Positions 1 through 32,863 of a stretch of DNA of 32,863 nt are shown here, piece by piece. The position numbers were made by a program, and so were the translations under genes. Source of the stretch: Candidatus Aenigmatarchaeota archaeon (lineage in GTDB: Archaea > Aenigmatarchaeota > Aenigmatarchaeia > QMZP01 > QMZT01); NCBI GenBank assembly GCA_016932735.1, contig JAFGCI010000009.1, positions 1-32,863 of the forward strand, in the 5' to 3' direction. The notes beneath the pieces were generated by a model that worked only from the letters and a program-made list of their open reading frames with translations, made no database searches and was not told the origin of the DNA. Position 1 is the first letter of the stretch. The number at the start of each line of letters is the position of its first letter.

Positions 1-1
1 C

Positions 2-2158
2 ACATTCACCATCCGGTGCAACATTTCCGACAATGCGACAGCTCAGTACAACATAACGTCTGACAATTATGAAGACCAGACACTTGTCGTTGCTGTCCCC
101 GGCGAAGACACGACGCCCCCGCAGACGATAATCTACAGCATAAACGATACTTCCCTTTTCAAAGGAGACGATGTCCTTGTTTATGCACAGTGGGACGATC
201 TGCCACATACGGCCCTCGCAGAATATAATTCAACTATGTCCGCATTCAATACTTACCAGATAAGCACACCGTATACGAACAACTGGACCAACCACACTCT
301 GGACACGAATGCCAGCTGGATTCCGGGCAAGCATTATGTGAAGCTCTATGCAAATGACAGCTTCGGTAATATGAACAGCACATTGCAGTATCTCACTTTT
401 GATTTATGGGGAAACGCAAGGGTAACATACATGGGCCCGACAGGGAACCGCGACAGAGGAGAACTTACGGTAACGTGCAGAGTCACTGACGATGGAATCG
501 GGAGCGGAATCGGGAACTATACGGTAAATTTCTATGATGAATATCTAAACTATATGGGGACTAACGAAACAAATACAACAGGATATGCACAATTGAAACA
601 TGACTTTTCCGAATATGAAGTTGGACCGCAAACATTATACTGTGTCATCGGAAACGAGCTTTCCATGTATTACTATGCTGTTTTGGGAGGCGACCAGGCT
701 ACAGGATCGCCGACCCTTTACGGGTACCTTAACACGTCAATAATACTGCCTGCATTGAATTCCAATTTCATGAAAGGCCAGACAGTCCAGCTTAACACGA
801 CAACAAAAGATGAGAACCTTACCACAGTCAGTCCTCCAACTGTACTATGGTACAATACGACATCACAGATAGCGAGCGGTGAAAATACGACTTGGGTTAT
901 TCCATCGTTGCATTCAACGGGTCCTGAAACAATAATCGTGAACAGTTCAAATCAATACTACTATAACGGAACCAACACGACTACAATATACGTCTGGGGA
1001 TATTCCAATATAACATGGAACAGCCCGCCACCAGGAACTACATACTCTCAGGGAACGAACGTCACGCTCAGGTGCGATGTTAAGGATGCGAACACTTCGG
1101 CAGGAATAGAGAATTATACTGTCTCATTCTATGTTGCGAATTCCACAAATGTATATTACATTGGTAATGATGATACATCCTCAACAGGCCTCGCCTTGCA
1201 GTACTGGGATGCTACGGGCTTTTCGATAGGAGAATATTATCCGAAATGTAACATAACAAGCGATGCAGACGTTTACTATAACGCCACATCATCAAATCAG
1301 GCAAACACGACAATAAACATAAGCGAGGCAACTACCAATGCGTGGCTTAGCGTGACCCTTGAAACTCCGCCGACAATACTCGGGGACGGGAACGCTACCG
1401 AGGATATAGGATATCTTGTAGGAAAGGACAGATACTTCATAGTAAATGCAACCGCGATATGCCATGATGACAACTGTGGGATTGTCAATGCGGCTTTGAG
1501 ATATAATTACACGAGCGCGGATCCTGATACAAACATACCTGTAAGCTACTCAACGATGCATCCGTTCTTCACGGATGACGGGACGAACCCGCGAACATGC
1601 TCCTCCAACCTCCTCATAAACGAGAACTGTACCGTCAGCTTCAGGGTGAACGCTTCAGGATCTCTTAATTCATTGTGGAAGATTGATGTGCAATTCACTT
1701 CCAGTGCGACCGCTCCGAACGCCACAGACAATGCATCAATCCAGATAGGAAGGGTGTTAGTGATGGATATAACATTTGACAGCATTGATTTCGGCAGCCT
1801 TGACCCAAACACGACCGGTAACGTCGCTCCTGGGAACGCTCTGGGAAGTTATGTTATATCGGTCGATAACAACTCAAATGATATAAGCGGAGGCATATGG
1901 AAGATGGGAACCGATTTGGCGAATGCAAGCCTGCCGAATGTTATAGGTGTTACCAACATGACAATGTGCACGGTCGACAATTATGCAGGCTGCAATTCGG
2001 GCAATAGAGTGAATATAACATATTCAATACTGCAGAACCAGAACTATGTAAATTCAGGAACGAATGTCACATCGTATTTCTGGATTGACATACCGAGTGG
2101 AATATATGCAGGGGAATATGCAGGGACAATATACATAAAATCGAACACGACGGATTAG
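2..2158 (+). CDS. Large secreted Ig-like surface protein, N-terminus cut by window edge
   Basis: The frame is open from base 2 with no stop, so the gene begins outside the window; the first in-frame ATG at 236 is internal. The visible 718 residues are rich in Asn, Thr, Ser, Tyr and Gly, with many Asn-X-Ser/Thr sequons, as expected of an N-glycosylated archaeal cell-surface protein. At least two related Ig-like units can be seen, each with a Cys pair and an 'ENYTVSFY/GNYTVNFY' strand, around 455-650 and 1045-1280. The C-terminal part (from about 1760) is a different beta domain with 'DFGSLDPNTTG' and 'YAGEYAGTIYI'. There is no C-terminal membrane segment, so it is probably held by partner proteins or is an S-layer-type component. 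Two more surface-protein genes follow on the same strand, 42 bp and a few bp apart. The exact role is unknown. Confidence 0.8.
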   Translation, partial: TFTIRCNISDNATAQYNITSDNYEDQTLVVAVPGEDTTPPQTIIYSINDTSLFKGDDVLVYAQWDDLPHTALAEYNSTMSAFNTYQISTPYTNNWTNHTLDTNASWIPGKHYVKLYANDSFGNMNSTLQYLTFDLWGNARVTYMGPTGNRDRGELTVTCRVTDDGIGSGIGNYTVNFYDEYLNYMGTNETNTTGYAQLKHDFSEYEVGPQTLYCVIGNELSMYYYAVLGGDQATGSPTLYGYLNTSIILPALNSNFMKGQTVQLNTTTKDENLTTVSPPTVLWYNTTSQIASGENTTWVIPSLHSTGPETIIVNSSNQYYYNGTNTTTIYVWGYSNITWNSPPPGTTYSQGTNVTLRCDVKDANTSAGIENYTVSFYVANSTNVYYIGNDDTSSTGLALQYWDATGFSIGEYYPKCNITSDADVYYNATSSNQANTTINISEATTNAWLSVTLETPPTILGDGNATEDIGYLVGKDRYFIVNATAICHDDNCGIVNAALRYNYTSADPDTNIPVSYSTMHPFFTDDGTNPRTCSSNLLINENCTVSFRVNASGSLNSLWKIDVQFTSSATAPNATDNASIQIGRVLVMDITFDSIDFGSLDPNTTGNVAPGNALGSYVISVDNNSNDISGGIWKMGTDLANASLPNVIGVTNMTMCTVDNYAGCNSGNRVNITYSILQNQNYVNSGTNVTSYFWIDIPSGIYAGEYAGTIYIKSNTTD

Positions 2159-2200
2159 ACCTTATAAAATTCAGATTTAATTAAGAATGGAGGATAAGAG

Positions 2201-3028
2201 ATGAAAAAATACGGGATATTTGGGCTCACATTTATCATATTCACAGCCTTATCTTTGATAAGTTCTTCTGTCCACGCCGCGGAATGCTCAGGATTCGGAA
2301 GCATTCCGCATACATCGCAGACAATCTCAGTAAAACCGGGCTCGAATAATTACGTCGGGATATCATTTTTCAATTGCAAGGAAGAAAATCTTATTGTTGA
2401 GATATCGATTGACAACCTCCCTGTTGGATGGTGGTTCACAATCGAATCTGACCAGCTGCAGGGCTCGGATAAGATATACCTTGAATCCCAGACACCAACC
2501 AAAAACCCGACTTCAGGTGGCTCATGGTTCATACTTTCAGACGGCGCAAGCTACATAAAAACTGTTCCGGTAAGTCTGAAAATCGGAGCCCCAACAGACG
2601 TTTGGGGAGGTGTATACACGCTTAAAGTGACTGCTCTTGCAAGCCCGGTCTCTTCGCAGGGAAACAAAGGCTTCAGCATAATACCCAAATTCGGAAGGGA
2701 GTTCAATTTTTATATCCAGATACCGGCGCCATACAAACCACAGGAAACAACGACATCTGAAGCAGAATTAAAGACAGAAGAAAACATTATTCAGGACCTG
2801 AAAAGCAAGATAGATGAAAAGAAGAAAACAATGGAAGACGAGAAAAGCGGTGACGACTTTTCCGGCTATCTTGATGAGGAACCTCCTGTCATAAGAGGAA
2901 CCGATACCAAGGCTACAGGCGACGGCTTAACGGGTCTGAGCATAGGTGGTCTGAGCAGCAGCAGTATAATAATATTAGTAATCATATTATTAGTTATAGC
3001 AGCTCTTTTGTTCTATCTCAGGAGCTGA
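2201..3028 (+). CDS. Secreted protein with C-terminal membrane anchor
   Basis: 275 residues. A signal peptide covers about residues 1-26 (hydrophobic core, Ala-X-Ala-like end before ECSGFG). A beta-rich extracellular domain with a few cysteines follows to about residue 180. Residues 185-220 form a charged, helical Glu/Lys stretch. After a Gly/Ser linker, a hydrophobic helix at about 250-273 ends in LRS, giving a type I membrane protein with almost no cytoplasmic tail. A good Shine-Dalgarno (GGAGG, 2189-2193) stands before the ATG. It sits between two other surface-protein genes and is probably co-transcribed with them. The fold resembles COG1470/NEW3-like Ig domains by general appearance only; the function is unknown. 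Confidence 0.8.
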   Translation: MKKYGIFGLTFIIFTALSLISSSVHAAECSGFGSIPHTSQTISVKPGSNNYVGISFFNCKEENLIVEISIDNLPVGWWFTIESDQLQGSDKIYLESQTPTKNPTSGGSWFILSDGASYIKTVPVSLKIGAPTDVWGGVYTLKVTALASPVSSQGNKGFSIIPKFGREFNFYIQIPAPYKPQETTTSEAELKTEENIIQDLKSKIDEKKKTMEDEKSGDDFSGYLDEEPPVIRGTDTKATGDGLTGLSIGGLSSSSIIILVIILLVIAALLFYLRS

Positions 3029-3039
3029 GGGTGAAGGGG

Positions 3040-5412
3040 ATGAGGAATCATTTAATCGTGGCCTTAGTTCTGGTCTTTTCTCTAGCCTTAGCTCAGATGG
3101 CCATGGCCTCCATAACTATAACAGACATCATTGATGCTCCGGACCCTGTTCCGGTTGACGATACAGCACTTATTGATTGCAATGTAACCGAAAATGAAAC
3201 CTTTATTGATACGGTCATTGTAGAGATAGACCCGCCAAATTATTCGCCCGTGAATTTTACAATGAACAATATCTCTGCAACTGCCTACAGGTATGCCTAC
3301 AGCCCCAATGAAAGCGGGGCTTACGTGTACAGGATTTATGCTAACAACACGAATGGCGATTGGTATTCAACTACGTTATACTCTTTTGTTGCAGAAGACC
3401 CGCTTCCACCTGCAAACGAATCCGGAAGAACAACGGAAGTTATAATATCGATAGATATCGCTGCATCATGCGACGGCGGAATAATTTTTTACTATGCACC
3501 TGATTTTGCAATAAGGGGCCAGCACGTCGTCTTCGTTATGATGCCCCAGAACGTGGGAAACCTCCCGCAGAACCAGACAACTACGCTGACCCTCAGGGAC
3601 CCAAACGGAACCGCACTGGGCAACTATATACCTCTAATAGGACAGTTGCAGACAGCTCCGGGGATTCTGACATTTGATACATATCTTGCCCAGCCGGGCG
3701 ATTATGCATTTCAGTTCGGTATATGGGACTCTTCGAATTTCAGTGTGGGAGATTACAGCGCAACAGCTACTCTTGTATGGGATTCCACCTTTGAGAGCGG
3801 GAACACCACGGAATCATGGTCAAGCCTTAATTCAAGCTCTGATTGCGGGAACATAACATACGATGAACTGACAGGTCTGAATAATACAGTATGTTATACA
3901 ACAATTTATGACAGATGCAAATTCCTTGAAGTCAGCAGCCGGAATAATATTCTGACATCAGAAAATACGAGCGTTACTGTTGCAGGCATGACTGAAAATT
4001 CGACAGGCAAATACGGGAATATGACATTATCAGGAACTCCGTACAATTTCTATATCTTCAATACTACAGACTGCTATGATACATACTGTTATGCCTGCAT
4101 GAGTGCGGATTCGACAATTAATGAATCGGGCGAATGTGTAACGGAAGGCAACCTGATTTATTCTCCAATAGGATTATACAGGGTCAACGATGTTGACAGC
4201 GAAGGCAGATGGCTTAACATAACAGCAGAAGTTGAGAGCTGTTCTTTCTTTGGGCACATATATAACTGCAGTCTGGAAATAGAGAACGGAACGATTACAG
4301 ACGGAATCGTAACTGACGGAATAATAAACGATACGATAGAATGCAACGTTACCCTGACATGCAACGGTGACGTTTCAATAACAAAGATTTTCCCGATAAA
4401 CGAGACATTTGGAAACGGGTCCGGAACAACACCGGAACCGGAGCCCATACCAGAACCGACCCCGACACCCACTCCAACACCAACCCCCACTCCAACACCG
4501 ACACCCACCCCGGAGCCGGAACCGGCACCAGGTTCCAATGCAAGCATAGGACAGACACAGATTTCAATTAACATAGAACCCTTGGAAAGGGAAATTCTAG
4601 GCGAGCAGGGCGAATGGATACCGGCTGTCTTCAACATAACCAATATAGGCGGTGTCAATGTAACCGACATCGAGCTTATACCGATGGTGATGGAGGAATG
4701 GGAGGTCAAGACAGCATCGATAGATTTCATTGATATCGGTGAGACTCTGAACAGGACACTGTTCGTGAAACCGCCATTTGACGCTCCGCTTGCAAGATAT
4801 GTAATACCTGTAAAGGCTGTCAGAGGAAACGTTACTCTCGATATGGACTATTACTGGGTCTCGGTTCTTGAGGCAGGGAACAGGACACGCCTTGAGATAC
4901 TGGAGGTTCCTGGATCCATAGGAATAGTTATGGAGACAGTTATAGAAGCTCCCGTTCTTGTCAAAAATATGGGAAAGATTGCGCTCCATAATATCAAGGG
5001 GACACTCGAAAATGCGGACCAGTGCATTGAGAGTTATAACTTCTCAACGCTAAGCGTGCTCGGAGTCAATGAGACATATTCAATGACACTCTCCCTTAAG
5101 GCGAAGACAAACATGAAAAAATGCGATGCAACGCTTATCGTGTCTGCAGACGAGGGCACATACGCATTCTCTGATATAGAAATTATTGTCATGACAGGAC
5201 CCGGATTCCTTCCCGAATTGCCACTACTTGTTTATGTGATAATAATTCTGGCGATTCTCATTGCGGTATTCACAAAGATGAAGAAGAACAGGGAATATAT
5301 GGAAATGGAGCCGGGAATCATAGGAACCATCGCGACATTGTTTCTGATAGTTTTATTCATCCTGGTATTGTACATAATTTTCGGCTATCTCGAATTTGTT
5401 CCCTTATTCTAA
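3040..5412 (+). CDS. Large surface protein with Thr-Pro linker and two C-terminal membrane helices
   Basis: About 790 residues. The signal peptide is at the N-terminus (hydrophobic core ending AQMAMA). An N-terminal Ig-like region is followed by a Cys-containing region with many sequons, then a Thr-Pro/Glu-Pro low-complexity linker (bases about 4431-4530), then two CARDB/NEW3-like Ig domains. Two membrane helices close the protein at about 5220-5270 and 5330-5395. The linker suggests a rigid, possibly O-glycosylated spacer that holds the distal domains off the membrane. Two starts are possible: ATG at 3040, with GGTGA five bases upstream, or GTG at 3031, with GGAG six bases upstream; the ATG is preferred. 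The gene lies 2-11 bp after the previous one, so it is the same operon. Its 3' end overlaps the end of elp3 by 9 bp in antiparallel orientation. Confidence 0.8.
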   Translation: MRNHLIVALVLVFSLALAQMAMASITITDIIDAPDPVPVDDTALIDCNVTENETFIDTVIVEIDPPNYSPVNFTMNNISATAYRYAYSPNESGAYVYRIYANNTNGDWYSTTLYSFVAEDPLPPANESGRTTEVIISIDIAASCDGGIIFYYAPDFAIRGQHVVFVMMPQNVGNLPQNQTTTLTLRDPNGTALGNYIPLIGQLQTAPGILTFDTYLAQPGDYAFQFGIWDSSNFSVGDYSATATLVWDSTFESGNTTESWSSLNSSSDCGNITYDELTGLNNTVCYTTIYDRCKFLEVSSRNNILTSENTSVTVAGMTENSTGKYGNMTLSGTPYNFYIFNTTDCYDTYCYACMSADSTINESGECVTEGNLIYSPIGLYRVNDVDSEGRWLNITAEVESCSFFGHIYNCSLEIENGTITDGIVTDGIINDTIECNVTLTCNGDVSITKIFPINETFGNGSGTTPEPEPIPEPTPTPTPTPTPTPTPTPTPEPEPAPGSNASIGQTQISINIEPLEREILGEQGEWIPAVFNITNIGGVNVTDIELIPMVMEEWEVKTASIDFIDIGETLNRTLFVKPPFDAPLARYVIPVKAVRGNVTLDMDYYWVSVLEAGNRTRLEILEVPGSIGIVMETVIEAPVLVKNMGKIALHNIKGTLENADQCIESYNFSTLSVLGVNETYSMTLSLKAKTNMKKCDATLIVSADEGTYAFSDIEIIVMTGPGFLPELPLLVYVIIILAILIAVFTKMKKNREYMEMEPGIIGTIATLFLIVLFILVLYIIFGYLEFVPLF

Positions 5413-6984
5413 CTTCTTACCCATATACGGTCCCATTAATTCGTAGCCGAACTTTCGGTAATAATCGCGGGCTCCGATTCCGCTTGTAACTATTATACTA
5501 TCTTTGTTTTCACTTCCGGATATTTCTTCAGCCCTTTCCAAAAGCTGTCTGCCGAATCCTTTATGCTGGACAGAACCCGGAATTTTAGAGGTTTCGCCAA
5601 TTGAAACGGCAGGGCCATAAACATGAAGCTCCCGAACAATTCCGCAATCCTTTGTCGCGAATTCGTTCTGGTCTTTACCGGGAAACCTCAGGCGGAGAAG
5701 GCCTATCAGGAAATTCTCAGGCGTCACCCACTGCAAAAAATGTTCGATGCCGCCGCTTGATTCGTATTTAATTTCCTTTAGCTCGGCTTTCTCAATGCTT
5801 TCTTTCTTTATCTTAGGAAGATTCAATCCGATCTCCCTGCATCTTATGCAATTGCATTTATTTCCTCTCTTTCTCATCTCATCCAAAACCAGTTGCCTCA
5901 GATTGGAAAATTTGCATCCTGCCTCTATATACTGAATGGGGACGTCCCGCTGAAGCCGCATTATACGGACGTATTCGGGAAGCACGGACTTGGCCTTTGC
6001 AAGGATGTCAACCAGAACGTCATCAGAATATGGCTCATAGTCTCCGGATTTCCACATATCATAAATCCCGGAGCCTTTAATGACAAGAGTCGGATAAATC
6101 TTAAGCATGTCCGGACGGAATCTTTCATCCGAAAACAATTTCTTAAATTCGTTTAAGTCTTTCTTGGGATTTGAACCCGGTAAATTAGGCATCATATGGT
6201 AACAGATTTTCAGGCCTGAGTCCTTGATTATTCTTGTTGCATTGATGACGTCCTGAACATTGTGGCCTCTGTCTGTTAACTTATGAATTTTATCATCGAG
6301 AGTCTGGACTCCAATCTCGATTTTTGTCGCTCCGAAATCAAGGATGTTATTAATCTCCTTATTGTTTGCATAATCCGGCCTTGTTTCAACGTTTATCCCG
6401 ATGCATCTGTGCTTTGCTTTCTCATTTAATCTCTGGGATTCTTTCAGGTTCTTTCCAACATTCCCATTAAGTCCGTCGATGCATCCTTTGAAAAAATCTC
6501 TCTGATACTCATATGGACGGGAAGTGAATGTTCCGCCCATCATTATGAGCTCGCACTTATCGGTAGGATGGCCGATCAGCTCCAGTTGCTTTATTCTCCA
6601 CTCGACCTGCTTTCTTGCATCAAAGGAAAATGCCTTTCCTCTCATGACCGCGGGCTCTTCATCAAGATAGCTCTGCGGAAAGCCTTCCTGCGTCGGGCAA
6701 TAGACACACCGTCCGTGAGGGCATTTGTCAGGCTTTGTCATGACAGCTATAATCGATATCCCGGAGGCTGTCCGGTTAGGACGCCTTTGCAGAACCCGGA
6801 TGAAGAGGGCTCTGTCCTCGTCATCTTCCGGGACGAGTTCCAGTATGTCCTCGTTGCTCGGAAGCTCTATTCTTACAACTGAAGCTATTTTGCTCTTGAC
6901 CTTGTTAAGATTCTCTCTGGTTATCTCGCCTTTCCTTATTCCGGAAAGGATTTCCTCGGCCATCCTGATTGCGGCTTCGTCCAT
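5404..6984 (-). CDS. elp3: Elp3 family tRNA wobble-uridine modification enzyme (radical SAM + acetyltransferase)
   Basis: 526 residues, full length for archaeal Elp3. The radical SAM [4Fe-4S] site is CPHGRCVYC (Cys88, Cys93, Cys96), the short C-x4-C-x2-C form of archaeal Elp3. It is followed by the typical QSYLDEEPAVMRG segment and MMGGTFTSRP. The C-terminal GNAT domain has the acetyl-CoA loop QHKGFGRQLL (from about residue 473) and ends GARDYYRKFGYELMGPYM. Elp3 uses acetyl-CoA and radical chemistry to put a carboxymethyl group on U34 of tRNA; in archaea it works without the other Elongator subunits. The ATG at 6984 lies about 27 bp from a TATA element that it appears to share with the divergent gene at 7035, so the mRNA is probably leaderless. 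Confidence 0.95.
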   Translation of the reverse strand: MDEAAIRMAEEILSGIRKGEITRENLNKVKSKIASVVRIELPSNEDILELVPEDDEDRALFIRVLQRRPNRTASGISIIAVMTKPDKCPHGRCVYCPTQEGFPQSYLDEEPAVMRGKAFSFDARKQVEWRIKQLELIGHPTDKCELIMMGGTFTSRPYEYQRDFFKGCIDGLNGNVGKNLKESQRLNEKAKHRCIGINVETRPDYANNKEINNILDFGATKIEIGVQTLDDKIHKLTDRGHNVQDVINATRIIKDSGLKICYHMMPNLPGSNPKKDLNEFKKLFSDERFRPDMLKIYPTLVIKGSGIYDMWKSGDYEPYSDDVLVDILAKAKSVLPEYVRIMRLQRDVPIQYIEAGCKFSNLRQLVLDEMRKRGNKCNCIRCREIGLNLPKIKKESIEKAELKEIKYESSGGIEHFLQWVTPENFLIGLLRLRFPGKDQNEFATKDCGIVRELHVYGPAVSIGETSKIPGSVQHKGFGRQLLERAEEISGSENKDSIIVTSGIGARDYYRKFGYELMGPYMGKKLE

Positions 6985-7006
6985 AGATAGAAATGGCGGT
7001 GAAGTG

Positions 7007-7016
7007 TTATATTTAT
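7007..7016. promoter_or_regulatory. TATA element apparently shared by divergent genes (elp3 and 7035)
   Basis: TTATATTTAT sits in the 50-bp gap between two divergent starts. Its centre is about 23.5 bp from the A of the + start (7035) and 27.5 bp from the A of the elp3 start (6984), both usable archaeal TATA-to-TSS distances. No second TATA-like element is seen in the gap. Inference from spacing only. Confidence 0.5.
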
Positions 7017-7034
7017 GGCTATCATATTTTAATC

Positions 7035-7574
7035 ATGCCTGAAATAAAGCTCGTCCTGATAGACTTAAAATCCAATCTGAACAATATCGATTATCCTTTT
7101 CTTCTGAAGATTGACCCATCAGATATTGGGCTTCTAAGAAAAATAGAACCTCTCCTAATGAAGCATTTCAAACGTCCGTGGGTCTATGCTGGCTGCCAGA
7201 AGCCGTATGAAGTTAGTATGGACTTATTGAATGACATAGACCACTCCGATTTGAAGAAAGAAGAAAAAGAAAAGCTAAAGGAGCTTGTTGTCGAAAGAAA
7301 GCTTCCTTTGGAAGTCGAGCTTGTTTTAGAAGGCGGGGACAGCGAGGATTTCCATAACCATGTCTTTGAGCTACTCTCTGAGCATCAGTTGGAGCAGTAT
7401 ATCATTCCTGATGGGACCGAGACAAAAATAGAAGTTCTCGAAGATAACAAAAGCTATCCTTTGTCAATAAAGGGACCATCTATCCTCATTGTCGGAAAGG
7501 CTAACCACAGAAGGCAGTCTGGAGAATGCTTCGTCACCAAATTCCCGTCAGGAAATTATAAGAATATAGTTTAA
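7035..7574 (+). CDS. Conserved-looking protein of unknown function
   Basis: 179 residues, soluble, mixed alpha/beta, no signal peptide or membrane segment. I do not recognise the family. Visible landmarks are an N-terminal beta strand (KLVLIDLK), a patch RPWVYAGCQKPYEVSMD with a single Cys, a charged helix rich in Lys and Glu, and a C-terminal region with ILIVGKANHRRQSGECF that could form a small binding site. The start was moved 14 codons downstream of the longest frame because the ATG at 7035 is correctly spaced from the TATA element at 7007-7016, whereas a start at 6993 would lie upstream of it. The 3' end overlaps the convergent gene by 4 bp through a shared TTAA. Confidence 0.65.
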   Translation: MPEIKLVLIDLKSNLNNIDYPFLLKIDPSDIGLLRKIEPLLMKHFKRPWVYAGCQKPYEVSMDLLNDIDHSDLKKEEKEKLKELVVERKLPLEVELVLEGGDSEDFHNHVFELLSEHQLEQYIIPDGTETKIEVLEDNKSYPLSIKGPSILIVGKANHRRQSGECFVTKFPSGNYKNIV

Positions 7575-8032
7575 TCATCTTTCTTTTCCTCACTTTCCAT
7601 TGTTTCAGATTTTTCAGTTTCCTCTGCAATCGCTTCCAGCTCTTTTTCTATTTCATTAGAAGCATTTACAATACCGTTTTCCTCATCTTTCATTGCTTTT
7701 ATTTCCTGAGGAGTATAATCTCCCTCTTTATTGGGCTCTATGAACTTGATTCCGTATTCAGTTCTTTTCTTTCGGGGGTTGTATTTTCCGTCGTATTTGA
7801 TTTTGAGCTCCTCTTCTTTCTCTCTACCGGACTCTTCCTCGGCTTCTTCAATCTTTATTGCGGTTCCTTCGTTTTCCGGATTGTAGCCTTCAATTTCATT
7901 CCCATTCTGCAAATCGGGTAAATCATAGTCAGCTTCAATGGCATTAGCCATATCTGCAGGAGGCTCGTAGCTCTTGTTTTCGGTCCTTAACAGACCGGAA
8001 TCCGCTGAACCTTTTTCATCAAGAACGAACAT
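7571..8032 (-). CDS. Small acidic, probably disordered protein of unknown function
   Basis: About 153 residues from the ATG at 8032; the frame could start 11 codons earlier at 8065. The protein is strongly acidic, with long runs of Glu, Asp and Lys and few hydrophobic residues. Only the middle (DGKYNPRKKRTEYGIKFIEP) looks able to fold. The C-terminal half is a Glu/Lys-rich helix ending EEKKDD. The start at 8032 is preferred because the TATA-like TTTTTATATG at about 8063-8072 overlaps the upstream ATG, and a GGTG precedes the inner ATG. A 7-bp inverted repeat lies between TATA and start. I recognise no family; such acidic proteins may act as chaperones or binding partners, but that is a guess. 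Confidence 0.55.
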   Translation of the reverse strand: MFVLDEKGSADSGLLRTENKSYEPPADMANAIEADYDLPDLQNGNEIEGYNPENEGTAIKIEEAEEESGREKEEELKIKYDGKYNPRKKRTEYGIKFIEPNKEGDYTPQEIKAMKDEENGIVNASNEIEKELEAIAEETEKSETMESEEKKDD

Positions 8033-8041
8033 AACCAGAGC

Positions 8042-8059
8042 ACCTTCATACTTGAAGGT
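8042..8059. promoter_or_regulatory. Inverted repeat between TATA box and start, possible operator
   Basis: ACCTTCA-TACT-TGAAGGT is a perfect 7-bp inverted repeat with a 4-bp spacer. It lies just downstream of the TATA-like element of the acidic-protein gene and just before its likely start, where a bound repressor would block RNA polymerase. In RNA it could instead form a 7-bp hairpin. Confidence 0.4.
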
Positions 8060-8080
8060 ACACATATAAAAAAGTTACTC

Positions 8081-8779
8081 TCATTTTCTGAGATAAACTT
8101 CCCTTTTCTCAGAATTGAACTTCTCTATAGCATAGCGGAGCATTGTCCTTGGCATGGCCTTATGGTATTTCTTCAGGAACTTCTCTTCAGCGAACTGATC
8201 CTTCTTACCGATTTCCCTTAGCATCCATCCGACAGCTTTATGGATGAGGTCATGTTTGTCATTCATGAGAATCTCTGCAATTTTGAGGGAGTCATCAAAT
8301 TCTTCATTCTTAATGAAGGCGAATGTGGACAGGACCGCTATCCTCTTCTCCCAGAGATTTTTGGATTTAGAAAGTTTGTAAATAAATGATCTTTCCCTTT
8401 TCAGGAAATAATCTCCGGGAATATTCGGAGCGGACAAATCGACAAGGTCCCAGTTGTTTATGTTCTTCGTATTGGATAGATACATTTCAACGATTTTTCC
8501 CTTAAGCTTCTCATCAGCTTTCTTGTACTGGAGGACAAGTATCAGAAGGCCTGTAAGCCTTTCTTCATGAATTTTACTTTTCAGAAGTTCCTGAATATCA
8601 TTAAGAGAAAGGCCTTTGTACTCCTTAGAAAGCTTTCTCTGCTCCGGAACTGTCAATCCAATAAAGATATCGCCTTCGCCGTATTCACCCTTTCCGGTCT
8701 TGAAGTATCTTGAATACAGTTTTGCCTTCTCGGAATTGGACAATTTCTTCATATCAGAACGAAGATTTTTAAGAGTCAT
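8081..8779 (-). CDS. AlkD-like DNA alkylation repair protein
   Basis: 232 residues, made of HEAT-like helical repeats. The signature residues of Bacillus cereus AlkD are all present at nearly the same positions: Trp110 and Asp114 in NNWDLVD, Arg146 in WEKRIAVLSTFAF, and Trp185 in HKAVGWMLREIGKKD. The C-terminal MPRTMLRYAIEKF is also typical. AlkD removes bulky or charged alkylated bases (3-methyladenine, 7-methylguanine) without flipping the base, by trapping the distorted duplex on a concave surface of HEAT repeats. The enzyme is intracellular and acts alone. It ends 15 bp before the likely promoter of the acidic-protein gene, and upstream lies a small membrane protein gene on the same strand. 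Substrate range cannot be read from sequence. Confidence 0.88.
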   Translation of the reverse strand: MTLKNLRSDMKKLSNSEKAKLYSRYFKTGKGEYGEGDIFIGLTVPEQRKLSKEYKGLSLNDIQELLKSKIHEERLTGLLILVLQYKKADEKLKGKIVEMYLSNTKNINNWDLVDLSAPNIPGDYFLKRERSFIYKLSKSKNLWEKRIAVLSTFAFIKNEEFDDSLKIAEILMNDKHDLIHKAVGWMLREIGKKDQFAEEKFLKKYHKAMPRTMLRYAIEKFNSEKREVYLRK

Positions 8780-8811
8780 GAAAAAGAATAAGAAAAAGGA
8801 ATTATTAAATC

Positions 8812-9045
8812 TTATTTCTGTTCCCTTTCGCCAAGAAGCTTTGCAAGGATTATTGTGACAACGACAACTACGACAGTCACGACGATTGCAGCGACTGTAA
8901 GACCCATAGCTCCGTCGGCGCTCTCATAAAGCGGTTTTAACCATGCCGATATCGCGTCCTTCCAGACGAGAGCTGCGACAAAACCAAGAGCTGCAGTCAT
9001 TAATACAAGCGTCTGCTTCTTTATTTCCATCATTAATGTTTTCAT
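8812..9045 (-). CDS. Small two-helix membrane protein, DUF5654-like
   Basis: 77 residues with a first hydrophobic segment at about 11-30 (LVLMTAALGFVAALVWKDAI), a short polar loop, and a second very Val-rich helix at about 48-70. This layout, with an Ala-rich first helix followed by WKDAI, matches the DUF5654 family of small archaeal membrane proteins of unknown role. A strong purine-rich Shine-Dalgarno (GGAGGGG) precedes the ATG at 9045. Charged ends (Lys-rich N-terminus, EREQK C-terminus) fit a hairpin with both ends in the cytoplasm. Confidence 0.7.
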   Translation of the reverse strand: MKTLMMEIKKQTLVLMTAALGFVAALVWKDAISAWLKPLYESADGAMGLTVAAIVVTVVVVVVTIILAKLLGEREQK

Positions 9046-9069
9046 ATAATCTCCCCTCCTCTTCTATCA

Positions 9070-9095
9070 TTAGCCTTATAACATAGAACGGCTAA
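9070..9095. promoter_or_regulatory. Short inverted repeat around a TATA-like sequence
   Basis: TTAGCC and GGCTAA (6 bp each) are separated by 14 bp that include TTATAA. The site lies upstream of the DUF5654-like gene on the minus strand. It could be an operator or a weak hairpin in its leader. Six-bp arms can occur by chance. Confidence 0.25.
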
Positions 9096-9184
9096 CTCGA
9101 TAATCACTACTTATGCGCTTATCGGGCGGATTTATAAGCTTTCCAGCGGGAAATATTTAAAATGCATTATCACCATAAAATGAT

Positions 9185-9490
9185 ATGGTTTGCTACATTG
9201 TTCCACTGGCAGCTCTTTTCGGGAGCTTTTTCGGACAGAAGATAAAGGGAATAAAGAGCGTCCACGGGCACTGGCTCAATCTCATGCTTCTAGGCGCCTC
9301 GGTTTTCGGCGGGATAGACCATATGTGGAACGGAGAGCTTTTTATGATGGGCGCTAATATCATGACTGACCTTGCTCTCGGATTCACGATAACAACAGGC
9401 GTCTTTGCCAGCTGGGGAATTGTTGTCTATAAAGAGAGGCTGTCGCATTCGTGGATGCATCTTGGAAACAAACTGAACATCCTGAAATAA
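9185..9490 (+). CDS. Small membrane protein of unknown function
   Basis: 101 residues with three hydrophobic segments: VPLAALFGSFFG near the N-terminus, about 31-45 around LMLLGASVFGG, and about 60-83 ending in ASWGIVVY. Between the second and third lies IDHMWNGELFMMG, with an Asp-His pair beside a Trp that could be functional. I do not recognise a named family. A TATA-like AAATATTTAAAA at about 9152-9163 lies about 26 bp before the ATG, so the mRNA looks leaderless. A T-rich stretch follows the stop. Confidence 0.65.
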   Translation: MVCYIVPLAALFGSFFGQKIKGIKSVHGHWLNLMLLGASVFGGIDHMWNGELFMMGANIMTDLALGFTITTGVFASWGIVVYKERLSHSWMHLGNKLNILK

Positions 9491-9494
9491 GCCC

Positions 9495-9504
9495 TTTATT
9501 TTTT
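9495..9504 (+). terminator. T-rich archaeal-type terminator
   Basis: TTTATTTTTT directly after the stop of the small membrane protein gene. Archaeal RNA polymerase stops at such T tracts without a hairpin. The promoter of the MFS gene follows at once. Confidence 0.4.
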
Positions 9505-9539
9505 CCTAAAATAAAAGAAACATAGTTCATAATAGAATT

Positions 9540-10718
9540 ATGGCAGACTACCTTTCCAATATAAACAAGTTGCATCTGTTTAATTTTCTTGCCGGAATGC
9601 ATTTTATCGGAGGCGTCCTGATACCTTTCTTCACAGATTGGGGCGGGATTTCATTCACACAGATAATGATACTGCAGTCCGTCTTCATGTTCTCTATATT
9701 TGTTCTTGAAATCCCGACAGGAGCAGTCGCGGACAGGTTCGGAAGGAAGGCTTCCCTTATCCTCGGAGCCTTTGTGACCATAATTGCAGTGGCTCTCTAT
9801 TCAGCATACCCCAATTTTCTTCTTTTCGTTGTGGCCGAATTCCTGTGGGCGATGGGAGCCGCTTTCATGTCCGGAGCAAATGAGGCGCTTGTATATGATT
9901 CGCTGAAAGTTTCCGGAAGCGAGAAGACGTCAAAAAGAATATTGGGAAGATTCAGCGGATTCCATCTTTTAGGGATAATGGTCTCAGGACCCATCGGCAG
10001 TATTATTGCATATTCTGTAGGGCTTAGATATGCAATGCTTTTCAGTGTGATACCGTTCCTTATCGCTGTCTTCGTAGGGCTTCTGCTCAGGGAGCCACCG
10101 GTCATGACCCCTCTGGAAAAAAGAGGATACAAGGATACAATTACAGACGGATTGAAATATTTCAGTAAACATAGGACACTAAAAATACTTGCATTTGATT
10201 CAATAATAATTCATGCACTTTCCTTCATGTTAATATGGATGTATCAGCCGCTTCTCCAGAATTTCGGCCTTTCCATATTATTTTTCGGTGTTGTTCATGC
10301 CGGAATAGCAGGGACAGAAGCCGTGATAATGAACAGGTTTGAATGGCTGGAGAAAATATTCGGCTCAAAAAGAAAATACATTCTCGGAAGCGCCCTGATA
10401 ACAGGACTTTCAATGATGATGCTCGGGATAAACCCCCATATTGAATTGTCAGTAATACTGATAATAATAGTTGGCGGCTTCGGATTAACCAGGCAGGCCC
10501 TCCTGTCAAACTATATGAACAAGCACATAGAATCCGGAAAAAGGGCGACAGTCCTCTCAACAGTCTCGATGCTGAGCAGGCTTGCAAGCGGGCTCCTATA
10601 TCCTCTTATCGGAATACTTGTAGATTTCTCCCTTAGCTGGGCATTTATTATTCTCGGAATAATGATTGTAGCATTTTCCTTGATATCAAAAGTTGAGGAA
10701 GGGCACCTTCTGGACTGA
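9540..10718 (+). CDS. Major facilitator superfamily (MFS) transporter
   Basis: 392 residues with about 11-12 hydrophobic helices. The MFS motif A is clear in the loop after helix 2: GAVADRFGRKAS at about residues 61-72, preceded by FVLEIPT. The first half carries further typical glycine-rich helices (AMGAAFMSGANEALVYDSL), and the second half holds the weaker motif A repeat region around SKRKYILGSA. The best general match is to drug/metabolite:H+ antiporter-type (DHA1-like) proteins; the substrate cannot be told. A TATA-like TAAAATAAAA at about 9508-9517 suits a leaderless ATG at 9540. The stop overlaps the promoter of the next gene. Confidence 0.88.
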   Translation: MADYLSNINKLHLFNFLAGMHFIGGVLIPFFTDWGGISFTQIMILQSVFMFSIFVLEIPTGAVADRFGRKASLILGAFVTIIAVALYSAYPNFLLFVVAEFLWAMGAAFMSGANEALVYDSLKVSGSEKTSKRILGRFSGFHLLGIMVSGPIGSIIAYSVGLRYAMLFSVIPFLIAVFVGLLLREPPVMTPLEKRGYKDTITDGLKYFSKHRTLKILAFDSIIIHALSFMLIWMYQPLLQNFGLSILFFGVVHAGIAGTEAVIMNRFEWLEKIFGSKRKYILGSALITGLSMMMLGINPHIELSVILIIIVGGFGLTRQALLSNYMNKHIESGKRATVLSTVSMLSRLASGLLYPLIGILVDFSLSWAFIILGIMIVAFSLISKVEEGHLLD

Positions 10719-10747
10719 TTTAAAAAACAAAACAGATTATTTATTTT

Positions 10748-11170
10748 ATGGTAAGAGTCAATATCATCAATCCGGAAAATCTGGCGGACCAACATCTTAT
10801 CGCGGAATACAACGAAATTCTGATGCTCATAAGCTATGCAAAAAGATATCCGGATACAAAAGGAATTCCTGAAAAGTTCTGCCTCGGGAAAGGACATATG
10901 AAATTCTTTAAGGACAAGATGAAATACATAAAATCCCGCCATGAAAAAATTAAAAAAGAAATGGAAGACAGAGGATTTATTCCAAAGAAAACAATTAATT
11001 TATCCGGAATTAAAAATAATTTAATTAATGACTGGAAACCGGATGAAGCGGATAAGTCGGTAATAAGAAAAAGGCTCATAGAAAAAATTAAATTAAAGCC
11101 TGAATATTACAGATATTACGGGAAAAGTAAATCCCTTAAATTCCTAATTAATTTAATTAAAAATGGATAA
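10748..11170 (+). CDS. T4 endonuclease V (DenV)-type pyrimidine dimer DNA glycosylase
   Basis: 140 residues, the same size as phage T4 DenV (138), and collinear with it from end to end. ENLADQHLIAEYNE matches the DenV ELADQHLMAEYRE stretch, so Arg3, His16 and the catalytic Glu23 are kept. GKGHMKFFKDKMKYIKSRH matches the helix after the active site, and the C-terminal KPEYYRYYGKS matches the aromatic WYKYYGK that contacts the dimer. DenV cuts the glycosyl bond of UV-induced pyrimidine dimers with its N-terminal amino group and then nicks the strand. Differences: residue 2 is Val instead of the Thr whose amino group is the nucleophile, and T4 Arg22 and Arg26 are replaced by Asn and Met. The TATA-like TTTAAAAAAC at about 10719 overlaps the end of the MFS gene. 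The function is well supported, the details inferred. Confidence 0.88.
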   Translation: MVRVNIINPENLADQHLIAEYNEILMLISYAKRYPDTKGIPEKFCLGKGHMKFFKDKMKYIKSRHEKIKKEMEDRGFIPKKTINLSGIKNNLINDWKPDEADKSVIRKRLIEKIKLKPEYYRYYGKSKSLKFLINLIKNG

Positions 11171-11172
11171 AA

Positions 11173-11577
11173 TTATAACTCATTTCTGAATTCTTTTACA
11201 TCATCTTCCATCTCGACTTCGTCCTTTGGAATGGGAACAATTTCTTTTGATTTTACAATCTTAAAATACTTAACAAGCTTTCCCATTTCTTTTGCAATCT
11301 TCACCTCTGCAAGGACTCCGTCAGAGACCGGTCCGAACACCCAAATCTCTTCGGACTTTCTGACAAGATTGTTATTGACGCTTCGGACATCGTTTCTATC
11401 GACAGTATCAATCAGGAAATATTCAGTAATCATGAAAGGATTCAAAGGGACTCCTCCCTTTTCAATCACAAACTTCGATATGTGCATGCGAAAGTAGAAG
11501 TAGTGCTTTGACATTGCTGTATATACAAGAGGCTTATCATCTGTAATCTCCAGCGACTTATGGGCGAATTCTTTCAT
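11173..11577 (-). CDS. Nucleoside 2-deoxyribosyltransferase-like (DUF4406/DUF7768-type) protein
   Basis: 134 residues. The pattern VYTAMSKHYFYFRMHISKFVIEKGG... PLNPF, then a helix, then SEEIWVFGPVSDGVLAEVKIAKEMGK..YFK is that of small NDT-fold proteins, where an acidic residue in the last block (here Glu of LAEVKIA) would sit in the nucleotide pocket. Typical members have a catalytic Glu and bind nucleosides or NAD/ADP-ribose-type ligands; whether this one is an enzyme is not known. It is convergent with the DenV-type gene (2-bp gap) and divergent from the Trm9-like gene, with which it seems to share a TATA element. Confidence 0.6.
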   Translation of the reverse strand: MKEFAHKSLEITDDKPLVYTAMSKHYFYFRMHISKFVIEKGGVPLNPFMITEYFLIDTVDRNDVRSVNNNLVRKSEEIWVFGPVSDGVLAEVKIAKEMGKLVKYFKIVKSKEIVPIPKDEVEMEDDVKEFRNEL

Positions 11578-11597
11578 AAAATTGTAATGGATACCTG

Positions 11598-11605
11598 TTT
11601 TAAAT
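11598..11605. promoter_or_regulatory. Near-symmetric TATA element between divergent genes
   Basis: TTTTAAAT sits almost exactly midway in the 47-bp gap: its TTTAAA core is centred about 23.5 bp from the + start (11625) and about 24.5 bp from the - start (11577). Being palindromic, it could direct transcription both ways. The distance is at the short end of the usual range. Confidence 0.45.
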
Positions 11606-11624
11606 CATTTCGCCAATTATAGTC

Positions 11625-12275
11625 ATGGAGACCAAAGACACCTACAACATTGTTGCGAAGGGATGGAACAACTTTCGTCAGAAGCCAATGTTCCCCGAAT
11701 GGTTTGATATGCTCGTTAAAAGGTGGAAGGGAGGAGTTCTCCTTGACATCGGATGCGGGAACGGAAGAAACATGGCTCCTTTCAAAGGCTTCCAATTGAC
11801 AGGGATAGACTATTCAAAAGAGATGATAGAGAACGCAAAAAAATTCGCGGACAGAAAATCGATAAAAGCGAAGTTCCACATAGCTGACGTAAGAAAGCTT
11901 CCGTTCAAAGACTCGTCGATTGACAATGCTCTCGGAATAGCTGTTTATCATCACCTGAACCCGGAAGAACTGAAAGACGCACTGAAAGAACTTCACCGCG
12001 TTCTCAGACCGGATGGAGAAGCTTTCATAACAGTCTGGAACAGGCATCAATGGAAGTTCTTATTCAAACCATCGGATCAGAACATCCCATGGAAACGCCG
12101 AAAGGACGACAAGACCTATTACCGCTACTATCATCTTTACACAAGAAACGAACTGAGAAAAATAATCCAATCTGCCGGCTTCTCAGTCATCATGGAGGGT
12201 TCGGAAAGCTCTTTCAGAAAGAAGTTTTTCTCGAGGAATATTTGTTTTTTGGTTGGGAAGAGATGGAATAATTGA
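11625..12275 (+). CDS. Trm9/Alkbh8-like tRNA wobble-uridine methyltransferase
   Basis: 216 residues, class I SAM-dependent methyltransferase. Motif I is LLDIGCGNGRN (about 39-49), motif II GIDYSKEMIENA, motif III FHIADVRKLPF, and motif IV GIAVYHHLNPEE. The opening DTYNIVAKGWNNFRQKP and the late stretch ITVWNRHQWKF... NIPWKRR... YYRYYHLY are typical of the Trm9 branch and not of general small-molecule methyltransferases. Trm9 methylates the carboxymethyl group made by Elp3 on U34 to give mcm5U. In eukaryotes it needs Trm112; no partner is seen in this window. The presence of elp3 5 kb away supports this assignment. Confidence is good for the family, moderate for the exact reaction. Confidence 0.82.
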   Translation: METKDTYNIVAKGWNNFRQKPMFPEWFDMLVKRWKGGVLLDIGCGNGRNMAPFKGFQLTGIDYSKEMIENAKKFADRKSIKAKFHIADVRKLPFKDSSIDNALGIAVYHHLNPEELKDALKELHRVLRPDGEAFITVWNRHQWKFLFKPSDQNIPWKRRKDDKTYYRYYHLYTRNELRKIIQSAGFSVIMEGSESSFRKKFFSRNICFLVGKRWNN

Positions 12276-12296
12276 TGGCGTTAATCGAAGTTCGGC

Positions 12297-12340
12297 TGAA
12301 GTGTGAATTTTGGTGGAGTGTGCAAGGCTTCACAACTTCA
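12297..12340. repeat. Imperfect 11-bp inverted repeat downstream of the Trm9-like gene
   Basis: TGAAGTGTGAA (12297-12307) pairs with TTCACAACTTCA (12329-12340) with one bulged base and a 21-nt loop. It lies 21 bp after the Trm9-like stop, at the left border of the AT-rich island. No T tract follows, so it is not a typical terminator. It could be a hairpin in the 3' end of the transcript or a trace of an old junction. The rest of 12276-12430 holds only a promoter-like AT stretch for the next gene. Confidence 0.35.
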
Positions 12341-12430
12341 TAATACTTGTTAAGTTAAACCAGAAGATCACTTCAATGAAAGAAACGCGCAAACAAAACT
12401 TTAATAAAGTAGTTATAATTACTTCTTAAT

Positions 12431-13354
12431 ATGGATACCTGGAAAAAAATATTAGATTTGTTTTTATTACAAGTTCAAACTGGAGACTTGAAAACTTCAA
12501 CATTTCCAAAAGAGTATAGCGATTTGAAGATGAGAGTTTCTTTTGGTATGGGTATGCCTGCCAGAGTTCCATGGATAGCTTTCACTGCCCCCGAAATGCA
12601 AGTAAGTAAAGGGTTTTACCCCGTTTATTTATATTATAAAGAACTTAATGTTCTAGTTTTAGCATATGGAATAAGTGAAACCTCGGAATTTGATAAGACG
12701 TGGCCTGCTGAAATTATGAATTCAACTTTAACCATTAAAGCCTTTTTTGATAAAGACGTCCCACGATATGGAGATTCTTTTGTCTTCAAAGCATATAACA
12801 TCAAAGTTCAGAAAGATAAAATTGAATATCAATCACAAGAAGGACAAAATATTTCCGAAAAGGACCTTGAAGCTGATTTAAAAACCATATTAAATTATTA
12901 CAAAAAAACAGTTTCAATTGAAATTAGAAAAGAAGATACGGTGTTAAGTCAAGGCCTTTTCTACATGGAAAAGCAGTTAGAAGATTTTATAATCTATAAT
13001 TGGAAGAACACGGAGCTAGGAAAAAGATTTGACTTAATTATTGAAGATGGTGAACTAGTAAGTCAGCAGTATAGAACAGGAATTGGACCCATTGATATTT
13101 TAGCTAAAGATAAAAAAACAGGAGATTATGTTGTTATCGAATTAAAAAAGAACCAAACTAGTGATGATACTGTTGGACAGATTTCTAGATATATGGGTTG
13201 GATTAAGAAAAATAAAAATAATCCAAATGTGAAGGGTATAATAATCGCTGCTGAATTTGATAAAAAATTAGAATACGCGCTAGGGGTAGTGAATAATGTT
13301 GAAGTTTTCTTATACCAAGTTGATTTTAAGTTAAAGGAATTTAAAGGGGTATAA
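12431..13354 (+). CDS. McrB-N (DUF3578)-like domain fused to a NucS-type PD-(D/E)XK nuclease
   Basis: 307 residues. The N-terminal half resembles the DNA-binding domain of McrB (DUF3578): FPKEYSDLKMRVSFGMGMPARVPWIAF, then YPVYLYYKELNVLVLAYG. The C-terminal half, after a helix EKQLEDFIIYNW, is a PD-(D/E)XK nuclease of the NucS/DUF91 kind: Asp222 in GPIDILAKD, Glu237 and Lys239 in VVIELKK, and Gln250 and Tyr254 in QISRY. No GTPase or other ATPase domain is present. The layout suggests a one-protein, modification- or structure-dependent DNA endonuclease acting as defence. The gene is visibly richer in A and T than the housekeeping genes beside it, and lies in an accessory island, so transfer is likely. 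The nuclease call is firm, the target a guess. Confidence 0.78.
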   Translation: MDTWKKILDLFLLQVQTGDLKTSTFPKEYSDLKMRVSFGMGMPARVPWIAFTAPEMQVSKGFYPVYLYYKELNVLVLAYGISETSEFDKTWPAEIMNSTLTIKAFFDKDVPRYGDSFVFKAYNIKVQKDKIEYQSQEGQNISEKDLEADLKTILNYYKKTVSIEIRKEDTVLSQGLFYMEKQLEDFIIYNWKNTELGKRFDLIIEDGELVSQQYRTGIGPIDILAKDKKTGDYVVIELKKNQTSDDTVGQISRYMGWIKKNKNNPNVKGIIIAAEFDKKLEYALGVVNNVEVFLYQVDFKLKEFKGV

Positions 13355-13371
13355 AGCGCGTACCTTAATCA

Positions 13372-13387
13372 TTTTATTTTAATAAAA
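13372..13387 (+). terminator. AT-rich palindrome after the nuclease gene
   Basis: TTTTATT-TT-AATAAAA, 18 bp after the stop, with T tracts on both strands. It could stop transcription of the nuclease gene. Weak, since such AT palindromes occur by chance in AT-rich DNA. Confidence 0.3.
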
Positions 13388-13462
13388 GCGGCCTTCTGGT
13401 TGAACTAAACAGCCATTTCTCTCAATTGATAAGAGATTACTATAGAAATAGGAAAAATATCT

Positions 13463-13527
13463 CACTCCTTCCCTAATTCCTGCCTCAGGACATCCATGAC
13501 AATCTTTCCGTCAGCCCGTCCGCGAAG
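13463..13527 (-). pseudogene. Remnant of a gatE C-terminus
   Basis: The minus strand encodes about 21 residues collinear with the last residues of GatE (GRADGKIVMDVLR, then a different tail QELGKE and TGA). It has no start of its own and joins the end of the HEPN gene on its upstream side. It is most simply the original or element-borne end of gatE left behind by an integration event. Confidence 0.75.
13490..13527. repeat. Copy A of the gatE 3'-end repeat (38 bp, direct), putative attachment site
   Basis: These 38 bases are identical to 14693-14730 inside the end of gatE, in the same orientation. Read on the minus strand, the region encodes the GatE-like tail LRGRADGKIVMDVLRQELGKE and then a TGA stop at about 13463-13465. 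The intact gene 1.2 kb away ends REEIEKHRC instead. To the right of 13527 identity stops abruptly; to the left it continues with two differences (GTC/GTT and CTG/TTG codons), both synonymous. This is a gene fragment, not a gene. Confidence 0.85.
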
Positions 13528-13528
13528 A

Positions 13529-13993
13529 TTATTTCAAAGATAAGATTTGATTTCTGATATTGTTAATCTCTTTTTGTTCAAGGATTATATTTTTGCACTT
13601 GACAAGGAATGCCGGTGTTTTCTTCACTATAAGATCATATTTTTGTTCAGGAACCTTCCTGTTTACATAATACTGTGAATCTATTCTTGCAGAGAAGGCT
13701 TTATCGATTAATTCAAAATCCTCAGGTGAGAAGTGATTTTTCAGGAATCTTCTGGTAAATTCAATAGTACATGAATGAATCTCGCATTTTACCCCTGTTT
13801 TCATAAGCAAAGAATAAATCCCATGATAAATAGTATAATACGCAGCAGTCAATTGCCAGTCTCTGCTTTTTGAAGTTCTTAATGTGTCTAGTGCTTCTTC
13901 TGCCTTTATGAGATAAGCATCTCTAAGATTGTCGCTTGGTTCAACAGGTTCAATACCTTTCTTTTGATGAATACACCATTTTATCTGATCCAT
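13529..13993 (-). CDS. HEPN domain protein, probable toxin of an MNT-HEPN pair
   Basis: 154 residues, all helical. The HEPN pattern is visible: LRDAYLIKAEEALDTL, then RDWQLTAAYYTIYHGIYSLLMKTG, then the second helix pair. A candidate catalytic Rx4-6H motif is RRFLKNH (Arg81/Arg82 to His87), as in HEPN ribonucleases. Its start overlaps the end of the nucleotidyltransferase gene by 13 bp, so the two are translationally coupled. Known HEPN-MNT pairs work as toxin and antitoxin, with the MNT partner adding AMP to the toxin. The stop codon lies one base from the edge of repeat copy A, so the gene ends exactly at the junction of the putative integrated cassette. Confidence 0.82.
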   Translation of the reverse strand: MDQIKWCIHQKKGIEPVEPSDNLRDAYLIKAEEALDTLRTSKSRDWQLTAAYYTIYHGIYSLLMKTGVKCEIHSCTIEFTRRFLKNHFSPEDFELIDKAFSARIDSQYYVNRKVPEQKYDLIVKKTPAFLVKCKNIILEQKEINNIRNQILSLK

Positions 13994-14568
13994 TTTACAA
14001 CCTTTCTGACGAACTCTTCCGCATCTTTAATTAAAATATGATTTCCTGAAACCTCTTTAAGTAAAATATCATCATGTATACTTTTTTCAAACATCTTCAT
14101 AGGATAGCTCTTGATATTAATATCGATTCCGTATTTTCTGCCGATCTCGTTGACCTTATTTTCATCAAACTTTCCTACAACGAATAAATCAAGATCAGAG
14201 TCATCTTTGTGTATTCCCTTAGCATAACTTCCAAAAACAATAATCATTCCCTGCATATATTCATCGGTTTTTTCAAGTATTTCTTTGATTAAATGATTAT
14301 CCTCCAAAAAACATATCTTCTTATATTGCTCTGTTAAAAGGAAAAACTCTCTTGAAAGGCTCGATTTTTTTAATGCATAAGATTTTATTTTGCCTTTGGT
14401 TTTCGATTCTAAAATTCCCTTCTTTTCAAGCTTGGCCAGTGTTACAAGGGCGGTTCTTGAGCTTATATCAAGGAGCTTTTCAACTTCCCTGATATAATAC
14501 TCTTTGTCATACCCTTTTGTGAACAGGCTTAAAATCTTCAAATCGGTGTCGTTTACTTTAGTAACCAT
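13981..14568 (-). CDS. Nucleotidyltransferase (MNT) antitoxin with N-terminal winged helix
   Basis: 195 residues. Residues about 1-68 form a winged helix-turn-helix (DTDLKILSLFTK, YYIREVEKLLDISSRTALVTLAKLEKKGIL). The nucleotidyltransferase core follows with GSYAKGIHKDDSDLDLFVVG: Gly113-Ser114 and the Asp125-x-Asp127 metal pair, the GSx9-10DxD signature of minimal nucleotidyltransferases. Such proteins AMPylate and silence their HEPN partner. The fused DNA-binding domain implies that it also represses its own promoter. A TATA-like ATTTATATAC at 14591-14600 lies about 25 bp before the ATG at 14568, and an 8-bp inverted repeat straddles the start codon, a suitable operator. Confidence 0.85.
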   Translation of the reverse strand: MVTKVNDTDLKILSLFTKGYDKEYYIREVEKLLDISSRTALVTLAKLEKKGILESKTKGKIKSYALKKSSLSREFFLLTEQYKKICFLEDNHLIKEILEKTDEYMQGMIIVFGSYAKGIHKDDSDLDLFVVGKFDENKVNEIGRKYGIDINIKSYPMKMFEKSIHDDILLKEVSGNHILIKDAEEFVRKVVKWIR

Positions 14569-14586
14569 ATGATTATATAAGTAAAC
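14551..14586. promoter_or_regulatory. Inverted repeat straddling the MNT start codon, probable autoregulatory operator
   Basis: GTTTACTT (14551-14558) and AAGTAAAC (14579-14586) form a perfect 8-bp inverted repeat, centre to centre 28 bp, with the start codon of the MNT gene between the arms. The TATA element is at 14591-14600. The encoded winged helix is the obvious candidate ligand. Confidence 0.5.
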
Positions 14587-14590
14587 GGAA

Positions 14591-14600
14591 GTATATAAAT
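14591..14600 (-). promoter_or_regulatory. TATA element of the MNT-HEPN operon
   Basis: On the minus strand ATTTATATAC, 23-32 bp before the ATG at 14568, the usual distance for a short-leader or leaderless archaeal mRNA. Confidence 0.55.
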
Positions 14601-14658
14601 GTTCTGGTTTTTATCGATCTATAAATTCTACATTCTCAAAAATATGTTTCAAAAATAA

Positions 14659-16527
14659 TCAGCATCGATGTTTTTCAATCTCTTCCCTCAAAACATCCAT
14701 GACAATCTTTCCGTCAGCCCGTCCGCGAAGCTTTTCCATGCACATGCCCATGAGGATTTTCTCCGCCCTTTCATTGTTTGCAAGTTCCTTGTTCTCGGCG
14801 ACGACTTTCGCTATTATCTCTCTGACCTCGTCATGTGTGATGTTATGTGCATCGAGCTTTCTTATGATTTCATCAAGCCCTGTCTTCGGATTGAGAATCA
14901 TTTCGCTAAAGACCTTTGGAAGAAGCGGCTTGTTTATCTTTCCTTTTGCAAAGTATGAGAAGACATCTTCAATGTTTTTGTCTGTGAGGTCTTCTACGGG
15001 AAGGCCTTCCTGCCTCTTTATCTCTGACAAAGTTATTGTAAGCGTTGTTGCAAGAGTCCTTGCATCCGCTCCTCCCTTAACGAGCTTCTCGAAGAGGTGG
15101 CCGCGGCCGCTCCTTACAATCTGGTTGGATATCTCTGTACTTATTCCGTAGTCTTTGGCCAGCCTCAGAATCATGTCGTCCCAGAGTTCCGGAAGATGGC
15201 TTCCTATATCAAGAAGCATTTCCTTTGTCAGGGGAATAGGAAGAAGGTCGGTCTCCGGATACATTCTGGACGCTCCCGGAAGGGGACGCATGTATTCGCT
15301 GTTTCCGTCCTCCAACGCTCGTCGTGTCTCTTCCGGAATGCAGGAAAGAATCTGGTTAATCCTTTCGGCCGCAACTTTCAGGCTCTTTTCAGAGTCCTTC
15401 TTTGATGCAACAGCTATCATTAATGTATCGCCTTCTTTGGCCTTCATGAATTTTCCAAGCTCCAAAAATTCTTTTTCGAGCTTGTACTTCTCAAGGTTTT
15501 CATCAGTATGGATGACACCTTTTATTCCGCCTTTGACTTTGACGTAATTGGCAATCTCGTTTCCCAGCGTCCTGGTTGGTGTAAGATGTCTTTTCAGGTA
15601 ACCGGCGAAGCCCGGTATAAGTATTGCGAAAGTAGTCTTTCCGTTTGTGATTTTGCATTCTGAATCTTTGAAAATCTTTGAGACGTCCTTTACTTCAGCG
15701 ACCACATCTTTGAACTTTTTCTCTTTTAATTCGTTCCTGATTTCAATAAGCCTCATTTGCCTCTCGACTTCATACTCGACCCATTTGGGTATTGTGTTTA
15801 AGTCCTGAGCGCCTTTTATCTCGACTCGCGCTCCTTCCTTAATTGAAACATTAATATCCTGGCGGATTGTTCCTAACCCGCGCTTCACCTTTCCTGTTGA
15901 GCGAAGAATCATCCCTATTTTTTCCGCAAGCTCTCTTGCCTGTTCAGGCGTCCTGACATCCGGGGTCGTTCCGATTTCAATCAGGGGGATTCCGAGGCGG
16001 TTTAGCCCGAAGTGGACTTCTTTTTCTTCCCTGTTAAGTATCTGCGCCGAGTCCTCTTCGAGATTGATGTTGGTTATCCCCACATCGCCAAAAGACGTCT
16101 TCACTTTTCCGTCAAAACCGATTAGGCACGTCCTCTGGAAACCTGTCGTGTCCGAGCCATCAATGACAAGCTTTCTCATGATTATTATTTCATCAGGCAT
16201 TATGCAGTCCATGAGCATCCCTGCTTCTATTGAAGTCTCCAAAGAAGCGGAATCCATTTCATGCGGCGGTTCCTCATCCATCTCGACAAGGCACGTGCTT
16301 CTTGGATATGAAAAATAATGGAACTCCCTGTTCTTCATTTTCTCCTCGGCAACTGCAGCATCAATAGTTCCGCCCTCACCCTTTACAGGTCGAAGCCTTC
16401 TTATTATTTTCCTGTCAGGATTTTCTTCATCAAGAGTTGGCTCGCAGCTGCAGAATAGCTTTCTTCCTGTATCAAGCTGCTGGTGTATCTCTATACCACA
16501 TTTTAATCCGAGCTTTTCATAATCCAT
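14659..16527 (-). CDS. gatE: Glu-tRNA(Gln) amidotransferase subunit E
   Basis: 622 residues from the ATG at 16527. The opening MDYEKLGLKCGIEIHQQLDT is the standard GatE start. A 55-codon upstream extension in the same frame is Arg/His-rich and overlaps gatD, so it is not used; another ATG three codons upstream (16536) is possible. Recognisable blocks are KLFCSC, YFSYPRSTCLVEMDEEPPHEM, GTIRQDINVSI and AIDLNTIPKWVEYE-type (here AQDLNTIPKWVEYE), followed by a GAD insertion and a YqeY-like tail domain that binds tRNA. GatDE converts misacylated Glu-tRNA(Gln) to Gln-tRNA(Gln); GatE activates the glutamyl group with ATP. It follows gatD by 11 bp. Its 3' end carries the repeat described at 14693-14730, so its last nine or so residues may have come with an integrated cassette. 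Confidence 0.95.
   Translation of the reverse strand: MDYEKLGLKCGIEIHQQLDTGRKLFCSCEPTLDEENPDRKIIRRLRPVKGEGGTIDAAVAEEKMKNREFHYFSYPRSTCLVEMDEEPPHEMDSASLETSIEAGMLMDCIMPDEIIIMRKLVIDGSDTTGFQRTCLIGFDGKVKTSFGDVGITNINLEEDSAQILNREEKEVHFGLNRLGIPLIEIGTTPDVRTPEQARELAEKIGMILRSTGKVKRGLGTIRQDINVSIKEGARVEIKGAQDLNTIPKWVEYEVERQMRLIEIRNELKEKKFKDVVAEVKDVSKIFKDSECKITNGKTTFAILIPGFAGYLKRHLTPTRTLGNEIANYVKVKGGIKGVIHTDENLEKYKLEKEFLELGKFMKAKEGDTLMIAVASKKDSEKSLKVAAERINQILSCIPEETRRALEDGNSEYMRPLPGASRMYPETDLLPIPLTKEMLLDIGSHLPELWDDMILRLAKDYGISTEISNQIVRSGRGHLFEKLVKGGADARTLATTLTITLSEIKRQEGLPVEDLTDKNIEDVFSYFAKGKINKPLLPKVFSEMILNPKTGLDEIIRKLDAHNITHDEVREIIAKVVAENKELANNERAEKILMGMCMEKLRGRADGKIVMDVLREEIEKHRC
14693..14730. repeat. 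Copy B of the gatE 3'-end repeat (38 bp, direct), within intact gatE
   Basis: Identical to 13490-13527. This copy is part of the intact gatE reading frame and encodes LRGRADGKIVMDV near its C-terminus; the frame continues to REEIEKHRC and a stop at 14659. Together the copies bracket a 1.2-kb segment that holds only the MNT-HEPN operon. Confidence 0.85.
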
Positions 16528-16538
16528 AACAATCATTC

Positions 16539-17864
16539 TCAGTAAAGATAAGTTTCCGGAAGAGTCCTTTGGGTTATCTCTCCGGCTATGTTTGTGAGCA
16601 TCATTTTTCTTACTTCTTCTATGTCTTCGGTGTGGCCGAGAACCCATCCGAGCTTCACGTAAGCTGTCTCGGTGAGCATGTCTGATGAGCATATAGCTCC
16701 TGCATCATGATAGAGCATCCTCAGATTGGTATACACGGAAGGGTCTATCCTTCCGTAGATGGTCTGTGCCGTTCCGATGAAAGGTATCCCGTCTTTCGTG
16801 TGCTTCCTGATTGTCTCGATCCACGACTTCTTTGCGAATGTCGGGACATGCCCGAGGCCTGCTGTCTCTATGACAAATCCTCTGTACCCCTTTCCTATAT
16901 AATAGTCAATTACATCGGGATCCGCATCCGGATAAGCTTTTAGTATCGCGACCTTCGGCTCAAATGCGATGTCAAGTTCCACATCACCGTCTGACCTTTT
17001 CTTCTGTACAGGATTTATCTTCTCAATCTTTCCGTCTGTCCAGACTTTTGCGAGCGGAAGCTCGTTTATGGGACGGAATGCATCCCTTCTTGAAGTATGC
17101 ATCTTTCTTACTTTGGTTCCGCGGCTGAAAAAGCAGAAATCATCATTAGTTGAACCGTGCATACAGACCCCGACTTCGGCTATATCGCCTGTGGCGATGT
17201 GAGCTGCACATATGAGGTTCATTCCCGCATCGGAACTTCCACGGTCGGACGATCGCTGCGAGCCTACAAGGGCGACGGGCTTTGTGAGATTTCTTAGCAT
17301 GAATGAAAGCGCAGCCGAAGTGTAATGGAGAAAATCGGTTCCGTGAGTCACGATGACGCCTCTATCGCCATTGTTAAGCTGTTTTGCAACAGCCTTTGCG
17401 ATTTCTATCCAGTCTTCGTGACCCAGATCCTCGCTCATCTTTGTGAAAGGGCTTATGCATTCCATGTTAACGATGTCGGATAGTTCCGGAATGTTCTCCA
17501 GAATCTCTCCCGATTTTGAGAGGCCGGTGACTCCGCCTGTCCTGTAATCGACCTTCGATGCAATAGTCCCCCCTGTTATGACTGCAGAAATCTTTGGCTT
17601 TGTTTTGTCGAAGGAAATTTTCCTGGGTCTTATCTGTGGGCCCGAATCCGTTTCACTGCATTTCTCTATGCCCTTAATTTCATCAGCCAGAATGCCAATA
17701 TTGTAGCCGTTTGCAAGCTTGATGTAGAGGACTTCCGGCCTGCTGAACTGGTCTTTCGGCATGATTATTCCGCTCTTTTCGGCGCCCTTGAATTTAATCC
17801 TGACAAAGTCGCCTATATCCAATTTTCTGGCTTCCAGAAGTTCCCCCAACCTGCCTGAGTACAT
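16539..17864 (-). CDS. gatD: Glu-tRNA(Gln) amidotransferase subunit D
   Basis: 441 residues. An N-terminal beta-barrel-like domain (to about residue 90) precedes an L-asparaginase-type core: TGGTIASKVDYRTGG with the nucleophile Thr100, then VTHGTDFLHYTSAA with Thr176-Asp177, then QRSSDRGSSDAGMN and KVRKMHTSRRDAF. GatD hydrolyses glutamine or asparagine to ammonia, which passes to GatE. The length is as usual for archaeal GatD. The promoter has a minus-strand TTTTTAATATC at about 17886-17896, about 25 bp before the ATG, so the operon mRNA begins near the start codon. Confidence 0.95.
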   Translation of the reverse strand: MYSGRLGELLEARKLDIGDFVRIKFKGAEKSGIIMPKDQFSRPEVLYIKLANGYNIGILADEIKGIEKCSETDSGPQIRPRKISFDKTKPKISAVITGGTIASKVDYRTGGVTGLSKSGEILENIPELSDIVNMECISPFTKMSEDLGHEDWIEIAKAVAKQLNNGDRGVIVTHGTDFLHYTSAALSFMLRNLTKPVALVGSQRSSDRGSSDAGMNLICAAHIATGDIAEVGVCMHGSTNDDFCFFSRGTKVRKMHTSRRDAFRPINELPLAKVWTDGKIEKINPVQKKRSDGDVELDIAFEPKVAILKAYPDADPDVIDYYIGKGYRGFVIETAGLGHVPTFAKKSWIETIRKHTKDGIPFIGTAQTIYGRIDPSVYTNLRMLYHDAGAICSSDMLTETAYVKLGWVLGHTEDIEEVRKMMLTNIAGEITQRTLPETYLY

Positions 17865-17917
17865 GGGTAAAAATTGGAAAAGAGATATTAAAAAGGTATA
17901 GAGTCTGGAATAACGAA

Positions 17918-17928
17918 TTTATATAAAA
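17918..17928 (+). promoter_or_regulatory. TATA element for the surface-protein operon at 17952
   Basis: TTTATATAAAA about 24-34 bp before the ATG at 17952. Within the 87-bp gap between gatD and this gene, each has its own TATA element, unlike the two tighter divergent gaps at 7.0 and 11.6 kb. Confidence 0.6.
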
Positions 17929-17951
17929 TTAGATTTGCATAGTATATCCAT

Positions 17952-19106
17952 ATGGTCCGGCAAGCTTTTTCGAAGATTGTTTTTTTATCCCTTATATTTG
18001 CTGTAGCCCTGTCAGCGTCTTCCCAGAAAGCTGATGCCATTGCTATAGGCGTTGCCCCCGGAATCCTGAACGTCGGGGACGTTTATCCCGGCACCTCGAA
18101 GCTTGTTGAGTTCTTTCTTATCACAACAGCGACCGAGGATATGCTGGTCAGCATGTCTTCAATAGACCCCCATTTCGATTTTTACACGACAGTTCACGAC
18201 GGTCATTATAAATTCTTTCCTGAAGAGTCCTCGAATGAATATATAAACGGCTGGATAAGCTTCCCTGAAAATCCTGTCAGGGTTTCTCCGGGCGAGACGA
18301 TTACACACACTTTCCCTCAGGGGGAAACCATCAGGGCGAATAAAAGAGTCAGGGCGATACTCACCGTCCCCAAGGACGCCGATCCGGGATATCATGTAGG
18401 TTCAATAAATTTTGCTCCGCAACTGGCCTCCGGAACGGGGGGTCTGGCAACAATGGCCGTTTCCAGGTTTGTTTATGTTTTCTATGTAAAGCCGCTTGAG
18501 GACCAGCCCGAACCCCTGCGGTCGGGAAAGATAACTGATATAGAAGCCCGCAGGGTTGAAGGCGACAGGGTAAGGATAGATGTTTTATTCCAGAACACCG
18601 GAACAGATACTGTGTTCGTAAAAGTCAAAACTATGGATATTTTTGATAACTTCGGAACGCTGATGAAGACAGTAGAATCCGGTTATGAGCGGGTGAAGCC
18701 CAGGGAGACAAAAGTCCTCTCGGCTTTCTGGAACGATAAGGATGCAAGGGGGTTGCACAGGGTAAAGGCGGAAGTCGATTTCCTTACGGGCTCCCTGACG
18801 GCAGACACCGAAGTGACCATACCTGAGGAAATAACATCAGGCCTTGGCTTATTCCCATCGCCGACCGGAATGACCACTGGCTTTCCGTGGTGGATAATAA
18901 TAGTCTTTGTCGTGATGATAGCACTAATTGCATATTTCAAATCAGACTGGGTATGGATCATGGTTCTTCTGGGGCTTATAATAGCTGTTCTGGTTATTAT
19001 AGGCCTTCTGATAAGCCCCCCCAACATAGATGTTTACAGCATACCGTGGTGGCTCATTATAATAATAATTGCAGTAATATCTCTTGTTATATACTGGAAA
19101 ATTTAA
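17952..19106 (+). CDS. Surface protein with beta-sandwich ectodomain and three C-terminal membrane helices
   Basis: 384 residues. A signal peptide (residues 1-29, ending SQKADA) is followed by an ectodomain of about 270 residues. Its first part (APGILNVGDVYPGTSKLVEFFLI) looks like an Ig-like domain of the DUF916/WxL-interacting kind; a second part (RVRIDVLFQNTGTDTVFVKVK) resembles a CARDB-type domain. The C-terminus has three closely packed hydrophobic helices, about 316-333, 338-358 and 365-383, the last two rich in Ile. Few cysteines. It heads an operon of three surface proteins (17952-20515). A structural or adhesive role is inferred. Confidence 0.75.
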   Translation: MVRQAFSKIVFLSLIFAVALSASSQKADAIAIGVAPGILNVGDVYPGTSKLVEFFLITTATEDMLVSMSSIDPHFDFYTTVHDGHYKFFPEESSNEYINGWISFPENPVRVSPGETITHTFPQGETIRANKRVRAILTVPKDADPGYHVGSINFAPQLASGTGGLATMAVSRFVYVFYVKPLEDQPEPLRSGKITDIEARRVEGDRVRIDVLFQNTGTDTVFVKVKTMDIFDNFGTLMKTVESGYERVKPRETKVLSAFWNDKDARGLHRVKAEVDFLTGSLTADTEVTIPEEITSGLGLFPSPTGMTTGFPWWIIIVFVVMIALIAYFKSDWVWIMVLLGLIIAVLVIIGLLISPPNIDVYSIPWWLIIIIIAVISLVIYWKI

Positions 19107-19139
19107 AATATACCAGATCAATTAGATTGTGGTGGTGTT

Positions 19140-19664
19140 ATGAAGTTTCATAAATTTTTGTTTTTAATAGCGTTTGTTGCAGGATTGCTTATCTTTACCC
19201 TGCCCTATCTTGGGATAGAATCCCCGGAAACATCTTACACGACATTCATTAAAACAGAATACAGTGAAGATCCGCTATTCAGTTATGCGGTCAGCATCTT
19301 TCCGATAAAGGTAGAGGTACTGAATGCCGAGCAACTGATAACAAACGATTCAATAAAAATAGGTGTTGCGGGCCAGATGAACGAAATGCATTTCGGCAGA
19401 ATACCTGTCGGGGCTTCAACAACTAAAATCCTGGAAATAGAGAACAATGAAGGGACTTCAGCAAAAGCCATAGTGGAAGTTGTCGGGCCGATGCGTTCCT
19501 TTACAGCCGGACTGGATATAGAAAAACTGCTGCCTCCGGGAGAAAAGAGCGAAATAAAGATAAAATGCGAACCGGCATCATCGGGCAACTATACGGGCGA
19601 AGTGATAATGACGGTAATTTCCCCGAAGAGCAGTTTTTCTGAACAGCTGCTGAAGCTTATGTGA
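19140..19664 (+). CDS. Small membrane-anchored Ig-like protein
   Basis: 174 residues. An uncleaved-looking N-terminal hydrophobic helix (FLFLIAFVAGLLIFTLPYLG) places the rest outside. The ectodomain has FGRIPVGASTTKILEIENNEGTS and LPPGEKSEIKIKCEP, the alternating pattern of an ASH/HYDIN-type or COG1470-type Ig domain. It is preceded by GGTGGTG as ribosome site, 33 bp after the previous stop, and its own TGA overlaps the GTG codon that could start the next gene. Confidence 0.75.
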   Translation: MKFHKFLFLIAFVAGLLIFTLPYLGIESPETSYTTFIKTEYSEDPLFSYAVSIFPIKVEVLNAEQLITNDSIKIGVAGQMNEMHFGRIPVGASTTKILEIENNEGTSAKAIVEVVGPMRSFTAGLDIEKLLPPGEKSEIKIKCEPASSGNYTGEVIMTVISPKSSFSEQLLKLM

Positions 19665-19669
19665 TAATC

Positions 19670-20515
19670 ATGAAATTTGCATATATAACATTATTGACAA
19701 TTTCATTGCTATTTTTAGCCAATGCAGCAACAGCAGACGTGCCGGTTGTTGTCAAGATAACACCAAAGCTGGAGAGGTCATTGGACTATTATAATTTTTC
19801 CGAAGAGATAGTCAACAGCTATCAGAGATTCGTTGTAAACCTCTATAATATAGGCTCCATAGGCTGCCTTACAAGAGTAAGGTTCGATATATATAATTCC
19901 ACAAACGAAGAAGTTTTTGATACTGTATGGTCTGAAGAGTTTCCGATGGAAGCCGGCTCCTATTATACATTTGAGACATACTGGTATCCATACAACATCA
20001 GCGGTAATTTCTATTCAAAGATGAGAATATACCAGTGCAATGACATTTTTGAAGGCCCCGTTTCTGGCTTCAGTGTTGATAATACAGTTGCTAATGAAAC
20101 AAAAAAAATTGATTTTCTTGAGGAGGAAATTCTTGAAGTGAAGAAAGCAGCTAATACTGAGAGTTATATAGAGCTTGAAATAACGGCCATAGAAGATTTG
20201 GAAAACTTAATATTCCACACCGAAGACTACCCCTTTGGCTGGATTTTCGGGGATAAAAAAATTGATAAAATAAATAAAGGCGAAATTAAGTATCTGAGAA
20301 TAAATTACGACCCCGAAATATGGAGAGAAACCGATATTTCGATAAATATTTTTGACGAGGAAAATAATTATTTCTCCAGTAAAAAAATATTTCTGGAAAA
20401 AAATAATAATCCTGATACGAAGGATATCATAATATCGGTTTTGGGAATAATAATATTTTTGCTGGTTTTCCTGAAAATAAAAGAAATTAAAGGCAGAAGA
20501 AAAAAGAAAAAATAA
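19670..20515 (+). CDS. Secreted Ig-like protein with C-terminal membrane helix
   Basis: About 281 residues. The signal peptide MKFAYITLLTISLLFLANA supports the ATG at 19670, rather than a GTG at 19661 that overlaps the previous stop. The ectodomain has a Cys pair and aromatic-rich beta strands (FETYWYPYNISGNFYSKM) and an AIEDLENLIFH region similar to other small Ig modules in the window. A C-terminal helix (IIISVLGIIIFLLVFLKI) ends in a very basic tail KGRRKKKK that stops transfer. Last gene of the operon; a T6A6 palindrome follows. Confidence 0.75.
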   Translation: MKFAYITLLTISLLFLANAATADVPVVVKITPKLERSLDYYNFSEEIVNSYQRFVVNLYNIGSIGCLTRVRFDIYNSTNEEVFDTVWSEEFPMEAGSYYTFETYWYPYNISGNFYSKMRIYQCNDIFEGPVSGFSVDNTVANETKKIDFLEEEILEVKKAANTESYIELEITAIEDLENLIFHTEDYPFGWIFGDKKIDKINKGEIKYLRINYDPEIWRETDISINIFDEENNYFSSKKIFLEKNNNPDTKDIIISVLGIIIFLLVFLKIKEIKGRRKKKK

Positions 20516-20524
20516 TTATTTCTC

Positions 20525-20536
20525 TTTTTTAAAAAA
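20525..20536 (+). terminator. T6A6 palindrome after the surface-protein operon
   Basis: TTTTTTAAAAAA, about 10 bp after the stop, in an AT-rich spacer. A T tract here would end the transcript. The 20516-20684 spacer otherwise holds the promoter of the MinD gene. Confidence 0.4.
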
Positions 20537-20631
20537 CAGAAAAAATCAGATTTATTTATTTTATTAATTTCCCGGGAAATCAATGAAAATCAATTAAAAA
20601 TGAACTAATTTCGGTCCAAAATTAGCAAAGC

Positions 20632-20638
20632 TTTTAAA
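20632..20638 (+). promoter_or_regulatory. TATA element of the MinD/AT-hook operon
   Basis: TTTTAAA, about 50 bp before the TTG start. The TSS would fall near 20660, leaving a 25-nt leader that contains GGTG (20676-20679), so this operon, unlike many in the window, has a leader with a ribosome site. This spacing also favours the TTG start. Confidence 0.5.
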
Positions 20639-20684
20639 TCATAAAGTGAAGTAAAATACAACAATCAGGGGGTAAGGTGTTAGA

Positions 20685-21842
20685 TTGTCTAGAGTAGTTG
20701 GTATTATTTCTGGTAAAGGCGGAGTCGGCAAGACGGTAGTAACGGCCAACATCGGAATGGCCCTTCATGAAATAGGTCAGGATGTTACACTTGTTGATGC
20801 TGATCTGACTTCATCAAATCTCGGCCTTCATCTGGGCCTGTATTCATTTCACCCCTGCAATATGCAGAAAATACTCCGGGGAGAGATAAGGCCGGAAAAG
20901 GCGATATACATACACCCCTCGGGACTGAAGCTGATGCCTTCATCGCTTGCGTATGAAAGCATAGACGTCGATGCATCAAAGCTCAGAGCAATTTTTAACA
21001 GGATGAATGGTCTTGTTTTAGTCGATTCGCCCCCCGGAATAGCAAGGGAAGGCCTTGCGGTCCTCCAGTGCTGCGATGATTTGATAGTCGTCACGAATCC
21101 GGAATATCCTGCAATAACAGACGCGCTAAGGGTTATAGAAGTGGCAAGGGAGAATAATAAGAATATTCTCGGAATCGTTGTCAATAAGGTATCCAGAGAC
21201 AAATTTCATGTTCATGTATCCGAAATAGAGGCAGCTACGGAACTTCCTGTGATTGCGATAATACCGGAAGATAAGAGCGTCCGCAGGTCAATTTTTTCAA
21301 AAATGCCCGTGATACATCACAAGCCTTATTCAGTTCCGGCGATAGAATTCAGAAGACTGGCGGCAAAGCTGGTGGGAGCACCTTACATACCCCCGAAGTT
21401 TGCAGCTTTTAAAAATCTGATATCAAGAACAAAAATCGTAACGCATCATAACAGAAGCATTGCAAGTGATATGACAACCAGTGAGAATTATAATTTTTCA
21501 GATATGAATCAGACGATAGCACAGCAGACAGCGGCTTATAATGCTCCGGGCGTTCAAATGGCAGCCGCCCCCGGTATTTATGATAATACGGTGCAAGAAA
21601 GCCAGCAGTTTAATGGTTATCAGGAAGTGCCCTGCAATTCAACGCAATTCATGAAACCCGCCTTTAACAAATTCACAGAGGCCGAAGACAGTCTCGGCAT
21701 ATCCCCTAAGACTGAAGAAAGAAGAGGTCCGGGCAGGCCAAAAGGCTCTTTGAAGAAGAAAGGCCCCGGAAGGCCGAAGGGCTCAACAAAAAAGAAAGGT
21801 CCTGGCAGGCCAAAGCTGGCAAAAAGAAAAAAGAAGAAGTGA
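20685..21842 (+). CDS. MinD/ParA-type ATPase with C-terminal triple AT-hook-like tail
   Basis: 385 residues, TTG start with GGTG six bases upstream. The first 235 residues are a MinD-type P-loop ATPase: deviant Walker A GKGGVGKT (residues 10-17), the switch region VDADLTSSNLGLHLG, and Walker B-like LVLVDSPPG. A Gln/Ala-rich flexible linker of about 100 residues follows. The last 38 residues (348-385) are three tandem copies of GPGRPKGSxKKK, the third less complete, i.e. AT-hook-type minor-groove binding motifs with a very basic end. The MinD membrane-binding helix is not evident at the end. ParA/MinD ATPases position DNA or protein complexes; the tail suggests that this one binds nucleoid DNA. 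It is 7 bp before a large surface protein in the same operon. The role is inferred. Confidence 0.85.
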   Translation: MSRVVGIISGKGGVGKTVVTANIGMALHEIGQDVTLVDADLTSSNLGLHLGLYSFHPCNMQKILRGEIRPEKAIYIHPSGLKLMPSSLAYESIDVDASKLRAIFNRMNGLVLVDSPPGIAREGLAVLQCCDDLIVVTNPEYPAITDALRVIEVARENNKNILGIVVNKVSRDKFHVHVSEIEAATELPVIAIIPEDKSVRRSIFSKMPVIHHKPYSVPAIEFRRLAAKLVGAPYIPPKFAAFKNLISRTKIVTHHNRSIASDMTTSENYNFSDMNQTIAQQTAAYNAPGVQMAAAPGIYDNTVQESQQFNGYQEVPCNSTQFMKPAFNKFTEAEDSLGISPKTEERRGPGRPKGSLKKKGPGRPKGSTKKKGPGRPKLAKRKKKK

Positions 21843-21849
21843 TAAGAAG

Positions 21850-24387
21850 ATGAGAGAGCTGAAAAAGACATCATTTGCAGCTTTTATTATATCAATGGTC
21901 ATTTTGTCAGCTTCAGCTTCAGCATTTCCTGAAATAGCAGATGTTGTTATTAATCCGGCTATACTGTGGCTGGATAGTTCGAATTCAGTTGAAGTCGGCT
22001 TCAAATGCTATGAGTGCGCAAGGGCCGAAGTCCATATCGAAGGCCCGGGAACGAATCTGGACGATGTAGCAACTAAAAAGGCAGGTCTGAATAATGATTT
22101 TGGTTATTCTTATGTTGCTGAAAAACCCGGAACATATAACGTAGAATTAAAGGGCTTCAGCATCAATGACACTAATACCACTAATACAACAACAGTTAAT
22201 TTTGCGGCACAGAAACTGAAAGCAGTCATAATATCACCGAGTGCGAGCCACCCGATACTGAAGTATAAAGATGAGCTGTTTGATTCTGTTTATCTGGATT
22301 TCTCTCTTCTGGCGGACGAGGAAATGGTAATTACAGAAAGCCAGAAGAATAAAGTCGATTTCAGGATGTTTCTTGATAACGTTGAAATAGATCTCCAGAC
22401 AGGTGACGACAGATACGATACCCAGATAGGTCATTGGAAGTTTACACCAAAGGTTCCAAGTACGCTTGCGCCGAATCTATATGACCTCACCATACACGCT
22501 AAGTATGACGGACAGACTGTTGTAGCGTCTCATGCAGATTCTGTCATTGTGAAGCCATCATTTGAGGCTGAAATCATAGAGCCTACAACCAATAAGTTCC
22601 TGTCCCTGAAGGGAACGGACAAGATGACAGTGAAGGTCAGACTTAGCTACAAAGGTCAGCCCATCCAGCTTGGGGATCCAAGTTTCACATTCTATCTGGG
22701 GGATGAGAAGATAACGACACTGGTGTCGCAGGACGATACTGACAAATATCTATGGTATTTGCAGATGGTTGTTCCGGGGCAAAGGGCAGGGACAAAGGAT
22801 ATAACCATGTATGTAAGCTATAATGGGGAAACTCCTTATCCCCCATCACTTACGGAGAAGGATGCGGTACACTTTGTGATACCTTTTGCCGGCAGAATTC
22901 TGGATTCCAGCGGGACTGTCCAGCATATCGATATAAAGCTGGAGGACGTCAACCAGTCAAAATACTACACCATTCAAAACGGTAACGATGGCAGATACAA
23001 CGCGGACATAATACCAGGGACATATGATATGAACGTGCAGCTTCCTGGGCTTACAGCTGTGTTCAATGATGTTGAGATTACAGAAGAAAACCTTAAAGAG
23101 ACTGCATCCACCGACGGGCCTATAAATTTTGATGCACCGAAGGCGATTACAACAATAGACGGGGGCATTGATGTTATAAAGGCGATAGTCCTTGAGTTTG
23201 ATTTGCCTTTCAGTAATTCTGAATTGACTATGTCTTATGATGACTCCAGAATCAGGAACGAAGAGAATCTTGAAGTATACCAGTGCTTTAACTGGAATTT
23301 CGGAAAGGGTGCATGTGCCGACGAATGGGAAAAGGTCAGTTATGTAAATACCAATACAAGGGGCAATGTAATCATGTTTAATACCACACAGCCTTCAGCA
23401 TTTATTATAGGCGAAAGGAAAGAACTTGAAGTAACGCTTGATAGTGACATCGGGTATGGAACCTACATAACGGGCGAGAATGTTATAATAAAGGGACAGG
23501 TTACAGATTCATCTGGAAATGCAATAGAAGCCGCGGATGTGGAAATCTCTATTGTAGGTATGGAGGAGAATTACAACAATGTTGTCAAGACAATAATCTC
23601 AGGAAATTTCAAGTCGCAGATAGAGATGCCGACAGATAAGGGTATATACAATCTTAGCGTTAAAGCCAGTAGATATCCTTTCAAGGAAGTTATTAAGTAC
23701 TTTACCATTGAGACCGAAATAAAGGAGGAAATCAGCTTCATAAATGTCCCAGACGGCCAGAAACTGTATGTAGGGGAGCCTCTTGATATAAAATTCTCGC
23801 TTCTCAATTCAGGACAAACCGTCCTTAAAAACATAAAATTGTATGTGGCCGGTCTGGCCACTGAATGGTACCAGCTTCTTCCTGTAAGCATAAATGAGCT
23901 GGAACCCGGAGCCATAAAGGACGTTGAATTGAAACTTCTGGTTTCAAAATCTTACTGCGATAAATACGAATGTAAAAATTATTATCCCGTAACGCTTCAG
24001 GCAAAGTCTGACCAGATAGATGAAGAAGCCTTAATGACATTGACACTGAGAACCGAAAAGGAAGTGACCGTTGAGACCATCGCTGAGAATAAAGAAAATG
24101 TCCAGAGCCCTTTCAGCCTTGATGGTCTGATAACCGGTGGCATAGCAAGCGGCTCATCCGCAGAATCAATCGCCGTTTACGGCGGGATTATTATAATATC
24201 TGTTCTTGTTGTCCTGTCATTAAGGAAAAGATACACGACATCAGGCGGCATTGTGCCAAGAGACCCAAAAACAGTCCAGCCTAACGTTCTTCATTTCATG
24301 AAATCAGGAATGAATAAAAATACACAACAACAGAATCAGAGCCAGTTCGGGGGTCTTCTCGGCCAGAACAGAAAGAAAAACGAATAA
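21850..24387 (+). CDS. Large multi-domain Ig-like surface protein with cytoplasmic tail
   Basis: 845 residues. A signal peptide (ends ASASA) is followed by a Cys-pair Ig module (KCYECARAEVHIEGPG), several beta-sandwich domains, a CarboxypepD_reg/SpaA-like unit (AGRILDSSGTVQHIDIKL... IIPGTYDMNVQLPG), a macroglobulin-like unit (GENVIIKGQVTDSSGNAIEAADVEI), and a NEW3/CARDB-like domain (GEPLDIKFSLLNSGQT). One membrane helix at about 776-794 (GGIIIISVLVVLSL) precedes a 50-residue polar, Gln/Asn-rich cytoplasmic tail. The tail could contact the MinD-like partner encoded just upstream, but that is a guess. It converges with the coiled-coil gene, one base between stops. Confidence 0.78.
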   Translation: MRELKKTSFAAFIISMVILSASASAFPEIADVVINPAILWLDSSNSVEVGFKCYECARAEVHIEGPGTNLDDVATKKAGLNNDFGYSYVAEKPGTYNVELKGFSINDTNTTNTTTVNFAAQKLKAVIISPSASHPILKYKDELFDSVYLDFSLLADEEMVITESQKNKVDFRMFLDNVEIDLQTGDDRYDTQIGHWKFTPKVPSTLAPNLYDLTIHAKYDGQTVVASHADSVIVKPSFEAEIIEPTTNKFLSLKGTDKMTVKVRLSYKGQPIQLGDPSFTFYLGDEKITTLVSQDDTDKYLWYLQMVVPGQRAGTKDITMYVSYNGETPYPPSLTEKDAVHFVIPFAGRILDSSGTVQHIDIKLEDVNQSKYYTIQNGNDGRYNADIIPGTYDMNVQLPGLTAVFNDVEITEENLKETASTDGPINFDAPKAITTIDGGIDVIKAIVLEFDLPFSNSELTMSYDDSRIRNEENLEVYQCFNWNFGKGACADEWEKVSYVNTNTRGNVIMFNTTQPSAFIIGERKELEVTLDSDIGYGTYITGENVIIKGQVTDSSGNAIEAADVEISIVGMEENYNNVVKTIISGNFKSQIEMPTDKGIYNLSVKASRYPFKEVIKYFTIETEIKEEISFINVPDGQKLYVGEPLDIKFSLLNSGQTVLKNIKLYVAGLATEWYQLLPVSINELEPGAIKDVELKLLVSKSYCDKYECKNYYPVTLQAKSDQIDEEALMTLTLRTEKEVTVETIAENKENVQSPFSLDGLITGGIASGSSAESIAVYGGIIIISVLVVLSLRKRYTTSGGIVPRDPKTVQPNVLHFMKSGMNKNTQQQNQSQFGGLLGQNRKKNE

Positions 24388-24388
24388 T

Positions 24389-26413
24389 CTATTCTATAAT
24401 TAACGGAGAGTTTATTTTCAGCATGTTCAGTCTTCTCTCGAAATCGGCTATCTTTTCGTGAAGTGGTTCCAGATCGAAGTGTTCTATATTTTCTTCAATC
24501 CACTTCTGTTTTCCTTTTAACATCTCAATTTCCCTGATAAGGCTGCCGGGATCTATGCCCTTTATGGTTTCATGGCCTCTCTCTATATTTTTCATTTTCT
24601 CCTCTATTGCGGAAAGCTCAATATTGACTCTTTTGGCATATTCCGTATTGTTTTTCACAGAATCGCGGATTGTTTTATTCATCGTTTCCAATTCTCTGTA
24701 TACCTCATTTTCAAAATCCTTTACAGCATTCTCAGTTATTCTCGAGTCTACGTCCTTTTTGATGTTACTTATTTCTTTCATAATCCTGCCGGAATTATCG
24801 TCGGATAAAGTTCCCGGCGGCAACGGTCCTTCGTGGAAGTTCTTCAGAGTCTTTGCAAGCTCATTCATGACATTATCAATCCTTTTCTCATTTTCAACAA
24901 GCCTGTTTCTTATATCGCTCATGTTCCTTGATAATTCTGCTTCATTCTTCAGGAGATTTTTTCTGAGATAATCCAAATCCTCTGAATATTTGCTCATACC
25001 TGTCTGAAGAAGTTTTGCAGGGACTCCGGTAGGTGGTCCCGGAAGGCTGTTTCTCACTGAGGGAATAATCTTTTTCAGCTCTTCGTTCTCTTTTACGAGC
25101 TTTTTAACATCTTCCCTGATTTTATCAATATCGTCCTTTCTTCTGAGGAACTGCTCTATCTGGACAGATTTCTTGTTTATCTTTTCAATTTCCTTTTCAA
25201 GGGCGATACCCCTTTTCATTGCATCTTCAACATCCTTTGCATCGGGAATTTTTGGGGGGACGAGATTCTGTTCGAATTCAAGGAATTCCTGCTTTGTTAT
25301 CGTCTGCTCAAGTCCCTTCTTCAAAGAAATCATTTCATTCTTCAGGGAAGAGACATCATCTGATGTGCCTTTTTTCGGCGCGGATTCAATCTTTGTTAAT
25401 CTGTTTTGTAAGTCCTTTAACGATTTTTTCAGTTCCAGAGTCGATGTATCCGGAACCATTTTTTTAGTTGGCGGTGATTTCATCTTGCTGTTAATAAGAG
25501 AAAGTTTCTTGTTCATGTCTGCAAAGACAGTGTTTATTTTAGAGTCGTTGATATCTATCTTTGAGAAGAGAGAGTCTACCTCTTTTTCAAGTTCGCGTAA
25601 ACCCGTTGTATTATATCCCTTTGATAGCTCACCAAGTCGCTCTTCAATGATTTCGATTTTTTTATTTATATGAGAAATGCTCCCCTTTTCGCCTAAACGG
25701 TTTTCGATGCCTTCCATCCTTGAGAATAATGCCGCAACTTTCATTCTTATATCGTCAGAGCTTTTTGCTTCCTGAGCACCGGTTTTTATTTTTCTCATCT
25801 CCCCTTCAAGAGAACTGAGAGAGGATTTAATTTTTTCAAATTCGCCAAGAATGGGAGGCAGAGGCTTTTGGCCGCCTCCGGATTTTTTAAAGAATATAAT
25901 GTCATTCGAAAGTGATTCTATCTGTTTCTTCAGACTTTCTATCGGTTCTTTATAGTCCTGAGCACCTTCAGGTATTCTGACTGGTTTTATGCTTCTTACT
26001 CTTGTTTCAAGGTCTTCAATCCTTTTAATTAGCTCAGGATCCGTACCGCTTTTGGCGTCTGATACCATTCTTTTAAGTTCTTCAATTTTTTCTCCATAAT
26101 CAGAAGGAATTTCAGAAGCCACACCGACCGAAGAAGCCTTTTCTATATTTTTCCTGAGAACATCAATTTCGGATATTGTTTTTTTCCATTGCTCAAAAAC
26201 ATCAGCACTTTCTGCGAGCTTTTCAAGTCTTCTTACATTCTCTTCAATGTCATCGGGTACATATGTGGTCGTTCCGATTTTAATTTTTTCTATTTCATTC
26301 TTCAGATTAATTATGTCAAGCTCAGTGAGTTGTTCAGTATCCTGCAGTCCATCTACTTTATCTTCAATAGTTTTCAATTTCTCTAAAAGAAGAGCTTCAT
26401 CAACCATACCCAC
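24389..26413 (-). CDS. Long coiled-coil protein beside the pilin operon
   Basis: 674 residues, almost wholly heptad-patterned and rich in Glu, Lys, Leu and Ile, with short Pro/Gly breaks (around GGGQKPLPPILG and LPGPPTGVPAK). No signal peptide or membrane helix, so it is probably cytoplasmic. The start is a GTG at 26413; an ATG two codons later (26407) is the alternative, with GGTGG too close to serve it. It sits 54 bp downstream of the last pilin-like gene on the same strand and has its own TATA-like AATATATAAG upstream. I recognise no family; similar proteins act as scaffolds or SMC-like rods, but no ATPase motif is present. Confidence 0.7.
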   Translation of the reverse strand: MGMVDEALLLEKLKTIEDKVDGLQDTEQLTELDIINLKNEIEKIKIGTTTYVPDDIEENVRRLEKLAESADVFEQWKKTISEIDVLRKNIEKASSVGVASEIPSDYGEKIEELKRMVSDAKSGTDPELIKRIEDLETRVRSIKPVRIPEGAQDYKEPIESLKKQIESLSNDIIFFKKSGGGQKPLPPILGEFEKIKSSLSSLEGEMRKIKTGAQEAKSSDDIRMKVAALFSRMEGIENRLGEKGSISHINKKIEIIEERLGELSKGYNTTGLRELEKEVDSLFSKIDINDSKINTVFADMNKKLSLINSKMKSPPTKKMVPDTSTLELKKSLKDLQNRLTKIESAPKKGTSDDVSSLKNEMISLKKGLEQTITKQEFLEFEQNLVPPKIPDAKDVEDAMKRGIALEKEIEKINKKSVQIEQFLRRKDDIDKIREDVKKLVKENEELKKIIPSVRNSLPGPPTGVPAKLLQTGMSKYSEDLDYLRKNLLKNEAELSRNMSDIRNRLVENEKRIDNVMNELAKTLKNFHEGPLPPGTLSDDNSGRIMKEISNIKKDVDSRITENAVKDFENEVYRELETMNKTIRDSVKNNTEYAKRVNIELSAIEEKMKNIERGHETIKGIDPGSLIREIEMLKGKQKWIEENIEHFDLEPLHEKIADFERRLNMLKINSPLIIE

Positions 26414-26417
26414 CGAA

Positions 26418-26434
26418 CCTAATATAATATTAGG
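26418..26434. promoter_or_regulatory. 17-bp perfect palindrome upstream of the coiled-coil gene
   Basis: CCTAATATAATATTAGG: two 8-bp arms around a single base. It lies just downstream of a TATA-like AATATATAAG (about 26440-26449, minus strand) and just before the start, overlapping the expected TSS. A repressor here would block the gene. The operator role is inferred. Confidence 0.45.
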
Positions 26435-26467
26435 ATATTTCTTATATATTGATTGAAATGCCGGAAT

Positions 26468-26962
26468 CTATATATCAAGAGAAGGTGAGTTCTTTGAGCA
26501 GACGCCATTCAGAACTTTGACCTTTGTGATGGAACCCTCCCCCATGTTTGCGCATTCACCCGATAACAGCGCTTCTATTATGCACTCTTCTCCGGGTCTT
26601 AGGGGATCCGATGATGATTTCTGCGTTGCGCTCGTGACAGCACAGTTGAAGATATCGGTGCTGTTCGAAAGCTGGAAAGAAAACCCGTAAACATTTCTTG
26701 TTCCTGTATTTTCAAGCTTTGTCCTGAATTCTATAATAAGTCCGCCGGAAGCCGTTATATTGACCCCTTCATAATTGCCATAGTCTGAAGAAAAATCATA
26801 GAAAGTGTTCTGGCAGTCTATCTGGTTCATGGCATTTGTTGCAGAGGCGTTTGATGTTGTCGTTGCCAGATTTAAAGACCACGGACCGACAAAAGCCGCG
26901 ATGGATATTGCTATAAGTATGAGAAGAACGGTGGATATTATAGGAGAAACACCCTTTAACAT
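26468..26962 (-). CDS. Archaeal type IV pilin-like protein
   Basis: 164 residues. The N-terminus MLKG-VSPIISTVLLILIAISIAAFV is the archaeal class III signal: a short basic leader, Gly before the cut, then a hydrophobic assembly helix with the SPIISTVLL pattern of DUF1628-type pilins. The rest is a beta domain with four or five Cys (NQIDCQ, FNCAV, GEECIIE, GECANM, NGVCSK) that may form disulfides. Cleavage would be by an EppA/PibD-like peptidase, not in the window. Last of four pilin-like genes, start abutting the previous stop (TAGATG). Confidence 0.82.
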   Translation of the reverse strand: MLKGVSPIISTVLLILIAISIAAFVGPWSLNLATTTSNASATNAMNQIDCQNTFYDFSSDYGNYEGVNITASGGLIIEFRTKLENTGTRNVYGFSFQLSNSTDIFNCAVTSATQKSSSDPLRPGEECIIEALLSGECANMGEGSITKVKVLNGVCSKNSPSLDI

Positions 26963-27682
26963 CTAGCTACCTCTTATTGTCAGGAAGTCTGCGCCTGATT
27001 CAAGTATGAAATGTATATTGTAATCAATTCCTTCATAATTGGAATTGATATATGCAATGACCTCACCGTAAGGCAGATTATCGCCTGTGTTTGTCAGTTT
27101 CGTATAGCCCGTACCGGTCTGGGACGATACGTTACCATCGATTGTTATTGTCATTGATTCCAGAGGCATCCACACTTCAACATCTTTTTGATAAACGCCC
27201 AGAACAATCTGGGACGTATCGATTGCTATGTAGGATGTTTCGGACCCTATAACCCTGAAACATGCCTTGATATGCTCATTCTCCAGTATGAATGCTGAAG
27301 GCTCTCCCTGGCAGCTCCCTGTATATGCCATGGCATCAAGACCAACTCCTATTATTACATTTCCATATCTCTGGGAGCTTCTGGGCGATATGACAGGGGC
27401 AGTGCATTGATAATTCCAGTAAAGGATATCATTGTCGGTATCGATTGTAAAAGTGCCCTCATCAATTTTAAGGTCTATAACTCTTTTTGAGCCTTTACCG
27501 CCGGATGCCGCTTCCTGAAGAACCTGATCCAGTTTGACGAAAGTCGACTGCATCTTGGATGTGACCGCTGCGCATTGCATTTTTTCCACGACGGGATAAC
27601 CTACCTGATATACAACAGCAGTTGAAGATATCAGTATAGCAATGAACAATACACCCATCACAAGACTTATTCCCTTCTTCAT
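26963..27682 (-). CDS. Pilin-like protein, second copy in operon
   Basis: 239 residues. Leader MKKG-ISLVMGVLFIAILISSTAVVYQ fits a class III signal peptide with cleavage after Gly4. The long ectodomain is beta-rich, with Cys pairs (QCAAV, YQCTAP, GSCQGEPS, KACFRV) and an Asp/Asn-Gly pattern (IDGNVSSQTG) of surface glycoproteins. Its ATG overlaps the previous stop by 4 bp (ATGA), so translation is coupled. It is likely to be a minor pilin or pseudopilin of a surface filament; the length is above that of typical major pilins. Confidence 0.78.
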   Translation of the reverse strand: MKKGISLVMGVLFIAILISSTAVVYQVGYPVVEKMQCAAVTSKMQSTFVKLDQVLQEAASGGKGSKRVIDLKIDEGTFTIDTDNDILYWNYQCTAPVISPRSSQRYGNVIIGVGLDAMAYTGSCQGEPSAFILENEHIKACFRVIGSETSYIAIDTSQIVLGVYQKDVEVWMPLESMTITIDGNVSSQTGTGYTKLTNTGDNLPYGEVIAYINSNYEGIDYNIHFILESGADFLTIRGS

Positions 27683-28260
27683 GCCAAAACACTGCCCTTT
27701 ATTATCTCACTTTTCCTTCTCAATTGAAGGTAAGTGTAAAGATTGTATTTATCTCTTACCATTGATAGTTGCTTTTCTTGACTATTAAATTTAACAGTCA
27801 TAACAAATTTGGGATTCACTGCCGAGAAAATCGTGCTGTTAAGACCTTCATCTGTAACCGTCAGGTTCTTCAGCGTGCCTGATATATTAAGTTCAACTTC
27901 TGTATCATATCCCAGATAATTAACTATTGTGACATTCAAATTATCGGAAATGTTAGTCGTATAAATTAACAAAGTCGTGAAATTGAGTATATTGCTGGAA
28001 TATATTGACCGGCTGAATTCCGTGAAATTTCTCAGCTCTACTGTTATATCGGATTCGTTTATCCCATAATTGAAAACTCTCGGGTATTCGCTCTGCATGT
28101 TGTAAAACAAATACTTGAGATCGTCAGCCTTATATGATGACGAGAATATGGATTCATTTTTAACCAGATAGAAACCGGTAAAGAATAGCGTTATGATTAT
28201 GATGGCTCCCAGAAGGAAGTATTGCCCCTTTACCTGGCCAAAGCTCCGAACTTCTATCAT
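27679..28260 (-). CDS. Pilin-like protein with VKG-Q processing site
   Basis: 193 residues. MIEVRSFGQVKG-QYFLLGAIIIITLFFTGFYLV has a basic leader and KG-Q followed by a hydrophobic helix, matching a prepilin-type site. The ectodomain is unusually Asn-rich with several Asn-X-Ser/Thr sequons and no Cys. It starts 3 bp after the stop of the first gene in the operon and ends within the start of the next. The role is inferred from context. Confidence 0.72.
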   Translation of the reverse strand: MIEVRSFGQVKGQYFLLGAIIIITLFFTGFYLVKNESIFSSSYKADDLKYLFYNMQSEYPRVFNYGINESDITVELRNFTEFSRSIYSSNILNFTTLLIYTTNISDNLNVTIVNYLGYDTEVELNISGTLKNLTVTDEGLNSTIFSAVNPKFVMTVKFNSQEKQLSMVRDKYNLYTYLQLRRKSEIIKGSVLA

Positions 28261-28263
28261 AAT

Positions 28264-28638
28264 TTATCTCCAGATATAGAGTCTCAATATTTTAGGTTCA
28301 TAGCTCCCGTTGCCGGAAAATATATATGAGGATGCCCATATGGTGGCATTGGTATTCAGCGGATCATGACCGTTGCAGGAACCTGAATAATCACAAATGC
28401 TGACATTATAATAATATCCCGGAATTTCCAGCGAACTTATGATATTTGTAAAATCTTCAGAGTATACATCATAGCGGAAAGCCTCCTTCTGCGATGCGTC
28501 CATTAGGATTCTGTATCCCCTAACAGACATATCCTCTGTATAAGTCGGTACAATCGGTTGGCGGCTCAGCACGGCAAGAAAGCTGATGAGTATTATAGCG
28601 GCTATGATACTCTCAGCCATATACCAGAAGCCCCTCAT
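28264..28638 (-). CDS. Short pilin-like protein, first gene of the pilin operon
   Basis: 124 residues. MRG-FWYMAESIIAAIILISFLAVLSRQ: Arg-Gly then a hydrophobic helix with a Glu at mature position 6, close to the Glu5 that many type IV pilins use to dock onto the filament. Two Cys (SICDYSGSCNG) close to each other could form a small disulfide loop. This is the first of four genes on the minus strand and has a TATA-like CTATATAGG shortly upstream (about 28649-28660). It would be a tip or initiating minor pilin by analogy with other short pilins. Confidence 0.72.
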   Translation of the reverse strand: MRGFWYMAESIIAAIILISFLAVLSRQPIVPTYTEDMSVRGYRILMDASQKEAFRYDVYSEDFTNIISSLEIPGYYYNVSICDYSGSCNGHDPLNTNATIWASSYIFSGNGSYEPKILRLYIWR

Positions 28639-28732
28639 ACAGATTTACACCTATATAGATAATTTGGATAAATCCGGTTAAATAAAAAGTCCATCTTATT
28701 TGCACTTCCAAACACATAACCCGGAATATATT

Positions 28733-29599
28733 CTATCCCATATCTCCATAGTCTCCATCAGCTTCGCTCTTTCCGAGATGCTTGAAGATATTTTTTGGGT
28801 ATTTGAAGGCCACGTTGCGTTCTTTTAGAAGTCTCTCATATTCGGCCTTCAGCCCACCTATTTGAGGTAGCGGAAGGCTCTTTAGCTCCGCGAAAATAAG
28901 AGGATTCACAGTTGCCGCCCTTCCAATCATCACACCTTTACATCCAAAGTCTTTCATTTTCTGGGCATCATCCTTTGTCCTTATGTCACCGTTAGCTATT
29001 ATGGGTTTCCCTGTCTTTACACATCCAGGAAAGACGCTCCAGTCGGCCTTATCAACGTATGTTTCTTTCCCGTGCCGTGCATGGACAATAAAAAAATCCG
29101 CATCAACGCTGTTTATCAGGTTAAGATAGACTTTCTTCTCCTTCTCGAACCGGTTTAGACCAAGGCGCATCTTTATGCTTACACCATAATCATGGTCTTT
29201 AATTATATCAACAAGCTTTCTTGTCTTTGATATCCGCTTCACCATTGCGCAGCCAATGCCCTGTCCCACAAAATCAGGTGCGGGACAGCCCAGATTCAGG
29301 TTGAAGCCCCGGAAGCCTTTATTGGGGACAAATCCTGATAAGAGACGTTTGAGCGACATCTCCTTCTGTCCTACAAGCTGAATCATTGTAGGCGTCTCAT
29401 CATAAAGCTTTATTTTCTCCAGAGTGCATGCATTCCTTCTTGCGAGCGATTCAAGCCTTGAAAGTTCCGTAAATGTCAGGTCGGCTCCCTTCCCCCTGTT
29501 CCAGCAGATGGTCCTGAAACTTGAGTCTGTCATGTCCTCAATGGGAGCAAGCATATAATAGAATCCGTCTTTAACATCAAATCCGTTCATACCAACCAT
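28733..29599 (-). CDS. dus: tRNA-dihydrouridine synthase
   Basis: 288 residues, TIM-barrel flavoenzyme of the Dus family (COG0042). Blocks: YYMLAPIEDMTDSSFR at the start (FMN site), TELSRLESL, PTMIQLVGQ, NLNLGCPAPDFVGQGIGCAM with the likely active-site Cys105, VSIKMRLGLNR (Lys143, Arg145), FIVHARHGKETY (His173), PIIANGDI, and CKGVMIGRAATVNP. Dus reduces specific uridines in tRNA D-loops using NADPH and FMN. The protein is slightly short because the C-terminal tRNA-binding domain is small here. The ATG at 29599 lies about 26-35 bp from ATATTAAAAG, so it is leaderless; an ATG three codons in is also possible. Confidence 0.9.
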   Translation of the reverse strand: MVGMNGFDVKDGFYYMLAPIEDMTDSSFRTICWNRGKGADLTFTELSRLESLARRNACTLEKIKLYDETPTMIQLVGQKEMSLKRLLSGFVPNKGFRGFNLNLGCPAPDFVGQGIGCAMVKRISKTRKLVDIIKDHDYGVSIKMRLGLNRFEKEKKVYLNLINSVDADFFIVHARHGKETYVDKADWSVFPGCVKTGKPIIANGDIRTKDDAQKMKDFGCKGVMIGRAATVNPLIFAELKSLPLPQIGGLKAEYERLLKERNVAFKYPKNIFKHLGKSEADGDYGDMG

Positions 29600-29644
29600 C
29601 TATATCACAAGATAAGAGATATGCTTTTAATATTTTATTTGGTT

Positions 29645-29700
29645 TTAAACAATTTTTCAGAAATATAGTATATAATTGTTTAATTCGAACAATTGTTTAA
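29645..29700. promoter_or_regulatory. Three copies of AATTGTTTAA upstream of dus
   Basis: TTAAACAATT at 29645-29654 (inverted), AATTGTTTAA at 29674-29683 and again at 29691-29700. The last lies next to AACAATTGTT (29688-29697), a perfect 10-bp palindrome. The group is upstream of the dus TATA element, a likely site for an activator or repressor. No other copy was noticed in the window. Confidence 0.45.
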
Positions 29701-29717
29701 CGGGTATCGGTATGAAG

Positions 29718-29759
29718 GCCTTGCCAATATCCGTGTGATATATAAGGCAAGGCACTATA
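29718..29759 (-). repeat. Hairpin repeat after the wHTH gene (copy 1 of a 38-bp inverted-copy pair)
   Basis: GCCTTGCC (29718-29725) and GGCAAGGC (29746-29753) can pair with a 20-nt loop in which ATAT and ATAT add four pairs. Bases 29722-29759 are the exact reverse complement of 32826-32863. The copy lies 16 bp after the TAG stop of the winged-helix gene, in the same orientation relative to that gene as the other copy is to the KH gene. Confidence 0.75.
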
Positions 29760-29775
29760 CATATGAAAATTATAA

Positions 29776-30054
29776 CTACAATCCAAAACTCTGCATAAAT
29801 GACTTCATCTTCCTTAATTCCCTTAAGAATTCTGAACCCTTTCCGGTGAGAGATATGCGCATTTTTCCTTTTACATCGACTTTTTCGATTATTCCCTTTT
29901 CGATGAGTTCTGTGAAGTAGCCTTCCATGAGCTTGTGGGAAAGATTTGCCTTATACATGATATGGGTTGGCTTGGCTTCGTTCCTTTCTGTGTAGATGGT
30001 CTCGAGTATAGCCAGTATGACATCGACCCGATCCCTTCTCCCCCCTCCTCTCAT
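29776..30054 (-). CDS. Winged-helix DNA-binding regulator
   Basis: 92 residues. VDVILAILETIYTERNEAKPTHIMYKANLSHKLMEGYFTELIEKGIIEKVD... ISLTGKGSEFLREL is the HTH_45-type archaeal winged helix: a first helix, the T.IMYKANLS recognition region, and the LTGKG wing. Its start overlaps the stop of the 7-TM gene by 4 bp (ATGA), so the two are one unit, perhaps a membrane sensor with its soluble regulator. The Arg/Gly-rich opening MRGGGRRDR could help in DNA contact. The target is unknown. Confidence 0.82.
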   Translation of the reverse strand: MRGGGRRDRVDVILAILETIYTERNEAKPTHIMYKANLSHKLMEGYFTELIEKGIIEKVDVKGKMRISLTGKGSEFLRELRKMKSFMQSFGL

Positions 30055-30731
30055 TTTCTTATCACCGAAATGAATGCCCCCAGAAGCAGGCAGAAACCTG
30101 CGAGCTGGAGGACTTCTGCGAGCACATATAATACCAAATCAAGTTCAACGACAGCAAAAACCACATTCGCCAGAGTGAGCATTATGAAGCCGCTCGCGAC
30201 CAATCGCGAATTGATTGTATGCAGTTTCTTGCAGTTTATATAATAGTAATATGATACGAAACCGAGGAGCATTACCATTGTCAGGTGGAATAGGAAATAG
30301 CCGTAATAGCTCAGGAAAGCCAAGACTATTATGAAGTATGTGAACAGCAGGAGGTCTCTTCTGTCCCTTTTCTTATTGACAAGCATGTAAAGGCCGTAAG
30401 CAAACATGGCCGTAAGCAGCCTGTACATGAAAAGGCCGCCGAAGCGGTATATGGTCGAGAGGCTTTTTGATATGTACTGGACCTGTATTGAGCCTATCTG
30501 CATGGTCTGTAAGACATCAAAATAAAGGTCAAAATTAGTCATTATCTTAAAGACGAATGCAATGGCGATCATAAGGAAGAATATGTGGAAATACTTGTGC
30601 TCCTTCTTTTTGGATATCGTGTAAAGCTTGTACGAGTAGAATGAAATCAGCAGGGCAACGATTATGCTTATAATCTCGAAAGCTATATCAATCCCGTAGA
30701 ACCATTTCGGTGAGAACAATAAGGTTAACAT
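30051..30731 (-). CDS. 7-TM membrane protein, possible sensor, coupled to winged-helix gene
   Basis: 226 residues from the ATG at 30731. Seven hydrophobic helices are seen: about 12-32, 41-61, 88-111, 122-140, 146-166, 177-196 and 203-222, with loops rich in Lys. No signal peptide and no catalytic motif. The frame extends 18 codons upstream to 30785, but the inner ATG is preferred: TATA-like TATAAACTTT (about 30758-30767) lies 26-37 bp from it. The topology resembles small archaeal 7-TM receptors that act with a winged-helix regulator; the signal is unknown. Confidence 0.7.
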   Translation of the reverse strand: MLTLLFSPKWFYGIDIAFEIISIIVALLISFYSYKLYTISKKKEHKYFHIFFLMIAIAFVFKIMTNFDLYFDVLQTMQIGSIQVQYISKSLSTIYRFGGLFMYRLLTAMFAYGLYMLVNKKRDRRDLLLFTYFIIVLAFLSYYGYFLFHLTMVMLLGFVSYYYYINCKKLHTINSRLVASGFIMLTLANVVFAVVELDLVLYVLAEVLQLAGFCLLLGAFISVIRK

Positions 30732-30785
30732 ATAAAAATGATTTCTCCCTGTGATTAAAAAGTTTATAGAACTTTGTTCTCCCAC

Positions 30786-30991
30786 TTTGTTTCACAAATG
30801 GTTTATAAAGGGTTTCCAAATGTATTATCAGAAAAGCCGGAATTTCCAGAGTCGGAGGTGATGCCGAAGACAGTGTCTGGGTTTTTCAGTTTTTTTGGGC
30901 AGGCTATTGTCCCACAGCCTGCCCTCCCCCTCTCATCTCCTTTAATTCAGTATTGTGGGACTATTCCTCCTATTTCACCCTTTCTGAATAA
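30786..30991. other. Intergenic region between 7-TM gene and NuoA-like gene
   Basis: Holds TATA-like sequences on both strands (CTTTATAAACC around 30800-30810), the structured segment 30854-30961 described separately, and T tracts at 30881-30896. No convincing open reading frame: the 74-codon frame across it on the + strand has no start context or family look. Confidence 0.5.
30854..30961 (+). ncRNA. Candidate structured RNA
   Basis: GGAGGTGA (30854-30861) pairs with TCATCTCC (30933-30940) with one G-U pair. Inside it, GGGCAGGCT (30897-30905) pairs perfectly with AGCCTGCCC (30916-30924) around a 10-nt loop. Bases GTCCCAC of that loop are complementary to GTGGGAC at 30955-30961, allowing a pseudoknot or an alternative hairpin. 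The G-U pair would be A-C on the other strand, favouring the + strand. TATA-like TTTATAAAGG at 30801-30810 could give a TSS near 30830. Weak point: a T7 tract at 30890-30896 inside the structure could stop the polymerase. It resembles no RNA family that I know. Confidence 0.4.
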
Positions 30992-30999
30992 CTTTTAAG
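30992..30999 (+). promoter_or_regulatory. TATA element of the NuoA/B/C-like operon
   Basis: CTTTTAAG, 23-30 bp before the ATG at 31022, consistent with a leaderless mRNA. It lies downstream of the candidate structured RNA, so that RNA would not be part of this transcript. Confidence 0.5.
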
Positions 31000-31021
31000 T
31001 TAAGCAGACCAAATATTTAGC

Positions 31022-31321
31022 ATGTTTGAGTACTGGACATTATTCAATGGTATATTTGTTTTGTTCATCGTCACAGGATATATAATTTACAGACTTTTTG
31101 ACAGGGGAAGCGTTTCCGATGAAGACAGGAAGAAAGAGCTTTATGCATGTGGCGAGAGGTGGGAACAGCAGTCCATGCCATCCGGCTTCTATTCAACAAT
31201 AATAAACGCCCTGAGAATAAAGAAGTTGTCTGAAGCCCATACAGGCGATGTCTCTGACTACCTTCTATGGGTTTTTTCAGGAATTGTCATAGTAATGATG
31301 CTTTTTGTGGTGTTTTATTAA
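31022..31321 (+). CDS. Small two-helix membrane protein, NuoA-like or group-4 hydrogenase subunit
   Basis: 99 residues. A first helix (about 7-26) is followed by a charged loop with ELYACGERWEQQSMPSGFYS, then a C-terminal helix (about 80-98). The YACGE motif after a basic stretch occurs in NuoA (YECG) and in small subunits of energy-converting hydrogenases. Its stop TAA overlaps the ATG of the NuoB-like gene by one base (TAATG), so the two are made together. It has two helices, whereas NuoA has three. Assignment by context and motif. Confidence 0.6.
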   Translation: MFEYWTLFNGIFVLFIVTGYIIYRLFDRGSVSDEDRKKELYACGERWEQQSMPSGFYSTIINALRIKKLSEAHTGDVSDYLLWVFSGIVIVMMLFVVFY

Positions 31322-31848
31322 TGGATGAGAAAACAAGCAGCCAGAAAGAAGAAATAAAGGAAACGATGGTTGAGCTTAAGCCGGAAGAGAAAAATTTGAA
31401 AAAAGTGAATAAAGGCCTTGCAAAAAAGCTTATCGCATACTGCAGAAAGAAGTCGCCTTGGATCATCCATCTGAGCAGTGGAGGCTGCAACGGTTGCAGT
31501 ATAGAGATTGTAGCGTGCCTGACGCCTAAATACGACATAGAAAGGTTCGGAATGATTTCCAAGGAGCTGCCAAGACATGCAGACATACTTCTGATTGAAG
31601 GGCCCATGACAACAAAACTGAAGCAAAGGGTTCTTGATATTTATCATCAGACACCGAATCCAAAGGTCGTCGTCGCTGTGGGCTCATGCCCGCTTTCAAA
31701 CGGTGTTTATCAGGGTTGCTATAACGTAAACGGACCTTTGGACAAGTTCATACCGGTCGATGTATATATACCAGGGTGCCCTCCCAAGCCTGAAGCTCTC
31801 ATACACGGAATAGTGCAGGCATTGGCCAAATTCGATGAAGTCGCGTGA
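31321..31848 (+). CDS. NuoB/EchC/MbhJ-like [4Fe-4S] subunit
   Basis: 175 residues. All ligands of the N2/proximal [4Fe-4S] cluster are seen: GGCNGCSIE (Cys56, Cys59), GSCPLSNG (Cys123) and PGCPPKPEAL (Cys153). The run PKYDIERFG and HADILLIEGP is typical of the small subunits of group-4 hydrogenases (EchC, MbhJ) rather than of bacterial NuoB. A 45-residue Lys/Glu-rich N-terminal extension precedes the core. The start at 31321 is chosen over a longer frame because it overlaps the previous stop. Its partner large subunit (NuoD/EchE) is not in the window. Confidence 0.9.
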   Translation: MDEKTSSQKEEIKETMVELKPEEKNLKKVNKGLAKKLIAYCRKKSPWIIHLSSGGCNGCSIEIVACLTPKYDIERFGMISKELPRHADILLIEGPMTTKLKQRVLDIYHQTPNPKVVVAVGSCPLSNGVYQGCYNVNGPLDKFIPVDVYIPGCPPKPEALIHGIVQALAKFDEVA

Positions 31849-31854
31849 TTACAT

Positions 31855-32271
31855 ATGGAACTTAATGAAGTCAGAAAGCTCTTCTCCGGAAGAGGCATAG
31901 AGCTGAAAGAGAAGGGAAACGAGTTCTGGTGCAGTATTATACCAGAGAACATCATAGAGATACTGAAAAAACTGAAAGAGGGAGGAATAACCGATCTTAT
32001 TCTTATATCTTCCATGGACATGATGGAAACCATTGATGTTGTCTATCACTTCTCATTCGATGAGAATGAGAGGTATTCTCTTAATATAAGAGTGCCTCTT
32101 CACAGGGAAAAGCCGGAAATAGAGAGCATTACATCGGTTTATCCGGCAGCCATGATACTTGAGCGGGAAGCATTTGAGATGGTCGGCATCAATTTCAAAG
32201 GCCATCCGGACCTTCGGAAAGCCTTTCTCGATGAAAGCTCTCCTGAAACGCCTTTAAGGAGAGGAAAATAA
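31855..32271 (+). CDS. NuoC/EchD-like subunit
   Basis: 138 residues, six bases after the NuoB-like gene. The end is the NuoC signature: ILEREAFEMVGINFKGHPDLRKAFL (about 102-126), as in NuoC/30 kDa-type subunits. The first 60 residues form the small alpha/beta domain of the family. It binds no cofactor and joins the NuoB- and NuoD-type subunits. The NuoD-like catalytic subunit that should follow in many operons is absent; the next gene is a KH protein with its own promoter. Confidence 0.85.
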   Translation: MELNEVRKLFSGRGIELKEKGNEFWCSIIPENIIEILKKLKEGGITDLILISSMDMMETIDVVYHFSFDENERYSLNIRVPLHREKPEIESITSVYPAAMILEREAFEMVGINFKGHPDLRKAFLDESSPETPLRRGK

Positions 32272-32275
32272 TCTC

Positions 32276-32283
32276 ATTTTTAT
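32276..32283 (+). terminator. T-rich terminator after the NuoC-like gene
   Basis: CATTTTTA, a T5 tract just after the stop, before the TATA-like CATTTAACC at about 32297-32305 that serves the KH gene. Weak signal, based on position. Confidence 0.35.
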
Positions 32284-32329
32284 TGATTCCTTACATTCAT
32301 TTAACCATATCTGCAAATGACGTGATTTT

Positions 32330-32830
32330 ATGATAGACATTGTCAGAATACCTGAAGACAGGACAGCGGCTCTTATAGGAAGGAATGGCTCTACGAAGAA
32401 GAAGATAGAGAAGATGATGAAGGTTCAGCTTGAAATCAGGGAAAACGACGTCGAACTGATAGGCGAAGACCTTGATGTCATTTATGCCCGCGATATCATA
32501 AAGGCCATCGGAAGGGGATTCTCCCCAAAGGAAGCATTAAAACTCCTTGACGATGAATACCAGTTGCTTGTTCTCAATGCAAAGGACTACACAAGGCGGA
32601 ACCTTGAGCCGGTCATAGCGCGCATTATAGGAACGCGCGGAAAAGCCAAGAAGATAATTGAAGAATATACCAGAACCCGCATATCAATATACGGGAAGAC
32701 GGTTTCTATAATAGGGACAGTTCATGACATTTATATAGCGGCGGAAGCCATTGAGATGCTTCTCAACGGCTCTCCTCACAAGAACGTATACCTTTATCTT
32801 GAGAACGTCAAGGCAAAAAACAAGATATAG
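32330..32830 (+). CDS. KH-domain protein, archaeal Dim2/Pno1-like rRNA processing factor
   Basis: 166 residues with two KH-like domains: one with the GxxG loop GRNG (residues 17-20), the other with GTRG (101-104). The end IYIAAEAIEMLLNGSPHKNVYLYLE is the signature of archaeal Dim2/Krr1-type proteins, which bind the 3' end of 16S rRNA during small-subunit maturation. Length is as usual. In many archaea the gene is next to eIF1A and rio1; here it follows the NuoC-like gene. The ATG at 32330 is about 25-32 bp from a TATA-like CATTTAACC. The stop TAG is part of the 38-bp repeat that ends the window. Confidence 0.9.
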   Translation: MIDIVRIPEDRTAALIGRNGSTKKKIEKMMKVQLEIRENDVELIGEDLDVIYARDIIKAIGRGFSPKEALKLLDDEYQLLVLNAKDYTRRNLEPVIARIIGTRGKAKKIIEEYTRTRISIYGKTVSIIGTVHDIYIAAEAIEMLLNGSPHKNVYLYLENVKAKNKI

Positions 32831-32863
32831 TGCCTTGCCTTATATATCACACGGATATTGGCA
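32826..32863 (+). repeat. Copy 2 of the 38-bp hairpin repeat, at the right edge
   Basis: Exact reverse complement of 29722-29759, and it continues to the very last base, so the match may extend outside. The KH gene's stop codon TAG lies in its first bases. Seen from the gene, it is in the same orientation as copy 1 is to the winged-helix gene. It could be a terminator-like hairpin or a dispersed element; a contig ending on a repeat is expected in short-read assemblies. Confidence 0.75.

Follow-up and report, generated by a model that had tools for sequence, protein, structure and literature searches.

The MinD-type ATPase gene at 20685-21842 of the stretch of DNA analyzed here (hereafter the window: 32,863 nucleotides, the whole of contig C4 of a 1.18-Mb genome) belongs to a conserved gene cluster, A-B-C-MinD-D (window 17952-24387), which also occurs in archaea outside the phylum and whose other members encode envelope proteins. 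In the window, the ATPase additionally carries a long linker and a basic tail with three GPGRPK repeats. The conserved envelope cluster is the wider and better supported finding of the two; the tail is, as far as can be judged by comparing sequences, an elaboration private to a single species or lineage.

The MinD gene and its conserved envelope cluster

The cluster comprises the following features:

17952..19106, + strand: gene A, 384-aa secreted/membrane protein with two Ig-like domains and C-terminal helices
19140..19664, + strand: gene B, 174 aa, ASH/HYDIN-type Ig domain (Pfam ASH, E=1.5e-6)
19661..20515, + strand: gene C, 284 aa, one C-terminal transmembrane (TM) segment and a short basic end, KEIKGRRKKKK
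20632..20639, + strand: TATA-like TTTTAAAT, about 50 nt upstream of MinD (read by eye, unscored)
20685-21842, + strand: MinD ORF, 385 aa, with a TTG start at 20685 and GGTG 5 nt upstream
21850..24387, + strand: gene D, 845-aa surface protein with a chain of Ig/macroglobulin-like domains including CarboxypepD_reg
24169..24384, + strand: TM helix of D (aa 774-791) and its 54-aa cytoplasmic tail, which is polar and in which the candidate docking-helix position is degenerate

The identification of the ORF as a MinD-type ATPase in the initial annotation proved correct: the archaeal MinD family TIGR01969 matches it with 208.9 bits (cut-off 201.75), the closest PDB structure is 1hyq (E=4.9e-45), and alignment with homologues supports the TTG start. 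Residues K11, K16, D38, D40 and D114 are invariant in an alignment of 23 sequences; the signature lysine (K11), the P-loop lysine (K16) and the Walker B aspartate (D114) that mark such an ATPase are thus all present, and by sequence the ATPase is intact. The same genome encodes two further MinDs (contigs C8 and C9), both of ordinary length, and the types of its MinD, GatD and GatE mark it as archaeal. We also considered a ParA partition system but did not adopt it, as no ParB-type partner is adjacent and the neighbors of MinD, A, B, C and D, are envelope proteins.

To survey the locus, D homologues were collected with a D profile, which matched many genomes of the class as well as archaea beyond the phylum, giving 47 loci from 44 genomes. 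In 38 of the 47 loci, a MinD is the immediate same-strand neighbor of D, usually upstream of it; in the window, D starts 7 nt after MinD ends. Genes A-B-C (17952-20515 in the window) are present in 33 of the 47, nine of these outside the phylum, and in most cases their order ahead of MinD-D is the same (homologues of the cluster include L095, L096, L140, L141, L144, L158, L160, L166 and others). MinD is a usual member, though not an obligatory one, since in three loci (L136, L137 and L139) no MinD adjoins A-B-C-D. A maximum-likelihood tree groups 42 other MinDs, both further copies of the window genome among them, in a clade with 100/98 support, and the MinDs located upstream of D are not part of it. 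A T-rich stretch follows gene C and, together with the TATA-like TTTTAAAT, indicates that MinD-D is probably a transcription unit of its own.

The survey bears out the operon with a membrane-anchored surface protein that had initially been described here, and the conservation of that operon, which had been proposed as a check, held, with three more envelope genes (A, B and C) conserved as well. Within the open-access literature (subscription papers lay outside that scope), we found no description of the A-B-C-MinD-D cluster, which is apparently undescribed so far.

An AlphaFold2 model of the gene A protein (pLDDT 86.7) had the Enterococcus faecium WxLIP structures 9i25 and 9i1y as its top Foldseek matches in the PDB (TM 0.47–0.50 by target), and Pfam WxLIP_HBD was detected, marginally (E=0.0013), in one of 32 gene A members; the modeled fold may accordingly be described as WxLIP-like. 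Membership in a WxL cluster was not adopted, as the Pfam scans run on B, C and D members gave no WxL match. Gene C matches no Pfam or NCBIfam family. In the model of D (pLDDT 81.9), Ig/macroglobulin-like domains are strung together ahead of a TM helix and a disordered cytoplasmic tail; the Foldseek matches of D are macroglobulin- and titin-like chains, which, because the TM scores are low (0.11–0.25), we read as indicating a multi-Ig architecture and nothing more specific. Two other window proteins may be mentioned here. Convergent with D lies a 674-aa protein (24389-26413, − strand), probably a coiled coil, for which there was no family match above the curated cut-off, and a 793-aa ORF without a Pfam match, probably encoding another surface protein, contains a Thr-Pro-rich repeat of ACACCC/ACTCCA units at 4455-4511.

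A pattern of regularly spaced hydrophobic residues followed by lysine (phi-xx-phi-xx-phi-K, for example VNIIKEIKDEI) is found in 18 of 49 cytoplasmic D tails, compared with 1.9 in shuffled sequences, and we infer that it is a candidate MinD docking helix. Past this pattern, many D tails outside the window species end in polybasic sequences such as KKTRKRRKRKKR and KKKRKYKKKKKIKQKRKKKK, and in four loci (L121, L148, L154 and L155) the C-terminus of D has a C2H2-type finger motif; that of L148 was found by eye, and Pfam reports a finger for L121 alone (E=4.8e-4, just under the cut-off). In L154 and L155, which represent one distant family, the finger motif is present and the D tail is strongly acidic. 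In the window species, it is MinD that bears the basic module, and the D tail is polar. This distribution suggests that the cytoplasmic side of the cluster repeatedly gains tails of a putative nucleic-acid-binding type; basic ends behind a TM helix may, however, simply mirror topology, and gene C bears them too.

The C-terminal extension of the window MinD

Within the MinD ORF we distinguish the following segments:

20685..21389, + strand: ATPase domain, aa 1-235, with the deviant Walker A motif GKGGVGKT
21390..21434, + strand: retained C-terminal helix segment PPKFAAFKNLISRTK, aa 236-250, placed by alignment, tail comparison and hydrophobic moment
21441..21719, + strand: Q/N/S/T-rich linker, aa 253-345, ~93 residues, absent from homologues
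21720..21839, + strand: basic tail, aa 346-385, with three GPGRPK repeats; 20 of 40 residues are K or R and none is D or E
21723-21758, + strand: repeat unit 1, RGPGRPKGSLKK
21759-21794, + strand: repeat unit 2, KGPGRPKGSTKK
21795-21830, + strand: repeat unit 3, KGPGRPKLAKRK, in which only the GPGRPK core is kept

The extent of the ORF and the tandem repeats had been described correctly at the outset. The absence of a visible membrane-binding helix, in contrast, was not confirmed: PPKFAAFKNLISRTK occupies the alignment columns in which almost all homologues carry their C-terminal helix. Nearly all of these homologues end a few residues past a short basic hydrophobic segment (e.g., PPKFAFIKRFLGGFRK), whereas the window MinD continues for about 135 further residues. 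The segment has only a modest hydrophobic moment, 0.40 across 12 residues and, for a 14-residue stretch, not above that of shuffled sequences, and is weaker than homologous ones such as KRFLGRFKK; the putative membrane helix may thus be weakened, yet by alignment it is not replaced. The linker that follows looks disordered.

The repeat copies share 22–25 of 36 nt with one another (61–69% pairwise identity), which argues against fresh DNA slippage as the source of the array. Shuffling the 40-aa tail 200,000 times never produced two or more GPGRP, and three or more GRP arose in 0.03% of the shuffles. Of the codon changes counted across the [RK]GPGRPK core, six are synonymous and one is a conservative replacement, a pattern that we regard as suggestive only, the core having been picked post hoc.

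All three units read [RK]GPGRPK, that is, a GRP core with basic flanks as in AT-hooks. The core by which AT-hooks are defined, however, is RGR, as in PRGRP (PMC11354804), and in each of the three units the residue preceding GRP is proline. Thus, the GRP core and basic flanks of the AT-hook reading put forward in the initial annotation stand, while the canonical RGRP does not, and "AT-hook-like" is the apt term. No Pfam AT-hook profile matched the tail up to E=10, a search in which profiles this short are insensitive. Nucleic-acid binding is best treated as a predicted function of the tail.

The tail proved to be confined to this gene. A DNA pattern coding for GPGRPKG, run against 156 genomes of the phylum, occurred in the window MinD gene only; in 322 other archaea it gave five matches in three genomes, most of them in GC-rich frames that are improbable, and no match lay within a MinD. 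Linker and tail, used together as a protein query against 40 further genomes from the order, found no match, and the full protein, searched along with patterns that included linker peptides, yielded no tailed relative in a species-genome collection. The tail had no match in the PDB or among plasmids, although its low complexity limits both searches. Of 85 distinct MinDs, only that of the window extends more than about 35 aa past the usual end; the condition named at the outset as speaking against the AT-hook reading, that homologues lack the tail, thus holds, all 84 others being without it. This removes conservation as evidence, but need not mean that the tail is inert.

The nearest relative of D (37% identity) is encoded in genome G013 on a contig that ends just upstream of D, and a close MinD was not found. 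In genome G001, of the same genus, the best D match is partial and lies inside an unrelated long frame; the one G001 MinD placed in the tree belongs to another type. As a separate observation, a 735-aa frame with a MinD domain at locus L045 (188-2392) ends in a typical MinD C-terminal helix and is a possible MinD fusion.

Possible roles of the tail

The reading we prefer, and hold tentatively as a reasonable possibility, is that an ATP-switched MinD docks on and positions the envelope complex, and that the window species has gained a nucleic-acid tether. ATP-bound MinD would dimerize and sit on the membrane, dock on the short cytoplasmic tail of D, and place the A-D envelope complex or gather it into clusters. 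With three repeats per subunit and six per dimer, the tail could make weak, multivalent, sequence-tolerant contacts with nucleic acid, so that membrane-bound MinD would also touch the nucleoid, as a tether or positional cue, and ATP hydrolysis could release this link and make it reversible. The ATPase, the position of the helix, the gene linkage and the tail can be read from the sequence, and docking, DNA binding and positioning are the steps we infer from them.

Several observations count in favor: the adjacency of MinD and D, the conservation of A-B-C and the tree position of the D-linked MinDs; the docking pattern in D and the polybasic or C2H2-type D tails elsewhere; the TIGR01969 match with intact ATPase residues and the synonymous bias in the GPGRPK core; and Lys-rich C-termini on RNA-polymerase-type subunits of the same genome. 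There is a precedent in Escherichia coli MinD, which binds DNA and, in an ATP-dependent manner, tethers it to the membrane or to liposomes (PMC3792344). Counting against it are the restriction of the tail to one species, the lack of an RGR core and of a Pfam AT-hook match, the absence of MinD beside L136, L137 and L139, the acidic D tails of L154 and L155, the possibility that topology explains the basic ends, and the degenerate docking-helix position in the window D. A broader version, in which the envelope system as such contacts the chromosome and the nucleic-acid module swaps partners, residing on D tails elsewhere and on the MinD repeats here, we consider doubtful.

The weak helix could also be taken to mean that the tail is an electrostatic anchor on the acidic inner membrane face, reinforcing an amphipathic segment poorer than that of homologues (KRFLGRFKK), and not a DNA hook; polybasic stretches beside membrane helices are common in the cluster, gene C included. 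Such an anchor would have no need of regularly spaced GPGRPK with its Gly and Pro, nor of ~93 residues between helix and tail, and we think it rather unlikely. Binding to RNA, ribosomes or polyphosphate through GRP/RGG-like repeats, for instance to couple surface-protein synthesis to the membrane, would fit reports of RNA binding by AT-hooks (reviewed in PMC11354804) and the Lys-rich tails of the RNA-polymerase-type subunits; regularly spaced GPGRPK is nearer to DNA hooks than to RGG repeats, and the proposal seems quite improbable. The extension could instead be a nearly neutral stretch of low complexity that was added recently, all function lying in the MinD-envelope cluster; this would agree with the presence of the tail in one species and with homologues that do without it. 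The repeat is, however, neither fresh nor decaying, as its copies are 61–69% identical in DNA and yet keep the GPGRPK peptide, and we judge this explanation unlikely. An assembly or annotation artefact, frameshift or chimera, which a single genome assembly might raise, is very improbable: one open frame runs across linker and tail and ends 7 nt before D, and the locus is evidently continuous, since D follows MinD in homologues as well.

The Lys-rich C-terminal tails referred to above are those of Rpb1-domain-5 and Rpb7-like (SHS2+S1) proteins at L187 (G000:C11) and L180 (G000:C2). Other observations in this genome are a basic frame of KKxV repeats at L189 (G000:C11) and, at window 12431-13351, a protein with an MrcB-type N-terminal domain and a NucS/YhcG-like PDDEXK nuclease domain, possibly a restriction-type defense protein.

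Relation to known systems

Archaeal MinDs of known structure (TIGR01969; 1hyq, 1ion and 1g3q) share with the window protein the ATPase fold, the deviant Walker A motif and the position of the C-terminal helix; the window MinD differs from them in its additional ~135 aa with GPGRPK repeats and in its fixed linkage to an envelope cluster. The MinD4 of Haloferax volcanii is an archaeal MinD tied to surface structures, with an extension that is not known to share the motif of the GPGRPK tail. H. volcanii MinD2 likewise regulates or positions surface structures, as is proposed here, and a partner gene, HVO_0596, is conserved downstream of minD2 (PMC11588486). Compared with MinD2 and MinD4, however, the partner in the window is a large TM surface protein, and the cluster holds no recognized archaellum gene.

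The output proposed here, an ATP-dependent link between DNA and membrane, resembles that of E. coli MinD, in which the DNA-binding mutant R219D lies in the MinD domain itself (PMC3792344), whereas here a separate, added tail would act. HMGA-type AT-hooks (TPKRPRGRPKK; PMC11354804) have in common with the tail the GRP core, the basic flanks and three short, flexibly linked repeats, but the tail has Pro in place of Arg before GRP, is fused to a MinD and is archaeal. Gram-positive WxL/WxLIP (DUF916-DUF3324) clusters (PMC10599100) are similar in combining several surface proteins, and the model of gene A may resemble their WxLIP in fold. Unlike those clusters, that of the window is archaeal, includes a MinD ATPase and has no WxL domain that we could find.

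MinD/ParA ATPases set the positions of things in prokaryotic cells, and to our knowledge the cargo of most archaeal MinDs is not known. A MinD linked by gene order to four envelope proteins, also outside the phylum, supplies a concrete candidate cargo. Furthermore, a natural MinD with a DNA-binding-like tail offers a ready case of a membrane-type ATPase that would have gained attachment to the nucleoid, and together with the envelope cluster, the tailed MinD may connect the envelope to the chromosome.
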